Translations under genes and position numbers: made by a program | Assembly (NCBI GenBank): GCA_035691305.1 | Contig: DASSJF010000087.1 | Span: 1 to 62,574 of the forward strand | Length of the DNA stretch: 62,574 nt | Direction of reading: 5' to 3' | Origin: a bacterium | Lineage (GTDB): Bacteria; Sysuimicrobiota; Sysuimicrobiia; Sysuimicrobiales; Segetimicrobiaceae | Shown: in pieces, positions 1 through 62,574 of the stretch | Position numbering within the stretch: the stretch's first letter is position 1 | Layout of the letters: each line of letters begins with the position of its first letter | The notes under the pieces: model-generated | The model's input: the letters and a program-made list of their open reading frames with translations, nothing else | What the model was told of the DNA's origin: nothing | Database searches by the model: none

Positions 1-1206
1 CGCGCGATCGAAACGGACACCCTGACCTCGGCGATTCTCTACGGGCCGCCGGGCACGGGCAAGACCTCGCTGGCGCGGGTCATCGCCGCGGCCACCCGCG
101 CCCATTTCGAGCCGGTGAACGCGGTCACCGCCGGCGTCGCCGACATCCGGCGCGTGACCGACGAGGCGCGGGAGCGGCGCGCGCTGCACGGGGTGCGGAC
201 CATTCTGTTCGTGGACGAGATCCACCGGTTCAACAAGGCGCAGCAGGACGTGCTGCTGCCGCACGTCGAGGACGGCACCGTCATCTTGATCGGCGCGACG
301 ACCGGCAATCCGTTCATCGACGTGACGCCGACGCTCGTCTCCCGGTCGCGCGTATTCGCCCTCGAACCGCTGCCGCTCGCCGATCTCGAGACGATCCTCC
401 GGCGCGCCGTCACGGATGCGCGGGGGCTCGTCGATCGGCGCGTCGAGGCGTCGCCGGAGGCGCTGTCGCATCTGGCGCGCGCGGCGAACGGTGACGCGCG
501 CGCGGCGCTCAACATGCTGGAGCTGGCGGCCATGACCGCGCCGCCGGACGCCGGCGGCCTGCGCCGCGTCGGGTTGCCCGAAGCCGAGGAAGCCGCGCAG
601 CGCCGGCTCGTGCCGTACGACCGCGGCGGCGACCAGCACTACGATGTGATTTCGGCGTTCATCAAGAGCATGCGCGGCGGCGATCCGGATGCCGCGGTGT
701 ACTGGCTCGCGCGGATGCTCGCCGGCGGCGAGGACCCCCGTTTCATCGCGCGGCGCATGGTCGTTCACGCCGCCGAGGATGTGGGTCTCGCGGACCCGCA
801 GGCGCTGCTCGTCGCCGTCGCGGCGGCGCAGGCGGTCGAGCTGGTCGGTTTGCCGGAGGCGCGCATTCCGATGACCGAGGCGGCCGTCTACATCGCCACG
901 GCGCCGAAGAGCAACGCCGTGATCCGTGCGATCTCCGCTGCGGCTCAGGACGTCGAGCGCGAAGAAGCGCAGCCCGTGCCGCGGGCGCTGCGCGACGCCT
1001 CGACCCGCGGCGCCCGCGGGCTCGGACGCGGCGAGGGCTACGTCTACCCGCACGACCGTCCGGGCGCCTTCGTGCCGCAGCAATATGCGCCGGACAATGT
1101 CAAAGGCCGCGTGTACTACGAGCCGGCCGACGCCGGGCACGAGCACGAGATCCGCCGCCGCCTGCGGACCTGGTGGGCCGGCGTGAAGCGGTACAGCGGG
1201 GAGTAG
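1..1206 (+). CDS. rarA: Replication-associated recombination protein A (RarA/MgsA AAA+ ATPase), 5' truncated
   Basis: The frame is open from the first base, so the N-terminus lies outside the window. Walker A (GPPGTGKTS) is at visible residues 15-23 and Walker B with the RarA signature (FVDEIHRFNKAQQD) follows about 45 residues later, then the sensor-1 stretch GATTGNPF. The C-terminal part matches the clamp-loader-like RarA tetramerisation region, with typical stretches such as YDVISAFIKSMRGGDPDAA and MTEAAVYIATAPKSN. RarA acts at stalled replication forks. The stop is 3 bases before mnmA, so the two are probably co-transcribed. Identity is firm; only the N-terminal part is unseen. Confidence 0.96.
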   Translation, partial: RAIETDTLTSAILYGPPGTGKTSLARVIAAATRAHFEPVNAVTAGVADIRRVTDEARERRALHGVRTILFVDEIHRFNKAQQDVLLPHVEDGTVILIGATTGNPFIDVTPTLVSRSRVFALEPLPLADLETILRRAVTDARGLVDRRVEASPEALSHLARAANGDARAALNMLELAAMTAPPDAGGLRRVGLPEAEEAAQRRLVPYDRGGDQHYDVISAFIKSMRGGDPDAAVYWLARMLAGGEDPRFIARRMVVHAAEDVGLADPQALLVAVAAAQAVELVGLPEARIPMTEAAVYIATAPKSNAVIRAISAAAQDVEREEAQPVPRALRDASTRGARGLGRGEGYVYPHDRPGAFVPQQYAPDNVKGRVYYEPADAGHEHEIRRRLRTWWAGVKRYSGE

Positions 1207-1209
1207 GGC

Positions 1210-2325
1210 GTGGCGCGCGTCGCGGTCGCGATGAGCGGGGGGGTCGACAGTTCCGTGGCGGCGGCCCTGCTCGTCGAGGCGGGACACGAAGTCGTGGGCT
1301 TTACGATGAACCTGTGGCCGGAGTGGGTGCCGCCGGCCGACGACGGACCCGGCTGTTGCGGGCTAGGCGCGATCGACGATGCCCGAGCGGTGGCGCGTAC
1401 CCTCGGCATCCCGCACTACGTGCTCAACCTGCGCGAGCCCTTCGAGCACGCCGTGATCCGCGAGTTCGCCGGCGAGTATGCGCGCGGCCGTACGCCCAAT
1501 CCCTGCATCGCCTGCAACCGCGCGATCAAGTTCGCGTTGCTGCTCGATCGGGTCCGCGCGCTCGGCATGGAGCGGCTTGCCACCGGCCACTACGCGCGGA
1601 TCGAGCACGGCCCGGGCGCCGCCGTCCGCCTGCTGCGCGCGGTCGACCGGCACAAGGACCAGTCGTACGTGCTCGCGGGCGTCGCGCGGGGCCGGCTGGC
1701 GCACGCGCTCTTCCCAGTCGGGACGTACGCGAAGCGGGAGATCCGGGCGATCGCCCGCCGGCACGGCCTCGGCGTCGCCGAAAAGCCCGACAGCCAGGAG
1801 ATCTGCTTCGTGCCGCGCGGCGACCACGGCGCGGTCGTGGCCCGCTACGCCCCGCACGCGCTGCGGCCGGGCCCGATCTACGACCGCGACGGCCGACAGG
1901 TCGGTGAGCACCGCGGTGTCGCGCGGTACACGCTGGGGCAGCGCCGGGGTCTCGGCGCGTCGACGGGCGGCGCGCGGTACGTCGTCGAGATCGACCAGGC
2001 GCGCAACGCGCTCCACGTCGGCGGCGCGGAGGCGCTGCGTTGCCGGGAACTCGTCGCGGCCGACGCGAACTGGATCGCCCTGGACGGCCTGCACGGCCGT
2101 CGCGCCGTCACGGCGCGTCTCCGGCACGGCGGCGCCGACGTCCCGGCCCTGCTGGAGCCCGCCGGCGACCGGGTGCGCGTGACGTTTCCGGAGCCGCCCC
2201 GCGCGGCCGCGCCCGGACAGGCGATTGCCTTTTACGACGGCGACCTCGTGCTCGGCGGCGCGGTGATCGACGAGGTCCGGATGGACGGCGGGGGCGGAGA
2301 CGGCGGGTATGCCGTCGGTCGCTGA
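1210..2325 (+). CDS. mnmA: tRNA-specific 2-thiouridylase MnmA
   Basis: 371 residues from a GTG start. The N-terminal PP-loop SGGVDSS (residues 9-15) binds ATP to adenylate the wobble uridine of Lys/Glu/Gln tRNAs. The two catalytic cysteines lie in NPCIACNR (near residue 98) and SQEICFVP (near residue 200), both present, so the persulfide mechanism is intact. The C-terminal beta-barrel domain is complete. The gene follows rarA after 3 bases and overlaps the next gene by 17 bases. It is one of two tRNA thiolation enzymes in the window; the other is TtuA at 41770. Confidence 0.97.
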   Translation: MARVAVAMSGGVDSSVAAALLVEAGHEVVGFTMNLWPEWVPPADDGPGCCGLGAIDDARAVARTLGIPHYVLNLREPFEHAVIREFAGEYARGRTPNPCIACNRAIKFALLLDRVRALGMERLATGHYARIEHGPGAAVRLLRAVDRHKDQSYVLAGVARGRLAHALFPVGTYAKREIRAIARRHGLGVAEKPDSQEICFVPRGDHGAVVARYAPHALRPGPIYDRDGRQVGEHRGVARYTLGQRRGLGASTGGARYVVEIDQARNALHVGGAEALRCRELVAADANWIALDGLHGRRAVTARLRHGGADVPALLEPAGDRVRVTFPEPPRAAAPGQAIAFYDGDLVLGGAVIDEVRMDGGGGDGGYAVGR

Positions 2326-2731
2326 CCTCAGCCTGGCTGTGATCGCCGTGGCATCGGTCGCCGCGGTTGTCGTCTCGCTGCCCGTGCTCGCACAGGTCAG
2401 GCGGACGGCGGCGCGGGCGGAGTCGGTGCTCGGACAGGTGGAGAGCACGCTGCCGGCGCTCATCTCGGAGCTGCGCGCGGCAACGGCCAAGGCGGAGCGC
2501 ACGATGGACGCGATGGGCGGCTTCGCCCAGACGATCGAACGGATGAACCGGTTGACGGCGGCGACGGCGCGCGTGATGGAACTGGCCGGCGCGGCGACGC
2601 GCTTCGTGGCGGCAGATGTACTCGGGCCGCCGGTCGCCAACGCTGCCGGGTTACTGGGTGTCCTACGGGAGGGTATACAGTACCTATGGCCTCGACGCGA
2701 AAGGAGGAGGATGCATGACCGAACGCCGTGA
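2309..2731 (+). CDS. DUF948-like single-pass membrane protein
   Basis: 140 residues. An N-terminal hydrophobic helix (about residues 7-28) is followed by a long amphipathic, Ala/Arg/Glu-rich helix of the kind seen in DUF948 proteins, then a basic C-terminus. DUF948 proteins are small membrane-anchored coiled-coil proteins that often sit beside YtxH genes and sigma-B-type stress regulators, as here. The start lies inside the 3' end of mnmA and the 3' end overlaps the YtxH gene by 17 bases, which suggests translational coupling. Function is unknown; the family assignment is by architecture and neighbourhood. Confidence 0.75.
   Translation: MPSVADLSLAVIAVASVAAVVVSLPVLAQVRRTAARAESVLGQVESTLPALISELRAATAKAERTMDAMGGFAQTIERMNRLTAATARVMELAGAATRFVAADVLGPPVANAAGLLGVLREGIQYLWPRRERRRMHDRTP
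2701..2707 (+). promoter_or_regulatory. Strong Shine-Dalgarno of the YtxH gene
   Basis: AAGGAGG is a full match to the anti-Shine-Dalgarno and sits 7 bases before the ATG at 2715. It lies within the coding region of the DUF948-like gene. It fixes the YtxH start at 2715 rather than at the earlier in-frame ATG at 2616. Confidence 0.8.
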
Positions 2732-3104
2732 CTTCGCTGTCGGAATATTCATTGGCGGGATGATCGGACTGGCGCTCGGACTGCTGTTCGCACCTCAGGC
2801 CGGCGGCGAGACGCGCGACCGCATCCGCCGCGAGGGCGAGCGAATCCGTGACCGCGCCAAGACCACGGCCGACGACGTCGCCGACCAGGCGCGCCGCGCA
2901 GCCGGAGACTTCGCCGACCGCGTGCGCGCGGGCGCCGACGAGTTCGTGTCCCGGGCGCGGGACGCGGCGGACGACGTGGTGGCGCGCGGTCGCTCCGCGT
3001 TTGAGGAGCGGGCGGACCGGTTGCGCCGCGCGTTCGACGCCGGACACGACACCGCGGGCGGCACGATGGAGGAGCGCACCCACTTTGGCGAGCCGGAGAA
3101 TTGA
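2715..3104 (+). CDS. YtxH domain protein (envelope/general-stress type)
   Basis: 129 residues. The N-terminus carries the YtxH pattern: a glycine-rich membrane helix ending in LLFAPQAGGETRDRI, about residues 8-32. The rest is a highly charged helix with A/D/R heptad-like repeats (about residues 33-110), probably an extended coiled coil. In Bacillus the homologous family belongs to the general stress regulon; here it sits directly upstream of an anti-sigma/sigma-factor pair, consistent with a stress role. The molecular function is not known. Confidence 0.85.
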   Translation: MTERRDFAVGIFIGGMIGLALGLLFAPQAGGETRDRIRREGERIRDRAKTTADDVADQARRAAGDFADRVRAGADEFVSRARDAADDVVARGRSAFEERADRLRRAFDAGHDTAGGTMEERTHFGEPEN

Positions 3105-3105
3105 C

Positions 3106-3549
3106 GTGGCGCCCTTGGGGCAGACGCGCGAAGGTCAGGAACGCGTCGAGATCGCCATTCCGGTACGGCCGGAATTCGTCAGCGTGGCCCGGCTGACCGC
3201 GGCCACCGTCGCGGCGCGGCAGGGGTTCACCTACGACGAGATCGAGGACCTCAAGATCGCGGTCGGCGAGGCCTGCACGGCGCTGATCGTGGCCGGGCCG
3301 GACGCGACCAGGCCGCTCACTACCGCGTTTGTGCTCGCGCCGGGGTCGATCGAAGTGCTCGTGTCCGCGCGGGTGCCGGCGCCGGCCTGGGCGAGGGACG
3401 GGGCGGGCACGCCGCAGGGAGGCGAGCCGATCGACGAGAGCCGCCTCGGCATGTTCCTCATGCAGTGTCTCGTCGACGAGGTCGACGCGCATCACGACAA
3501 CGCCTCCGGCCTAACCGAACTGCGGCTCCTGAAGCGCCGCCAGGGCTAG
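3106..3549 (+). CDS. RsbW/SpoIIAB-like anti-sigma factor with a degenerate ATP-binding site
   Basis: 147 residues from GTG 3106, with GGAG 7 bases upstream; a TTG at 3085 preceded by GGAGGAG is an alternative start. The GHKL kinase fold is recognisable: an N-box-like helix (DLKIAVGEACTALIV, about residues 46-60) and a C-terminal stretch resembling the RsbW one (RLGMFLMQCLVDEVD). The N-box Asn that holds Mg-ATP in SpoIIAB/RsbW appears to be Ala, and no clear DxGxG is visible, so kinase activity is doubtful. It ends 5 bases before the sigma factor gene, so it most likely binds that sigma factor. No anti-anti-sigma gene is seen in the window. Confidence 0.82.
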   Translation: MAPLGQTREGQERVEIAIPVRPEFVSVARLTAATVAARQGFTYDEIEDLKIAVGEACTALIVAGPDATRPLTTAFVLAPGSIEVLVSARVPAPAWARDGAGTPQGGEPIDESRLGMFLMQCLVDEVDAHHDNASGLTELRLLKRRQG

Positions 3550-3554
3550 CGCCG

Positions 3555-4349
3555 TTGGCAACGCGCCGCAAGGGCCGCCGGCTCCTGGACAAGGAACAGG
3601 TCCGGGCCCTCTTCCAAAGGTTCCAGGACGCCCGCAGCCCCGAGATCCGCGAGGAGCTGACGCTCGCGCACGAGAGCCTGGCGATCTATCTCGCGCGCAA
3701 GTTCGCGGACCGCGGCGAGCCGCTCGACGATATCATTCAGGTCGCCCAGATCGGCCTCCTGAAAGCGATCGACCGCTACGATCCGACCCGGGGCATCGAG
3801 TTCACCACGTACGCCACGCCGACGATCGTCGGCGAGATCAAGCGCCACTTCCGCGACAAGCTGTGGGCGATCCGCGTGCCGCGGCGTCTCCGCGAGCTCA
3901 ACTATACGCTGATGCGCGCGATCGAAGATCTCTCCCAACGGCTCGGCCGCTCGCCGACGATTCCGGAGATCGCGCAGTTCACCGGGGTCGACTTCGAAGA
4001 CGTTATCTCCGCGCTCGAGGTCGGCCGCGCCTACAGCCTGGTGTCGCTCGACGCGGAAACCAGCGACGGCGACGAAGAGCACAGCGTTTCGCTGCTCGAG
4101 TCGGTGGGGGACGAGGACGAAGCCCTCGAACGGCTGGAGGACCGTGCCACCCTGGACTGGGCCCTTGCGCGGCTTCCCGAGCGGGCCCAGCAGATCATCC
4201 GGATGCGCTTCTTCGACGATCTCTCGCAGGCCGAGATCGCGCGCCGGCTCGGTATCTCGCAGATGCACGTCTCCCGGATCCTCCGCGAGGCGCTCGCGCG
4301 GCTGCGCGCGCTGGTCACCGACCGCCGCCCGTCCCCCGAAGATTCGTGA
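3555..4349 (+). CDS. RNA polymerase sigma factor of the SigB/SigF/SigG family
   Basis: 264 residues from TTG 3555 (weak AGGG 9 bases upstream). Region 2 includes LDDIIQVAQIGLLKAIDRYDP and FTTYATPTIVGEIKRHFRD, the hallmark of the B/F/G group. Region 3 (about residues 125-185) and region 4 with the HTH LSQAEIARRLGISQMHVSRI are complete. The partner is the RsbW-like protein just upstream. It probably directs a stress or developmental regulon, perhaps including the YtxH and DUF948-like genes upstream. The exact regulon cannot be read from this window. Confidence 0.95.
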   Translation: MATRRKGRRLLDKEQVRALFQRFQDARSPEIREELTLAHESLAIYLARKFADRGEPLDDIIQVAQIGLLKAIDRYDPTRGIEFTTYATPTIVGEIKRHFRDKLWAIRVPRRLRELNYTLMRAIEDLSQRLGRSPTIPEIAQFTGVDFEDVISALEVGRAYSLVSLDAETSDGDEEHSVSLLESVGDEDEALERLEDRATLDWALARLPERAQQIIRMRFFDDLSQAEIARRLGISQMHVSRILREALARLRALVTDRRPSPEDS

Positions 4350-4368
4350 CCCCGCCCGCCTGATCGCG

Positions 4369-5691
4369 GTGGCCACGTTCGCGTCGGCCGCGGCGATCGT
4401 GGCGCACCTTCGGGATGCCGGTTTCGAGAGCTACCTGGCCGGCGGCTGCGTCCGGGACCGGCTGCTGCGCCGGCCCGCCGCCGACTACGACATCGCCACC
4501 GCCGCGCGCCCCGAGGAGATCGCGCGGCTGTTTCCGCGGACGATCGATGTGGGCGCGGCGTTCGGCGTGATGCGCGTTCTCGGAGTTGACGGCGACTACG
4601 AGGTCGCCACGTTCCGGACCGAGGGGCCGTATCTCGACGGCCGGCATCCGTCGTCGGTGCGGTACGCGGATCCACGCGAGGACGCGCGCCGCCGCGACTT
4701 CACCATCAACGGTCTCTTCTACGATCCCGCCGCGGCCACCGTGCTCGACTTTGTCGGCGGCCGCGCCGACCTCGAGGCGCGGGTCGTGCGGGCGATCGGC
4801 GACCCGGCGGTGCGGTTCGAGGAGGACCGGCTGCGCATGCTGCGCGCGGTGCGCCTGGCCACCGAGCTCGACTTCACGATCGCCCCGGAGACGTTCGAGG
4901 CGATTCGCCGGCGGGCCGGCGACGTGCTCGCCGTGAGCGCCGAGCGCGTCCGGGACGAGCTCGTGCGCATGCTGATCGGCCACGATCCCGGACGCGCGCT
5001 CGCGCTGCTGCGGGACACGGGTCTCCTCGAAGCCGTGCTGCCGGAGATCGCGAGGGAGATCGGGGTCCCGCAGCCGCCCAATTTCCATCCCGAGGGCGAC
5101 GTGTTCGAGCACACCAGGCGCACCGTCGCCGCCCTTCACGAGCCCTCCGCGGCGCTGGCGATGGCGGCGCTCCTCCACGACGCCGGAAAGCCGGAGACGC
5201 TCGAGTATGCTCCCGATAGGATCCGCTTCAGCCGGCACGACGAGCGCGGCGTAGAGGTCGCCCGAGCGGTGATGGAGCGCCTGCGCTTTCCGCGCCGGGA
5301 CACGGATCGCGTCGCGGCCCTGGTCGGCCGCCACATGGTGTTCAAGGACCTGCCGCAGATGCGCGAGGCGAAGCGCCGGCGGCTGCTCACGGACGAGATC
5401 TTCCCGGATCTGCTCGAACTCCACCGCGCCGACTGCGCGGCGAGCCACGGGGACCTGTCGCTGTACGAGTGGGCCCGCGAAGAGGCCGGACGGACCGCGG
5501 CGACCGCGCCCATGCCGGAGCGCTTCGTGTCGGGACACGACGTGCTGGCGCGCGGGGTGCCGGCGGGACCGCGCATCGCGGAGATCCTCGAGGCCGTGGA
5601 CGACGCCCGGCTGGAAGGTCGGGTGCGCACGCGCGAGGAGGCGCTCGTCTTTATCGACGGCCTGCTCGCGGGGGGCAAAGGAGAACCTTGA
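4369..5691 (+). CDS. cca: CCA tRNA nucleotidyltransferase with C-terminal HD domain
   Basis: 440 residues from GTG 4369 (CTG at 4360 is a less likely alternative). The class II nucleotidyltransferase head carries LAGGCVRDRLL and the DYDIAT acidic pair (about residues 20-45), then RRRDFTINGLFYD. An RNA-binding helical region follows, then an HD domain with HTRRTVAALH and LLHDAGKP (about residues 250-270). It adds or repairs the 3' CCA of tRNAs; the HD part probably gives phosphodiesterase or phosphatase activity. The only tRNA in the window already encodes CCA, so the role here would be repair or processing of others. The stop overlaps the parA start. Confidence 0.95.
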   Translation: MATFASAAAIVAHLRDAGFESYLAGGCVRDRLLRRPAADYDIATAARPEEIARLFPRTIDVGAAFGVMRVLGVDGDYEVATFRTEGPYLDGRHPSSVRYADPREDARRRDFTINGLFYDPAAATVLDFVGGRADLEARVVRAIGDPAVRFEEDRLRMLRAVRLATELDFTIAPETFEAIRRRAGDVLAVSAERVRDELVRMLIGHDPGRALALLRDTGLLEAVLPEIAREIGVPQPPNFHPEGDVFEHTRRTVAALHEPSAALAMAALLHDAGKPETLEYAPDRIRFSRHDERGVEVARAVMERLRFPRRDTDRVAALVGRHMVFKDLPQMREAKRRRLLTDEIFPDLLELHRADCAASHGDLSLYEWAREEAGRTAATAPMPERFVSGHDVLARGVPAGPRIAEILEAVDDARLEGRVRTREEALVFIDGLLAGGKGEP

Positions 5692-6611
5692 GCCGCGGCG
5701 AACATGCGTGCGACCGGCAGGGGCCGGGCCCGGCGGCATCGGGCCCGCTTGGCGGCACCGGCACGGAGGACGGGGACCTGGGCGCAGACGGCACGACCAC
5801 GGCCCGCGTCATCGCCCTCGTCAATCAAAAGGGCGGATGCGGGAAGACGACGACCGCCGTAAACCTCGCGGCGTGCCTCGCCGTCAGCAAGCGCAAGGTG
5901 TTCCTCATCGATCTCGATCCGCAGGCCAACGCCACCGTCAGCCTCGGCGTGGATCCGGCGTCGCTCGCGCGCACGATGTACAACATCCTGGTCGAGGACG
6001 CGCCGGGCAACGGCCAGTCCGCCGATCTCGCGAGCATCATCGCGCCGACGAACGTGCCGAACCTCGACCTCGCGCCGTCATCGATCGACCTCGCCGCCGC
6101 GGAGCTCGAACTGTCGGCGCGGATCGGCCGCGAGAACGCCCTGCGCAAGAAGATCGCCCCGCTGCGCGAGCGCTACGATTACATCATCATTGATTCGCCG
6201 CCGTCGCTCGGTCTCTTGACGATCAACGCCCTCTTCGCATGCAGCGAGGTGATCATCCCGATCCAAACGCACTACTACGCGCTGCTCGGGATGAGGCAGC
6301 TGCTGCGGACGCTGAAGGCGGTGCGCGAAGAGGCCGGCCATGAGGTCGAGATCGCCGGCGTCGTGCCGACGATGTACGACGCGCGCACCAGCGTCGGCAA
6401 GGAGATTCTGAACGGCATCCGCGACTACTTCGGCGAGAAGGTGTTCGCGAGTGCGATCCATTTCAACATCAAACTGGTCGAGTCGAGCATGGTGGGCGTG
6501 CCGGTGTTCGTCCACCAGCCCTCCTCGCGCGGGGCCGCCGAGTACATGGCTCTCGCGAAGGAGGTGATGGCCCTTGAGCAAACAGCGAGACGCGCTCCGG
6601 CGCGGAATTAG
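5688..6611 (+). CDS. parA: ParA-family partition ATPase (orphan, no ParB nearby)
   Basis: 307 residues from TTG 5688, with AAAGGAG 4 bases upstream and overlap with the cca stop. A 40-residue Gly/Asp-rich tail precedes the deviant Walker A NQKGGCGKTTT (residues 46-56), where Val of the usual KGGVGKTT is Cys; the signature Lys is kept. Walker A' (FLIDLDPQANAT) and Walker B (YIIIDSPPSLG) are intact. ParA ATPases position chromosomes, plasmids or protein cargo on the nucleoid. No parB or parS-like site is seen. The gene immediately downstream overlaps by 38 bases and starts with a ParB-like N-terminal peptide, so it is the likely partner. Confidence 0.93.
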   Translation: MSRGEHACDRQGPGPAASGPLGGTGTEDGDLGADGTTTARVIALVNQKGGCGKTTTAVNLAACLAVSKRKVFLIDLDPQANATVSLGVDPASLARTMYNILVEDAPGNGQSADLASIIAPTNVPNLDLAPSSIDLAAAELELSARIGRENALRKKIAPLRERYDYIIIDSPPSLGLLTINALFACSEVIIPIQTHYYALLGMRQLLRTLKAVREEAGHEVEIAGVVPTMYDARTSVGKEILNGIRDYFGEKVFASAIHFNIKLVESSMVGVPVFVHQPSSRGAAEYMALAKEVMALEQTARRAPARN

Positions 6612-7353
6612 AGACCTCCTCCAGGACACCTCGCGGGACCTCGTGGCGTTCGAGGGCCGCGAACCTCGTCCGCGTCCCGCCGTCCCGCCGGCGCCCGAGC
6701 CCGAAGCGCCGGCCCCGCCGCGGCCCGGTCCCTCGGAGAGCGGCGGCGCCGCGTACGACGCACCATCGCCGAACGGCGGTCCCGTAGATGCCGTCGCGGA
6801 GGGCGCCGCCGCCCGTGCGGAGCCAACGGTCGTTGCGCCCCGCCATCAAGACGAGCGTCTGCACGTCGAGGACGCTCCCGCCGAGGCCCGGCGAGAGGAG
6901 CCGGCGGCCGAGGCGTCCTCGCCGCCCGCCGCGGCCCCCGGGCCGCGGCCTCCACTGGAGCTGACCCTGCCGGCCGCGTTCTCGCGTCCCGTCCTGTCCG
7001 GCCGGATCAAATCGAAGCCGCGGCGCGGCGAGAGCGCCGGTGAGCGGCCGAGGTCCAAATCGGGGGCCAGGAAGTCGAAACCGCCGCGCGCGCACCGGGC
7101 TCCGGTTCCCGTGCGCGGAGGCCCCGCGGTGCCCGCGGACGACCTCGTCACGGAAGACGTGGGCCCGGCGCCGACCGAGTCGCGGACGGGCGTCTGCCGT
7201 TCGTACTTCGTCAACCACGAATGCTGGCGCGTGCCCGCCGCGTACTGCAATACGGCGCTGCAGGTCTGCGTGATCCGCAACTGCCCGGTGTACCACCTAC
7301 ACAAGGACGCCCTCGAGCGCCGCTTCGCAAAAAAGTTCAAGCACTTCTGGTAA
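6574..7353 (+). CDS. Unknown ParA-partner candidate: basic N-peptide, disordered linker, five-Cys C-terminus
   Basis: 259 residues from TTG 6574, overlapping parA by 38 bases. Three parts are visible. First, a basic amphipathic start (MSKQRDALRRGIRDLLQ) reminiscent of the N-terminal ParA-activating peptide of ParB proteins. Second, a Pro/Ala/Glu-rich, probably disordered stretch (about residues 28-200). Third, a compact C-terminal module with cysteines at 208, 217, 225, 232 and 237, ending in conserved-looking aromatic/basic residues (FAKKFKHFW). The cysteines could bind zinc or an iron-sulfur cluster. No ParB DNA-binding HTH is present. I do not recognise the family. An A-AAA-AAG heptamer lies near the 3' end (7329-7335). 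Confidence 0.85.
   Translation: MSKQRDALRRGIRDLLQDTSRDLVAFEGREPRPRPAVPPAPEPEAPAPPRPGPSESGGAAYDAPSPNGGPVDAVAEGAAARAEPTVVAPRHQDERLHVEDAPAEARREEPAAEASSPPAAAPGPRPPLELTLPAAFSRPVLSGRIKSKPRRGESAGERPRSKSGARKSKPPRAHRAPVPVRGGPAVPADDLVTEDVGPAPTESRTGVCRSYFVNHECWRVPAAYCNTALQVCVIRNCPVYHLHKDALERRFAKKFKHFW
7329..7335 (+). promoter_or_regulatory. Possible -1 ribosomal frameshift heptamer (A-AAA-AAG)
   Basis: In the reading frame of the Cys-rich gene the codons are gcA AAA AAG, which is the canonical dnaX-type slippery heptamer. A -1 slip would move ribosomes into the frame of the downstream oxidoreductase, bypassing the stop at 7351-7353. No strong downstream hairpin or upstream Shine-Dalgarno-like stimulator was obvious by eye, so the function is unproven. 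Confidence 0.3.
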
Positions 7354-7358
7354 CGCCC

Positions 7359-8327
7359 GTGGCAGATGTCGGTCTGATGATCGAGGGGCAGGAGGGTCTC
7401 ACCTGGGACCGGTGGCGCCGCATCGCGGACGCGGTCGAGCGCTCCGGCTTCGAGTCGCTCTGGCGGTCCGATCACCTCTTCTCGCTCTTCGGCGTCGCGG
7501 ACCGTCCGGGCCTCGACTGCTGGCCGTCGCTGACCTACCTTGCCACCGCGACACGGCGGATCCGGTTCGGCCCGCTCGTTTGCCCGATCACGTTCCGGCA
7601 CCCGGCGATGACGGCGCGGGAGGCGGCAGCCGTCGACGTGCTGTCCGGCGGGCGGCTCGACCTCGGCCTGGGCGCGGGCTGGCACGACGGGGAGCATCAC
7701 GCGTTCGGCGTCCCGTATCCGCCCGTGGGCGAGCGCGTTCGGCGGCTCGGCGAGGCGGTCCAGGTCATCCGCGCGCTGTGGGCCGGCGGTCCGGCCCGCT
7801 TCGAGGGAAGGTACTACCGGCTGGACGGCGGGACCGCGTGGCCGAAGCCGGTCCAGCGCCCGCGGATCCCGCTGATTATCGGCGGCAAGGGACCGAAGGT
7901 GCTCGAGGTGACGGCGCGCTACGCGGACGAATGGAACTGCGGCGGCGCACAAAGACCGGCCGGGGTCCGCGAGCGCACGGCGACACTCGAGGCGGCATGC
8001 CGGAGGGTGGGACGAGACCCCGCGTCCGTTCGGCGGTCATGGATGGGTGGGATCCTGATCGGCGAGAACGGCGCGGCGCTCGAGCGCCGGGCGCGCGCCG
8101 TCCAGGAATACGTCGTCACCCGCGCGGCCACGCCCCCGGCGAAGCTTCCTCACGAACTCCGGGAGGCGGGATGGCTGGCCGGCACGCCCGAGGAGATCGT
8201 CGAGCAGATGAGCGCGCTGACCGCCGAGGGGATCAGCCGCTTCAACCTACAGTTTTTCACGCTCGATGATCTCGACGCGGTGCACCTGGTCGGCGAGCGG
8301 ATCGTTCCCGCGGCGGCGCGGCTCTAG
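7359..8327 (+). CDS. LLM-class (luciferase-like) F420/flavin-dependent oxidoreductase
   Basis: 322 residues from GTG 7359, 5 bases after the previous stop. The bacterial-luciferase-like TIM barrel is recognisable from ESLWRSDHLFSL near the N-terminus, the CWPSLTYLATATRRIRFGP strand and the nucleotide-binding stretch LSGGRLDLGLGAGWH. These enzymes use F420 or FMN; the family is abundant in GC-rich soil bacteria. The substrate cannot be deduced. The same frame stays open back to 7221 inside the previous gene. It converges with the minus-strand HAD gene and their stop codons share the CTAG at 8324-8327. Confidence 0.9.
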   Translation: MADVGLMIEGQEGLTWDRWRRIADAVERSGFESLWRSDHLFSLFGVADRPGLDCWPSLTYLATATRRIRFGPLVCPITFRHPAMTAREAAAVDVLSGGRLDLGLGAGWHDGEHHAFGVPYPPVGERVRRLGEAVQVIRALWAGGPARFEGRYYRLDGGTAWPKPVQRPRIPLIIGGKGPKVLEVTARYADEWNCGGAQRPAGVRERTATLEAACRRVGRDPASVRRSWMGGILIGENGAALERRARAVQEYVVTRAATPPAKLPHELREAGWLAGTPEEIVEQMSALTAEGISRFNLQFFTLDDLDAVHLVGERIVPAAARL

Positions 8328-9049
8328 GCGTCCGGACCCGGCCCGGGGCCGCCGGCGGCGAAGTCGATCTCCAGCAGCTCGGCCAGGTGTTTGATCGCGC
8401 GCCACGGCCGCAGGCCGCGTGACCACAGTTCCTCGAGGTCGCGGCGGTAGACGATGAACCGGGCGCCGGCGCCCCGGGCCGCGGCGCCGTCGATCCACGA
8501 ATCTCCGATCACATACACCGTTTTGATTTCATGGCGGCCCGCCGCGGCCTCGGCGGGCGGCGCGCCGCCGAGGCGCCGCAGCGCCTCGAGGACGCCGTCC
8601 GACGCCGGCTTCATCGTCGGTACGTCGTCCCGGGTTACCACAGTCTCCGCGGCGTGCGCGAGTCCGGCCGCCTCGAGCGCGAGCTCCGCGCCCGTGCGGC
8701 TGTTGTTGGTGAGGATCGCCAGCCGGTACCCGCGCGCCCGCAGCGCGGCCAAAACATCAGGCGCGCCGTCGAGGGCCCCGGCATCCCGCAGCCCCTCCGT
8801 CTCATGCGCGGTGATGATCGCCCACATCCGCGGCACCATCGCGGTCCCGCGTTCCGTGTCGTACGCCGCGCCGCGGGCGACCAGCTCGCCGATCGCGTGC
8901 CGCCGCAGCGCGTCGTCGGACTCGCCGGTGGCGCCGGCTTCGCGCAGCATCGCGCCGAGCGCGCGGCGGATCGCGGCGAAGTCGATGTGCGATCCCAGCA
9001 CCGTGTTGTCCATGTCGAAGATGAGGGCGATCTGCGCGGACGGAATCAC
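8324..9049 (-). CDS. HAD-family hydrolase (phosphoglycolate-phosphatase-like)
   Basis: 241 residues from GTG (9047-9049 on the plus strand). All four HAD motifs are present: FDMDNTVLG (motif I nucleophile), LTNNS (II), the Lys in PTMKPASDG (III) and VIGDSWIDG (IV). The alpha-helical cap of about 80 residues after motif I fits the phosphoglycolate phosphatase/beta-phosphoglucomutase-like group. The substrate is unknown. The start is only 6 bases downstream of a TACAAT hexamer, suggesting a leaderless transcript. The 3' end overlaps the oxidoreductase gene by 4 bases. Confidence 0.9.
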   Translation of the reverse strand: MIPSAQIALIFDMDNTVLGSHIDFAAIRRALGAMLREAGATGESDDALRRHAIGELVARGAAYDTERGTAMVPRMWAIITAHETEGLRDAGALDGAPDVLAALRARGYRLAILTNNSRTGAELALEAAGLAHAAETVVTRDDVPTMKPASDGVLEALRRLGGAPPAEAAAGRHEIKTVYVIGDSWIDGAAARGAGARFIVYRRDLEELWSRGLRPWRAIKHLAELLEIDFAAGGPGPGPDA

Positions 9050-9055
9050 AGCCGC

Positions 9056-9061
9056 ATTGTA
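9056..9061 (-). promoter_or_regulatory. -10 element (TACAAT) of the HAD gene, apparently leaderless
   Basis: TACAAT on the minus strand is followed by 6 bases and then the GTG start. Transcription beginning about 7 bases downstream of the -10 would place the start codon at the very 5' end of the mRNA. No good -35 hexamer and no Shine-Dalgarno are visible, as is usual for leaderless promoters in GC-rich bacteria. Confidence 0.5.
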
Positions 9062-9102
9062 GCAGGCGGAGGACTCGTCGCACGGCGCGCCGTAGCGCAG
9101 CC

Positions 9103-9600
9103 GTGATGCGACGCATGATGGCGCTGCCGGCGGTGCTGTGGGTGCTTGCGGCCGGGGCCGTCCCGTGGTTCGCGCCGGACCGCCCGGCGGCCGCGGCGCC
9201 CGCCGGCCTCAGCACCGCCACGGCCTTCGTGACGGTCGACGGCCTCGGGCGCTCGGTGCGGCTCGACGAGCGGCACGCGCACACCGCGCTCGACGCGATG
9301 TGGCAGGTCCTCGGCGACGTGCCGGCGGTCGCGTCCGTCAACGGCGGACCGCGCGTGCTGGCGGCGTTGCGCCTCAACGAGCAGGTTCTCGACATCACGA
9401 TCTGGAAGGCGCAGACGTTTGTCGTCGCCGCCCGCCGCCTTCCCAACGTCTCGGCCATCGTCTTTCCGGTTACCGGGCAGTGGCGGCACCGCGTCCTCGT
9501 TGTGCAAATGGGACGGGTTGTCGCGTCGCCGCCGCTGATCGACAGCCCGGCGATCGCCGCACTCGACGACGCAGTGCGTGCCGCGGTCGGTCCGCGATGA
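9103..9600 (+). CDS. Secreted protein of unknown function
   Basis: 165 residues from GTG 9103 (ATG 9106 also possible). The N-terminus has a signal-peptide pattern: MMRR basic start, a hydrophobic core and an Ala-rich cleavage region near residues 28-33. The mature part (about 130 residues) has alternating strands and no cysteines; I recognise no domain. The stop overlaps the region just before asnS, so it may be the first gene of that operon. It is transcribed divergently from the HAD gene. Confidence 0.7.
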
Positions 9601-9626
9601 ACGCCCGAAGAGAGGAGTTCGTGCGC

Positions 9627-10919
9627 ATGTCCGCGGTGCCGATTGAACGTCTCGCCGCCCACGCCGGCGAGACGGTGGAAATCGAGGGCTGGCTCTACAA
9701 CCGCCGCAGCAGCGGGGCGATCCATTTTCTGCTGGTCCGCGACGGAACCGGCGTGGTCCAGGCGGTGGCGGCGCGCTCCGACGTCGAGCCCGAGGTGTTC
9801 GCGGCGATCGGGACGCTGACCCAAGAGTCCTCGATCGTCGTGCGGGGCGTCGTGCGCGAAGACCGCCGGGCGCCGGGCGGCTACGAGTTGTCGCTTCGCG
9901 ACGTGCGGGTCGTGCAGCTGGCGGCGCCGTACCCCATCACTCCGAAGGAGCACGGCGTCGACTTTCTGATGGACCACCGGCACCTCTGGCTGCGCAGCAG
10001 CCGGCAGTGGGCCATTCTCCGGATCCGCGCCGAGGTCGAACGGGCGATGTGCGACTACCTCGACGAGCAGGGCTATCTGCGGATGGACACGCCCATCCTG
10101 ACGCCGGCCGCGTGCGAAGGCACCTCGACGCTTTTCGAGACGCCGTATTTCGAGACCCAGGCGTATCTCACGCAGAGCGGCCAGCTCTACAGCGAGGCGG
10201 GCGCGGCGGCGTTCGGCCGCGTGTACTGCTTCAGCCCCGCCTTCCGCGCGGAAAAGTCGAAGACGCGGCGCCACCTCACCGAATTTTGGATGGTGGAACC
10301 CGAGGCGGCGTACCTCGACCTGGACGGCTGCATCGCGCTCGCGGAAGGCCTCGTCGCCTCGACCGTGGGCCGCGTGCTCGAGCGGCGCCAGGCGGAACTT
10401 CGCGTGCTTGAGCGCAACCAGGCGCCGCTCGAGCGGGTGCGCGCCCCGTTTCCGCGAATCACCTACGACGACGCCGTCGAGCGGCTCCGCGCCGCGGGCC
10501 ACACGATCGCCTGGGGCGACGATTTCGGCGGTGACGAGGAGACGGTGCTGGCGAAGGCCTTCGACCGGCCGCTGTTCGTGACGCACTATCCGGCGCAATG
10601 CAAGGCGTTCTACATGCAGCCGGACCCCGCCCGGCCCGAGGTCGTGCTGGGCGCGGACCTGCTCGCCCCCGAAGGCTACGGCGAGATCGTCGGCGGCGGC
10701 CAGCGGATCCACGATCCCGCGCTGCTCGAGCGGCGGCTCGAGGAGCACCGGCTGCCCAAGGACCAGTACGCGTGGTACGTGGACCTCCGCCGGTACGGAT
10801 CGGTGCCGCACAGCGGCTTCGGCATCGGGATCGAGCGCACGGTGACCTGGATCTGCGGCATCGAGCACGTCCGCGAGACGATCCCGTTCCCGAGGCTGCT
10901 CAACCGGCTCTATCCGTAG
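9627..10919 (+). CDS. asnS: Asparagine--tRNA ligase
   Basis: 430 residues from ATG 9627, chosen because GAGGAG lies 9 bases upstream; ATG 9597, overlapping the previous stop, would add 10 residues. The N-terminal OB-fold ([21 protein letters not shown]) is followed by class II motif 1, motif 2 ([21 protein letters not shown]) and motif 3 ([12 protein letters not shown]). The [10 protein letters not shown] and [11 protein letters not shown] segments fit AsnRS rather than AspRS, and the length matches. It charges tRNA-Asn directly. The next gene starts 14 bases after the stop. Confidence 0.93.
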
Positions 10920-10933
10920 CCCGGAGACCCGCG

Positions 10934-12244
10934 GTGCGGAGGGCCGTGCTCATGCTCTTCGCCGGCGCCGTCGCCGCCGCGCTGCTGCTGCCGGCCGCGG
11001 AGGGTCACGAAGAAGCCCCGCTCTCCGTGCGCATCGTGGAGCCGCACCTGCGCGGCCCCGGCCGCCTCGGCGCCGATGTCATCGTGGACGGCGTGCAGCC
11101 CGATCGTCCCGTGAGCGTCGAGTGGACGGTCGTGATCGGCGCGCAGACGATCTACCGGTCGCCCCACCCGTTGATCGCGCGGCGCGTGCCCGCGACGATA
11201 GACCTGCCGGCAGGACGCGTGCGCGCGGGCGACGTGTCCGTGGCGGAGTTCACGCCGGTGCCGCTCCTCGACGACGATCTTCTGGTCTCGGTGGAGATCA
11301 CCGCGCGCCAGGCCGGTGCGACGGCGACGGCGCGTAGATCCATCGTGGTGCGTCTGCCCACCGTGATCGTGCCCGGTTATTTGAACGAGATCGACACGGC
11401 GGCCGATCCGCGGGTGGTCTCCGAGCTCGAACGGCGAGGCTACTCCGCCGAAGGGGCTTCGCCCGACGTGTTCTGGTTCCCGTATCAGTCCCGCCGGCTG
11501 TCGCTGCGGGAGGCGGCCGTGGCGCTCGCCGCCTACGTGCGCACCGCCGTGCTCCCCGCCGCGTACGCGGCGCGGATCAACGTCGTGGGATACAGCCTCG
11601 GCGGGCTCATGGCGAGGTGGAACATCGCCTTCGAGCCGGGCTGGGAGCGCCTCGTCAACCGGCTGTTTCTCATCGGCGTCCCGAGCGAGGGCGCGGTCGC
11701 GGCGTATGCGTACGCGTGGTATCCGCTGGGCGGGCTCGCGCGCACGCCGGCGGCCCGGGAGTTGCTGCCGACGTTCCCGTTCTGGCGGCCGGACGCCCGT
11801 GTGCCATGGAGCGTTCCCCCGGACGGGCAGAACGCAACGCTTACGGAGCTCAACCGGCATCCGCTGCCCGCATCGGTGCGCGCATACGCGATGTACGGAC
11901 ACCAAGCGGGCGGCACGATGTCCGGGATCACCGGGTACTTTCCCAACCCGAGATTCTCGTACGGCCCCGGCGACGGGATCGTACTCGTCGCGAGCGCCTT
12001 GGGGCTCGCGGTGAACGGCGGCGGAGGCGTGCCGGGCCTCGCGGACCGGCTCACTGCCGCGGTCGACCTCGGTCCGCAGCGGCACTTCACTTTGTTGGCG
12101 GCGGCGATTTCCAAAGTCGGCGACATCCTCACCGCCCGAACCACGGTCCGGGTCGCGAGACGCCGCGGCGGTCCGGCCCCGCAGGCATGCTGGTCCAACC
12201 TCCGGGAGGTGCCACTTGGCCTTTCACTTTGTGGTGCGTTTTGA
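10934..12244 (+). CDS. Exported lipase-like alpha/beta hydrolase
   Basis: 436 residues from GTG 10934 (GGAG 7 bases upstream). A signal peptide covers about residues 1-24, followed by a beta-sandwich-like domain of about 110 residues. The hydrolase domain follows, with the nucleophile elbow VVGYSLGGL (about residue 220) and the LPTVIVPGYLNE oxyanion-side strand seen in lipases and palmitoyl thioesterase-like proteins. Candidate acid and His residues occur in the GDGIVLV and RHFTLL stretches. It is probably an esterase acting outside the membrane. The 3' end overlaps the next gene by 29 bases. Confidence 0.8.
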   Translation: MRRAVLMLFAGAVAAALLLPAAEGHEEAPLSVRIVEPHLRGPGRLGADVIVDGVQPDRPVSVEWTVVIGAQTIYRSPHPLIARRVPATIDLPAGRVRAGDVSVAEFTPVPLLDDDLLVSVEITARQAGATATARRSIVVRLPTVIVPGYLNEIDTAADPRVVSELERRGYSAEGASPDVFWFPYQSRRLSLREAAVALAAYVRTAVLPAAYAARINVVGYSLGGLMARWNIAFEPGWERLVNRLFLIGVPSEGAVAAYAYAWYPLGGLARTPAARELLPTFPFWRPDARVPWSVPPDGQNATLTELNRHPLPASVRAYAMYGHQAGGTMSGITGYFPNPRFSYGPGDGIVLVASALGLAVNGGGGVPGLADRLTAAVDLGPQRHFTLLAAAISKVGDILTARTTVRVARRRGGPAPQACWSNLREVPLGLSLCGAF

Positions 12245-12527
12245 TCCGCCGGCCGGTGCGGCGGCGGCGTTCCGCGATGAGATCCTGCGCGTGGCCACAC
12301 CGACGCGGGCGGAGACGGGATGCCTGCGCTACGAGGCGTTTGAGTCGGTCCGAGAACCCGCGGCGTTCGCGATTCATTCGGAGTGGGCGGACGAAGCGGC
12401 CTTCGAGCGGCACAGCCGGCTGCTCCACACGGTACGGTTTGTGGCCGCTGCGGAGCGGCTGCTCGGCCGCCCCGTTGAAGGGCTGCGTGCCCGGGAAATC
12501 GCGGGCGGGCCGGAGCGTCGCGTTTAG
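12216..12527 (+). CDS. Antibiotic biosynthesis monooxygenase (ABM/YgiN-like) domain protein
   Basis: 103 residues from TTG 12216 with GGGAGG 6 bases upstream. The dimeric ferredoxin-like ABM fold is suggested by the opening FHFVVRFDPPAG strand, the ETGCLRYEAFES strand and the HSEWADEAAFERHS helix, all typical of quinol monooxygenase-like proteins. Such proteins oxidise quinols or simply bind small aromatic molecules. The gene overlaps the hydrolase upstream and is the last gene before the rimP promoter. Confidence 0.82.
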   Translation: MAFHFVVRFDPPAGAAAAFRDEILRVATPTRAETGCLRYEAFESVREPAAFAIHSEWADEAAFERHSRLLHTVRFVAAAERLLGRPVEGLRAREIAGGPERRV

Positions 12528-12609
12528 GCGGCCGGTCGGGCCCCACCACGGGACGGACCGGTGCGGTGCCCAGGTTCACATAAGACCCGGCGGCACCCAG
12601 TACAAGCGG

Positions 12610-12638
12610 TTGTTGGTCAACCTCGGCTGTGGTATAAT
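12610..12638 (+). promoter_or_regulatory. Sigma-70-type promoter of the rimP-nusA-infB operon
   Basis: TTGTTG (12610-12615) and TATAAT (12633-12638) are separated by exactly 17 bases, an excellent housekeeping promoter in an otherwise GC-rich gap. It would give a leader of about 175 bases ahead of rimP. The region 12528-12609 before it shows no gene. Confidence 0.85.
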
Positions 12639-12760
12639 CTGCGAAGCAGTGTGAAGCAGCACGCAGGGCCCGCGGGGATTGTGCCGGGCGAACGCCGAAA
12701 CGTGGCGTCGGCGGAGCGAACGGGCGTGCGGTAGTAACGGGATCAAGTCGGCGCGTCTGC

Positions 12761-12796
12761 GAGGAGTGGGTAAGACACCCACTCTTTCGTTTCTTC
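12761..12796 (+). terminator. Terminator-like hairpin in the rimP leader (attenuator candidate)
   Basis: GAGTGGGT (12764-12771) pairs with ACCCACTC (12777-12784) around an AAGAC loop, and is followed by a T-rich tail (TTTCGTTTCTTC). It lies after the promoter and before rimP, so it can only act within the leader. A similar GAGTGGG/CCCACTC hairpin precedes rimP in many bacteria (known rimP leader motif). Premature termination here would control the whole operon. Confidence 0.65.
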
Positions 12797-12812
12797 GGGG
12801 GCGCCGAAGGGG
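12793..12812 (+). promoter_or_regulatory. Second leader hairpin overlapping the rimP Shine-Dalgarno
   Basis: CTTCGG (12793-12798) can pair with CCGAAG (12804-12809). The 3' arm runs into AAGGGG (12807-12812), the only Shine-Dalgarno before the GTG at 12819. Folding would partly hide the ribosome binding site, adding possible translational control to the terminator-like hairpin immediately upstream. Confidence 0.4.
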
Positions 12813-12818
12813 TTGACC

Positions 12819-13337
12819 GTGAGCAGGCGGCACGAACTGGCAGGTCAGGTCGAAGCGATGGCGGCGCCGATCGCGGCCCGAATGGGCCTAGAGATCGTGG
12901 ACGTTGACCTGGGCGGGGACGTACGGCATCCGGTGCTTCGGGTGCTGGTCGAGCGGGGTCCCGGCGTCGACGGGCAGGTCGGCGGAGCGGGCATCGAAGA
13001 CTGTGCGCGCCTCAGCGAGGCGCTCGGCCGCGAGCTAGATCTGTACGACCTGCCGATCGCGCACTATACGCTCGAAGTGGCGAGTCCGGGGCTTGACCGG
13101 GCGCTGCGGAGGCCGGCGGAGTTTGTCCGGTTCGCCGGGCGCACAGTCGCGGTGACCGCGGTCGCGTCGGTTGACGGGCAGCGGCGGTTTCGCGGCCGGC
13201 TGCTCGGGCTCGTGGACGGACGGGTGTCGATACAATTGGAGGACGGACGCGAGGTGCGGTTGGCGATGGACGAGGTCGCGCAGGCGCGCCTGGTCGTGGA
13301 AGAAGAGGTGCTGCGCCAGGATCTGCGGCGCACGTAA
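12819..13337 (+). CDS. rimP: Ribosome maturation factor RimP
   Basis: 172 residues from GTG 12819 (AAGGGG 6 bases upstream; TTG 12813 is an alternative). The N-terminal alpha/beta domain (MGLEIVDVDLGG, CARLSEALGRELD) and the YTLEVASPGLDRAL signature are typical, followed by the SH3-like C-terminal domain. RimP assists late 30S subunit assembly. It is the first gene of the nusA-infB operon. Confidence 0.94.
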   Translation: MSRRHELAGQVEAMAAPIAARMGLEIVDVDLGGDVRHPVLRVLVERGPGVDGQVGGAGIEDCARLSEALGRELDLYDLPIAHYTLEVASPGLDRALRRPAEFVRFAGRTVAVTAVASVDGQRRFRGRLLGLVDGRVSIQLEDGREVRLAMDEVAQARLVVEEEVLRQDLRRT

Positions 13338-13361
13338 CGGGATCGGCGGTGGAGGTGGCGG

Positions 13362-14609
13362 GTGAACAATCAAGAGCTGATTCGGGCGGTGCGGCAACTC
13401 GAGGAGGAGAAGGGCCTCAGCACGGACGTGCTGGTCGAGGCCATTGAGGCCGCGCTGCTCTCCGCGTACAAGAAGAACTTCGGACAGGCGGCGCAGAACA
13501 TCCGCGTCGAGCTGGACCGCGAGACCGGCGAGCAGCACGTCTACAGCGTGCGGACGATCGTCGGCGAAGTCAGCGACCCCAACACCGAGGTGCCGATCGC
13601 GGAGGCCCGGTCCTGGGACCCGGACAGCCAGATCGACGACATCGTCGAAGTCGAGGTGACGCCCAAGGACTTCGGGCGCATCGCCGCGCAGACCGCGAAA
13701 CAAGTGATCGTACAGCGCATCCGGGAAGCGGAGCGCGATATGGTCTACCGCGAGTTCCGCGACCGCGAGGGCGATATCGTCACCGGCACCGTGCAGCGCG
13801 TGGAGCGGCGGAACGTCTACATGGACCTCGGCCGCATCGAGGCGGTGCTGCCGCCGACCGAGCAGGTGCCGCGCGAAGGGTACCGGCAGAACGACCGCGT
13901 GAAGGCCTACGTCGTCGAGGTCAAGCAAGGAAACCGCGGGCCGCAGATCGTGGTCAGCCGGACCCACCCCGGCCTGCTCAAGCGGCTGTTCGAACTCGAG
14001 GTACCGGAGATCTACGAGGGTATCGTCGAGATCAAGGCGATTGCCCGCGAAGCCGGCGCGCGGAGCAAGGTCGGCGTCATCTCGCGCGACCGCAACGTAG
14101 ACGCGGTCGGCGCCTGCGTAGGGCCGAAGGGCACCCGCGTGCAGTCGATCGTGGACGAACTGCGCGGCGAGAAGATCGACATTGTGCCCTGGTCCGCGGA
14201 CCAAGCCACGTTCGTCGCGAGCGCGTTGAGCCCGGCGAAGGTCATCCGAGTCGAGATCACCGAGGAGACGAAGACCGCGCTGGTCATCGTCCCGGACAAT
14301 CAGCTGTCGCTCGCGATCGGCAAGGAAGGACAGAATGCCCGGCTTGCCGCCAAGCTGACGGGCTGGCGCATTGACATCAAGAGCGAGTCCCAGATCAAGG
14401 AGCTCGAAGCGCGGAAGATCTTCGCGGACCTTCCGGCCGAGGAACCGGCGGCGCCGCCCGGCGCCGGCCCGGCTGCCGCCGGTGCCGGGCCCGTCGAGGG
14501 CGGGGCGGACGCTCCGAGCGGGACGCCGGAGCCGGTGCCCGCGGAGGCGGGTTCCGATGGGGCGACCAAACCGGTGCACCACGTCGGCGAACGGGCCGCG
14601 GGAGACTAA
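13362..14609 (+). CDS. nusA: Transcription termination/antitermination protein NusA
   Basis: 415 residues from GTG 13362 (GGAGGTGG upstream). Domains in order: N-terminal RNA-polymerase-binding domain (about 1-125), S1 domain (about 135-200, [20 protein letters not shown]), then two KH domains ([13 protein letters not shown] and [16 protein letters not shown]). The C-terminus is a Pro/Ala/Gly-rich tail of about 60 residues rather than the acidic repeats of E. coli. It modulates pausing, termination and antitermination, and may control its own leader hairpin. Confidence 0.96.
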
Positions 14610-14613
14610 CCGC

Positions 14614-14940
14614 GTGCCGAAGGTTCGTCGCGTGCCGCAGCGGCAGTGCGTGGCCTGCGGGCGGGTGCGCGCGAAACGCGATCTGGTGCGCGTGGTCAGG
14701 ATGCCGGGCGGCGGGGTGCGCGTCGACGCGACCGGGAAAATCTCCGGGCGCGGCGCGTACGTCTGCCCCGACGCGGCGTGCATCGACCAAGCCGTGCGCA
14801 GCGGCCGGCTCGCCGGCGCGCTGGAGCGGCCGCTCGCGGAGGACATCGCGGAGCGGCTGCGCGAAGCGATCGTCCAGCCGCCGGCGCCGAGGATGCCGGT
14901 CGTGCGCCGCGTGTCGCTTAAGGAGCAGCACGCGCAGTGA
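14614..14940 (+). CDS. ylxR: YlxR/RnpM family RNA-binding protein
   Basis: 108 residues from GTG 14614, 4 bases after nusA. The DUF448 signature is clear: QRQCVACGRVRAKRDLVRVVR near the N-terminus and GRGAYVCPDAACI in the middle, with the cysteines of the family retained. Homologues bind RNase P RNA and modulate its activity. A Pro-rich C-terminal tail (about residues 90-108) is extra. Position between nusA and infB is the conserved one. Confidence 0.93.
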   Translation: MPKVRRVPQRQCVACGRVRAKRDLVRVVRMPGGGVRVDATGKISGRGAYVCPDAACIDQAVRSGRLAGALERPLAEDIAERLREAIVQPPAPRMPVVRRVSLKEQHAQ

Positions 14941-14956
14941 GTGAAACGGAGGGGTC

Positions 14957-17476
14957 GTGGTGAAGGTACACGAGCTGGCCAGGGAATTGAACCTGACCAG
15001 CAAGGAGCTCATCGACCGGCTGGAGGCCCTCAAGGTCTCGGTTCGGAATCACATGTCGGTCCTCGACGACGAGACCGTGGCACGGGTACGCCGTGTCGTC
15101 GCGGGGCCGCCACCTGCCGGTACCGGCCCTTCCGCGCCCGAACCGGCGCGCGGCCCCGCGCGCGTGGTCGCCGACGACAAGGTCCGCCAGAGCGACTTTC
15201 TCCGCGAGAAGTACGGCGCGGACGTAAAGGGCGTGCGCGTGTTCCGCGCGCCCCGCCCGGAGCCGGCGGCGCCCCTCGCGCCTGAGCCCGCGCACCCCGC
15301 GGCGGCCGGTGCGCCGCCGCGTCCGGCCGCCGGAAAGCCGGCCGAAACGCCGGGACGCAGCCCGGTCGTACGGCCCGCCGCCGCCGGCGGCACCGCGGTG
15401 AAGCGTCCGGCGGAAGGCAAGGCCGAGACGAAGCGTCCCGCGACCCCTGGTCGGGAACGGCCGGCCGCGCAGGCTCCGCCGGCCGCGGCACCGGCCGCCG
15501 CCGCCCCAGCCGCGCCCAAGGAGAAGCCGACGATCCGCTTCGGCGACGTCCGGAAGACACCCCGGTACGAGCCGGGCACGGCCGCCGCCCCGTCGCGTCC
15601 GCCCGTGCTCGAGCCGCTGCCGGCGGAGCCTGCGCGGCCGGTCGAGCGGGCGAAGCCGATCGAAGCTCCTCCGCCGCCCCCGCCGCCGGCGGAGCCGGTC
15701 GCGCCGCAGCCGCTGCGCTATCTCGAGCTCGCCGGTCCGATTCAGGTCGGCGACCTCGCAACCCGGATGGGCGTGGGGCCCGGCGAAGTGGTCAAGAAGC
15801 TTGTCGAGAACGGCGTCCTCGCCGGCGTCAACCATATGATCCCGCTCGAAGTCGCGACGAAGGTCATGGCCGCGTTCAACTACGCACCGAAGGCCCGCGA
15901 GGTCGAGCAGGTCCAGGAGGTGGCGCCGACCCTCGAGGTGCCGGGCACCACCGCCCAGGAGAAGGGCACCACACCGCGGCCGCCGATTGCCACGGTGATG
16001 GGCCACGTCGACCACGGCAAGACGAGCCTGTTGGACGCGATCCGCAAGACGTCGGTCGCGGCCAGGGAGTTCGGCGGGATCACGCAGCATATCGGCGCGT
16101 ACACCGGGGAAGTGAGCGGCAAGAGGATCGCCTTCATCGACACGCCGGGCCACGAAGCGTTCACCGCGCTGCGGGCGCGCGGGGCCCAGGTCACGGACAT
16201 CGCGGTGCTGGTCGTCGCGGCCGACGACGGCGTGATGCCGCAGACGGTCGAAGCGATCAACCACGCCAAGGCGGCGCGCGTTCCGATCGTGGTCGCGATC
16301 AACAAGACCGATCTGGCGCAGTCGAACCCGGATCGTGTGAAGCAGCAACTCTCGGACCTCGGACTCGTGCCGGAGGACTGGGGGGGCGACACGATCATGG
16401 TCCCGGTCTCGGCCCGGCAGGGCACCGGCATCGACACGCTGCTCGAGATGATCCTGCTTGTCGCGGAACTGCGCGACCTGCGGGCGACGCCGGAGAAGCC
16501 GGCGCGGGCCACCGTCGTAGAGGCGCGGCTCGACAAGGGCCGCGGGCCTGTGGCGACGATCCTCGTCCAGGACGGCACGCTGCACGTCGGCGACGCCGTC
16601 GTCGTGGGGGAGACCTACGGCCGCGTCCGCGCGATGCAGACCGAGGCCGGCGTCCGCACCGACACCGCCGGGCCGAGCACGCCTGTCGAGGTCATCGGTC
16701 TCAGCGAGGTGCCCCAGGCCGGCGACCTGCTCGAGGCGGTCTCGAACGAGCGCATCGCCAAAGCTGTGGCCGAGGAACGCCGCGAGCGCCGGCGAGCAGT
16801 CGAGCAGGCGCGGTCGCGCCAGCTCAGCGTCGAGGAGATCTCGCGCGAGACCGGTACCGTCACCGAGCGCAGGGAGTTGCGGGTGATCGTGAAAGGAGAC
16901 GTCCAGGGCTCCGTCGAGGCGCTGGTGCCGGCGGTCGAGCGGCTCACCACGCCCGGGGTGCTGATCACGATCCTGCACGCGGCGGTCGGGAACGTCAGCG
17001 AGTCCGACGTGATGCTGGCGGCCGCGAGCCAGGCCCTGATCGTCGGGTTCAACGTGCGGCCGGAGCCGCAGACGAGGAAGCTCGCGGAGCAGGAGCACGT
17101 CGACGTCCGTCTTTATCGGGTCATCTACGAGGTGCTCGACGACGTAAAGAAGCTCACGAGCGGCATGCTCGCACCGAAGACCGTCGAGGTCGTGCTGGGC
17201 CGCGTCGAGGTCCGCAAGGTCTACTCGATCAGCCGCGTCGGGACGATCGCGGGCTGCTACGTGACGTCCGGGAAGGTCACGCGCGGTGCCAAGGTGCGGG
17301 TGATCCGCGACGGCGTCGTGGTGCACGAGGGCGTCGTCGGCTCGCTGCGGCGGTTCAAGGAGGACGTGCGCGAGGTCTTGGAAGGCTTCGAGTGCGGCAT
17401 CGGGCTGGAGCGGTTCAACGACATCAAGGAAGGCGACGTCCTCGAGGTCTTCGCGGTCGAGACGGCGCCGGCCTAA
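14957..17476 (+). CDS. infB: Translation initiation factor IF-2
   Basis: 839 residues from GTG 14957. The N-terminal IF2_N subdomain ([21 protein letters not shown]) is followed by a long Pro/Ala/Arg/Glu-rich spacer (about residues 50-250), a second IF2_N-like motif near 255-320, then the GTPase domain. G1 is [13 protein letters not shown]3 DTPGHE and G4 NKTD. EF-Tu-like domains 2 to 4 complete the protein. It delivers fMet-tRNA to the 30S subunit. The spacer explains the long antisense open frame on the other strand. Confidence 0.98.
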
Positions 17477-17488
17477 TCGCGGCGGGCC

Positions 17489-17770
17489 ATGGTGGTAGGG
17501 GTGCTGCACGTGGAGTGCGGCCTTCCCGGCACGCAGAACATCAAGGACAAGCGCCGGATCGTCAAGTCGGTCATCGACCGGCTTCATCACCGCTTCAACG
17601 TCGCCGCGGCCGAAGTGACGCACCACGATTCCTGGCGGCGTGCGGGCCTCGCCGTGGCCTGCGTCAGCACCGACACCCGCCACGCCGACTCGGTGCTGGC
17701 CGGCGTCGCGCGGGAGATCGAGCGTCACGGCGAGCTGGTGCTGCTGAACTACAGTACCGAGATGCGATGA
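17489..17770 (+). CDS. ylxP: DUF503 family protein (YlxP-like)
   Basis: 93 residues from ATG 17489. The opening MVVGVLHVECGLP strand and the LKDKRRIVKSVIDRL-type helix (here IKDKRRIVKSVIDRLHHRFN) are diagnostic of DUF503. The gene usually sits between infB and rbfA, as here, and is thought to act in ribosome biogenesis or translation, but the molecular role is unknown. The stop TGA overlaps an ATG at 17767. Confidence 0.92.
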   Translation: MVVGVLHVECGLPGTQNIKDKRRIVKSVIDRLHHRFNVAAAEVTHHDSWRRAGLAVACVSTDTRHADSVLAGVAREIERHGELVLLNYSTEMR

Positions 17771-17780
17771 GAGGGCAGGA

Positions 17781-17820
17781 GGCCGCGAAGGCGGCCGGAG
17801 GTCCTGCGAAGACAGGGGGG
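17781..17820 (+). repeat. Dispersed GC-rich repeat, copy A
   Basis: GCCGCGAAGGCGGC followed by GGAGGTCC, GCGAAGAC and a G-run. It lies between the overlapping ATG 17767 and the preferred rbfA ATG 17830. It closely matches copies at 18181-18210, 21931-21970 and 35640-35670, all at the ends of coding regions. Confidence 0.5.
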
Positions 17821-17829
17821 GCGCCGCCC

Positions 17830-18213
17830 ATGACGAGTCCGCGCATCGCCCGTCTCCGCGAGCTGTTCAAGGAAGAAGCGAGCGCGATTCTGCAGCGCAA
17901 CATGAAGGATCCGCGCATCGGGTTCGTCTCTGTCACCGACGTCGAGCTCAGTCCCGATCTGCGCCACGCGCGGATCTTCGTGAGCGTGTACGGCGACGCG
18001 GAGGCCAAGGCGCGCACGATGGAAGGGCTGCGCAGCGCCGAGGGTTTCGTCCGCACCGAGCTGGCGCACCGCATCCGGCTGCGCTACACGCCTGAGGTGA
18101 TGTTCCGCATCGACGAATCGATCGAGCAGGGCGATCGCGTCAACCGTCTGCTGCGACAGGTCACGAAGGAGCGCGACGCGGGCGGTCGGGGGTCCCGCGA
18201 AGACGGGGAATGA
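17830..18213 (+). CDS. rbfA: Ribosome-binding factor A
   Basis: 127 residues from ATG 17830, preceded by a G-run that can serve as Shine-Dalgarno and giving the family's usual length. ATG 17767, overlapping ylxP, would add a low-complexity 21-residue extension encoded by the dispersed repeat. The KH-like RbfA domain is clear: ILQRNMKDPRIGFVSVTDVE and LSPDLRHARIFVSVYGD. It acts in 30S maturation at low temperature. The C-terminus (GGRGSREDGE) carries another copy of the repeat. Confidence 0.93.
   Translation: MTSPRIARLRELFKEEASAILQRNMKDPRIGFVSVTDVELSPDLRHARIFVSVYGDAEAKARTMEGLRSAEGFVRTELAHRIRLRYTPEVMFRIDESIEQGDRVNRLLRQVTKERDAGGRGSREDGE
18181..18210 (+). repeat. Dispersed GC-rich repeat, copy B (rbfA 3' end)
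   Basis: GGCGG, GGGGGTCC, GCGAAGAC and GGGGAA match copy A in order and spacing, shifted by one base in reading frame. The copy encodes the last residues of rbfA and runs up to the overlapping start of nrnA. Confidence 0.45.
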
Positions 18214-19178
18214 CGCTGGCCCAACGGATCGCGGAAACGCTGCTCGGCCGGCGCGTGCTGCTGCTCAACCACGTCTCGCCGGACGGCGACTGCCTGGGCT
18301 CGACGCTCGCGCTCGCGCGCGGGCTGCGCGCGCGCGGGCAGCGGGCCGTCGTCGCGAGCAGCGACGGGGTCCCCGAGATGTACCGCTTCCTGCCCGGCGC
18401 GGACCAGATCGTGACGGAGCTGCCGGCGCAGGAGTCCTTCGACGCGGCCGTCTTCATGGAATGCAGCACGCCGGACCGGGCGGGGGTGCTCGCCGCGCGC
18501 GCGGTCGACGTCCCGCTGTGGGTCAACATCGACCACCACGTGAGCAACGGCGGCTACGGCGATCTCATCCTGTACGAGCCCGAGGCGGCCGCGGTCGGCG
18601 AGCTGGTCACGCCGATCGTCCGCGCCATCGCGACGATCGACGGTCCGACGGCCACCTGTCTGCTTACCGCGCTCCTCACCGACACGGGCAGCTTCCGGTA
18701 TGCGAGCGTGACGCCGCGCACGCTGCGCATCGCGGCCGAACTCGTGGAGGCGGGCGCGAGCCCCGCGGACGTCTACACGCAGGTGTATGAAAACCGGCCC
18801 GCGGTCGCGCTGCGCCTGCTCGGCATGGCGCTCAGCCGTCTCGAGCTCTCCGCCGACGGGCGCATCGCCTGGACCGCGGTGACGCAGGAGATGCTGCGGG
18901 CGTCGGGCGCGTCCATGGAGGAGTCCGAAGGGATCGTCGGCGCGCTGCGCGCGATCGGCGGCGTCCAGGTGGCGCTCCTCTTCAAGGAGGAACCCGAGGG
19001 CATCAAGGTCAGCATGCGCGGTCGCGCGGGCGTGCGCACGAATGTCGTGGCGGAGGCGTTCGGGGGCGGCGGGCACGCGGCCGCGGCCGGTTTCACGGCC
19101 GCCGGACCGCTCCAAGACGCGATACGCTCGACGATCGAGGCGGTGCGGCGCGAGCTCGCGGCCGCCGCGTCCTCCTGA
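18210..19178 (+). CDS. nrnA: DHH-family bifunctional oligoribonuclease/PAP phosphatase NrnA
   Basis: 322 residues from ATG 18210, overlapping rbfA by 4 bases. The DHH catalytic motifs are present: NHVSPDGDCLGS (metal ligands), the NIDHHVSN signature (about residues 107-114) and the DTGSFRYASV motif. The C-terminal DHHA1 domain ends in the substrate loop FGGGGHAAAAGF. It degrades short RNA and dephosphorylates pAp. Its position between rbfA and truB is standard. Confidence 0.94.
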   Translation: MTLAQRIAETLLGRRVLLLNHVSPDGDCLGSTLALARGLRARGQRAVVASSDGVPEMYRFLPGADQIVTELPAQESFDAAVFMECSTPDRAGVLAARAVDVPLWVNIDHHVSNGGYGDLILYEPEAAAVGELVTPIVRAIATIDGPTATCLLTALLTDTGSFRYASVTPRTLRIAAELVEAGASPADVYTQVYENRPAVALRLLGMALSRLELSADGRIAWTAVTQEMLRASGASMEESEGIVGALRAIGGVQVALLFKEEPEGIKVSMRGRAGVRTNVVAEAFGGGGHAAAAGFTAAGPLQDAIRSTIEAVRRELAAAASS

Positions 19179-19186
19179 CCCCGCCG

Positions 19187-20170
19187 GTGGACGGCGTCCT
19201 CAACGTCCTCAAACCGCCGGGGATGACGTCGCACGACGTCGTCGACACGGTCCGCCGGCTGGCCGGGCTTCGCCGGGTCGGGCACACCGGCACGCTCGAC
19301 CCCGGCGCCGCGGGCGTGCTGGTCCTGTGCCTGGGGCGCGCGACGCGACTCAGCGAGTTTCTGATGGACGTCGACAAAGAGTACCGCGTCGAGCTGCGCC
19401 TCGGCATGCGCACCAGCACCGGCGACGCGTACGGCGAGGTGCTGCCCCCGCCCGACGGGCCCGCGCCGGCCGCGTCACCACTCCGGCGCGCGGCGGTGGA
19501 AGGTGCGCTGCGGCGGTTCACCGGTGAGATTCTGCAGGTCCCGCCGATGGTGTCGGCCATTCACCACGAGGGCGTCCGGCTCTACGAGCTTGCGCGCCGC
19601 GGCGAGGTCGTCGACGTGCAGCCGCGGCCGATCGTCGTGTATTCGATCGAGATCGTGACTCACAACCACGACTGGACGCGCCTCCTGCTGCACGTCACCT
19701 GCGGCAAGGGCGCGTACATCCGCAAGCTCTGCGCCGACATCGGCGACGTGCTCGCCGTGGGCGGATACGCGCACTTCATGGTCCGCGCGCGCACCGGGTT
19801 GTTTCACATCGCGCAGGCGCGCACGCTCGAGGAGCTCGCCGCGCTGGCCGCGGAGGGCGCGCTCGACGGTGCCCTCATCTCGATGGACGACGCGGTGGGC
19901 CACCTGCCGGTGGTCGACCTGTCCGACCAGAGCGTGAGCGACGTGCTGCACGGCCACCCGGTGCCGGCGTGGAAGGCCGGGCACGCGCTCGCCGATGACC
20001 AGCCGGTGCGGCTCCGCAGCCGGCGCGGCACGCTCGTCGCGCTGGCGCGTGTTGAGCAGGGCGTGCTCCGTCCGTTCAAAGTCCTGGCGGGCGCGCCCGC
20101 CGGTACGCCGCCGGCGGGGCCGCCGCGCCCGCCCGGAGGGCCGCGTGCGCCGCATCTTCGGCCTCGCTGA
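19187..20170 (+). CDS. truB: tRNA pseudouridine(55) synthase TruB
   Basis: 327 residues from GTG 19187. The catalytic Asp is D38 in HTGTLDPGAAGVL, after the N-terminal NVLKPPGMTSHDVV strand. The KEYRVELRLG and GAYIRKLCADIG motifs complete the catalytic domain, and a PUA-like C-terminal part is followed by a Pro/Gly-rich tail. It makes the T-loop pseudouridine 55, next to the T54 and A58 positions modified by TtuA and TrmI encoded further on. It overlaps ribF by 26 bases. Confidence 0.95.
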   Translation: MDGVLNVLKPPGMTSHDVVDTVRRLAGLRRVGHTGTLDPGAAGVLVLCLGRATRLSEFLMDVDKEYRVELRLGMRTSTGDAYGEVLPPPDGPAPAASPLRRAAVEGALRRFTGEILQVPPMVSAIHHEGVRLYELARRGEVVDVQPRPIVVYSIEIVTHNHDWTRLLLHVTCGKGAYIRKLCADIGDVLAVGGYAHFMVRARTGLFHIAQARTLEELAALAAEGALDGALISMDDAVGHLPVVDLSDQSVSDVLHGHPVPAWKAGHALADDQPVRLRSRRGTLVALARVEQGVLRPFKVLAGAPAGTPPAGPPRPPGGPRAPHLRPR

Positions 20171-21089
20171 CTGGCCGGCCGGGGTCCGCGGGCCGGTAGT
20201 CGCGCTCGGCACGTTCGACGGCGTCCATCTCGGCCACCGGCGGGTGCTCGGGCTGGCCGTCGAGCGGGCGCGGACCCGCGGCGGTTCCGCGGCCGCGCTG
20301 ACGTTCGAGCCGCATCCGCTCGAAGTGCTGCGCCCGGGACCCGAACCCGTCCTGCTGACGACGGTCGAGGAGCGGCTCGACCGGTTCGAGGCGCTGGGGC
20401 TCGACGTCGCGCTCGTCGTACCGTTCGACGAGGCGCTCTCCTGCATCTCCGCGCCGGCGTGGCTCGACGGCGTGCTGCGGGGCCGCCTCGGCGCGCGCGA
20501 GATCGTCGCGGGCTCCTCGTACACGTTCGGGCACCGTCGGGAAGGAACGGCGCGGCGCCTTGAAGAGTGGGGCCGCGCCGCGGACGTGCCGGTGCATCTC
20601 GTACCCGCGGTGCTCATCGGCGGCGAGCCGGTCAGCAGCAGCCGCATCCGCGCCGCGCTCCGCGAGGGGCTCGTCGAGGACGCCGCGCGGCTGCTCGGCC
20701 GGCGCTACAGCCTGGCCGGGCGCGTCGTGCGCGGGGAGGGGCGCGGGCGGACGATCGGCGTCCCGACCGCCAATCTCGCCGCCGACGCACGCAAAATCGT
20801 TCCCGCACGCGGCGTGTACGCCACGGTCGCGACCGTGCGCGGCCGCCGCTACCGCGGCGCTACGAACATCGGCGTCCGGCCGACGTTCGGCGGCGGAGCG
20901 CTCGGCATCGAGACGCTGCTCCTCGACTTCGACGGGGACTGCGCGGACGAGCCGATGACGCTCGAGTTCGCGCGCCGTGTGCGTGAAGAGCGCGCGTTTC
21001 CCGACGCCGCGGCCCTCGTCCGCCAAGTTGCCGAGGACGCCGAGACGGTGCGGCGGTCGCTCACGCCGGACGTGATGGACGCGCCGTGA
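20145..21089 (+). CDS. ribF: Bifunctional riboflavin kinase/FAD synthetase RibF
   Basis: 314 residues from GTG 20145, with GGAGGG 4 bases upstream inside truB. The N-terminal FMN adenylyltransferase domain has VALGTFDGVHLGHRR and the VSSSRIRAALREG motif; the C-terminal kinase has the GRTIGVPTANL loop and FARRVREERAF. Both active sites look complete. It makes FMN and FAD, used by the acyl-CoA dehydrogenase, ETF and possibly LLM enzymes in this window. It is the last gene before the nusB promoter. Confidence 0.95.
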   Translation: MRRIFGLADWPAGVRGPVVALGTFDGVHLGHRRVLGLAVERARTRGGSAAALTFEPHPLEVLRPGPEPVLLTTVEERLDRFEALGLDVALVVPFDEALSCISAPAWLDGVLRGRLGAREIVAGSSYTFGHRREGTARRLEEWGRAADVPVHLVPAVLIGGEPVSSSRIRAALREGLVEDAARLLGRRYSLAGRVVRGEGRGRTIGVPTANLAADARKIVPARGVYATVATVRGRRYRGATNIGVRPTFGGGALGIETLLLDFDGDCADEPMTLEFARRVREERAFPDAAALVRQVAEDAETVRRSLTPDVMDAP

Positions 21090-21113
21090 GGCGCGCGTGC
21101 CGCACCGTCTGTC

Positions 21114-21142
21114 TTGCCCGGCGAAGGGGGAGCGGGTATAAT
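21114..21142 (+). promoter_or_regulatory. Sigma-70-type promoter of nusB
   Basis: TTGCCC (21114-21119) and TATAAT (21137-21142) are separated by 17 bases. It lies after the ribF stop and gives a leader of about 110 bases before the nusB ATG at 21259. Confidence 0.8.
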
Positions 21143-21183
21143 ACACTGGTGCAGGAGCATGCGACACCGATGTTGCGCGCTGC

Positions 21184-21200
21184 GGGGCGCGAGACGCCCC
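21184..21200 (+). promoter_or_regulatory. Upstream leader hairpin of nusB
   Basis: GGGGCG (21184-21189) pairs with CGCCCC (21195-21200) around CGAGA. It precedes the intrinsic terminator in the same leader and may be part of the same regulatory structure. Confidence 0.4.
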
Positions 21201-21214
21201 GAACGCAGTCGTCT

Positions 21215-21246
21215 CTGACCACCGGTTCGGTGGTCAGTCTGTTTTT
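21215..21246 (+). terminator. Intrinsic terminator inside the nusB leader (attenuator candidate)
   Basis: CTGACCACCG (21215-21224) pairs perfectly with CGGTGGTCAG (21228-21237) around a 3-base loop, followed by TCTGTTTTTC. It is the clearest intrinsic terminator in the window. It lies downstream of the nusB promoter and 13 bases before the start codon, so it must act on the nusB transcript itself. Confidence 0.8.
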
Positions 21247-21258
21247 CTCGGGGATCCG

Positions 21259-21690
21259 ATGACCACGCGCCGTCAGGCCCGCGAAGCCGCGCTCGGCGTG
21301 CTCTTTGAGCTCGACCTCGGCAAGGGACGCATCGAGGAGGCGCTGGGGCCGCTGCGCGCCCAGGGCTGGTCGCGGGACGATTGGGCGCTCATCGACGAGC
21401 TCGTCCACGGCACCCGCCGGCACGCCGATGAGATCGACGCGTTGATCCGGGACGTTGCCGAGCACTGGACCCTCGAGCGTATGGCCACGGTGGACCGAAA
21501 CGTGCTTCGCATGGCGATTTTCGAGCTGCAGCACACGGAGACCCCGATCGGCGTCATCATCAACGAGGCGGTCGAGCTCGCCAAACAGTACAGCACCGAA
21601 GAATCGGGCCGGTTCGTCAACGGCATGCTCGGCCGCATCGTCCGGATCGGGGCGCGCCTCGCGCGCGTCGCGGACCAAGCCGCGCCGTAG
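21259..21690 (+). CDS. nusB: Transcription antitermination factor NusB
   Basis: 143 residues from ATG 21259 (weak GGGG upstream). The helical NusB fold is recognisable from TRRQAREAALGVLFELD, WTLERMATVDRNVLRMAIFEL and the C-terminal VIINEAVELAKQYSTEESGRFVNGML signature region. NusB with NusE (S10) binds boxA RNA in rRNA antitermination. Its leader carries a promoter followed by a terminator. Confidence 0.96.
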   Translation: MTTRRQAREAALGVLFELDLGKGRIEEALGPLRAQGWSRDDWALIDELVHGTRRHADEIDALIRDVAEHWTLERMATVDRNVLRMAIFELQHTETPIGVIINEAVELAKQYSTEESGRFVNGMLGRIVRIGARLARVADQAAP

Positions 21691-21702
21691 TGGCACGCCG
21701 CT

Positions 21703-21990
21703 GTGCGGGTGCGCCTCCTGGTATCCGGACGCGTTCAGGGCGTCGGATTTCGTGAGTTCACGCGGCGGACCGCGCACAGACTGGGCGTGGGCGGCTGGGT
21801 GCGCAATCTGTCCGACGGGCGAGTCGAGGTCGTCGCCGACGGTGAGCGGCCGGCGCTGGACGCGCTCGTGAACGCCCTGAGCGGCGGACCGCCCGGGGCG
21901 TTCGTGCGCACCGTGCACCAAGACTGGGGAGCCGCGACCGCGGCCGGGAGTCCTGCGGCGACCGGGGAAGGAGAGTTCGAGATCCGCTAA
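21703..21990 (+). CDS. Acylphosphatase
   Basis: 95 residues from GTG 21703. The signature VSGRVQGVGFREFTRR holds the catalytic Arg (residue 17 region), and WVRNLSDGRVEVVADGE holds the catalytic Asn. It hydrolyses carboxyl-phosphate bonds such as acetyl phosphate. The C-terminal tail (GAATAAGSPAATGEGEFEIR) is partly made by the dispersed repeat, although the terminal FEIR resembles the normal final strand. Confidence 0.93.
   Translation: MRVRLLVSGRVQGVGFREFTRRTAHRLGVGGWVRNLSDGRVEVVADGERPALDALVNALSGGPPGAFVRTVHQDWGAATAAGSPAATGEGEFEIR
21931..21970 (+). repeat. Dispersed GC-rich repeat, copy C (acylphosphatase 3' end)
   Basis: GCCGCG, GCGGCCGG, AGTCCTGCG, CGAC and GGGGAAGG align with copy A at 17781-17820, in the same reading frame (AATAAGSPAATG against AAKAAGGPAKTG). 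Confidence 0.45.
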
Positions 21991-21995
21991 GCAGA

Positions 21996-22958
21996 ATGCC
22001 GGAAACGTCGCGCCGACCGGTCGCCATCGAGAACGTTCTCGCCGAGCACGGCCGGCTTGTCGAAAACGCGCTGGACCGGTATCTCCCTGCGGAGGCCGCC
22101 CCGCCCGCCGAGGTCCACCGCGCGATGCGCTACAGCGTCTTCGCCGGTGGTAAGCGGCTGCGGCCGATGCTCGTGATCGCCGGCGCGGAAGTTGCGGGCG
22201 CGCCGCTGGAGACCGTCCTGCCGTCCGCCTGCGCCGTCGAGCTGATTCATACCTACTCGCTCATTCACGACGATCTTCCCGCGATGGACGATTCGGACAT
22301 CCGCCGGGGCCGCCCGACCTGCCACGTGGTCTTCGGCGAAGCGATGGCGGTGCTCGCCGGCGACGCGCTGCACGCGCATGCCTTCGAGCTTCTCGCGCGC
22401 AACGCGGAGGTGCCAGGCTGCTCGCCCGCGCGGGTGGTGCGGGCGATCCGTGAACTGACGCTCGGGATCGGTAGCGAGGGGATGGTCGGCGGGCAGGTGT
22501 TCGACCTGCTCGCGGTGCGGGCCGTGCCGGCAGATCGCCCGGCGGCGGACCCGCGGGCCACGATGAAGCCGCACCCCGAAGAAGCCGAGGTCCGGCAGAT
22601 CCACCGTCTCAAGACCGGTGCGCTCATCCGCGCCTGTCTCAAGATCGGCGGGGTGCTGGCCGGCGCGAACGACGCGGACCTCCTGACGCTCGACCGCTAC
22701 GGCGAGCACATGGGCGTCGCGTTCCAAATCGTAGATGACATTTTGGACGTCGTCGGGGAGCGCGGGAAGCTCGGCAAGGACACCGGCACCGACGCGAGCC
22801 ACGCCAAGGTCACGTTCCCCGCGGTGTTCGGCCTCGAGCGGTCCCGCCGTCTCGCCGCGGACGCGACGCGCGAGGCGGTGAGGGCGCTCGCTCCGCTCGG
22901 GGCGCGCGGCGCGCGCCTCGAAGAGCTCGCGATCTATCTGCTGGAGCGGGACCGGTGA
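21996..22958 (+). CDS. Polyprenyl synthetase (farnesyl/geranylgeranyl diphosphate synthase type)
   Basis: 320 residues from ATG 21996. The first aspartate-rich motif is DDLPAMDDSD, with the long-loop form typical of bacterial IspA-type synthases, and the second is QIVDDILD. KRLRPMLV near residue 50 binds isopentenyl diphosphate. The product chain length cannot be read off securely. It uses the C5 units made through IspH (58117) and overlaps tlyA by 4 bases, a common pairing. Confidence 0.93.
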   Translation: MPETSRRPVAIENVLAEHGRLVENALDRYLPAEAAPPAEVHRAMRYSVFAGGKRLRPMLVIAGAEVAGAPLETVLPSACAVELIHTYSLIHDDLPAMDDSDIRRGRPTCHVVFGEAMAVLAGDALHAHAFELLARNAEVPGCSPARVVRAIRELTLGIGSEGMVGGQVFDLLAVRAVPADRPAADPRATMKPHPEEAEVRQIHRLKTGALIRACLKIGGVLAGANDADLLTLDRYGEHMGVAFQIVDDILDVVGERGKLGKDTGTDASHAKVTFPAVFGLERSRRLAADATREAVRALAPLGARGARLEELAIYLLERDR

Positions 22959-23818
22959 CGCACCGGGCGGCGGGCGCCCTCCCGCATCCCGTGAAGCGCG
23001 GCGCAGGCGTGCGCCTCGACGAACGGCTCGTGCAGGAGGGCCTCGCCGAGTCCCGGGCGCGCGCGCAGGCCGCGGTGCTCGCCGGTCGCGTGACGGTCGA
23101 CGGCGCGATTGCGGACACACCGGGCCGCCGGGTCACGCCGGAGATGCGGGTCGGCGTGACGGCGCCGGCCCACCCGTTCGTCGGCCGCGGCGGCGTCAAG
23201 CTCGCCCGCGCGATCGAGACGTTCGGCCTGGACGTCCGCGGCCTCACCGCGGTGGACCTGGGCGCCAGCACCGGCGGATTTACGGATTGCCTGCTCCGGG
23301 CGGGCGCGGCGCGGGTGTACGCCGTCGACGTGGGGCACGGGCAGCTCGCGTGGACGCTGCGGCAAGACCCGCGGGTCGTCGTCATGGAGGGTACGAACGC
23401 ACGGACGCTCACGCCCGGGCGATTCGCCGGCCCGGCGGATCTCGTCACCGCCGATTTGTCGTTCATCGGCCTGCGCCTGCTCTGGGGCGTGATCGCGTCG
23501 CTCGTTCGCCCGGGCGGCGACGTGGTGGCGCTCGTCAAACCGCAGTTCGAGGCCGGACGGGCCGCGGTCCGGCGCGGCGGCGTCGTGCGGGACCCGGCGG
23601 TGCACGCCGCGGTGCTGGAGAACGTGTTCGAGGCGGCCGCGCGCGACGGGCTTACGCCGTTGGCGGTGACGCCGTCGCCGATCACCGGCCCGGCGGGCAA
23701 CATCGAGTACCTTGTGCACCTGCGCCGCCCGCCCGCACCGGCGGACGCCGGCGGCCGCTCGGACATTGCCGCCGCGGTCGCGGACGCGCACCGCCGGCTG
23801 GGGCGGAGAGACGCATGA
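22955..23818 (+). CDS. tlyA: TlyA family rRNA (cytidine-2'-O)-methyltransferase
   Basis: 287 residues from GTG 22955. An N-terminal S4 RNA-binding domain (RLDERLVQEGLAESRARAQ) is followed by the RrmJ-like methyltransferase core: LDLGASTGGFTDCLL-type SAM motif (here VDLGASTGGFTDCLL), DLVTADLSFIGLR and VALVKPQFEAG. TlyA methylates 16S and/or 23S rRNA. The usual neighbours, prenyl synthase and nadK, flank it with 4-base overlaps. Confidence 0.93.
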   Translation: MTHRAAGALPHPVKRGAGVRLDERLVQEGLAESRARAQAAVLAGRVTVDGAIADTPGRRVTPEMRVGVTAPAHPFVGRGGVKLARAIETFGLDVRGLTAVDLGASTGGFTDCLLRAGAARVYAVDVGHGQLAWTLRQDPRVVVMEGTNARTLTPGRFAGPADLVTADLSFIGLRLLWGVIASLVRPGGDVVALVKPQFEAGRAAVRRGGVVRDPAVHAAVLENVFEAAARDGLTPLAVTPSPITGPAGNIEYLVHLRRPPAPADAGGRSDIAAAVADAHRRLGRRDA

Positions 23819-24699
23819 AGAGCGTCGGGCTGATCGTCAACGCCGAGAAGCTGCAGGCGGATCGCGAGGTCGGCCGCCTCGCGCGCGGCGCGGTTACGCT
23901 GCTCACCGCGCGACACGTCGACGTCGTGGCCAATCGGGAGAGCGCGCAGACGCTCGGCCTCCCGGAGCTCGGCGCGGCGGCCTCCGACCTGGCCCGCCGC
24001 GCGGAGATGCTGGTCGTCTTCGGCGGCGACGGCACCATCTTGCAGGCGGCGCGGCAGGCCGCTCCCGCGGGCATTCCGATCCTCGGCGTCAACCTCGGCG
24101 GCTTCGGATTCCTTGCGGAGGTGCACGACCGGGCGGTGGACGATGCGCTGCTGCGGGTGCTGGCCGGCGACTACCGCGTGGACGAACGCATGATGCTGCA
24201 GGGCCAGGTTTGCCGCGGCAGCGGCGCAGGCGAGCGCGTCGTGCGCGAGCTGCTGGCGCTCAACGACGTCGTCGTTACCAAGAGCGGGTATGCCCGGCTG
24301 CTCCGGATCCGCACCGACATCAACGATGACCACCTTGCGACCCACCTCGCCGACGGCCTCATCGTCGCGACGCCGACCGGGTCGACGGCATACTCGCTGT
24401 CGGCCGGCGGCCCGATTCTTCACCCGGACCTCGAGGCGATCGTGCTGACGCCGATCTGCGCGCACACGCTCAACGCCCGCGCCGTGGTCCTCTCCGCCGA
24501 CGAGGCGATCACGATCCGGGTCGAGCCGACCGGTGCGCCGTCGGTGCTGACCGTGGACGGACAGGAAGGCGAGCCGCTCGAGCCGGACGACGTGGTGCGG
24601 GTGGCCCGTGCGCCGTGCCGGACGCGACTGGTTCGGTTGGGGCGCACCGGCTTCTACCGGCTGCTGCGCACAAAGCTGTCGTGGGGCGGCGAACGATGA
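23815..24699 (+). CDS. nadK: NAD kinase
   Basis: 294 residues from ATG 23815, overlapping tlyA by 4 bases. The GGDGT motif is at residues 70-74 and the second diagnostic stretch, [22 protein letters not shown], is present, followed by the [10 protein letters not shown] strand. It phosphorylates NAD to NADP. The 3' end is 70 bases before the preferred pyrG start. Confidence 0.96.
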
Positions 24700-24769
24700 T
24701 GGAATGGGTGAGGAAAGGTCGAACGCGCCGGAGACGGACACGGCCGGCGCCGACGGGGGGACGCAGCCA

Positions 24770-26455
24770 ATGACGCAGCCGCAGACGAAGTACATCTTCA
24801 TCACGGGAGGCGTCGCCTCGGCGCTCGGAAAGGGGATCACGTCGGCCTCGCTCGGGCGTTTGCTGAAGAGCCGAGGGTGGCGGGTCAGCGCCCTGAAGTT
24901 CGATCCGTACGTCAACGTCGACGCCGGGACGATGAACCCGTTCCAGCACGGCGAGGTCTTCGTCACCGACGACGGCGCCGAGACCGACATGGACCTCGGG
25001 CACTACGAGAGGTTCATCGACGAGAGTCTCGGGCGCGACAACAACACGACGACCGGTAAGATCTACGGCGCGGTAATCGCGCGCGAGCGCCGCGGCGAGT
25101 ACCTCGGCGGCACCGTTCAGGTCATCCCGCATGTGACGAACGAGATCCGCGACGAGATCAGCCGCGTTGCGCGCCTGCAGCAGGCCGACGTGATGATCGT
25201 CGAGGTCGGCGGGACCGTCGGCGACATCGAGAGCCTGCCGTTCCTCGAGGCGATCCGGCAGTTCCGGCGATACGTCGGCGACGCCAACGTCATGTACGTG
25301 CACGTCTCGCTGGTCCCGTACCTCCGCGGCGCCGGCGAGCTCAAGACGAAGCCGACGCAGCACAGCGTGAAGGAGCTGCGCAGCATCGGTATCCACCCCG
25401 ACGTCATCGTGTGCCGGGCCGAACGCCCGCTCTCCCGCAACCTGCGCGACAAGCTCGCGCTGTTCTGCGACGTCGCACCCGAGGCCGTGATCCAGTCGAT
25501 CGACGCCCAGAGCGTCTACGAAGTGCCGCTCGTCCTGGAGGACGAGGGCCTGGCCCGCATCGCGGAGAAGCGCCTCGACCTGCCGGTCCGCACCCCGGAC
25601 CTCGCCGACTGGCGCGTGATGGTGGACCGCCTCTTGAATTCGCCCCCGGTGGTCGAGATCGTCTTGGTCGGCAAGTACATGGGCAACGAAGACTCGTACA
25701 TCAGCATCGAGGAAGCGCTGCGGCACGGCGGTATCGCGACCGGCTGCCGGGTACGCATCGTGAAGCAGGACTCCGAGGAGCTCGAATCACTCGACGAAGC
25801 CGCGGTGGCGGTGAGACTCGGGCGGGTGGATGGAATCCTGGTCTGCCCCGGCTTCGGTGCGCGCGGCGTCGAGGGCAAAGTGAAGGCCGCGCAGTTCGCC
25901 CGCACGCGCGGCGTGCCGTTCTTCGGCGTATGCTACGGCATGCAGTGGGCGGTGGTCGAGTTCGCGCGGCACGTCTGCGGCCTCGAGGGCGCCAATACCA
26001 CGGAAGTGAACCCGGCGACGGCGCACCCGGTGATCGACTTGCTGCCCGAGCAAAAGGCCGTAACGGAGAAAGGGGGCACAATGCGGCTCGGCCTGTATCC
26101 GTGCCGCCTCGCCCCCGGGTCCCTGGCCCACGCCGCGTACGGCGCGGACGACGTCGGCGAGCGGCACCGGCACCGCTTCGAGGTCAACAACGAGTATCTG
26201 CCGGTTCTCACGCGCCACGGGCTGCGGGTCACCGGGCTCTATCCGGAGCGCAACCTCGTGGAGATCGTCGAGCTGCCCGGCCACCCGTGGTTCCTCGGCA
26301 CGCAGTTCCACGCGGAATACCGCTCGCGGCCGACGCGGCCACATCCGCTGTACCGATCCTTTGTGGCCGCGGTGCTCACGCGGCGCGAGCGCATCGACGC
26401 CACGGCACTGCGCCCGCAGGGCACGGAGGCGGAGATCAGGGCGACGGCCACGTAG
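24770..26455 (+). CDS. pyrG: CTP synthase
   Basis: 561 residues from ATG 24770, chosen because TKYIFITGG follows at the family's usual position and a G-run lies 9 bases upstream; ATG 24704 would add an acidic 22-residue tail. The synthetase domain ([16 protein letters not shown]) and the class I glutamine amidotransferase domain are both complete. The nucleophile motif is GVCYGMQ (usually GICLGMQ), and the His/Glu pair sits in [10 protein letters not shown] (usually FHPEF). It converts UTP to CTP. Cmk at 53238 acts on the same nucleotide branch. Confidence 0.96.
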
Positions 26456-26483
26456 TCGGCGTCGCCCCGCGGGAGCGGGACTA

Positions 26484-26502
26484 GCCGGCGGGATGCGCCG
26501 GC
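26484..26502 (+). terminator. GC-rich hairpin after pyrG (weak terminator candidate)
   Basis: GCCGGCG (26484-26490) pairs with CGCCGGC (26496-26502) around GGATG. There is no T-tract, so it would be an imperfect terminator at best. It lies in the 135-base gap between pyrG and ilvE, which holds nothing else obvious. Confidence 0.25.
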
Positions 26503-26590
26503 GTCGCAGGGGGCACGGTCGTCCGGTACGAACAGTTTACGGACACCGCTCGCTTACGCAATATCACGCTCCGCAAGGGGGACATGCGTC

Positions 26591-27490
26591 ATGGGCGCGA
26601 TCTGGATCAACGGCCGGTTCGTCTCCAAGGAAGAGGCCACCGTCTCCGTCTACGACCACGGGTTCCTCTACGGCGACGGCATTTTCGAGGGTATCCGCTG
26701 CTACAACGGGCGCGTTTTCAAGCTCGAGGAGCACGTCGACCGCCTCTTCCAGTCCGCGAAGACCATGCGCCTCGAAATTCCGATCGGCCGCGACGCGGTG
26801 ATCCAGGCGATCGTCGACACCGTGCGCAAATCGGGGCTCCACGACGCGTACATCCGGCCCGTCGTGTCCCGCGGCCCGGGCGACCTGGGCATCGACCCGC
26901 GGAAATGTCCCAAGGCCAACTTCGTCATCATCGTCGATTCGATCCAGCTGTATCCCGAGGAGGCGTACCGCAACGGCCTGCGGGTCATCACGGCGTCCAC
27001 CCGGCAGCGGCCGGTCGACGTGCTGAACCCGCGAATCAAGACGTGCAACTACCTCAACAACATCATGGCGCGGCTCGAGGCCAACCTCGCCGGGGTCGAC
27101 GAAGCGCTGATGCTGACCTCGGAGGGCTACGTCGCGGAGTGCACCGCGGACAACGTCTTCATCGTGAAGGCGGGGCGCGTGCTGACGCCGCCCGCGTACA
27201 TCGGCATCCTGGAAGGCGTGACGCGGCGCGCCGTTCTCGATCTCTGCGGGACGATCGGGGTGGCGGCATCGGAGCATATCATCACGCTGCACGACATCTA
27301 CACAGCGGACGAGTGCTTCCTGACCGGCACGGGCGCGGAACTCGGCCCGGTGGTCCAGGCCGACGGACGGACGATCGGCCCCGGCAGGCCGGGCCCGGTC
27401 ACGATGAAAGTGCTGACGGCGTTCCGCGACCTGGCCTCGCGCGAAGGCACGCCCGTCTACGAAACAACGGGAGCGCGCGGCGGAGACTGA
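26591..27490 (+). CDS. ilvE: Branched-chain amino acid aminotransferase
   Basis: 299 residues from ATG 26591. The fold-type IV PLP enzyme is identified by YGDGIFEGIRCYNGR near the N-terminus, the PLP lysine in NPRIKTCNYLNNIMA, and the E-C-T-A-DN stretch (VAECTADNVFIVK). It makes or degrades valine, leucine and isoleucine. Valine breakdown would yield isobutyryl-CoA, the likely substrate of the mutase encoded 10 kb downstream. Specificity against a D-amino-acid aminotransferase is likely but not certain. Confidence 0.9.
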   Translation: MGAIWINGRFVSKEEATVSVYDHGFLYGDGIFEGIRCYNGRVFKLEEHVDRLFQSAKTMRLEIPIGRDAVIQAIVDTVRKSGLHDAYIRPVVSRGPGDLGIDPRKCPKANFVIIVDSIQLYPEEAYRNGLRVITASTRQRPVDVLNPRIKTCNYLNNIMARLEANLAGVDEALMLTSEGYVAECTADNVFIVKAGRVLTPPAYIGILEGVTRRAVLDLCGTIGVAASEHIITLHDIYTADECFLTGTGAELGPVVQADGRTIGPGRPGPVTMKVLTAFRDLASREGTPVYETTGARGGD

Positions 27491-27533
27491 GCACAACCGT
27501 TCCCTCCCTTATCCGGCCGCCCGCCGACCTCCC

Positions 27534-28082
27534 ATGACGGGCGGCGCGCGGGCACTCGGCAGCCGTCGCGTGTTCACGGGGCGCGCGTTTAAGGTGCGCG
27601 TGGACGAACTTGAGAGTCCGAGCGGACGCCGCTCGACCTTTGAGCTGGTAGAGCACCCCGGCGCGATCGCAATCGTTGCGATGCTGCCCGGCGAGGAGAT
27701 TGTGCTGGTGCAGCAGACGCGGCACGCCGCGGGCCGGAAGCTGTTCGAAATCCCCGCCGGCACGCTGGAGCCGCCGGAGACGCCCGAGGCGTGCGCGCGC
27801 CGAGAGCTCGCGGAGGAGGCCGGATACGCCGCGCACACCTGGGAACGGCTGGCGACCTTCTACCCGGCGCCGGGCTTCTCCAACGAGCTGATGCATCTCT
27901 TTCTCGCCGAAGACCTGCACCCGGCGCAGGGGGAGCGCGATCGCGAGGAGGAGGACCTGACGGTTCATCGTGTGCCGCTGGCCGTCGCGCGGCGGCTCGT
28001 CGCCACCGGAGAGATCTGCGACGCAAAGTCCATCGTCGGTATCCTGCTCGCGGCCGAACGCTTCGGCGTGACGCCGGGCTAG
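27534..28082 (+). CDS. Nudix hydrolase, ADP-ribose pyrophosphatase type
   Basis: 182 residues from ATG 27534. The Nudix box is [20 protein letters not shown] followed by AGY, complete with the catalytic REL-EE core. The preceding [24 protein letters not shown] strand and the following [20 protein letters not shown] are typical of the ADP-ribose group. It heads a nucleoside salvage cluster with deoB and punA. Confidence 0.92.
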
Positions 28083-28087
28083 CGGCG

Positions 28088-29284
28088 GTGGCCGTCGAGA
28101 CGCGCGGCCCCTGCACGCGCGTCGTGGTCATCGTGCTGGACAGTTGCGGGATCGGCGGGGCACCCGACGCCGCCCGGTACGGGGACGAGGGTTCCGCGAC
28201 CCTCCCGCATACGGCTGCGGCCTGCGGCGGCCTCCGGATGCCTGTCTTGGGACGGCTGGGCCTCGGCCGGCTTGCGGAGATCGCGGGCGTGCCGCCGGCC
28301 GAGCATCCCGCGGGCGCGTTCGGCATCCTCACCGAGGTCTCGGCCGGGAAGGACAGCACGACGGGGCACTGGGAACTCATGGGCCTCGTCCTCGACCGGC
28401 CGTTTCCGACGTACCCGCGTGGTTTCCCGCCGGAGGTCATCGAGCCGTTCGAAGCGCGGATCGGCCGCCGGGTCCTCGGCAACAAGCCGGCGTCGGGGAC
28501 CGTGATCATCGCCGACCTCGGCGAGGAGCACATCCGGACTGGGCGCCCGATCGTGTATACTTCCGCGGACAGCGTTTTCCAGATCGCCGCGCACGAGTCG
28601 GTGATTCCGATCGACGAGCTCTACCGGATGTGCGAGATCGCGCGGGGGATCCTGACCGGCCCGCACGCGGTCAGCCGCGTGATCGCGCGGCCGTTCGTCG
28701 GTGTGCCCGGGCGGTTCGTGCGCACCGATCGCCGGCGCGACTTCTCGGTGGCGCCGCCGCGCGACACCGTTCTCGATCGGCTCGTCGCCCGCGGCGTACC
28801 GGTCGCGGCGATCGGCAAGATCGCGGACCTCTTCGCGAAACGCGGCATTACGAGCACCGTGCACACGCACGATGACATGGACGGTATGACGCAGACCGTC
28901 CTTGTCCTGGAGACGCTCAAGCGCGGCCTCATCTTCACGAACCTCGTCGATCTCGACACGCTCTACGGCCACCGGAACGACCCCGCCGGATACGGCGCCG
29001 ATCTCGAGCGCATCGACGCCAGGTTCGCGGAAGTGCTGGAGCGGCTCGGACGCGCAGATCTCCTGCTGGTAACCGCGGACCACGGCAACGACCCGACAAC
29101 CCCCGGCACCGACCACTCGCGCGAGCGGGTGCCGCTCATAGCGGCCGGACCGCGCGTGCGCGCGGGAACGGATCTCGGTGTGCGCCGGACCTTCGCCGAC
29201 CTCGGCGCGACCGTCGCCGCGGCCCTCGGCGTCGACGGCACGGGCGCGGGCACGAGCGTTCTCGCGCAGGTTCTACGGCCGTGA
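28088..29284 (+). CDS. deoB: Phosphopentomutase
   Basis: 398 residues from GTG 28088. The metal-binding alkaline-phosphatase-like core starts with [17 protein letters not shown] and ends with [19 protein letters not shown], with the [12 protein letters not shown] segment carrying the phosphorylatable Thr. It interconverts ribose or deoxyribose 1- and 5-phosphates, feeding the products of the purine and pyrimidine nucleoside phosphorylases encoded next. It overlaps punA by 4 bases. Confidence 0.96.
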
Positions 29285-30129
29285 CGGCGCCCGGCCCGCC
29301 GGAGATTCGTGCCGCGCTCGAGGACGCGGCCGCCGCGGTGCGGGCGCATTCGCGCCTCGCGCCTCGTTGCGGCATTGTGCTCGGCAGCGGCCTCGGCGGG
29401 CTGGCGGAGGCGATCGACGCCGAGACCGCCGTTCCGTACACCGCGATCCCGTGCATGCCGGTGCCAACCGCGCAGGGCCACGCGGGGGAACTGGTGCTGG
29501 GCCGGCTCGAAGGGCGCCCGGTCGTGGCGCTCCGCGGGCGCGTGCACCTCTACGAGGGCCGCACGCCGGCAGACGTGGTCTTCTCCGTCCGGCTGCTCGC
29601 CGCGCTCGGCGCGCCGGTCGTCATCCTAAGCAACGCCGCGGGCGGGCTCAACCCCGTGTTTCAGCGCGGCGATCTCATGCTGCTCACCGACCACCTCAAC
29701 CTGACGGGCACCAACCCGCTGGTCGGCCCGAACGACGAGCGTCTCGGGCCGCGCTTTCCGGATATGTCGCAGGTGTACGATCCGGTGCTGTGCACGCTCG
29801 CGGACGACGCGGGCCGCGCGGCCGGGACGCCGCTGCGCCGCGGTGTCTACGCGGGCGTGCTCGGGCCGTCGTACGAGACGCCGGCCGAGATCCGGATGAT
29901 CCGCGCGCTCGGCGCGGACGCGGTGGGGATGTCGACCGTGCTCGAGGCGATCGCGGCGCGGCACGCCGGCATGCGCGTCCTCGGCATCGCCGTGATCACC
30001 AACGCGGCCGGACGGGAGACGGGACCCCGGGACCGGACGCTACGTCACGAGGACGTGCTGGCCGCCGCCGCGGCGTCGGGGCCGCGGCTCGTCGGCGTCG
30101 TGCGGTCCGTCGTACGGGCGCTCGATTAA
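29281..30129 (+). CDS. punA: Purine-nucleoside phosphorylase
   Basis: 282 residues from GTG 29281. The trimeric PNP family is shown by [15 protein letters not shown], the phosphate site [16 protein letters not shown], and [25 protein letters not shown]. It splits inosine and guanosine to base and ribose 1-phosphate. Its stop shares the TTAA at 30126-30129 with the convergent GNAT gene. Confidence 0.95.
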
Positions 30130-30716
30130 CCGAGTGCGTGAGCACCGCCTCGCGGACGCCGGCCCGCGATCCGCGCGGCGGCGGCTAACCGACGCGAACG
30201 CGGGCGGCGAAGGCGGCGTGCGCGCTCCGCACCGGACGAGGCCAGACGCGTGAGCGCCCCCATGCCGAGCTCCATCGAGATCCACGCCGTCACCGTCTCC
30301 GCGCCGAGACGCCGGTAGAAGTCGATCGCCGGCCTGTTCCAGCGCAGCACGCTCCAGGCCATGCGCCGGCATCCCGCCCGCGCCGCGGTGCGGGCCAGCG
30401 CGCGCATCAGCGCGAGGCCCGCGCCTTCCCCGCGGGCCTCGGGCAGCACGAAGATGTCCTCGATGTACAGCGTCGGCCTCCCCGCGAAGGTCGAGTAGGT
30501 CATCAGGTAGATCGCGACGCCGATCGGCTCTGCGCCGCGGCGGCAGATCAGCGCTCTGAAATAGGGCCGCCGCCCGGACCCGTGCCGGCGCAGCACGGCC
30601 GGCGTCGACCTGACGTGTCGGCGGCGCCGTTCGTACACGGCGAGCCCCACGACGAGGTTCCATACGGTGGGGAATTCGCGGGCGGTGGCGGGGCGTACGG
30701 TGATAGCGTCGCGCAC
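30126..30716 (-). CDS. GNAT family N-acetyltransferase
   Basis: 196 residues from GTG (30714-30716). The GNAT core is complete: ITVRPATAREFPTVWNLV, YIEDIFVLPEARGEGAGLALM (motif A, acetyl-CoA loop) and the WNRPAIDFYRRLGAE C-terminal motif. The pattern resembles diamine/spermidine-type acetyltransferases of eukaryotic SAT-like proteins. The last 40 residues are Arg/Ala-rich and probably disordered. It is the only minus-strand gene in the nucleoside cluster, and converges with punA. Confidence 0.88.
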   Translation of the reverse strand: MRDAITVRPATAREFPTVWNLVVGLAVYERRRRHVRSTPAVLRRHGSGRRPYFRALICRRGAEPIGVAIYLMTYSTFAGRPTLYIEDIFVLPEARGEGAGLALMRALARTAARAGCRRMAWSVLRWNRPAIDFYRRLGAETVTAWISMELGMGALTRLASSGAERARRLRRPRSRRLAAAARIAGRRPRGGAHALG

Positions 30717-30805
30717 GGCGGCTCGGCTTCGACGCGACGCGCGGGCCGGCCTCCCCGCCCCCTCGCCGGTGGCGTCGGCGTATTCCGCCGGCCGGTGCCG
30801 GAGGT

Positions 30806-32149
30806 GTGACCGTCGCCCGGGGGAAAGACCACGGTGCGGCCGCGATGCGACCCTACGACGTCATCCGAGCGAAGCGGGACGGCGAAGCCCTCCCGGCGGG
30901 TATGGTGCGCGAGTTTGTGGGCGCGTATGTCGCGGGTGGCGTCTCCGACATAGAGATGGCCGCGTTTCTCATGGCCGTCTTCTTCAAAGGGCTCTCCTCC
31001 GACGAGATCTCGGCGCTCACGCAGGCGATGGTCGACAGCGGCGAGACGCTGGACCTCAGCGGCGTCCGCGGGCCGACGGTCGACAAGCACAGCACCGGCG
31101 GCGTGGGGGACAAGACCTCGCTCGTCGTGGTGCCGCTCGCGGCGAGCGCCGGCGCGCGCGTCGCGAAGTTGTCCGGCCGCGCGCTCGGCCATACCGGCGG
31201 CACGCTCGACAAGCTCGAGGCGATCCCGGGACTGCGTGTGGAGCTCGAGCCGGACGTCCTCGTCGCGCAGGTCAACCGCGTAGGCTGCGCGATTGCCGGG
31301 CAGTCGGCGAAACTCGTCCCGGCGGACAAGCGCCTGTACGCGCTCCGGGATCAGACCGCCACCGTCAACAGCGTCGCGCTCATCGCGTCGAGCGTGATGA
31401 GCAAGAAGATCGCCGCCGGCAGCCGCGCCATCGTCCTCGACGTCAAAACGGGCAGCGGCGCGTTCATGAAGACGCCGGCGGAGTCGCGCGCCCTTGCCCG
31501 GACGATGGTGGAGATCGGACGGGCCGCCGGCCGCCGCACCGCCGCGGTGCTGAGCAGCATGGAACAGCCCCTCGGCCGGACGGTTGGCAACGCCATGGAG
31601 GTGGAGGAGGCGATTCGCACCCTGCGCGGTGAAGGGCCGGGCGACCTGCGCGAACTCGCGCTGATGCTGGGAGCCGAAATGCTGGTGCTCTCGGGGATCG
31701 CGCCGGATGCCCGCGGCGCGCGGGAACGCCTCGAAACGGCGCTCGCCCGCGGCGAGGGCGCCCGCACCTTCGCGGCGATGATCGAGGCGCAGGGCGGCGA
31801 CCCCGGGGTCGTCGAGCGCCCGCAGCGGCTGCCGGGCACGACCCTCGAGCGGCCCGTGGCGGCGCCGGCCGACGGCTTCGTGACGGCCATCGACGCCGAG
31901 GCGATCGGCTATGCTGCGATCGCGCTCGGCGCTGGACGGGCCACCGCCCGCGACCGGATCGATCCCGGTGCGGGGATCGTCCTGGAGCGGAAGATCGGGC
32001 ATCCGGTCCGGCGCGGCGAACCGCTCGCGCTGCTGCGCGCGCGCGACGAGGCACGCGTGGCCGAGGCCGCGCGCCGGGTGGCCGCGGCGTATCACATCGG
32101 ACCGGAGACGCCCGGGGCGACGTCGCTGATTCTGGACGTGATCGAATAA
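30806..32149 (+). CDS. Pyrimidine-nucleoside (thymidine) phosphorylase
   Basis: 447 residues from GTG 30806; ATG 30845 (giving MRPYDVIRAKRDG) fits the family N-terminus better, though neither start has a well-spaced Shine-Dalgarno. The phosphate-binding motif KHSTGGVGDKTSL, the LSGRALGHTGGTLDKLE signature and the C-terminal PYNP domain are all present. It releases uracil or thymine and a pentose 1-phosphate, which DeoB isomerises. Whether it is DeoA or Pdp type is not resolved. Confidence 0.93.
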   Translation: MTVARGKDHGAAAMRPYDVIRAKRDGEALPAGMVREFVGAYVAGGVSDIEMAAFLMAVFFKGLSSDEISALTQAMVDSGETLDLSGVRGPTVDKHSTGGVGDKTSLVVVPLAASAGARVAKLSGRALGHTGGTLDKLEAIPGLRVELEPDVLVAQVNRVGCAIAGQSAKLVPADKRLYALRDQTATVNSVALIASSVMSKKIAAGSRAIVLDVKTGSGAFMKTPAESRALARTMVEIGRAAGRRTAAVLSSMEQPLGRTVGNAMEVEEAIRTLRGEGPGDLRELALMLGAEMLVLSGIAPDARGARERLETALARGEGARTFAAMIEAQGGDPGVVERPQRLPGTTLERPVAAPADGFVTAIDAEAIGYAAIALGAGRATARDRIDPGAGIVLERKIGHPVRRGEPLALLRARDEARVAEAARRVAAAYHIGPETPGATSLILDVIE

Positions 32150-32162
32150 CGGGAGGTGCGTC

Positions 32163-33023
32163 GTGGCGTTCCGTACCGTCGGGGTCGCGGGCTTCGGCCT
32201 CATGGGATCGGGGATCGTCGAGGTGTGCGCGAGATCCGGTTACGACGTCGTCGTCCGCGAAGTCTCGGACGATCTGCTGGCGCGCGGGTTCGACCGGCTG
32301 GAGCGGTCGCTCGCCCGCGGCGTCGAGCGCGGCAAGCTGCCGGCGGCGGACCGGGACGCCGCGCGCGGGCGGGTTCGCGGCACGACGCGCCTCGAGGACC
32401 TCGCGAAGTGCGACCTCGTGATCGAAGCGATCGTCGAGCTGATGGATGCGAAGAAAGCGCTCTACGCCGGGCTCGACCGCGTCTGCCCGCCGGCCACCGT
32501 CTTCGCCAGCAACACCAGCTCGCTCAGCATTACCGAAATGGCGTCGGTCACACGGCGCGCCGAGCGCGTCATCGGCACGCATTTTTTCAACCCCGTGCCG
32601 GTGATGAAGCCGGTCGAAATTGTGCGCGGCTTCCAAACCTCGGCCGAGACGCTGGCGGCCGCGCGGACGTTCTGCGAGTCCCTCGGCAAGACGGTCGTCG
32701 TCTGCAAAGACTCGCCGGGGTTCATCGTCAATCTGTTGCTGGTGCCCTACCTGCTCGACGCGGTGCGGGCGCTCGAGCTCGGCGTCGCGAGCCGGGAGGA
32801 CATCGACACCGCGGTGCAGCTCGGCCTCAATCATCCGATGGGGCCGTTGACGCTGCTCGACTTCGTCGGGATCGACACGACGTACTACATCGCGGAGGCG
32901 ATGTACCAGGAGTTCAAAGACACCCGCTACGCGGCCCCGCCGCTGATGCGCAAGATGGTGCTGGCCGGCTACCACGGCCGGAAGACCGGGCGCGGCTTCT
33001 ACGAGTATCCGGAGGGCCGGTGA
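32163..33023 (+). CDS. 3-hydroxyacyl-CoA (3-hydroxybutyryl-CoA) dehydrogenase
   Basis: 286 residues from GTG 32163 (GGGAGG upstream). The Rossmann motif is VGVAGFGLMGSGI, usually GxGxMGxGI; the catalytic His-Glu pair sits in IGTHFFNPVPVMKPVEIV, and NHPMGPLTLLDFVGIDT closes the C-terminal domain. It oxidises 3-hydroxybutyryl-CoA to acetoacetyl-CoA, the substrate of the thiolase at 43808. It overlaps the next gene by 4 bases. Confidence 0.94.
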   Translation: MAFRTVGVAGFGLMGSGIVEVCARSGYDVVVREVSDDLLARGFDRLERSLARGVERGKLPAADRDAARGRVRGTTRLEDLAKCDLVIEAIVELMDAKKALYAGLDRVCPPATVFASNTSSLSITEMASVTRRAERVIGTHFFNPVPVMKPVEIVRGFQTSAETLAAARTFCESLGKTVVVCKDSPGFIVNLLLVPYLLDAVRALELGVASREDIDTAVQLGLNHPMGPLTLLDFVGIDTTYYIAEAMYQEFKDTRYAAPPLMRKMVLAGYHGRKTGRGFYEYPEGR

Positions 33024-34405
33024 ACGCGTTCGAAGCCTACGCGGATGCGCTGCTCGCACGCTATGCGGTGCCGGGCGCCGCGGCGGCCGCCTCGCGCGAC
33101 GGCGAAGTCGTGTACGCGCGGGGTTTCGGCGCGGCGAACCGCGAGCGCGGCGTGCCCGCCGGCCCGGAGACCGTGTTCGGCGTCGCCTCCGTGACGAAGT
33201 CGTTCACCGGGGCGGCGATCATGCGTCTTGCCGGCGAGCGACGGCTCGCCGTGGAGGATCCCGTGGTCGAATATCTGCCCGAGCTTCGCCTGCCGCACGG
33301 GGACGCGGGCGCAATTCGGATTCACCACTTCCTGACGCACACGCCGGGCTTCCCGCCGCTGCCGTCGCGCTGGTTTGCGTTCGGCGCAAGCGTCCGGCTG
33401 GATACCGAAGGCGCTCCGCCGCCGGTGCCGGTCGAGAGCCGTCCGCCGTTCGCCACGGCCGGCGACCTGATGGCGTATCTGGCGGACGGCGACTGGACTC
33501 CGCTCGGCCCGCCCGGCGCCTACTTCAGCTACAGCAACGAAGGGTTCGCGCTGCTCGGCGAGATCGTGGCGCGCGTGAGCGGCCGGTCGTACGAGCGCTA
33601 CGTGACCGGCGAGATCATCCGGCCGCTCGGCCTCGGGCGGACTACGTTCGGGCCCAAGGCCGCCGAGGCGGTGGCGGGCATGACCACGCCGTACATCGCG
33701 CAGACGCGCGGGGGCGTCAGGCAGATCGTTCCGGCCAGGACCTGGTGGCACTCCGAGGTGTGGGATCCGGCCGGCGGAATCTGCTCGACGGTTCTCGATC
33801 TGCTGCGCTACCTCGATCTCTACCGCGGCGGGCACGGCTCCGGACACGGCGTCCTATCGGCGGAGTCGATCGCGGCGATGCTCCGCCCGCACGCCTCGAC
33901 GGGCCCCGGCCAGGCGTACGGCTACGGCTTCGGCATCATCCCCGACTATTGGGGCGCGGCGCTCGCGGAGCACGGAGGCGGGCGGCGCAGCATCTCCGCG
34001 CACGTCGCGTGCGTCCCGTCGCGCGGCACGGCGGTTGCCGTGCTCGCGAACCTGGCCGACGCGCCCGTACGGACGATCGCCCACGGCCTGCTCAACGCGC
34101 TCGAAGGCCGGGCGCCGGAGGTCGCGGCGATTTCCTACCCCGACTACGCGGCGCCGGGCGGCCGGCTCGAGGCGTATGCGGGGGAATACCGGTCCGGTGA
34201 AGGATCGCTGGTGCGTGCGCACGCGGCGGTCGGCCGGCTCGAAATCGAGGTCGACGGCGACCGCCTCCCGGCGCGCGCCGTCGGCCCGGACGCGTTCGTC
34301 GTGACGGTGCGCGGCACCGAGCAGTACGTCCGCTTTCACACGGACGGCGGGGACCGCGCGTGGGCCGTCGCGTTCGGGTCCCGCGTGATACGGCGGACGG
34401 GGTAG
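33020..34405 (+). CDS. Serine beta-lactamase-like hydrolase (class C/EstB/PBP4* type)
   Basis: 461 residues from GTG 33020 with GGAGGG just upstream. The SxxK motif is S57-V-T-K60 and the YxN motif is in FSYSNEGFALLGE. A C-terminal beta-barrel-like domain of about 100 residues (from about 360) resembles the extra domain of D-aminopeptidase-like members. No signal peptide is visible, so the protein is probably cytoplasmic and acts as an esterase or peptidase. It sits inside the acyl-CoA gene set without an obvious role in it. Confidence 0.88.
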   Translation: MNAFEAYADALLARYAVPGAAAAASRDGEVVYARGFGAANRERGVPAGPETVFGVASVTKSFTGAAIMRLAGERRLAVEDPVVEYLPELRLPHGDAGAIRIHHFLTHTPGFPPLPSRWFAFGASVRLDTEGAPPPVPVESRPPFATAGDLMAYLADGDWTPLGPPGAYFSYSNEGFALLGEIVARVSGRSYERYVTGEIIRPLGLGRTTFGPKAAEAVAGMTTPYIAQTRGGVRQIVPARTWWHSEVWDPAGGICSTVLDLLRYLDLYRGGHGSGHGVLSAESIAAMLRPHASTGPGQAYGYGFGIIPDYWGAALAEHGGGRRSISAHVACVPSRGTAVAVLANLADAPVRTIAHGLLNALEGRAPEVAAISYPDYAAPGGRLEAYAGEYRSGEGSLVRAHAAVGRLEIEVDGDRLPARAVGPDAFVVTVRGTEQYVRFHTDGGDRAWAVAFGSRVIRRTG

Positions 34406-34408
34406 AAT
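34403..34408 (+). promoter_or_regulatory. Possible -10 element before the acyl-CoA dehydrogenase gene
   Basis: TAGAAT stands out in the 64-base GC-rich gap before the ATG at 34470. No matching -35 hexamer is seen 17 bases upstream, so this is a weak promoter call. Confidence 0.3.
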
Positions 34409-34469
34409 CAATCGCAGCGGGGCGGCGCACGTAGGTTCGGGTCCCGGCCGCCACGAACGAGAAGGTGCG

Positions 34470-35714
34470 ATGGAGTTCACGCTGAGCGAAGAACACCGCC
34501 TGGTGCAAACCACGGTGCGCGAGTGGGCGCAGAAGCGTCTGCTCCCGATCGCCGCCGACATGGACCGTACCGGCGCCTATCCGCGCGAGCTCCTCCGGGA
34601 GCTGGGCGAGATGGGGCTCACCGGCGTGTTCATTCCCGAGGAATACGGCGGCGGCGGGATGGACACCGTCTCCTACTGCATCGTCCTCGAGGAGATCGCC
34701 CGCGCGGAAGCGGCGCTGGCCGCGGTGCTCTCGGTCAACAACTCGCTGGACTGCTTTCCGCTCTTCGCGTTCGGCACCGAAGCGCAGAAACGGACGTACC
34801 TCACGGAACTGGCGCGGGGGCGGAAGCTCGGCTGCTACTGCCTGACCGAACCGACCGCCGGCTCGGACGCGGCCTCACTCCGCACCACCGCCCGGCGCGA
34901 CGGGGGCTCGTGGGTGCTCAACGGTACAAAGATCTTCGTGACGAACGGCGTCGAAGCCGACGTGCTGATCGTCTACGCGCGGACGGGCGGCGAGGGGCCG
35001 CACGGGATTAGCGCCTTTATCGCGGAGCGGGGTGACCCGGGCCTCAGCGTCGGGAAAGTAGAGCGCAAACTCGGCATCCACGCCAGCAGCACGGCGGAAA
35101 TCGTGTTCCAAGATTGCCGGTTTCCCGCGGACCGTCTGCTGGGGGAGGAGGGCGCGGGCTTCACCGTGGCGATGGCCACCCTCGACGGCGGGCGGATCGG
35201 CATCGCGGCCCAGGCCCTCGGCATCGCCCGCGCCGCGCTCGAGGACGCCGTCGCCTACGCGAAGGAGCGCCGTCAATTCGGCCGCGCGATCGCGGAGTTT
35301 CAGGCCACGCGGTGGAAGATCGCGGATGTGGCGACCCGGATCCAGGCCGGCCGTCTCCTCATGTACCGGGCGGCGTGGATCCGCGATCAGGGCCGCCGCC
35401 ACACGCTCGAAGCCTCGATTGCCAAGCTCTTTGCCTCGGAGACTGCGATGTGGGCCGCCACTCAGGCGGTGCAGATCTTCGGCGGGTACGGGTACATCCA
35501 GGACTACCCGGTCGAGCGGCATTTCCGCGACGCGAAGATCACGGAAATCTACGAAGGCACCTCAGAGATCCAGCGGCTCGTCATCGCGCGCCACGTGCTC
35601 GGCGCGCTCGACGGCGCCGTGGAGCCGGTCGCCGCGGGAGCCGCGAAGGCGGCGGAGGTCCCGCGGACAGACCGCGAAGGCGGCCGAGACGGAACCGGAG
35701 GCCGCGAGGCGTGA
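34470..35714 (+). CDS. Acyl-CoA dehydrogenase (short-chain, butyryl-CoA type)
   Basis: 414 residues from ATG 34470 (GAAGG upstream). The three-domain flavoprotein fold is shown by YCLTEPTAGSDAASLRTTA, the FAD-binding RRQFGRAIAEFQATRWKIAD, QIFGGYGYIQDYPVERHFRD and the catalytic base in ITEIYEGTSEIQRLVIAR. The last 30 residues are a repeat-derived, charged tail. It would oxidise butyryl-CoA or a similar short acyl-CoA and pass electrons to the ETF encoded immediately downstream with a 4-base overlap. Confidence 0.94.
   Translation: MEFTLSEEHRLVQTTVREWAQKRLLPIAADMDRTGAYPRELLRELGEMGLTGVFIPEEYGGGGMDTVSYCIVLEEIARAEAALAAVLSVNNSLDCFPLFAFGTEAQKRTYLTELARGRKLGCYCLTEPTAGSDAASLRTTARRDGGSWVLNGTKIFVTNGVEADVLIVYARTGGEGPHGISAFIAERGDPGLSVGKVERKLGIHASSTAEIVFQDCRFPADRLLGEEGAGFTVAMATLDGGRIGIAAQALGIARAALEDAVAYAKERRQFGRAIAEFQATRWKIADVATRIQAGRLLMYRAAWIRDQGRRHTLEASIAKLFASETAMWAATQAVQIFGGYGYIQDYPVERHFRDAKITEIYEGTSEIQRLVIARHVLGALDGAVEPVAAGAAKAAEVPRTDREGGRDGTGGREA
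35640..35670 (+). repeat. Dispersed GC-rich repeat, copy D (acyl-CoA dehydrogenase 3' end)
   Basis: GCCGCGAAGGCGGCGGAGGTCC matches copy A at 17781 except for one missing base and one substitution. A partial second unit (CCGCGAAGGCGGCCGAGAC) follows at 35672. Both encode the non-conserved tail of the dehydrogenase. Confidence 0.5.
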
Positions 35715-36484
35715 ACGTCGTCGTCTGCGTCAAGCACGTACCCGACACCGAGGTCCCGATCAAGATCCGCGCCGACAGGCGGGGCGTCGAGGAGAGCGGG
35801 CTCAATTTCGTCCTCAACTTCTACGACGAGCACGGGGTGGAGGAGGCGCTGCGGATCCGGGAGCGGCTCGGCGGCACCGTGACGCTCGTGACCGCGGGGC
35901 CGCCTCGGGCCGTCGAAGCCCTGCGGACCGGCCTCGCCATGGGAGCCGACGCGGCGATCCACATTCAGGATCCCGCGCTCGCGTCGCTGGACCACATCGG
36001 CACCGCGCGCGTCCTCGCCGCGGCGATCAAGCCGCTCTCGGCCGACCTCGTCTTGTGCGGTAAGCTCTCCACGGACGACAACGCGGCCGTCGTGGGACCC
36101 GCGGTGGCCGAATTTCTCGGGCTGCCCCAGGCGACCGCGATCACGAAACTCGCGTTGGGCGAGGGCAAGGCGACCGCGCATCGCGAGGTCGAGGGCGCGG
36201 TCGAGGTGCTCGAGGTGACGCTGCCGGCCGTGATCACGGTCGAGCGAGGGATCAACGAGCCGCGATATCCGTCGCTGCCGGGCATCATGCGTGCGAAGCG
36301 CACGCCCGTCACGGCGCGCACCCTCGCTGATCTCGGGTTCGACACCGCGCCGCCCGCGCACGTCGAGTTGCTCGGGATGACGCCGCCGCCGAAGCGGCAG
36401 GCCGGCCGGCGCCTGGAGGGCGAGCCGGCCGAGGTCGTGCGCAGTCTCGTTCGCGCGCTGCGCGAGGAGGCGAAGGTGCTGTGA
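35711..36484 (+). CDS. etfB: Electron transfer flavoprotein beta subunit
   Basis: 257 residues from GTG 35711. The N-terminus NVVVCVKHVPDTEVPIKI and the signature VERGINEPRYPSLPGIMRAKR are diagnostic of EtfB. With EtfA it carries electrons from the upstream acyl-CoA dehydrogenase to the quinone pool or another acceptor. Sequence reading alone does not show the features of bifurcating ETFs. It overlaps etfA by 4 bases. Confidence 0.95.
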   Translation: MNVVVCVKHVPDTEVPIKIRADRRGVEESGLNFVLNFYDEHGVEEALRIRERLGGTVTLVTAGPPRAVEALRTGLAMGADAAIHIQDPALASLDHIGTARVLAAAIKPLSADLVLCGKLSTDDNAAVVGPAVAEFLGLPQATAITKLALGEGKATAHREVEGAVEVLEVTLPAVITVERGINEPRYPSLPGIMRAKRTPVTARTLADLGFDTAPPAHVELLGMTPPPKRQAGRRLEGEPAEVVRSLVRALREEAKVL

Positions 36485-37497
36485 GCGCGGCGTCCGACGT
36501 CTGGGTCGTCGCGGAGCACGCCGGCGGGCGCCCGCGCAAGATCGCCTACGAGCTGCTCGGGCTCGCGAAGGTTCTGGCGGGCCCGATGAAGGTGCACGCC
36601 GTTCTCGCCGGCCGCGAGGTCGCCGGAATGGCCGGCGACCTCGCGGCCCACGGCGCGCAGGTGGTGCACGTCGCCGAGTCTCCGCTGCTCGAGCCGTACA
36701 CGACCGACGCGCACGCGCAGGTGGTCGCGGCGCTGCTCGCCTCCGCCGCCCCGGGGCTCGTGCTGGTGGGGAGTACGGCGGCCGGGCGCGATCTCGCGCC
36801 GCGGCTCGCCGCGCGGCTCGACGCGGGGATCGTCACCGACTGCGCGTCTGTCGAGATCGAGGATGAGCGTGTCGTCGCCACCCGTCCCGCCATGACCCGC
36901 AAGGCGATCGCGCGCGTCGCGTTCGGCGGCGGGATCCGGATCGCGGTGGTGCTCCCGAACATCTATCCGCCGGCGCCGGCGGAGCAGGGCAGGTCCGCGG
37001 ACGTCGTGGCCGTTCCGGTGACGCTCGACCCCGGCTCGATCCGTTCGCGGGTCGTCGACGTCTCGACCATCAAACGGGAGACGGTGCCGCTGACCGAGGC
37101 GGACATCATCGTCTCCGGCGGCCGGGGGCTGCGCGGGCCGGAGAACTTCGCGCTCCTCGACACGCTGGCGGCGGCGCTCGGCGCGGCCGTCGGCTCGAGC
37201 CGCCCGCCTGTCGATTCCGGCTGGGTGCCGCACGACTACGAGATCGGCCAGACCGGGAAGACCGTCAACCCCCAGCTCTACATCGCCTGCGGCATCTCCG
37301 GCGCCCCGCAGCACCTCGCCGGGATGTCCGGGTCGCGGTGCATCGTGGCGATCAACAAGGATCCGCAGGCGCCGATCTTCGGCATCGCGACCTACGGCGT
37401 GGTCGGCGACCTGTTCGAGATCCTGCCGCTGCTGACCGAGGAAGTGCGCCGGGTCAAGGGCGGCGCGGCCGACGGCGACCGGCCGGCAGCGGGCTGA
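36481..37497 (+). CDS. etfA: Electron transfer flavoprotein alpha subunit
   Basis: 338 residues from GTG 36481. The FAD-binding C-terminal domain has [36 protein letters not shown] and [17 protein letters not shown], and [19 protein letters not shown]. It pairs with EtfB. The stop overlaps the mutase start. Confidence 0.95.
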
Positions 37498-39101
37498 TGG
37501 CGGAGCCGCGCGAGCGCGCGCCTCGGTTCAGCACGATCTCGGACCTCGAGATCAAGCGGCTCTACACGCCCGACGACATCCGCGGTGACGACACCGCGCG
37601 GGACCTCGGGGCGCCCGGCGAGTACCCGTACACGCGCGGCATCCACGCCACGATGTACCGCGGACGGCTGTGGACGATGCGGATGTTCGCCGGGTTCGGG
37701 TCGGCCGAGGACACGAACGCGCGCTTCCACTATCTCCTCCGGCAGGGTCAGACCGGACTCTCCACCGCCTTCGACATGCCGACGCTCATGGGCTACGACT
37801 CCGACCATCCCCGCTCGGCGGGGGAGGTGGGGCGCGAGGGGGTCGCGATCGACAGCGTGGACGACATGGACGTCCTGCTCCGCGACCTGCCGCTCGACGA
37901 GATCACCACGTCCATGACGATCAACGCGCCCGCGAACATCCTGCTGGCGATGTACGTCGCGGTCGCCGCGGCGCGCGGCCTCAGCCCGTCAACGCTCGGC
38001 GGGACGACGCAGACCGACATTCTCAAAGAGTTCATCGCGCAGAAGGAGTGGATTGTCCCGCCGCGGCCGAGCATGAAGCTCGTCCAGGACATCATGGTCT
38101 ACGGCACGGCGCACCTGCCGCGCTGGAACACGATCAGCATCAGCGGCTACCACATCCGGGAGGCCGGGGCCACCGCCGTGCAGGAGCTGGCGTTCACACT
38201 GGCCGACGGCATCGCCTACGTACAAGCCGGCGTCGAGGCGGGGTTGGAGGTGGACGCGTTCGCGCCCCGCCTGTCGTTCTTCTTCGACGTCCACAGCGAT
38301 TTCTTCGAAGAGATCGCCAAGTTCCGGGCGGCCCGCCGGATGTGGGCGCGGATCATGCGGGAGCGGTTCGGCGCCCGCCACCCGCGCTCGATGATGCTGC
38401 GGACGCACGCGCAGACGGCCGGCGTCAGCCTCACCGCGCAGCAGCCGCAGAACAACATCGTCCGCACGGCGCTGCAGGCGCTCGCCGCCGTGCTGGGCGG
38501 CTGTCAGTCGCTGCACACCAATTCCCTCGACGAGACCTACGCGCTGCCCACGGAGGAGGCGGCGACGCTCGCGCTGCGGACGCAGCAGGTCATCGCGTAC
38601 GAGACCGGCGTGACCCACTCCGTCGACCCGGCTGGCGGCGCGTACTTCATCGAGGCCCTCACCGACCGCGTCGAGGCGGACGCCGCGGAGTACATCAAGA
38701 CGATCGACGAGATGGGCGGCATGCTCGCCGCGATCGAGCAGGGGTACCCGATGCGGGAGATCGCGGAGGCCAGCTACCGCTACCAGCAGCAGCTCGAACG
38801 CCGGGAGAAGGTGATCGTCGGCGTCAATGAGTTCGCCGACCGCGCGACGGTCCCGATCCCGCAGCTCCACATCGACCCCGAGGTCGAACGGCGGCAGATC
38901 GAGCGCGTCCGCCGCACCCGGGCGACCCGCGACCAGACCGCGGCACGGCGGGCGCTGGACGTCCTGCGGCGCATCACGGAACAGGGCGGCAACACGATGC
39001 CGGCGATCGTCGACGCGGTGCGGGCGCGCGTCACGATCGGCGAGATCTGCGACGTCTTCCGGCAGGTCTACGGGGAGTATCGCGAACAGGCCGTTCTCTG
39101 A
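37497..39101 (+). CDS. B12-dependent acyl-CoA mutase large subunit, isobutyryl-CoA mutase-like active site
   Basis: 534 residues from ATG 37497. The TIM-barrel mutase domain is complete ([74 protein letters not shown]) but there is no C-terminal B12 domain; that is a separate gene at 41151. Two substrate-determining positions are informative. Methylmalonyl-CoA mutase has Tyr (Y89) and Arg (R207); here they are F64 (RMFAGF) and Q182 (IAQKEW), the pair known from isobutyryl-CoA mutase. No MeaB-like chaperone or epimerase gene is nearby. The family is certain; the substrate is inferred. Confidence 0.9.
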
Positions 39102-39160
39102 TAGACTCCCTCTCATCCGCTTTGGGGTGGAGGAGGCGGAAAGCGGGCGGGGCAGCCGGG

Positions 39161-39520
39161 TTACCGGGTTTGATGCGGCGACGTCACCGCCCGCGGCATC
39201 AGCTGCAGGTCCCAGACGCTTAGGATCAACGCTACGATCCCCAGGATCAGGGACGTCCAAAACGCCGCGGGGTGCTGCGTAAAGCTCAGGATCCAAGGCG
39301 CGATGATGAACCAGATGCCCACCAGCGCGTTCACGACCTGAATCCAGAACTGCCGGCGCTGCTCCGCGGAGAGCGCGGCGCTCGCGCCGAGAATCAACAG
39401 AATAACACCGCCGACTGCGCTGGTCCACGTCATCGCCGGGTTCGCCGTGAAGCCGAGCGACGACGGCGCAATGATGAACCAGATGCCGATCAAAGCGACG
39501 ATCACGTTCTGCCACACCAT
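39161..39520 (-). CDS. SPW repeat membrane protein
   Basis: 119 residues from ATG (39518-39520) with GAGGTG upstream on the minus strand. Two tandem units, each of two membrane helices, are visible: VWQNVIVALIGIWFIIAPSS and IQVVNALVGIWFIIAPWILS, matching the SPW repeat (here APS and APW in place of SPW). Such proteins are four-helix membrane proteins of unknown function. It converges with the mutase gene, which ends 59 bases away. Confidence 0.85.
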   Translation of the reverse strand: MVWQNVIVALIGIWFIIAPSSLGFTANPAMTWTSAVGGVILLILGASAALSAEQRRQFWIQVVNALVGIWFIIAPWILSFTQHPAAFWTSLILGIVALILSVWDLQLMPRAVTSPHQTR

Positions 39521-39699
39521 GGACGCGTCACCTCACTTTCGCTGTCAGCGTCCCGTGGGCGCCTTCCGCCTCCACCTACAATTTTACCGCGCTGCGCAAG
39601 GGGTACAGTCGTAATGTGCGCGGGAGCGGCGCATCGCCGCCGCCGGCGCATAACAACGGACCGGCGTCGGCCGGCCCGGAAAGGGCAGGTGAGTTTGAG

Positions 39700-40182
39700 G
39701 TGAGGACCTGGTTCTGCATCGCACTGGCGGCCGGGCTCGCGCTCGGCGTCGCACTACCCCGACCCGCGGCCGCGCAAGTACCGCTGACGTACAATCTCAC
39801 CCTGACGGGAGACACCTTCAGCGGCGTGCGTCCGACGGGCACGATCGACGGCACGCTCGGCGGAGTCGCGGTGGGGGGCACGTACTCGGGCGGCGCCTGG
39901 ACGCTCACGTCCTATGGACGCCCGATCGCCTCGGGCCTCTATACCTGCGTGCGGATCTGCCGCTTCTCCGGCACAATGCTCGTGGGCAGGGCAATCGGTT
40001 ATATGTGGACGTCGCAGGTGCCGACCTGGGACGCTCAGATTCAGCGCGCGTTGGGGTCGATCGACGGGGTGTTTGCCTCCCGCGGCGATTGGTCGAGGGC
40101 GGTCGGCGCATGGGCGCGGGCGAACGGGCTTCCGCCCGATCTGCAAACGCGCTTGATCTTCGACGCCCGAACGGGGATGTAG
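39700..40182 (+). CDS. Secreted protein of unknown function
   Basis: 160 residues from GTG 39700, chosen because a standard signal peptide follows directly (basic start, hydrophobic core, cleavage after RPAAA near residue 26). The mature part is rich in Gly/Thr strands and contains a CVRIC pair, suggesting a small beta-structured exported protein. The frame extends upstream to 39616. I recognise no domain. It converges with the metallo-hydrolase gene. Confidence 0.65.
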   Translation: MRTWFCIALAAGLALGVALPRPAAAQVPLTYNLTLTGDTFSGVRPTGTIDGTLGGVAVGGTYSGGAWTLTSYGRPIASGLYTCVRICRFSGTMLVGRAIGYMWTSQVPTWDAQIQRALGSIDGVFASRGDWSRAVGAWARANGLPPDLQTRLIFDARTGM

Positions 40183-40245
40183 ACGTACCGGATCGGCCCT
40201 CCTCCGATAGTTCCACATTCCGGGGCGTTTGTCACCCCGCTCCGA

Positions 40246-41070
40246 TCAGGCGCGAACGGGCGGGGTGCCGAGGGCCCGCACGTAACGCTCGGCTGAGCGC
40301 GCGACGACCGCCTTCGCGTCCGACGGCACGACGCGGTCGAACCACCCGCCGTAGATCCGGTCGAACCGCAGGTTCTCGACCGCGGCCGCAACGCGCCGGA
40401 CCGCCGTGGGGGCCAGCGGAATGTAATTCGGGTACGAGTACATGAAACTCACCGCGCCGCGGTCGGGCACACACTGGATCGTGTCGCCCGTCAGCAGGGC
40501 GCCGCGGCCGCCTGCGCCGGCGGGCCAGTGCAGCAGCGCCGACCCCGCAAAGTGTCCGCCGCACCGTACGAGTGTAAGCCCGCCGGGCAGCGCCCGGCGC
40601 TCGCCGTCCCAGAACTGGATCACCGGATCCGGACGCATCACGTACTCGCGATCCGTCGCGGGCAAATAGACGGGCGCGCGGCCGAAGGCGTGGCTCCAGT
40701 CGACCACCGAAGCGTAGAAGTGGGGGTGCGAGACCGCGATCGCCGCGAGCCCGCCCATCGCGCGCACCGCTTCGACGACCGCGTCGTCGAGCAGGCTCGT
40801 GCAGTCCCACAGCACGTTGCCCTCCGGCGTCCGGACGAGCAGCGCGCGTTGCCCGATCGCGAACGACGGCTCCATTCCGATGCCGAGGAGACCCGGCTCC
40901 TCGGCGCGCAGTACGTTCCGGTGCGAGCGCCGCAGCGCCTCCGGCGTCGTCCAAGTCTGTCCACGCCGGTTGACGAACTGCCGCTCGTCGTCGCAGATCG
41001 GGCAGGACGCGGGCGGCTGCGGTCGCTCGGCAAACTGCACGCCGCAGGTCACGCAGATGTGGGCCGGCAT
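40246..41070 (-). CDS. MBL-fold metallo-hydrolase with N-terminal zinc ribbon
   Basis: 274 residues from ATG 41070 (ATG 41136 would add 22 residues). An N-terminal rubredoxin-like ribbon has CVTCG and CPICDDERQ (about residues 7-32). The lactamase-like domain follows, but the usual HxHxDH is reduced to SHPHFY; further ligands may lie in GGHFAGSALLHW and TGDTIQCV. The lost positions suggest altered metal binding or a non-canonical activity. It is divergent from the B12-binding subunit gene, 80 bases apart. Confidence 0.82.
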   Translation of the reverse strand: MPAHICVTCGVQFAERPQPPASCPICDDERQFVNRRGQTWTTPEALRRSHRNVLRAEEPGLLGIGMEPSFAIGQRALLVRTPEGNVLWDCTSLLDDAVVEAVRAMGGLAAIAVSHPHFYASVVDWSHAFGRAPVYLPATDREYVMRPDPVIQFWDGERRALPGGLTLVRCGGHFAGSALLHWPAGAGGRGALLTGDTIQCVPDRGAVSFMYSYPNYIPLAPTAVRRVAAAVENLRFDRIYGGWFDRVVPSDAKAVVARSAERYVRALGTPPVRA

Positions 41071-41138
41071 AGGACGGACGTTCGGCTCAAAACCCGGGCC
41101 CGCCTGCCGCGCGCCGCCCGCTTCCGCCTCAAACATGG

Positions 41139-41145
41139 GATAATA
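41139..41145. promoter_or_regulatory. Shared AT-rich -10 region of a divergent gene pair
   Basis: GATAAT on the plus strand lies 6 bases before the GTG of the B12-binding subunit gene, a leaderless arrangement. On the minus strand the same bases read TATTAT and would start transcripts just upstream of, or within, the first possible ATG (41136) of the metallo-hydrolase. That favours the downstream start at 41070 for that gene. Confidence 0.45.
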
Positions 41146-41150
41146 GCGCC

Positions 41151-41564
41151 GTGGCGGACGCGCGCATCCGGATACTCGTCGGCAAGCCCGGCCTCGACGG
41201 CCACGACCGTGGGGCCAAGGTCGTCGCGCGCGCGCTCCGGGACGCCGGGTTCGAGGTCATCTACACCGGGCTGCACCAGACGCCGGAGATGATTGCGACG
41301 GCCGCGATCCAGGAAGACGTGGACGCGATCGGGCTCAGTATTCTCTCCGGCGCCCACAACGTGCTGCTGCCGAAGATCGTCGAGCTGCTGCGGGCACAGG
41401 GCGCCGCCGACATCAAAGTCTTCGCCGGGGGAATCATTCCGGACGACGACATGCCCGGGCTCGAGGCGGCCGGCATCGCCGCGGTGTTCACGCCCGGGAC
41501 GCCGCTCGAGCGCATCGTGCAGTGGGTTCGGGACAACGTCAAGCCGCGGGGCGTGGCCGCGTGA
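41151..41564 (+). CDS. B12-binding small subunit of the acyl-CoA mutase
   Basis: 137 residues from GTG 41151. The base-off/His-on cobalamin motif is GLDGHDRG (DxHxxG, residues about 13-20), followed by LSILSGAH and [10 protein letters not shown], which complete the nucleotide-tail pocket. It is the partner of the large subunit at 37497; here the two are separated by three genes rather than adjacent. It opens an operon with ttuB, ttuA and trmI (4-base overlap with ttuB). Confidence 0.93.
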
Positions 41565-41770
41565 AAGTGTTGATCCGCCATCAGAAGCGCGAAGTCGAGG
41601 TCCAGGGCGCGCGCCGCGTGCGCGAGCTGCTCCTGGAGCTCGGCATCAATCCGGAATCGGTGCTGGTCATCCGGGGCGCCACCCTCCTGACCCACGACTC
41701 GCGCGTCGCCGACGAGGACACGGTCGAGCTGCGGCCGGTCGTGTCGGGCGGCACGGAGGGCGCCGCCTGA
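41561..41770 (+). CDS. ttuB: ThiS/MoaD-like sulfur carrier (TtuB-like) with internal diglycine
   Basis: 69 residues from GTG 41561. The beta-grasp fold is short and clear ([48 protein letters not shown]). Sulfur carriers normally end in Gly-Gly so that the terminus can be thiocarboxylated. Here GG is followed by TEGAA, so a protease would be needed. The extra codons hold the Shine-Dalgarno of ttuA. Assignment as TtuB rests on adjacency to ttuA; ThiS is the alternative. Confidence 0.8.
41755..41760 (+). promoter_or_regulatory. Shine-Dalgarno of ttuA inside the ttuB coding tail
   Basis: GGAGGG lies 9 bases before the ttuA ATG at 41770 and is part of the codons after the diglycine of the sulfur carrier. 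This offers a reason for the carrier's five-residue extension. Confidence 0.6.
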
Positions 41771-42726
41771 TGCGCTGCCGGAAATGCGCCGCCGGCGCGA
41801 CCGTTGAGATCCGCCGCCATCACACGGCGTTCTGCAACGAGCACTTCCTCGAGTTCTTCGAGCGGCAGGTCGCGCGCGCGGTCGAGCACGAACGCATGTT
41901 CACGAAGGACGATCGCGTGCTGGTCGCGGTCTCCGGCGGGAAGGACAGCCTCGCGCTGTGGGACGTGCTGCGCCGCCTCGGTTACGACACGACCGGCCTC
42001 TACATCAACCTCGGCATCGGCGAGTACTCGGCCGAATCCCAGCGCAAGTCCGTCGCCTACGCGGAGTCGCGGCAGACCGAACTCATCCTCGCGGACATCC
42101 CGGCGACGTACGGCATGGGGGTGGAAGCGTTCGCGAAGGCGACCGGGCGGGTGAGTTGCTCGGCGTGCGGGCTCAGCAAGCGGTACCTGTTCAACAAAGT
42201 CGCGCGCGAGGGCGGCTTCGCGGCCGTCGCGACCGGCCACAACCTGGACGACGAGGCCGCGGTGCTGCTCGGCAACCTCCTGCACTGGCAGGTCGAATAC
42301 CTCGCCCGGCAGGCGCCGGTGCTCGACAGCACGCATCCCGCGCTCGTGAAGAAGGTCAAGCCGTTCTTCCGTATCGCCGAGCGGGAGACCGCCGCGTACG
42401 CGATCATCCGCGGCATCGACTACATCGTCGACGAGTGCCCGAACAGCGCGGGGGCGCGCAGCCTCCTCTATAAGGAGGCGCTGAACGTCCTCGAGCAGGC
42501 GGCTCCGGGCACGAAGCAGAGCCTGTACTGGGGCTTCCTTGAGCGCGGCCGTCCGCTGGTCGAGGGGCGGGACCCCGTCGAGCTGCACGCGTGCCTGCAC
42601 TGCGGACAGCCCACCACGGGCGAAGTCTGCGCGTTCTGCCGCATGACGGAGCGCGCGGCGGAGCGCATGCGCCTCCGGCGAACCGGGACCGGCCGGCCTT
42701 CCACCTCGACGGCCTCGGTTTCGTAG
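41770..42726 (+). CDS. ttuA: tRNA-5-methyluridine(54) 2-sulfurtransferase TtuA
   Basis: 318 residues from ATG 41770. N-terminal zinc site C3/C6/C22/H25; PP-loop AVSGGKDSLALW (residues 53-64); iron-sulfur ligands C130 and C133 (CSACG) and C223 (DECPNSAGAR); C-terminal zinc site C275/C278/C287/C290. The cluster cysteines fall within one residue of those of Thermus TtuA. It places sulfur on U54 of the T-loop using a TtuB thiocarboxylate, a modification that stabilises tRNA at high temperature. The TIGR00269/TtcA-like relatives are the alternative, but the full zinc/Fe-S pattern favours TtuA. Confidence 0.9.
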   Translation: MRCRKCAAGATVEIRRHHTAFCNEHFLEFFERQVARAVEHERMFTKDDRVLVAVSGGKDSLALWDVLRRLGYDTTGLYINLGIGEYSAESQRKSVAYAESRQTELILADIPATYGMGVEAFAKATGRVSCSACGLSKRYLFNKVAREGGFAAVATGHNLDDEAAVLLGNLLHWQVEYLARQAPVLDSTHPALVKKVKPFFRIAERETAAYAIIRGIDYIVDECPNSAGARSLLYKEALNVLEQAAPGTKQSLYWGFLERGRPLVEGRDPVELHACLHCGQPTTGEVCAFCRMTERAAERMRLRRTGTGRPSTSTASVS

Positions 42727-42760
42727 TGGCCGGCCAGCCCGCCGCGGCCGATCGGCCGGG

Positions 42761-43699
42761 ATGAGAGAGCTCGCCGAAGGCGATTCGGTCGTCCTGTACG
42801 ATCGCCGGCGCCGGCGCTACATGATCACGCTGCGGCGCGGCCGTACGAGCGACCTGCGGGGCGGGCGGATCGCGCACGACGAGCTGCTCGGACGGCCCGA
42901 AGGCGGAACCGTCCGGTCGACGCGCGGCGAGCGATTCCTCGCGCTGCGTCCTACGCTTGGGGAGTTCGTCCTCGAGATGCCGCGTGGCGCCCAGGTGGTC
43001 TACCCCAAGGACCTCGGGGCGATTCTGATGGCGGCGGACCTGTTCCCCGGTGCGCGCGTGCTCGAGGCCGGGACCGGGTCGGGGGCGCTCACGATGGCCC
43101 TCGTCCGCGCCGCGGGGCCGGACGGCCGGGTCACGAGCTACGAGGTGCGCGAGGACTTCGCGCGGATCGCGGAGCGCAACATCGCGCGGTACCTCGGCCC
43201 GACCCCGACTCTCATCTTGCGCCGGCACGACCTCGCGGACGGCGTGCTTCCCGCGGACGCGCCCGCGGACCGGATCGTCCTGGACCTGCCCGAGCCCTGG
43301 CGCATGGTCCCGCACGTCGAAGGGGCACTCGTGCCTGGCGGGATCTTCCTCGCGTATCTCCCGACCGTGCCGCAAGTGATGCAGACCGTAGAGACCGTGC
43401 GCGCCGCGGGAACCTTCGCGCTGATCGAAACCGCCGAGGTGCTGCTGCGTCCCTGGAATGTGGACGGGCGAAGCGTCCGCCCGGGCCACCGCATGGTCGC
43501 CCACACCGGGTTTCTAGTGACTGCCCGCCGGGTGGAGCGGGGCGCGGCGGCGGCCGCGGGCATGGTCTCCCGGGCGGCGGCGTTATCCTCCGAAGACGCC
43601 GATCAGACCACCCGGGATGAGGGAGAAGGCGACCCTTTCGTGGAGGAGCCGCGGGATAATGAGAATCAGAATGCCCGCGATGAGCGCGACGAGCGGTGA
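42761..43699 (+). CDS. trmI: tRNA (adenine(58)-N1)-methyltransferase TrmI
   Basis: 312 residues from ATG 42761. The N-terminal beta-domain is followed by QVVYPKDLGAILMAADL, the SAM motif VLEAGTGSGALTMAL and the catalytic DLPEPWRMV. The core is complete by about residue 260. The last 45 residues are acidic and Asp/Glu/Arg/Asn-rich, unlike the family, and lie opposite a minus-strand DUF3096-like gene. In Thermus, m1A58 promotes U54 thiolation, so TrmI and TtuA probably work together. Confidence 0.93.
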   Translation: MRELAEGDSVVLYDRRRRRYMITLRRGRTSDLRGGRIAHDELLGRPEGGTVRSTRGERFLALRPTLGEFVLEMPRGAQVVYPKDLGAILMAADLFPGARVLEAGTGSGALTMALVRAAGPDGRVTSYEVREDFARIAERNIARYLGPTPTLILRRHDLADGVLPADAPADRIVLDLPEPWRMVPHVEGALVPGGIFLAYLPTVPQVMQTVETVRAAGTFALIETAEVLLRPWNVDGRSVRPGHRMVAHTGFLVTARRVERGAAAAAGMVSRAAALSSEDADQTTRDEGEGDPFVEEPRDNENQNARDERDER

Positions 43700-43717
43700 G
43701 AGCCTCGCGAACGTCAC
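43583..43717 (-). CDS. DUF3096-like one/two-helix membrane micro-protein, antisense to the trmI 3' end
   Basis: 44 residues from GTG 43717 (GTG 43735 would add 6). The sequence LSPLVALIAGILILIIPRLL followed by a second hydrophobic stretch ending in GGLIGVF matches the pattern of DUF3096 proteins. It overlaps trmI on the other strand over 117 bases, exactly where TrmI loses family resemblance. The function of DUF3096 is unknown; the identification is by eye. Confidence 0.6.
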   Translation of the reverse strand: MTFARLSPLVALIAGILILIIPRLLHERVAFSLIPGGLIGVFGG

Positions 43718-43807
43718 AACGGTCTCGCGCGGCACGGTGTTCCGCCCGACGACCGGGTTGCGGGGCGCGTCGTTACCTTACCCGGGGGAGCAGCGGAGGG
43801 TGGAATC

Positions 43808-44983
43808 ATGCGTGACGTGGTGATCCTGAGCGGCGTGCGCACGCCGATCGGGCGGTTTCAAGGCGCCCTGGCCGCGGTGCCGGCGCCGCGGCTCGGCGCC
43901 GCGGCAATCGCGGAGGCGGTGCGCCGGGCCGGGGTGGCGCCGGACCAGGTTGACGAAGTCTACATGGGCATCATTCTCGCGGCGGGCGTCGGACAGGCGC
44001 CGGCGCGGCAGGCGTCGATCTACGGCGGGCTGCCCAACACCGTGCCCGCGACGACGGTGAACAAGATGTGCGGCTCCGGCCTCAAGGCCGCGATGCTGGG
44101 CGCGCAGACGATCCAGGCCGGCGACGCCGAGGTCGTCGTCGCCGGCGGCATGGAGAACATGAGCGCGGCGCCGTATCTCCTGGACCGCGCGCGCACGGGA
44201 TACCGGCTCGGGCACGGCCAGCTCCTCGACAGCATGATCCGGGACGGACTCTGGGACGCGTTCACCGACCAGCACATGGGCAACTGCTGCGAACTCCTCG
44301 CGCGCGAGTACCGCATCTCCCGCGAGGCCCAGGACGAGTTCGCCCGGCGGTCCTACACGCGGGCGCTGGAGGCGCTCGACTCCGGACGGTTCAGCCGCGA
44401 GACCGTCGTCGTCGAGGCGGGCAACGGCCGCGCGCCCAAAGTCGTCGCCGAAGACGAGGAGCCGCGGCGATTCCAGCCGGAGAAGATCGCGTCGTTGCCG
44501 CCGGTGTTCGAACGCGACGGCACGGTCACCGTGGCGAACGCCTCGTCGATCAGCGACGGCGGCGCCGCCCTCGTCCTCGCGTCCGCCGATGCCGCGCGCA
44601 AGATCGGGACCAAGCCGCTGGCGCGGGTCGTCGGCCAGGCCGTTTCGGCGCGCGCGCCGGAGTGGTTCACGATCGCCCCGGCGGGCGCGATCCAGAAACT
44701 GCTCGCGAAGGTCGGCTGGTCCGTCGATGCGGTCGACCTCTACGAGATCAACGAGGCCTACGCTGCGGTCGTCCTGGCGGTGACGCGCGAGGTGGGGATC
44801 GACCTCGCCCGCGTCAACGTGCACGGCGGCGCCGTGGCGCTCGGCCACCCGGTCGGCGCGAGCGGCGCGCGGATTCTCGTCACTCTCCTCAACACGATGG
44901 CGGAACGGAATGCGAAGCGCGGCGTGGCCGCGGTCTGCCTCGGCGGCGGCGAAGCCGTGGCGCTCGCGGTGGAGCGGAACTAG
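43808..44983 (+). CDS. Acetyl-CoA C-acetyltransferase (thiolase)
   Basis: 391 residues from ATG 43808 with GGAGGG upstream. The acyl-accepting Cys is C88 ([10 protein letters not shown]); [17 protein letters not shown] and [10 protein letters not shown] hold the His and second Cys. The length and motifs fit the biosynthetic/degradative short-chain thiolase class. It would cleave acetoacetyl-CoA to two acetyl-CoA, completing the route through the dehydrogenases and mutase upstream. The ACT-domain gene follows after 25 bases. Confidence 0.95.
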
Positions 44984-45008
44984 CGAGCCGATCGGGGAGG
45001 GAGAGAGC

Positions 45009-45425
45009 ATGGCGGATCTCGTCCATTTGGTCGATTACTACTACGTCGAAATGAGCGACCGCCCCGGGGAGGGCGCCCGGGCGCTCCGCGTGCTGAAAGA
45101 CGCGGGCGTCAACCTCGCGGCCCTGCACGCGTTCCCGGCCGGCCGGCGCGCGCAAGTCGACTTCGTCCCGTCCGACCCCGCGGCCTTCAAGGCCGCGGCG
45201 AGAGCGGCAAGGTGGAAGATCACCGGACCGAAGAAGGCGTTCATCATCGAAGGTGACGATCGGACCGGCGCGCTCGCGGAGTATTTCGCGAGACTCGCCG
45301 ATGCCGGAATCAACGTAACGGCCGTAAGCGCCACCGCCGCCGGCGCGGGACGGTTCGGAGCGATCTGCTGGGTGAAGCCGCGCGACGTCAAGAAAGCGGC
45401 GCGGGTCATCGGAGCGGTGAGTTAG
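45009..45425 (+). CDS. Tandem ACT-domain protein
   Basis: 138 residues from ATG 45009 (GGGGAGGGAG upstream). Two ACT-like halves are visible: VEMSDRPGEGARALRVLKDA (about residues 13-55) and IIEGDDRTGALAEYFARLAD (about residues 75-130), each with the Gly-containing turn that binds amino acids in regulatory ACT domains. No catalytic domain is attached. It may be an amino-acid-sensing regulator; its position between the thiolase and lysA suggests a link to either. Its target is not known. Confidence 0.8.
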   Translation: MADLVHLVDYYYVEMSDRPGEGARALRVLKDAGVNLAALHAFPAGRRAQVDFVPSDPAAFKAAARAARWKITGPKKAFIIEGDDRTGALAEYFARLADAGINVTAVSATAAGAGRFGAICWVKPRDVKKAARVIGAVS

Positions 45426-45464
45426 AAGACGGGAGCGTCCGGCCGATCTATTCGACGCGCTGAA

Positions 45465-45494
45465 TTGACACGCCGTCGCGGCGCGTGATATCGT
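45465..45494 (+). promoter_or_regulatory. Sigma-70-type promoter of lysA
   Basis: TTGACA (45465-45470, perfect -35) and TATCGT (45489-45494) are separated by 18 bases. It would give a leader of about 90 bases before GTG 45589. Confidence 0.65.
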
Positions 45495-45505
45495 GGCTCT
45501 GCGGT

Positions 45506-45530
45506 GCCGGCCCCGTCTCTTGGGGCCGGC
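45506..45530 (+). promoter_or_regulatory. Strong hairpin in the lysA leader
   Basis: GCCGGCCCC (45506-45514) pairs perfectly with GGGGCCGGC (45522-45530) around a 7-base loop. There is no T-tract after it, and no lysine-riboswitch core is recognisable. It may stabilise or regulate the leader. Confidence 0.45.
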
Positions 45531-45588
45531 CGTCGCGTATTCGAAGGAGGCGGGCGAAGGTCCCCGCGCCGGCGGAGGGACGAAACGG

Positions 45589-46917
45589 GTGGACGCGGTG
45601 TCGGCGACGACGATCGGGCAGGACGTACTACTCGGAGAGGTGCAGCGCGACCGGCTCGTCGTGGGCGGCGTGGCCGCCGCGGACCTCGCCCGGGAGCACG
45701 GCACCCCCGTGTACGTCATGGACGAAGCGCGTCTCAGGGCGAATTGCCGCGCGTACGTCACGGCGCTGCGCGCCGCGTACCCGCGGTCGCGCCCGGTCTT
45801 CGCGAGCAAGGCCCTGTGCTGTGTCGCGACCTGCCGGCTCGCCTACGACGAGGGCCTCGCGGTCGACGTCGTCTCGGCCGGCGAGATTCACACCGCGCTG
45901 CGCGCGGGCGTGCCGGCGGGCGATCTGCTGCTGCACGGCAGCAACAAGACGCCCGACGAGATCCGGCTGGCGCTCGAGCGCGGCGTGGGGCGGATCGTCG
46001 TCGACAACTTCCACGACCTCGAACTGATCGGCGCGCTGACGGAGGGGGCCGGCCGGCCGGCCGACGTGCTGCTGCGACTCACGCCGGGTATTGAACCCCA
46101 CACGCACCAGGCGATTCAAACCGGTGGGGTCGACAGCAAGTTCGGATTCGGCCTCGTGGACGGCACAGCCCGGAAGGCCGTCGCGGCCGCCCTGGCCCTC
46201 CCAGGCATTCGCCTCCGCGGGCTGCACTGCCACATCGGTTCCCAGGTCATGGACCTCGATCCGTTCGTCCGCGCGGCGGAGTCGCTGATGGAGTTCGCCG
46301 CGTGGATGGCGCGCGAGCACCGGGCGCCGGTCGACGAACTGGACCTGGGCGGCGGGCTCGGCATCCGCTACCTGCCGTCGGACCGGCCCCCGGCGATCGC
46401 GACGTACGTGGACGCCCTGGCGGGAGTCGTGCGCCGGCGGGCGGAGGAGCACCGGCTCCCGCTGCCGCTCCTCATGGTCGAGCCGGGCCGGTCGATCGTG
46501 GGCGACGCCGGCGTGACGTTGTACACCGTCGGCGCGGTCAAGACGATCGCGGGCATCCGGACGTACGTCTCTGTGGACGGCGGCATGTACGAGAACCCGC
46601 GGCCGGCGCTCTACCAGGCCCGGTACCAGGCGGTGCTGGCGAACCGCCTCGGTGAGCCGGCCACCGACAAAGTCACGGTGGCGGGGCGGTGCTGCGAGTC
46701 CGGCGACGTGCTGATCTGGGAGTCCCACCTGCCGGCGCCGCGGTCCGGCGACCTCCTCGCGGTCTTCAGCACCGGCGCCTACAACTATTCGATGGCCAGC
46801 AACTACAATCGGTATCCGCGTCCGCCGATCGTGTTGGTCCGCGAGGGCCGGTCGCGGGTGGTCGTGACCGGCGAGACGATGGACGACCTGCTCGCGCACG
46901 ACCGGCCGCTGGACTAG
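45589..46917 (+). CDS. lysA: Diaminopimelate decarboxylase
   Basis: 442 residues from GTG 45589, chosen for GGAGGG 9 bases upstream; the frame continues open to 45493. The PLP lysine is K74 in PVFASKALCC; HCHIGSQ, the GGGLGIRY glycine loop, EPGRSIVGDAG and the catalytic RCCESGDVL complete the fold-III decarboxylase. It makes L-lysine from meso-diaminopimelate. It has its own promoter. The next gene starts 20 bases after the stop. Confidence 0.95.
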   Translation: MDAVSATTIGQDVLLGEVQRDRLVVGGVAAADLAREHGTPVYVMDEARLRANCRAYVTALRAAYPRSRPVFASKALCCVATCRLAYDEGLAVDVVSAGEIHTALRAGVPAGDLLLHGSNKTPDEIRLALERGVGRIVVDNFHDLELIGALTEGAGRPADVLLRLTPGIEPHTHQAIQTGGVDSKFGFGLVDGTARKAVAAALALPGIRLRGLHCHIGSQVMDLDPFVRAAESLMEFAAWMAREHRAPVDELDLGGGLGIRYLPSDRPPAIATYVDALAGVVRRRAEEHRLPLPLLMVEPGRSIVGDAGVTLYTVGAVKTIAGIRTYVSVDGGMYENPRPALYQARYQAVLANRLGEPATDKVTVAGRCCESGDVLIWESHLPAPRSGDLLAVFSTGAYNYSMASNYNRYPRPPIVLVREGRSRVVVTGETMDDLLAHDRPLD

Positions 46918-46937
46918 CATCTCCGCCGACGGTCCCG

Positions 46938-47552
46938 GTGTTCCGGTTCGGCGACCCGATCGGGCTCGCCATCACGCTCGCGGCCGTGCTGATCGCGGCC
47001 ACGTTCCACGAATTCGCGCACGCGCTCGTCGCCGACCGCCTGGGCGACCCCACGCCGCGCGCCCTCGGGCGGTTGAGCCTCAATCCGATCGTCCACCTCG
47101 ACCTGCTCGGGACGCTCTTCTTCGTCGTCTTCGGGTTCGGGTGGGCGCGCCCGGTGCCGGTCAACCCGCGCCACTTCGCCGACCCGCGCCGGGGCATGCT
47201 GCAGGTCGCGCTGGCGGGACCGCTCGCGAACGTGACGGTGGCCTTCGCGGTCGGGGCGCTTCTCAAGCTCCCGGACCTGCGCGGCGGTCCGCTCGTCGCG
47301 GAAGCGCTGTCCACCCTTATCTGGATCAACGTCGTGCTGGCGATCTTCAACCTGATCCCGATCCCGCCGCTCGACGGCTCGCGGATCCTGGAAAGCCTGC
47401 TGGTCGGCCGGCAGGCGCTGACCTATTCGCGGCTGCAACCGTACGGGACGCTCCTGCTGCTCCTCCTCCTGTACAGCGGTGTGGTCGGGCGGATCATGCT
47501 GCCCGCCGTGCGCTGGCTCTTCGAGGCCTCCACGGGCGGGCTGCCGCTGTAG
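46938..47552 (+). CDS. Site-2 protease family (M50) membrane metalloprotease
   Basis: 204 residues from GTG 46938. The zinc motif HEFAHALVAD lies in the first membrane helix region (about residues 29-38), and the third ligand sits in NLIPIPPLDGSRIL. About five to six hydrophobic helices are present and no PDZ domain, matching the short M50 group. It may cleave anti-sigma factors or signal peptides inside the membrane. Position before scpA is common in Gram-positive relatives. Confidence 0.92.
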   Translation: MFRFGDPIGLAITLAAVLIAATFHEFAHALVADRLGDPTPRALGRLSLNPIVHLDLLGTLFFVVFGFGWARPVPVNPRHFADPRRGMLQVALAGPLANVTVAFAVGALLKLPDLRGGPLVAEALSTLIWINVVLAIFNLIPIPPLDGSRILESLLVGRQALTYSRLQPYGTLLLLLLLYSGVVGRIMLPAVRWLFEASTGGLPL

Positions 47553-47678
47553 ACAGGAGGAACGGCACGCGGAACCGCGAACACATGCCGGAAGGACTGC
47601 GCGGGGTATCGACGGACTTATCGACACAGCAGAGGACGCAGCACCGAACTCGTTGCAGCAGCCGATGGAGGAGCAGAC

Positions 47679-48401
47679 GTGGCCTACCACGTGCAGTGTG
47701 AGGTTTTCGAAGGCCCGATTGATCTGCTCGTCAGCCTCGCCCACCGCGGTCAGATCGACCTCGCCCGCATCTCCCTCCGGCAGCTTGCCGAAACCTATCG
47801 GGAGCACGCGCGCGCCAATCCGGCGCTCGACGAGGCGACCGACGTTCTGGTGCACCTTGCCATCCTGACCGACCTGAAGGCCCGCACCCTGGTCCCGAAG
47901 GCGCCGCCCGCGGAGGAGCCGCCGCCGGCCGAGGACGCCGGGGCGGGGGACCTGCGGGACCGCCTGGGCGCACAGATGGCGGAGTACCTGCAGTTCCGCG
48001 AGGCCGCCCAGGCGCTGCGCCACCTCGAGCGGCTGCAGAGCCAGATCTTCGGCCACCCGGCCGCCGCGGCCGATCTCGGCGACGAGGTGCTCCTCGACGG
48101 CGTCACCCTCGACGACCTCTTTACGGCCTTCAACCAGGTGCTGCGTCGGGCGAAGGACGCCGCCAAGGAGATCGCGGGCGAGGCGTTCACGGTCGAGCAG
48201 AAGATGGCGGCCGTCGTGCATGCGCTCGAGGTCGCCGGCGGCACGGTGCTGTTCGGAACGCTCTTCCGGACCGGCGCGAGCCGGCTTGAGGTCATCGTCA
48301 CGTTCCTGGCTCTGCTCGAGCTGATCAAGTCCCGGCGCATCCGGGCGCGGCAGTCGAGGGCCTTCGACGAAATCGAAATCGTGCTGGCGGACACACGATG
48401 A
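47679..48401 (+). CDS. scpA: Segregation and condensation protein A
   Basis: 240 residues from GTG 47679. The kleisin N-terminus CEVFEGPIDLLVSLAHRGQIDLARI and the C-terminal winged helix (VIVTFLALLELIKSRRIRARQ) are typical. With ScpB and SMC it forms the bacterial condensin that compacts and segregates chromosomes. It overlaps scpB by 4 bases. The 126-base gap upstream holds no clear gene. Confidence 0.94.
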   Translation: MAYHVQCEVFEGPIDLLVSLAHRGQIDLARISLRQLAETYREHARANPALDEATDVLVHLAILTDLKARTLVPKAPPAEEPPPAEDAGAGDLRDRLGAQMAEYLQFREAAQALRHLERLQSQIFGHPAAAADLGDEVLLDGVTLDDLFTAFNQVLRRAKDAAKEIAGEAFTVEQKMAAVVHALEVAGGTVLFGTLFRTGASRLEVIVTFLALLELIKSRRIRARQSRAFDEIEIVLADTR

Positions 48402-49033
48402 CCGACGACGCGGGCCACATCAACGGCCACCGCACAGTCGAGCGGCCGGCCGCTGCGGGGGCGGAGCGGGGAATCCCGGCGGCAGCGCAGCCCGGCGATC
48501 TCCGGAACATCATCGAATGCTTGCTGCTCGCGCGCGGCGGTATCCTCAAAATCGGGGAAATCAAAAAAGTACTGGAAGTTGCCGAGGCCGAGGTCCGGGC
48601 GACCCTGACGGCGCTGACCGTCGAGTACGGCGGCCGCGGCCTGCAAATCCAGGAGGTCGCCGGCGGCTACCGGCTGTGCACGCGGCCCGAATACGGGCCC
48701 CACGTGCAGCGTCTGCTTCGGCTGGAGGAGCTTGACCCGCTCACGCGCGCGACGCTCGAGGTGCTGGCAATCGTGGCCTACCGCCAACCCGTCACGCGGG
48801 CCGAAGTCGATGTCGTACGAGGCGTGCAATCGGTGCATCATCTAATAAAATTGCAGGACCGGCGGCTGATCCGGGAGGTCGGCCGGAAGCCCGGGCCGGG
48901 ACGGCCGATCCTGTACGGAACCACGGAGGGCTTCTTGCGGTACTTCGGTCTGAGGGATCTCGCGTCGCTGCCGGCGTCCGGGAACGGCGCGGGAGCGCCC
49001 ACGCTGCCCGCACCAACAGAAGCGGAGCCATGA
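48398..49033 (+). CDS. scpB: Segregation and condensation protein B
   Basis: 211 residues from ATG 48398. Two winged-helix domains are visible: IIECLLLARGGILKIGEIKKV and LDPLTRATLEVLAIVAYRQPVTR, with the RPILYGTTEGFLRYFGL signature. The N-terminal 30 residues are an extra Gly/Ala/Arg tail. It is the ScpA partner. It overlaps the downstream carboxypeptidase start by 4 bases. Confidence 0.94.
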   Translation: MTDDAGHINGHRTVERPAAAGAERGIPAAAQPGDLRNIIECLLLARGGILKIGEIKKVLEVAEAEVRATLTALTVEYGGRGLQIQEVAGGYRLCTRPEYGPHVQRLLRLEELDPLTRATLEVLAIVAYRQPVTRAEVDVVRGVQSVHHLIKLQDRRLIREVGRKPGPGRPILYGTTEGFLRYFGLRDLASLPASGNGAGAPTLPAPTEAEP

Positions 49034-50259
49034 TGCGTCGTCCAAAGGTCGCCGCCCCGAGCCAGATCGCGGCGCTCGCGCTGTGCGCGGCGCTCGCCCT
49101 GAGCGTGGCGGGCGTATCGGCCGGGCCGGTCGCGCCGCTTGCCAATCGTCCGTGGGACGTCCCTTCGATCCGCCACCAGGTCACCGCGACAACACCGGTG
49201 CGCCTCACCGCCACGGCCGCGATTCTCGTCGACGGACGTTCCGGTCAGGTACTCTACGGCCGCAATCCGCATCTCATCTGGCCGCCCGCGAGCACAACGA
49301 AGATCATGACCGCCCTCGTCGCCGTGCAGTCTACACCCCTCAACACGCTGATCACCATCAGCCCGCAGGTGGCGCGCTTCCGCGACGGATCCGTTGTCGG
49401 TTTGCCCGAAGGCGCCCGCATTCCGCTGCACGACCTGCTGTACGCGCTGTTGTTGCCGTCGGGCAACGATGTCGCTCTGGCCATCGCCGAGGGCACCGCG
49501 GGAACCGTCAGCGCGTTCGTCGCCAGGATGAACGCGGAAGCGCGGCGGCTCGGCGCGACCCAGACGCACTTCGGGTCGCCGCACGGCCTGTACACGCCCG
49601 ACAACTACACGACCGCCTACGACCTCACGGTGATCACGCGGGCGGCGATGCGCAACCCGACGATCGCGGAGATTGTACGCACGAAAAGGTGGACGTTCCA
49701 TCCGGCGGGCTTTGCCCCGCGCGTCCTCTATAACCACAACAAGTTGCTCTCGCGCTACCCCGGCGCCGACGGCGTCAAGACCGGCTACGTCGACGAGGCC
49801 GGCCTCACGTTCGTCGCGTCCGCGACACACGGCGGCTGGCGCCTCATCACCGTTCTGCTGCACACGCGCGACATGTACGGCGACTCCGCGCGCCTCCTCT
49901 CGTACGGTTTCGCGCACTTCCGCCCCACGACGCTCGCGCGCGCGGGCGAGAACATCGCCGTGGTCGAGCTGCCGGCGTCGAAGGAGCCGGTGGTCGGCAT
50001 CGTCGCGAGCGACGTCACGGTCGACACGGCGCCTGGGGAGGATGTGGTGCGGCGCGTGTCCCTGGCCGGCGGCCTGAACGCGCCGCTCCGGCGGGGGGAC
50101 CGCATCGGCGAGGTCGAGTTCTCGGCCGGCGGCCGCCTGGTCGGTGTGTCGCCGCTCGTCGCCGCGCACGACGTGGGACCGGAGCGCACCGACCTCGAAC
50201 AGTTCGTCGACTGGATCGGACACGCGCTCGGACACTTCATCGGAGCCGTGACCCTCTAA
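49030..50259 (+). CDS. D-alanyl-D-alanine carboxypeptidase (DacA/DacF type)
   Basis: 409 residues from ATG 49030. A signal peptide covers about residues 1-32. Active-site motifs: S88-T-T-K91 (PASTTKIM), SGN (LPSGNDVALA) and KTG (DGVKTGYVDEAG), all as in low-molecular-mass PBPs. The C-terminal beta-sandwich domain with a final amphipathic stretch follows. It trims peptidoglycan pentapeptides outside the membrane. The scpB-dac arrangement is shared with Firmicutes and relatives. Confidence 0.94.
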   Translation: MMRRPKVAAPSQIAALALCAALALSVAGVSAGPVAPLANRPWDVPSIRHQVTATTPVRLTATAAILVDGRSGQVLYGRNPHLIWPPASTTKIMTALVAVQSTPLNTLITISPQVARFRDGSVVGLPEGARIPLHDLLYALLLPSGNDVALAIAEGTAGTVSAFVARMNAEARRLGATQTHFGSPHGLYTPDNYTTAYDLTVITRAAMRNPTIAEIVRTKRWTFHPAGFAPRVLYNHNKLLSRYPGADGVKTGYVDEAGLTFVASATHGGWRLITVLLHTRDMYGDSARLLSYGFAHFRPTTLARAGENIAVVELPASKEPVVGIVASDVTVDTAPGEDVVRRVSLAGGLNAPLRRGDRIGEVEFSAGGRLVGVSPLVAAHDVGPERTDLEQFVDWIGHALGHFIGAVTL

Positions 50260-50280
50260 GACACACTTGCACGGTGGGGA

Positions 50281-51162
50281 TTGGCCGACTCCGCCTGGGT
50301 GCTGCGAAGTCTGCTCTTCGTCCCGGGGCACCGCCGTGACATGATCCAGAAGGCGGCGGGCACCGCGGCCGACGCGGTGATTCTGGACCTCGAAGACGGG
50401 GTCGCGCCGGCCGAGAAAGAGACCGCGCGCGGCGCCGTAGCTGCCGCGCTCCTCGATCCGCTGCCCGAGCGCCTCGTCGTCCTCGTTCGCGTCAACAGCA
50501 CCGGGTCGGGCCTCCTGGACGCCGACCTGCGCGCGGCCGGGCGCGCCCGGACGAACGGCGTCTGCCTGCCGAAATGCGAGACGCCCGCCGACGTGCAGAG
50601 TCTTTCGGCGCGCCTGCTGGCCGTGGAAGACCGCCTCGGCGCTCCGCGCGGCCGCCTGCGAATCCTCGCCCTCGTCGAGACCGCGCGCGGCGTCCTCAAC
50701 GCCGCCGCGATCGCGAGAGAGTCGCCGCGGGTCTGGGGCGTCGTCTTCGGAGCGGAGGACTTCACGGCGGACGCGGGGCTGCCGCGCACGCGCGAAGGCG
50801 GCGAACTGGCCCCCGCACGCGCGGCGGTCGGCCTGGCGGCGCACGCCGCGGGCGTGGACGCGATCGACGGCATCTTCGCCGATTTCCGCGACGAAGCGGG
50901 ATTGGTCGCCGATACGGCGGCGGCGCGCCGTCTGGGGTACACCGGCAAGACCGTCATCCACCCCGCGCAGATCGCGCCCGTTCACCGCGTCCTGGCCCCG
51001 GCGGCGGACGAGATCGCGAAAGCCCGCCGGATCGTCGACGCCTTCGAGCGCGCGGAGGCGGCCGGATCGGGCATCGTGGTGGTGGACAACGCGATGGTGG
51101 ACCGGCCGGTCGCGGTGCGCGCGCAGCACGTGCTCGCGCGGGCGGCTCGAGGCGGCGGGTAG
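50281..51162 (+). CDS. HpcH/HpaI-CitE family CoA-ester lyase
   Basis: 293 residues from TTG 50281. The CitE-type barrel is shown by RSLLFVPGHRRDMIQKA, AVILDLEDGVAPAEK (metal/acid site), LVETARGVLNAA, GVVFGAEDFTADAGL and YTGKTVIHPAQIAPVHRV. Such enzymes cleave malyl-, citramalyl- or similar CoA esters. It may connect to the acyl-CoA genes 6 kb upstream, but the substrate cannot be read from sequence. Confidence 0.9.
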   Translation: MADSAWVLRSLLFVPGHRRDMIQKAAGTAADAVILDLEDGVAPAEKETARGAVAAALLDPLPERLVVLVRVNSTGSGLLDADLRAAGRARTNGVCLPKCETPADVQSLSARLLAVEDRLGAPRGRLRILALVETARGVLNAAAIARESPRVWGVVFGAEDFTADAGLPRTREGGELAPARAAVGLAAHAAGVDAIDGIFADFRDEAGLVADTAAARRLGYTGKTVIHPAQIAPVHRVLAPAADEIAKARRIVDAFERAEAAGSGIVVVDNAMVDRPVAVRAQHVLARAARGGG

Positions 51163-51582
51163 ATGCGGCCGCGGCTGTACCGGTCGCGGACCGACTACTG
51201 GATCGCGGGCGTCTGCGGCGGGCTCGGGCGGTACTTCGGTGTCGACAGCAATCCGATCCGGCTCGGGTTCGTGGTCCTCGCCGCCTGGAACGGCCTCGGG
51301 GTGCTGCTGTACCTCGTGACGGTCGTGATCGTGCCGGAGGAACCCCTCGGAGAGACGCCCGTGGGCGCGCCGGTCCCGCCGCCCCCGCCGCTGCTGGGAC
51401 CTCCCGCCCACGAAGGACGCCGGATGCGGATGCTGGGTTGGCTCCTCATCCTGGGCGGCGCGTATCTCTTGCTCCGGAATTTTCACCTGCTGTCGATTCC
51501 GGTCGTGCAGGACCAGGTGTTCCCGGTGCTGTTGATTCTCGGTGGACTCGTGCTGTTGCTGATGCGCGATTCTCGGCGCTAG
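51163..51582 (+). CDS. PspC domain membrane protein
   Basis: 139 residues from ATG 51163, directly after the lyase stop. The PspC motif LYRSRTDYWIAGVCGGLGRY and the helix VLAAWNGLGVLLYLVTVVI are followed by a Pro-rich loop and two further hydrophobic helices (a liaF/toastrack-like TM pair). PspC proteins act in envelope stress responses. The stop shares CTAG (51579-51582) with the convergent glycosyltransferase gene. Confidence 0.9.
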   Translation: MRPRLYRSRTDYWIAGVCGGLGRYFGVDSNPIRLGFVVLAAWNGLGVLLYLVTVVIVPEEPLGETPVGAPVPPPPPLLGPPAHEGRRMRMLGWLLILGGAYLLLRNFHLLSIPVVQDQVFPVLLILGGLVLLLMRDSRR

Positions 51583-53105
51583 GGTCGCGAAGGAATGGGC
51601 CGTCCCAGAAAATCGCGGCACCACACCAGGTCGAGCGTGCGCACGACGACGCCGCGCCGGACGACCGGAACGGTCGGGCCGCGCTCGACGGCGCCGCAGC
51701 CCTGCCGCAGATCGACGTCGCGTCGGTACCGGCCGTCCTGAATGAACAGGCCGTCCCGGCCGCGCAGATCGCCGAGGCGCGTCCAGTACCGGTACTCGTC
51801 GTTGCCGGTCACGGAGGCCGCAAGATACCGCCCGCCGGTGCCGAAGTCGAACTGCGCAAGCACCTGGTAGCGGTCGCTCGCGATGAAGAACGGGCCGTGC
51901 GCGTCACGGCGGGCCACGGCGGCGATCGTCGGCGCCGCGGAGCGCCACCCGTAATAGTCCACGGTCGGATCGAGCCGCGGCGGGAGGAGTACGCCGGAGA
52001 TCACCGGCAGCGCGTGGGTCAACACGGTCACCAGGACGGCGGACGCAACGCCCGCGCCGACCCCAAACCGCCACACCGGCGGCCGCGCGGACCAGGGCCG
52101 CTCGGTAACGAGCGCGGCTAGCGCGATCGTCGCGGTCATGTAGCCCGGTGCGGCCCAGTGCCCCTTCGCGGCGCCGACGAGGCTGGCCGCGGTGACGCCC
52201 GCGATCACGGGGATGCCGGCGGCCGCGAGAAACAGCCAGCCCGGCGCCGACGCGTCCGCGCCGAACCCTCGGCGCCAGGACACGACGAGCGCCCAGACGA
52301 GCCAGGGAAAGAGGAGGGGAGCGAGATAGATGAACTGCAGCCCGAGGAAGACCGGCGCGTTGGGGCCGGCGGACCAGCCGGGTCGGCCCCGCAGTGTGAA
52401 CGAAAACGACGCCCACTGGTGGGTGGCATTCCACCACACGACCGGCGCAAACAGCAGAGCCGCGATCGCGAGCCCGGCGTACGGCTCGGGCCGCCGCAGC
52501 CACCGCCGATAGGGGGAAGCGGCGAGCCAGAGCGCCGCCGACAGCGGCAGCGCGGCTGCCGTGTACTTGCTGTCGAGCGCGAGCCCGAGCCAGACGCCGG
52601 CGTACAGCCAGGGGCGCACGCCCGTGTTGATTTCAGGGTGGCCGGCCGCGGGTAGGCCGGCGCCGCGGGCCGCCCGCCACGTCCACAACAGGGTGAGCAC
52701 CCAGGCAAGGCCGAGCGGACCGTCCGGCACGGCGAGCAGGCCGCCGGCGGCGAAGACGGGGATGACGTTGAGCAGCGCGACCGCCACGGTCGCGGCGTCG
52801 CCACGGCCTGAGACCTCGCGCGCGAGGACCCAAAGCGCGAGCGAGGTGATCCCGAACAGCGCCACGGCGACGAAGTGCACGGCGAAGGCGGTGTTGCCGA
52901 AGACCGCGGTGCTCGCGTGAATCAGCCAGGCGATCGCCGGCGGCTGGTCGAGGTAGCCCGGGGCGAGATGCCGGGACCACTCCCAATAGAACGTCTCGTC
53001 GTCCCCGAGAGGCAGGACGGCCGCGATCGCGAGCCGGAGCAGCGTGAGCGCGGCCACCCCGGCGATGACCGCACGCGGAATCTTCCCACGGTCCCGTTCG
53101 GCCAT
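51579..53105 (-). CDS. GT39-like (PMT/ArnT) membrane glycosyltransferase
   Basis: 508 residues from ATG (53103-53105). About ten to twelve hydrophobic helices are visible. The catalytic acidic pair is in LPLGDDETFYWEWS in the first loop, followed by HLAPGYLDQPPAIAWL, the typical PMT/ArnT loop sequence. The C-terminal 100 residues form a soluble domain with RYQVLAQFDF. It transfers a sugar from a polyprenyl-phosphate donor to a protein or lipid at the outer membrane face. Acceptor unknown. Confidence 0.9.
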   Translation of the reverse strand: MAERDRGKIPRAVIAGVAALTLLRLAIAAVLPLGDDETFYWEWSRHLAPGYLDQPPAIAWLIHASTAVFGNTAFAVHFVAVALFGITSLALWVLAREVSGRGDAATVAVALLNVIPVFAAGGLLAVPDGPLGLAWVLTLLWTWRAARGAGLPAAGHPEINTGVRPWLYAGVWLGLALDSKYTAAALPLSAALWLAASPYRRWLRRPEPYAGLAIAALLFAPVVWWNATHQWASFSFTLRGRPGWSAGPNAPVFLGLQFIYLAPLLFPWLVWALVVSWRRGFGADASAPGWLFLAAAGIPVIAGVTAASLVGAAKGHWAAPGYMTATIALAALVTERPWSARPPVWRFGVGAGVASAVLVTVLTHALPVISGVLLPPRLDPTVDYYGWRSAAPTIAAVARRDAHGPFFIASDRYQVLAQFDFGTGGRYLAASVTGNDEYRYWTRLGDLRGRDGLFIQDGRYRRDVDLRQGCGAVERGPTVPVVRRGVVVRTLDLVWCRDFLGRPIPSRP

Positions 53106-53132
53106 TTCGCGTACGATGGTACCGTCGCCCCG

Positions 53133-53160
53133 GCCGGCGCGTCAACGCCGGCGCTTTGTT
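53133..53160 (+). terminator. Terminator-like hairpin in the gap before cmk
   Basis: GCCGGCG (53133-53139) pairs with CGCCGGC (53146-53152), 6-base loop, followed by GCTTTGTTT. The only plus-strand gene that could be affected is cmk, since the upstream neighbour is on the minus strand. A TACGAT (53112-53117) just before could be a -10. This would again be a leader attenuator, but the promoter is weak. Confidence 0.4.
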
Positions 53161-53237
53161 TACGCGGTTGCGAGCCGGTCCGCCGCAGGCGGTCGGCCCG
53201 CGAGGCGTTCGCCGCGAGGCCGACGAAGTCGTGGCGT

Positions 53238-53921
53238 GTGGCGGGAAAGGGCAAAGACATCGCGGTGGCGATCGACGGTCCGATGGGCTCGGGAAAGAGC
53301 ACGATCGCCCGCGAAGTCGCGCGCCGGCTCGGATACCGCCACGTCGACACCGGCGCGATGTACCGCGCCGTTGCCGCGGCGGCCCTGCGGCACGCTGTCT
53401 CGCCCGACGATGAGGCGGCCCTCACCGCGCTCGCGGGCCGCGTCCGCGTCGAGCCGGGCACGGGGGGCGGCGCGCGCGTCTATGTGGACGGCGAGGACGT
53501 GACGCCGGCCCTCCGCACGGTCGAGGTCAATCGCATCGTGAGCCGCGTCGCCCGCGTCGCGGGCGTCCGCGCGGCGCTGCGCGATAGGCAGCGGGCGCTC
53601 GGCGCCGCCGGCGGCGTGGTGATGGAGGGACGCGACATCGGCTCGGTCATTCTCCCGGACGCCGACGTCAAAGTATATCTCACCGCCTCCGAATCGGCGC
53701 GCGCGCGCCGGCGCCAGGCGGAACTCGCCGCCTTCGGTGAGATGGTCCCGCTCGAGGAGGTCCGCCGCATCGAGGCGGAGGACGACCGCGCGGCCACGAC
53801 GCGGGCCGTGGCCCCGCTCGTTGTGGCGCCGGACGCCGCGGTGATCGACAGCACCGACCTGGGGGTCGACGAAGTAGTGGCGAAGATCATGGCGCTGGTG
53901 GACCGCGCGCGTGGTCTATAG
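53238..53921 (+). CDS. cmk: Cytidylate kinase
   Basis: 227 residues from GTG 53238 (no good Shine-Dalgarno). The P-loop is IDGPMGSGKSTIA (about residues 11-23), followed by GYRHVDTGAMYRAVA, VVMEGRDIGSVILPDADVKV and the LID region. It phosphorylates CMP and dCMP. It overlaps plsC by 11 bases, the usual neighbour in many bacteria. Confidence 0.95.
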   Translation: MAGKGKDIAVAIDGPMGSGKSTIAREVARRLGYRHVDTGAMYRAVAAAALRHAVSPDDEAALTALAGRVRVEPGTGGGARVYVDGEDVTPALRTVEVNRIVSRVARVAGVRAALRDRQRALGAAGGVVMEGRDIGSVILPDADVKVYLTASESARARRRQAELAAFGEMVPLEEVRRIEAEDDRAATTRAVAPLVVAPDAAVIDSTDLGVDEVVAKIMALVDRARGL

Positions 53922-54543
53922 GATCTCCAAAGCTCTACTGCGCATCATCCTGGGTGTGTTGTTCGGGTTTCGGGTGGACGGCCGCGAACACGAGCCGGCC
54001 GCCGGGCCCGTCGTCGTCGTGAGCAACCACCTGAGCGATCTCGACCCGCTCGTGGTCGGGGCGGCGCTGCGACGCCGCGTGGCCTTCATGGCGAAGCACG
54101 AACTCTTCCGCGTCCCCGGCGTGCGCTGGTGGATCACGAAGTGCGGCGCGTTTCCGGTGCGGCGCGGCACCGCCGACCGGCACGCGCTGCGGACCGCGCT
54201 CGAGATCTTGCAGAACGGCGGGGTGCTCGTCATGTTTCCGGAGGGCACGCGCGGACGGGACCGCGCGCTCCGGGAGCCCGAGCCGGGCGCCGCGCTGCTG
54301 GCCCGCCGAACCGGGGCGGCGCTGCTGCCGGTCGCCGTGCTCGGGACGGACGTGGTGCTACCTCGGGACGCGCACCGGTTGCGGCGCGCGCGAATCGCGG
54401 TTCGGATCGGCCCGCCGCTCTACGTCACCCCGCCCGCGCAGGCCGGATCGGCCGCGGCCGGCGAGCGGGTCTCACGGGGCCGCGAGGAGCTCGACGCGAT
54501 CGGACGGCTCTACATGACGGAGATCGCGCGCCTCTTGTCCTGA
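53911..54543 (+). CDS. plsC: 1-acyl-sn-glycerol-3-phosphate acyltransferase
   Basis: 210 residues from GTG 53911. The catalytic HX4D is NHLSDLDP and the second block FPEGTRGRD binds the phosphate; a membrane-associated N-terminal helix (residues 8-20) precedes them. It makes phosphatidic acid, working after the PlsY encoded at 60382. The stop is 12 bases from the end of the convergent HD-GYP gene. Confidence 0.94.
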   Translation: MVYRISKALLRIILGVLFGFRVDGREHEPAAGPVVVVSNHLSDLDPLVVGAALRRRVAFMAKHELFRVPGVRWWITKCGAFPVRRGTADRHALRTALEILQNGGVLVMFPEGTRGRDRALREPEPGAALLARRTGAALLPVAVLGTDVVLPRDAHRLRRARIAVRIGPPLYVTPPAQAGSAAAGERVSRGREELDAIGRLYMTEIARLLS

Positions 54544-54555
54544 GCCGGCGGCCGT

Positions 54556-56436
54556 TCACGCGTCGTGCGGCAGCAGGCGCAGCGCGACGTCGGCGATGGC
54601 CGGATCGAAATGGCTACCGGCCCGCGCGGCGATGTACCTCCTGACCCGCTCGATGGGCCACCTCCTGCGGTATGGCCGGTCCGACAGCAACGCGTCCCAC
54701 ACGTCCACGATCGCGAAGATGCGGGCGGCGAGTGGAATTTCCTCGCCGCGAAGTCCCCGGGGATACCCGGTGCCGTCCCATTTTTCGTGGTGGCAGTAGG
54801 GGATGGCCCGCGCCGGCCGCAGGTACTCGATCGGCGCGAGGAGGTCGTCCGCATACTTGGGGTGAAGCCGCATCACGGCCCGTTCTTCTTCGCTCAATCG
54901 ACCCTGCTTCGAGAGGATCGCATCGGGAATGCCGATCTTTCCGACGTCGTGGAGCAGCGCCCCGCGGCGGAAGTGGACGAGCTCTGCCCCGGCGAGGCCC
55001 ACCGCGCGTGCCAGCCGCACCGCGAGCTCGGTGACGCGCTGGGTGTGCCCCTCGGTCTCCTTGTCGCGCAGATCCAGCGCGCGCGCCCAGCCTTCGAGCG
55101 TTGTATCGTACGCGCGCACGAGCTCCGCGTTCGAGCGCTGCAGGTCGCCGAACAGCACGGCGTTGTCGATCGCGATGGCCGCCTGTGCGGCGAGCGCTTC
55201 GAGGAACTCCCGCCACTCCTCGTCGGGAAGAAACGGTCGGCGGTGTAGCACCTCCAACACGCCCTTGACCTGGCCTTTCGCAAGCAGCGGCATGGCGAAG
55301 TACGCGGCGACCCCGTACGCCTGGAGAGCCGCCTGGTCGATCCGCGCGTCCGGATCGGTCGCCACGTCCCCGATCGTTACGAGCCGCGACCCCGCCGCCG
55401 CGCGCGCCGCGAGGCCCGGGGCGACCGGCCCGGCCGTCCAGCCGTTCGCCGAGTGTCCACCGGCCACGAGGCCTCGCGCGGCCGTCCGCGTCAGCGTCGC
55501 GCTCTCCGGCTCGAACAGCAGGATGTCCGCGCCGTCCGCGCCGAGCTGCATCGTCACCTGGTCGAGAAGCACGCTCAGCGTGACCCGCGCGTCGAGGCTG
55601 CCGGTGATAGCAAGGTCGACGGTCCGCAGGCTGGCCAGACGGCTGAGTTGCCGCTGCAGAGCCGCTTCCGCCTCCTTGCGTGGGGTAATGTCCTCCATCG
55701 CGCCGTCGTAGTAGGCGGTCGCACCGTCGTCGCCGCGCACGGCACGCGCGGTGTCCCGCGTCCAGATGACCGCCCCGTCGCGCCGCGTCATCCGCGTCTC
55801 GTGGCCGAGCACGACGCCGGCGAGTTCGATCTGCGCGAGCCACCGCGCGCCGTCCGCCGAATCCGCGTACCGGTCCCCCGCGTTGACGCCCAGGATCGAC
55901 TCGCGATCGGGATAACCCAGCATCTCGCACAGGGCAGCGTTGGCATCGACGATGCGGCCGTCGGGCGTCGCCCGGTACAGCCCGATCGGCACCTGCTCGA
56001 ACAGATCGCGATACTCCTTCTTGCTCTCGCGCTGCTCTCGGCGAAGCTGCCAAACCGTGAGGCATCGCGCTACGGACGGACCCAGGTCGGCCGGGCCGTC
56101 CTTCGTGAGGTAGTCGACGGCGCCGCCGCTCATCAGCGTCACGGTGGCGTCTTCTCCGATCGTGCCTGTTACCGCGATAAAGGGGATCTCCGGCCCGTGC
56201 TGGCGCAGCAGTTCCAGCGCTCGCTCACCGCCGAGCCGGGGCAGCGCGTAGTCGCTCAGCACGAGGTCGGGGGAGCGCGCAAGGGCGTCGAGGTATGCTT
56301 CCTCGCTCTCGACTATCTCCCATTCCACGGCGAAACCGACGTGGCGCAACTCGGCAACCACCAGTTCGGCATACGTCGGTTCGTCGTCGACGACAAGGAC
56401 CCGCAGCCGGACACCGTTCGGAGGATGCATTTCCAC
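54556..56436 (-). CDS. Response regulator with PAS, GAF and HD-GYP domains (c-di-GMP phosphodiesterase)
   Basis: 626 residues. Domains in order: receiver (about 11-125; VLVVDDEP, phospho-acceptor in LVLSDYALP, Lys in YLTKDG), PAS (about 140-255; GLYRATPDGRIVDANAALC), GAF (about 280-425), HD-GYP (about 445-620). The HD-GYP core is intact with LLHDVGKIGIPD and HHEKWDGTGYPRGL. It should degrade cyclic di-GMP under control of phosphorylation and ligand sensing. No cognate histidine kinase is adjacent. Transcribed divergently from the CRP-type regulators beside it. Confidence 0.94.
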   Translation of the reverse strand: MEMHPPNGVRLRVLVVDDEPTYAELVVAELRHVGFAVEWEIVESEEAYLDALARSPDLVLSDYALPRLGGERALELLRQHGPEIPFIAVTGTIGEDATVTLMSGGAVDYLTKDGPADLGPSVARCLTVWQLRREQRESKKEYRDLFEQVPIGLYRATPDGRIVDANAALCEMLGYPDRESILGVNAGDRYADSADGARWLAQIELAGVVLGHETRMTRRDGAVIWTRDTARAVRGDDGATAYYDGAMEDITPRKEAEAALQRQLSRLASLRTVDLAITGSLDARVTLSVLLDQVTMQLGADGADILLFEPESATLTRTAARGLVAGGHSANGWTAGPVAPGLAARAAAGSRLVTIGDVATDPDARIDQAALQAYGVAAYFAMPLLAKGQVKGVLEVLHRRPFLPDEEWREFLEALAAQAAIAIDNAVLFGDLQRSNAELVRAYDTTLEGWARALDLRDKETEGHTQRVTELAVRLARAVGLAGAELVHFRRGALLHDVGKIGIPDAILSKQGRLSEEERAVMRLHPKYADDLLAPIEYLRPARAIPYCHHEKWDGTGYPRGLRGEEIPLAARIFAIVDVWDALLSDRPYRRRWPIERVRRYIAARAGSHFDPAIADVALRLLPHDA

Positions 56437-56654
56437 CCAAGCCTACCGCCGGCGGCGGGGACCGTCGCTGCAGGGCGTCACACCGTGCGCTCGCGCAATC
56501 GGTGCGCTGGCGCACCCTCGCAGGGGAGCGCTCCCCCGCACCGAACCTGCTGGGCACGACGATGGATGCCCGGCACGCGCTCTCCCAGACCGCGCCCGGC
56601 GAGCAGCAGCGTCTACTTTGCCGTCGAATCGAAGCCGGCAGACCTGGTCGCACC

Positions 56655-56849
56655 GTGATCAAGATGCCGCCGTCGCGGCGGGATTTGGCCGAAAGGACCG
56701 GCACCTCGCCCTCCACCGTCAGCCGGATTCTTAAGGAATGGCGCCGTCAGAACGTAGTGGACTCGCGGCGCACGCGCATCGTCGCCCGCGGCCGGGAACG
56801 CCTCGTAGAGGCCGCGCCGCTGAAATCGCCGGGCTCGAGCCGGCCATAG
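56655..56849 (+). pseudogene. Remnant of a CRP-family regulator (HTH part only)
   Basis: A 64-codon stretch (VIKMPPSRRDLAERTGTSPSTV start) encodes a CRP-type winged helix very similar to the C-terminus of the next gene (compare SRRDLAELVITSPYTVSRIL). No cNMP-binding domain precedes it in frame. A few upstream residues (LLCRRIEAGRPGRT) still look CRP-like. It may be a decayed duplicate or a short standalone HTH protein. The 218 bases between the HD-GYP gene and this piece hold no clear gene. Confidence 0.45.
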
Positions 56850-56851
56850 CC

Positions 56852-58087
56852 GTGCGATCGCGCGTCGCGAGCACCCCGGATCACGTGGTCGTCGTATATG
56901 AGGACGCCGCGGAGCTCTTCAAGTTCATCGTCCCGTACGTCAAGGACGGGCTCGCGAAGGGGGAGCGCTGCGTGTATCTCGCGGCCGAGGCAGGGCCCGG
57001 CCAGATCGTTCGGGCGCTGTCCGCGCATGGGCTCCGGGCCGACCGCGAGATTCAGCGAGGGGCCTTCGCGGTGATGACGACGCGCGAGCTCTTCGGACCG
57101 CCGCCGCTCGAAGCTACCCGCGCGATCAGGGAAATTCTTCGAGTGCAGGCCGAGGCGGCGTCGGCGGGCTTCGGCGGCCTGCGCCTCGCCGGCGATTGGG
57201 CCTGGACCATCGCGCCGCGCGACAACGACGAACTGCGCGAGCTCGAGTCGCTCATCGAACGGGCGGCCGGGCCGGGCCGGTTGACGGTGGCCTGTTTGTA
57301 CCGGCGCGAACGCGTTTCCGCGGACGCGCTGGAACGGCTCGTGCGGTTACACGAGCACGTGGTGGCGAGCGACCGGATCTTCGTCGGCCTGAGCGCACTG
57401 TTTCGAGATCTGCCGGATGCGACGCTGCGAGGACTGGCGCGGTCGGCGCGCGGGCGGGCGGTGCGCAAGAGAGAATTTTTTTTCCATCAGGGCACCCCCG
57501 CGAGGGACGTCTTCCTGCTGACGGGCGGCATGGTGAAGCTGGCCCGCACCGCCCCGGGCGGGGACGAGGTGATTCTCCGAGTGGTCGCGCCGGTGCAGCA
57601 CTTCGGGGACGGCCGCATCGGGCTCGACCAGGCGGTGCGCTTCGCCTCCGCCGAAGCGCTGGAAGATTCCCGCGCGCTGGTCTGGGACAGCGCGGAGATC
57701 GTTCGCGTCGTCCTGGCGCACCCGCAGGCCGGGGTGGCCGTGATTCGGTGGCTACAGGAACTAATGGAGGAGGAGCGGAGCCGGCTTGAAGACGTCATCT
57801 CCGTGGACGTGAGGCGCCGCCTGGCCCGGCTGATTCTTCGCCTCGGCGAATCGCTCGGGCGCAAGACGCGCCGCGGCGTCGTGGTCGACGTGCCGCTCTC
57901 CCGGCGGGACTTGGCCGAACTGGTCATTACCTCGCCGTATACGGTCAGTCGCATCCTGGCCGAGTGGCGGCGTCTCGATATCCTCGATGTGCAACGTACG
58001 CGGATTCTCATTCAGGATGAGGACAACTTGGCGGCGATCGCGGGGCGGCGCGTCTCCGGCGGCGAGGCAGGCGTGAGAATCTCGTAG
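56852..58087 (+). CDS. MEDS-CRP fusion transcription regulator
   Basis: 411 residues from GTG 56852. An N-terminal MEDS sensor (about residues 8-175; DHVVVVYEDAAELFKFIVPY, YLAAEAGPGQIVRAL, GDWAW) is followed by a cNMP-binding-type CRP domain (about 195-320; FFFHQGTPARDVFLLTGGMV) and a winged helix (SRRDLAELVITSPYTVSRIL). MEDS is known from DcmR and from sensor proteins of methanogens and methylotrophs. A run of eight T bases lies at 57476-57483. It probably controls genes in response to an unknown ligand; the HD-GYP gene opposite is a candidate target. Confidence 0.88.
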   Translation: MRSRVASTPDHVVVVYEDAAELFKFIVPYVKDGLAKGERCVYLAAEAGPGQIVRALSAHGLRADREIQRGAFAVMTTRELFGPPPLEATRAIREILRVQAEAASAGFGGLRLAGDWAWTIAPRDNDELRELESLIERAAGPGRLTVACLYRRERVSADALERLVRLHEHVVASDRIFVGLSALFRDLPDATLRGLARSARGRAVRKREFFFHQGTPARDVFLLTGGMVKLARTAPGGDEVILRVVAPVQHFGDGRIGLDQAVRFASAEALEDSRALVWDSAEIVRVVLAHPQAGVAVIRWLQELMEEERSRLEDVISVDVRRRLARLILRLGESLGRKTRRGVVVDVPLSRRDLAELVITSPYTVSRILAEWRRLDILDVQRTRILIQDEDNLAAIAGRRVSGGEAGVRIS

Positions 58088-58101
58088 CCGCCGCGTTCTG
58101 C

Positions 58102-58107
58102 TATGAT
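58102..58107 (+). promoter_or_regulatory. Possible -10 element of ispH
   Basis: TATGAT lies 9 bases before the ATG at 58117, with GAGGA between. Transcription would begin only a few bases before the start codon. No convincing -35 is seen. Confidence 0.4.
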
Positions 58108-58116
58108 GAGGACGCC

Positions 58117-58959
58117 ATGAAAATCATCGTCGGCAAGCACATGGGGTTCTGCGGCGGCGTGCGCCGCGCGGTCGACATCGCGCAGAAGACCGCCGAGGGC
58201 GCGGGCGGTCCCGTGACCACGTGGGGTCCGCTGATCCACAACCCGCAGGTCGTCGGCCGTCTCCAGGCCGCCGGGGTGCAGGTCGCCGAGCGCACGGAAG
58301 GCCTCGAGGGGGAGGCGTTCGTCGTCTCGGCCTACGGCGTCGCGCACGCGGTGCTCGACGCCGCCCGCGCGCGCGGCCTACGGATCGTGGACGCGACCTG
58401 CCCGGTCGTGATCCGCGCCCACGCCCTGTCCAAGAAGCTGGCGGACGAGGGCTACCAGGTCATCTGCGTCGGCGACCATGGGCACCCGGAGATGGTGACG
58501 CTCAAGGAAATGCTCGGCGACCGGGTCACCATCGTGCACACGCGCGAGGAAGCGGCGGCGGTCAAGGTCACCGGCAAGGTCGGGGTGGTCTCGCAGACGA
58601 CCCAGTCGCAGGATAATTTCCGGCAGATCGTCGGCGACCTCGCGATCCGGATCCGCGAACTCAAGGTACTCAACACGCTTTGCCCCGCGATCACCGTCCG
58701 CCAGGAAGAGACGGACGTCATGGTCGAGCAGGTGCAGACGCTGCTCGTGATCGGCGGGCGGGGCAGTTCCAACACGACCCGCCTGGCCGAAATCGGGCGC
58801 GAGCGCAGCCTGCCCACCCACCATATCGAAACCGCAGCCGAGATCCGGCCGGAGTGGTTTGCGGGCGTGGAGTCGGTCGGCGTCGTGTCGGGCGCAAGCA
58901 CCCCGGACTGGATCATCGAGGACGTGCTCCTGCGCCTCGAGGGTCTCGGGACGCGCTGA
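58117..58959 (+). CDS. ispH: 4-hydroxy-3-methylbut-2-enyl diphosphate reductase
   Basis: 280 residues from ATG 58117. The three [4Fe-4S] cysteines are C12 (GFCGGV), C95 (DATCPVV) and C189 (TLCPAI). H41 (LIHNPQVV) and the GHPE acid pair are present, but the second active-site His of E. coli (H74, in AHGV) is Tyr73 here (SAYGV), closer to the AFG of plant and cyanobacterial enzymes. It makes isopentenyl and dimethylallyl diphosphate, the last step of the MEP pathway, used by the prenyl synthase at 21996. Confidence 0.95.
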   Translation: MKIIVGKHMGFCGGVRRAVDIAQKTAEGAGGPVTTWGPLIHNPQVVGRLQAAGVQVAERTEGLEGEAFVVSAYGVAHAVLDAARARGLRIVDATCPVVIRAHALSKKLADEGYQVICVGDHGHPEMVTLKEMLGDRVTIVHTREEAAAVKVTGKVGVVSQTTQSQDNFRQIVGDLAIRIRELKVLNTLCPAITVRQEETDVMVEQVQTLLVIGGRGSSNTTRLAEIGRERSLPTHHIETAAEIRPEWFAGVESVGVVSGASTPDWIIEDVLLRLEGLGTR

Positions 58960-59008
58960 GTCCGTGCTCATCCCCCATCCGTAATCGCGTTCCCGCCGGA
59001 GGCAGGGC

Positions 59009-60379
59009 ATGAACGGCGGCCTTCCCGTAGTCGCGATCGTCGGCCGCCCGAACGTCGGGAAGTCCTCGCTCTTCAACCGGCTCCTGCAGCGCCGTCTGGC
59101 CATCGTCGAAGCCCTGCCGGGCCTGACCCGCGACCGCCTGGAGGCCGCGTGCGAGTGGCGCGGGAGGACGTTCACGCTCGTGGACACCGGAGGACTCGTG
59201 CTCGGTCGCACCGAGGCCCTGACCGCCGCCGTGCGGCGTCAGTCCGAGCAGGCGATCGCGGACGCGGCGGTGATCCTGTTCGTCGTGGACGTCTCGGCGG
59301 GACTCCTGGCTCAGGATTCCGAGATCGCCGACGTGCTGCGTCGGCAGGCGCGTCCCGTGCTGCTGGCGGCGAACAAGGCCGACACCCCGGCCGCCGCCGC
59401 AAACGCCGCCGAATTTCACGCGCTCGGCCTCGGAGATCCGATGCCGGTCTCGGCCGCGCACGGCCTCGACACGGGTGACCTGCTGGACGCGATCGTCGAC
59501 GCGCTCTCCCGCGCCGCGGAAGCGGCCTCCGCGGAGCAAGGTGCGCAAGCGGCGGCGGCGCCGGGCGCGGTTCACACCGCCTTCATCGGGCGTCCCAACG
59601 TCGGCAAGTCGTCGCTCGTCAACGCGCTGCTCGGCCAGGATCGCGTCGTGGTGGACGAACAGCCGGGCACGACGCGCGACGCGGTCGACACGGCGCTGAC
59701 GTACGATGGGCGTCCCGTGGTGCTGATCGACACCGCGGGGCTCCGCCGGCGCACGCGCGTCGTCGAAGCCGTCGAATACTACAGCACGCGCCGGACGCAT
59801 CAGGCGCTTGTCCGGGCGGACGTCGCGGTCCTCGTCATCGACGCGACGGAAGGCATCACCGACCAGGACCAACGGATCGCGCGCGAAGCGTACGAGATGG
59901 GCCGCGGCGTGGTCGTGGCGGTGAACAAATGGGATCTGCTGAAGGGCTACACCGTCGAGCAGGTCGAACGGGTGGCGCGTGTGCGCCTGCGGTTTCTCGC
60001 GGACGTGCCGATCTGCCCGACGTCGGCGATCCGCCGGGAAGGGATCGACGGCCTCATGGCGGCGGTACTCCGGACGGCCGAAGTCCGCGCGGGCCGGATT
60101 CCGACGGGTCCGCTGAACCGCGCGGTCTCCGCGGCCGTCGCGGCGTCCGAGCCGGCCGCCGATAGCCGCGGCCACCGTCTGCACATCTACTATGCGACGC
60201 AGCCCGAGAGCGCGCCGCCGACCATCGTACTGTTTGTCAACGACCCGCGCCTGATGACGCCGGACTACCAGCGCTACCTCGAACGGCGGGTTCGGAGCGC
60301 GTTCGACCTGGCGGGCACGCCGATCCGCTGGACGCTCCGGGGGAGGAGACCCCCGGAAACCGCACGAACGTCCGGATAG
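59009..60379 (+). CDS. der: Ribosome biogenesis GTPase Der (EngA)
   Basis: 456 residues from ATG 59009. Two GTPase domains each carry GRPNVGKSS (residues about 12-20 and about 194-202); G3 is DTGG and DTAG, and G4 NKAD and NKWD. The KH-like C-terminal domain (RLHIYYATQPESAPPTIVLF) closes the protein. It acts in 50S subunit assembly. It is followed 2 bases later by plsY. Confidence 0.96.
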   Translation: MNGGLPVVAIVGRPNVGKSSLFNRLLQRRLAIVEALPGLTRDRLEAACEWRGRTFTLVDTGGLVLGRTEALTAAVRRQSEQAIADAAVILFVVDVSAGLLAQDSEIADVLRRQARPVLLAANKADTPAAAANAAEFHALGLGDPMPVSAAHGLDTGDLLDAIVDALSRAAEAASAEQGAQAAAAPGAVHTAFIGRPNVGKSSLVNALLGQDRVVVDEQPGTTRDAVDTALTYDGRPVVLIDTAGLRRRTRVVEAVEYYSTRRTHQALVRADVAVLVIDATEGITDQDQRIAREAYEMGRGVVVAVNKWDLLKGYTVEQVERVARVRLRFLADVPICPTSAIRREGIDGLMAAVLRTAEVRAGRIPTGPLNRAVSAAVAASEPAADSRGHRLHIYYATQPESAPPTIVLFVNDPRLMTPDYQRYLERRVRSAFDLAGTPIRWTLRGRRPPETARTSG

Positions 60380-60381
60380 CG

Positions 60382-60978
60382 ATGGCGCCCGCGCTCATCG
60401 TCCTCGGGTACTTCATCGGCGCGCTGCCGACCGGTCTCGTCCTCGTGCGCGTACTGCGCGGCGAAGACATCCGGAAGTACGGCAGCGGCAATATCGGCAC
60501 CGTCAACGTCCTGCGGGTGGCAGGGCCCGCCGTCGCCGCGGCCGTGCTGCTCGTCGACGTGCTGAAGGGGCTCGTCCCGGTGCTGCTCGCGTTGCGCGCC
60601 GGGGTCGCGCCGTGGGCGGTCGTCGCCGCCGGGCTCGCCGCGATCGCCGGCCACAACTGGTCGCCGTTCCTCGGCTTCCGCGGCGGCAAGGGCATCGCGA
60701 CCTCGTTCGGCGTGCTGGCCGCGCTGTCGCTACCCGCGGCCTTCCTCGCCGCAGTCGTCTGGCTCGTCGCCGTCGCCATCACGCGGTTCGCGTCGCTCGG
60801 CTCGCTGCTTGCGGTCGTGTCGGTGCCCGTTGCGCTCTGGCGTTTTCGGACGCCGCCGGAATACGTGGCCTTCGGCCTCATTGCCTCACTGTTTGCGATC
60901 TACCGGCATCGTTCGAACATCCAGCGACTCGTCGCCGGCACCGAACTGCGGATCACCGACCGCGTCGCCAAGCCGTAG
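60382..60978 (+). CDS. plsY: Glycerol-3-phosphate acyltransferase PlsY
   Basis: 198 residues from ATG 60382. The three PlsY motifs are present: YGSGNIGTVNVLR (usually SGNIGATN), GHNWSPFLGFRGGKGIAT and the later cytoplasmic SxR loop. About five membrane helices. It uses acyl-phosphate (made by PlsX, not in the window) to acylate glycerol-3-phosphate. It overlaps the next start by one base. Confidence 0.95.
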   Translation: MAPALIVLGYFIGALPTGLVLVRVLRGEDIRKYGSGNIGTVNVLRVAGPAVAAAVLLVDVLKGLVPVLLALRAGVAPWAVVAAGLAAIAGHNWSPFLGFRGGKGIATSFGVLAALSLPAAFLAAVVWLVAVAITRFASLGSLLAVVSVPVALWRFRTPPEYVAFGLIASLFAIYRHRSNIQRLVAGTELRITDRVAKP

Positions 60979-62054
60979 TGCCTGACGGCACGCAGGTGCT
61001 CGTGTACGGCGCGGGTGCCGTCGGATCGCTCGTGGCCGCCGCGCTGGCCGAGTCGCGGCCGCCGGCCGGCGCACCGCCGCGGGTCACCGTGCTCGGCCGC
61101 CGTCCCCACGTCGCCGCGATTCGCACGTGGGGCCTGATCCTCGACGGCGCCGCTGGTCGCACCGTCTGCAAGAACGTCGACTCGGTTACTTCGCTCGACG
61201 ATCTCGCGGCGCCGCCTGACATCGTCATGCTGGCGGTCAAGGCCTACCAGGTGCCGGAGGCACTCGCGCTGCTCGCCGGGGTGCTGGCGCGGCCCGACAC
61301 GTCCGTTGTAGTCTTGGAAAACGGTGTCGGGAGCGAGGAGACCGTCGCCGGCGTGATCGGCGGCGACCGCACCGTCTCGGGGGCGGTGACGATCAGCGTC
61401 GAGCAGGGCCGCCCGGGCTCGGTGCGGCGCCACACCCGCGGGGGCGGGATTGCGCTCGCGCCGGTCGGTGCCGCGTCACCCGTCGGGTGCGCCGCGGCAC
61501 TGTTTCGCACCTCGCCGCTTGCGGTGCGGACGTATCCCGATGCCGCGCAGATGAAGTGGAGCAAGCTGCTGCTCAACCTGCTGATGAACGCGACGTCCGC
61601 GATTTTAGATTTACCGGCGGGTGCGATCGCGGGGGACCCCCGGCTCTTTACGCTGGAGCGCGCCGCATTTCACGAAGCGGTCCGGGTCGTGCGGGCGCTC
61701 GGGCTCCGGCCCGTCGCGCTGCCCGGGTTTCCAGTCCCGCTGTTGGTGCGTGTCATGGCAGCCCCGCCGTGGCTGGGACGGGCCGTGCTGCGGCGCGGCC
61801 TGAGCCGGGGCAGGGGGGACAAAATGCCGTCGCTGTGGCACGATCTCGAGCGCGGCCGGCGGCAAAACGAGGTGGCGGTCCTCAACGGCGCCGTGGAGCG
61901 CGAAGGCGCGCGCCTCGGGGTGGCGGTGCCGGTCAACCGGACGTTGACCGACGTCCTACTGTCGCTGGCCGAGGGCCGTGCCGAGCGCGCGGCATTCCGG
62001 CACAAGCCCGAGGTGCTCCTGGACGCGTGCCGGAAGCGCGGCGCCGACGTGTAA
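60978..62054 (+). CDS. 2-dehydropantoate 2-reductase (ketopantoate reductase) family protein
   Basis: 358 residues from GTG 60978. The Rossmann motif is VYGAGAVGSLVAAAL, and the C-terminal catalytic stretch QMKWSKLLLNLLMNATSAIL carries the Lys and Asn of the PanE/ApbA family. It would reduce ketopantoate for CoA synthesis or act on a related 2-oxo acid; many family members are not true PanE. The 78 bases before the tRNA hold the tRNA promoter. Confidence 0.88.
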   Translation: MPDGTQVLVYGAGAVGSLVAAALAESRPPAGAPPRVTVLGRRPHVAAIRTWGLILDGAAGRTVCKNVDSVTSLDDLAAPPDIVMLAVKAYQVPEALALLAGVLARPDTSVVVLENGVGSEETVAGVIGGDRTVSGAVTISVEQGRPGSVRRHTRGGGIALAPVGAASPVGCAAALFRTSPLAVRTYPDAAQMKWSKLLLNLLMNATSAILDLPAGAIAGDPRLFTLERAAFHEAVRVVRALGLRPVALPGFPVPLLVRVMAAPPWLGRAVLRRGLSRGRGDKMPSLWHDLERGRRQNEVAVLNGAVEREGARLGVAVPVNRTLTDVLLSLAEGRAERAAFRHKPEVLLDACRKRGADV

Positions 62055-62112
62055 CCCGGCGTGCGGGTGTTCACTCCTCTTCGAAGCCTCAGCGGAACCG
62101 GTCACGCACCGG

Positions 62113-62121
62113 TGCTATAAT
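62113..62121 (+). promoter_or_regulatory. Extended -10 promoter of tRNA-Pro
   Basis: TGCTATAAT is a perfect extended -10. It ends 11 bases before the mature tRNA 5' end at 62133. No clear -35 is seen, which fits an extended -10 promoter. Confidence 0.65.
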
Positions 62122-62132
62122 ATGGGGGCCGT

Positions 62133-62209
62133 CGGGCCGTAGCGCAGCTTGGTAGCGCACCTGAATGGGGTTCAGGTGGTCGCCGGTTCAAATCCGGCCG
62201 GCCCGACCA
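62133..62209 (+). tRNA. tRNA-Pro (anticodon GGG)
   Basis: 77 bases with encoded CCA. Acceptor arms CGGGCCG (62133-62139) and CGGCCCG (62199-62205) pair perfectly, discriminator A and CCA follow. D-arm GCGC/GCGC, anticodon arm CCTGA/TCAGG around ATGGGGT (anticodon GGG), and T-arm GCCGG/CCGGC with TTCAAAT are all regular. Integrating elements often use tRNA 3' ends as attachment sites; a recombinase gene starts 28 bases beyond this one. Confidence 0.96.
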
Positions 62210-62237
62210 AGCAAATCAAGGCCTTCCGCACCATTGC

Positions 62238-62574
62238 CTATCCCTGAGTACTAGCCGGTCTTGCTAGCAATTTGCTCGCACGGAGCAACCCGCTGGCGAC
62301 CTCGGCGGCCCGGTCTTGGGCGGCTGCGACAGCGTGGCTGTACCGGCGGATCATATACGCCGGATCCTTGTGACCGGCCCGGTCCGCAGTCGTCCTTGGG
62401 TCTATGCCGGCCGCTATGGAATATGTGATGCTGAGGTGCCGGAAGTCGTAAATCCAGGCGTCAGGCAGGCCGAGCCGGCGGATTCTCGGAAGGTGGTCGC
62501 GCGCTCGAAGTACACGCCGGTCAAGAGGGCGGCCGCGGAGCGTGCAAAAGAGTGTGCCGCCATCGCGGAACCTC
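62238..62574 (-). CDS. Tyrosine recombinase/integrase, C-terminal part (N-terminus outside the window)
   Basis: 111 codons are visible, entering from the right edge and ending at TAG (62240-62238). Motifs: DGGTLFCTLRGRPLDRR strand, box II with Arg45 in IYDFRHLSITYS (the usual HxxR His is Tyr42), GH at 67-68 (RAGHKD), and the nucleophile Tyr78 in MIRRYSHAV. This is the catalytic domain of phage/ICE-type integrases. It points at tRNA-Pro only 28 bases away, the classic layout of an element integrated into a tRNA gene. Confidence 0.88.
   Translation of the reverse strand, partial: RFRDGGTLFCTLRGRPLDRRVLRARDHLPRIRRLGLPDAWIYDFRHLSITYSIAAGIDPRTTADRAGHKDPAYMIRRYSHAVAAAQDRAAEVASGLLRASKLLARPASTQG

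Follow-up and report, generated by a model that had tools for sequence, protein, structure and literature searches.

What does a ParA ATPase act on when the gene beside it does not encode a recognizable ParB? The locus studied here raises this question. It lies in a window of 62,574 nucleotides (the whole stretch of DNA that was analyzed), which is contig C87 of a 3.58 Mb genome, 96% complete, from the phylum Sysuimicrobiota, as the CSP1-3 phylum has been named (PMC11604079). Our literature search returned nothing on ParA in this phylum. We consider it likely that the two genes encode a positioning system in which ParA works on the nucleoid through an adaptor of a new kind, a system conserved throughout Sysuimicrobiota.

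Gene arrangement

The features of the locus are collected in Table 1. The pair sits in a housekeeping neighborhood that is broadly conserved among loci, in the order mnmA-cca-parA-partner-asnS-rimP-nusA (names from sequence). The preliminary description of this DNA had noticed that the ParA gene overlaps its partner, and we confirmed this overlap at 38 nt. As the stop of the cca-like gene also overlaps the start of parA, all three genes are probably translationally coupled. In the window, the partner gene is followed by an LLM-type oxidoreductase gene (7366-8327, by sequence reading), which is also seen in L036 and was not found at this place in the other compared loci.

Table 1. Positions of the genes, protein segments, and overlap within the window.
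Feature	Position	Strand	Description
Upstream cca-like gene	4219..5691	+	CCA-adding enzyme by sequence reading; start uncertain; stop overlaps parA start
parA	5688..6611	+	Soj-like ParA-family ATPase, KGGCGKTT, phylum-specific subfamily; TTG start at 5688, stop codon 6609-6611
Partner gene	6574..7353	+	259 aa; TTG start at 6574, stop codon 7351-7353; 38-nt overlap with parA
parA 3'/partner 5' overlap	6574..6611	.	38 nt; register common to the window and 37/40 relatives
N-terminal helix, predicted ParA-activating peptide	6574..6651	+	Partner aa 1-26; AF2 helix 2-27; in 41/41
Core motif LRRGIRDLL	6595..6621	+	Partner aa 8-16; equivalent of ParB LGRGLxALI
Linker, predicted disordered	6652..7188	+	Pro/Ala-rich; variable length; AF2 low confidence
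C-terminal Cys module	7189..7350	+	54 aa; 5 invariant Cys, CW motif, C-terminal Trp

Distribution of the ParA-partner pair

The ParA-partner pair is real, ancient, and phylum-wide. When the last 58 residues of the partner were searched in 61 genomes, a single match was found in each of 41 of the 43 genomes of the same order (E from 1.6e-39 to 1.4e-19) and in none of the 18 genomes outside it; a phylum-level search returned the identical set of 43 genomes. In all 41 module genomes (the window's own and 40 relatives), the gene immediately upstream, in the same orientation, encodes this ParA, and the linked pair spans 7 families and 22 genera. Of the two misses, one (G001) encodes the ParA (90% identical) and the N-terminal peptide on a contig that ends before the module, and the other (G034), with neither ParA nor partner, is 72% complete. 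A profile search with the module alone and a neighborhood survey, both proposed in the preliminary description, thus point to conserved linkage with ParA.

Beyond the phylum, a profile search of 386 genomes, at least 343 of them outside Sysuimicrobiota, gave weak outside matches (best E = 5.4e-4), and no module orthologue was found in 344 genomes from outside the phylum. Alignment of the module against 84,980 species genomes returned 26 loci, and those compared match phylum genomes already found. The full-length partner, used as a query against genome contigs, returned nothing where the module alignment succeeded, probably because the variable linker supplies most of the patterns. No relatives of the module were found in plasmids, phages, or viral contigs. 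One genome (G033) carries a second copy of ParA and a gene with the N-terminal peptide on contig C144 (L140), with masked stretches; this copy is either a duplicate or derived from a contaminating strain.

A subfamily of ParA distinct from Soj

The ParA is assigned by Pfam to AAA_31 (AAA_31/CbiA; E = 4.9e-59), and among solved structures M. xanthus ParA (8RAY) comes closest. Residues K31, D58, D60, and N64 are kept, and the catalytic Lys, Asp, and Asn are present in 40/40 subfamily members, so the protein has the features of the Soj-type deviant Walker A ATPase of ParABS systems. At the DNA-binding position R238, a positive residue is retained in the subfamily. From these conserved residues, the protein would be expected to form an ATP-dependent dimer on nucleoid DNA.

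In a phylogenetic tree, all 40 subfamily ParAs fall into one clade (support 100/98) that is distinct from Soj. A single row, X_L148, joins near this clade, on a long branch that leaves the exact sister unsure. The window ParA is 65-93% identical to ParAs within the clade and no more than about 51% identical to the nearest others. The P-loop reads NQKGGCGKTT(T), and KGGCGKTT had been described beforehand as a variant. The motif stands, and its cysteine (C34) is a hallmark of the whole subfamily (40/40), at a position where 24/27 Soj proteins have Val; the full motif is less uniform, as ten relatives have KGGCAKTT. This form, with Ala for Gly before the Lys, belongs to ParAs of one family (L054, L056, L058, L059, L063, L064, L065, L067, and L070, with the L069 ParA, in which KGGxGKTT is absent and the motif itself was not displayed).

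The pocket that receives ParB is kept for the most part. Y81, D110, E117, L150, L152, and L155 are retained, and four residues of the pocket region are replaced in nearly all subfamily ParAs (E176 by L, L187 by M or V, L192 by V, and N193 by G). Given that these changes are nearly subfamily-wide, the pocket may be tuned to a private peptide.

A ParB-like N-terminus on the partner

The partner protein begins LSKQRDALRRGIRDLLQDTSRDL, and the ParBs that follow the nearest outside Soj proteins start with, for example, MKKKALGKGLDALI. In M. xanthus ParB, binding to ParA requires L11, L15, L18, and I19, whereas R13 is required for activation (PMC12462528). The partner residues L8, R10, [ILV]12, [LFIV]15, and [IL]16 correspond, at equal spacing, to ParB L11, R13, L15, L18, and I19; L8 is found in all members, and R10 is replaced by His in two. 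This motif, which by sequence is the N-terminal ParA-binding element of a ParB component, was found in 41/41 partners (40 by script and L046, outside the script's range, read separately), against an expected fraction of 0.00025 among shuffled N-termini. AF2 modeled residues 1-30 with a block pLDDT of 84-92. The ParB-like, ParA-activating N-terminus that had been claimed therefore keeps all five functional positions, and these data strongly suggest that a protein lacking the ParB domains carries an activating peptide of the ParB type. The peptide has a mean net charge of about +1, with slightly negative values in some members, which makes it less basic than known activators. This, together with the partly changed ParB-contacting residues of the pocket, counts against a positioning role.

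Conservation of the peptide could also be a side effect of overlapping the 3' end of parA, in a coupled operon whose products have no functional interaction. The 38-nt overlap does have a fixed register, with the partner starting at -37 from the parA stop in 37/40 relatives, as in the window. However, variation in the overlap is concentrated in the third positions of partner codons (mean entropy of 0.43, 0.55, and 1.00 bits at positions 1, 2, and 3), the pattern expected when constraint is stronger on the partner frame, and the motif runs past the overlap. The exceptions to the register also speak against a by-product: in L046 the motif is kept beyond the parA stop, without an overlap, and in L060 and L061 it is kept where the parA frame runs on, giving a longer overlap and a different parA end. 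We regard this explanation as extremely improbable.

Separation from the chromosomal Soj-ParB-parS system

ParB_N was found at another locus in 40/43 genomes, including 28/28 of high quality. The preliminary description had allowed for a ParB/parS system elsewhere that uses this ParA. A canonical locus is indeed present in the same genome (ParB on contig C61, close to an exact parS and to another with one mismatch), but it has its own Soj, from which the ParA studied here is distinct. Within the 62.6-kb window, no parS site was found with up to 3 mismatches; L191 has a single, weak near-parS. At 17 of the 18 inspected outside loci of the nearest ParAs, ParB lies downstream.

The partner itself has no match in Pfam, NCBIfam, or PHROGs, and thus no detectable ParB_N or HTH, and neither the ParB_N CTPase fold nor an HTH was matched by Pfam or NCBIfam in any of 39 homologues. 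The absence of a DNA-binding HTH, as originally proposed, is borne out by these searches. A match to the NCBIfam family MXAN_5187 among the homologues (E = 2.1) was dismissed as noise. The pair resembles Soj-ParB in its ParA (identity of up to about 51%, catalytic residues and most of the pocket shared), in its adjacent, often overlapping genes, and in a partner that starts with a ParB-type LxRG[LI]xxLI. It differs in that the partner lacks the ParB CTPase fold and HTH, there is no parS, E176, L187, L192, and N193 are replaced, and true ParABS systems are separately present in Sysuimicrobiota genomes.

The partner might nevertheless be a DNA-binding ParB-like adaptor whose module is a zinc-finger-type domain, with the pair partitioning or organizing DNA. 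The module is mildly basic by sequence and could bind DNA (mean net charge of +2, and +6 in the window), the ParA has Soj-like ancestry, and ParT is described as a CTP-independent ParB-like protein in a ParABS-like system (PMC12260392). Against this, a complete Soj-ParB-parS system is found in the same genomes, parS is missing from the window, no HTH or known zinc-finger family was matched, and several members have a module with zero or negative charge. On balance, we think a DNA-binding adaptor unlikely.

The linker and the cysteine module

The disordered linker of the preliminary description agrees with low AF2 confidence, a Pro/Ala-rich composition (38% Pro+Ala), and a length that varies from 45 to 287 aa among homologues. 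In 25/41 partners (e.g., L045, L053, L059, and L068), the linker contains a motif like RPILRLVR (RP[IVL]LRLVR), possibly a second binding site; the window's family is without it.

The five-cysteine C-terminal module was likewise upheld. It occupies exactly the last 54 aa of the protein; five Cys are present in 41/41 members and a final Trp in 40/41. Across 39 aligned homologues, C208, C217, C225, C232, and C237 do not vary, and the other invariant residues of these sequences include L8, R13, G206, W218, A223, N226, A228, L229, R235, and P238. Five invariant Cys make metal binding by the module plausible. AF2 models the module as helical; folded alone, it reached a pLDDT of 69, and Foldseek returned no match with that model. 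The only PDB sequence match of the module, a scorpion toxin (E = 0.37), is attributed to chance.

By way of the best outside match of the module, we reached a set of small proteins from one other lineage, with the consensus MKxCYDxRGCPASHYLxCxAYxxxKxCWEVxxIPCCKRNDKERCxxCPIY. Profile comparison of the module with these small CW proteins gave 96.4% and a score of 45.6 over 35 columns. As 100 shuffles that kept the Cys and Trp columns scored no more than 24.9, the match reflects more than cysteines, and by its sequence the module is distantly related to the small CW cysteine proteins. It shares the CxAYx5CWx7C...CP[VI]Y pattern with these and with the two-CW modules (NF045718) but has a single CW half and an extra helical tail with a terminal Trp. 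NF045718 (two_CW) gave nothing over its curated cut-off in the window's genome or in 39 homologues, and the small CW proteins match it weakly (E = 0.29). In the literature, we found no described function for the CW relatives and nothing on the two-CW domain. One locus (L162, on contig C2 of G330) encodes a MerR-type regulator that has a double CW Cys-rich stretch at its end and is possibly a ligand or metal sensor. The preliminary description had named homologues of the module without ParA as a refutation. This holds in part: distant relatives in other lineages occur without ParA, and the orthologues are always found with it.

These relatives bear on a possible role of the module as a redox or metal sensor controlling ParA, which would make the pair a signaling switch more than a cargo carrier. 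Such a role could draw on the five invariant Cys, on the subfamily-specific P-loop Cys of ParA (40/40), and on the CW motif in small stand-alone proteins and at the end of a MerR-type regulator. However, the very variable length of the linker favors tethering over allostery, and we judge a sensor to be very unlikely.

A probable positioning system and its possible cargo

The original proposal of a ParA system that positions a protein cargo, or that is gated by a metal or Fe-S cluster, survives in part, with a ParA system for cargo other than parS DNA as the best reading and protein as one possible cargo, given the conserved linkage, the peptide, the lack of a DNA-binding fold, the separate Soj-ParB-parS system, and a ParA distinct from Soj. 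In such a system, the ATPase would dimerize with ATP on nucleoid DNA, and the partner would serve as its adaptor and activator. The N-terminal helix of the partner would dock in the cleft where the ParA dimer receives ParB, leading to hydrolysis and release, while the disordered linker would act as a flexible tether and the five-cysteine module, probably metal-stabilized, would attach to a cargo that is thereby spaced or centered on the nucleoid. Activation, DNA binding, metal binding, and cargo attachment are steps that we infer.

The cargo should be something that every member has, and the housekeeping neighborhood names none. A microcompartment was rejected as the universal cargo, with PF00936 in 1/43 genomes and not in the window's own, as were flagella and chemotaxis, which have been reported from just two of the five families (PMC11604079). 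FtsZ was found in 28/28 high-quality genomes and MinC in 0/28, with one sub-cut-off match elsewhere; no MinD exceeded the curated cut-off in the 43 genomes. With FtsZ present and MinC absent, the division machinery is our leading guess, and a role at the division site or pole is attractive. The more specific possibility that this Soj-derived system positions the division site, or another universal structure, through a metal- or Fe-S-binding adaptor, and does so in response to metal or redox state, we hold to be quite unlikely.

Other cargo adaptors carry a charged N-terminal ParA-binding peptide (PMC10241942, PMC12204374), and both McdB and PomX reach their ATPases in this way (PMC10241942, PMC12204374, PMC13170346). 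The pair resembles McdA-McdB in its two-protein layout, putative N-terminal ATPase-binding peptide (a resemblance by sequence), long stretch predicted to be disordered, and nearly invariant C-terminal Trp (PMC12204374, PMC11321042), which the partner has in 40/41 members. Unlike McdAB, it occurs with a Soj-like ParA in genomes of which 42/43 are without a microcompartment protein, and the Cys module is not among the described C-terminal motifs of McdB. PomX-PomZ, which acts at the division site in M. xanthus, also combines a nucleoid ParA/MinD ATPase with an activator that has a short N-terminal peptide (PMC13170346), and this function is open in a phylum without Min. However, the PomX peptide was modeled at a MinE-type site, and the ParB-type site is not that of PomX.

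The partner represents a class without a counterpart in the family libraries searched, in what would be a core, phylum-wide ParA system. The natural changes in the ParA pocket make the avoidance of crosstalk between ParA paralogues directly testable, with the organism's own Soj-ParB as a control. The pair also raises the question of how the division site is placed in a phylum without Min.
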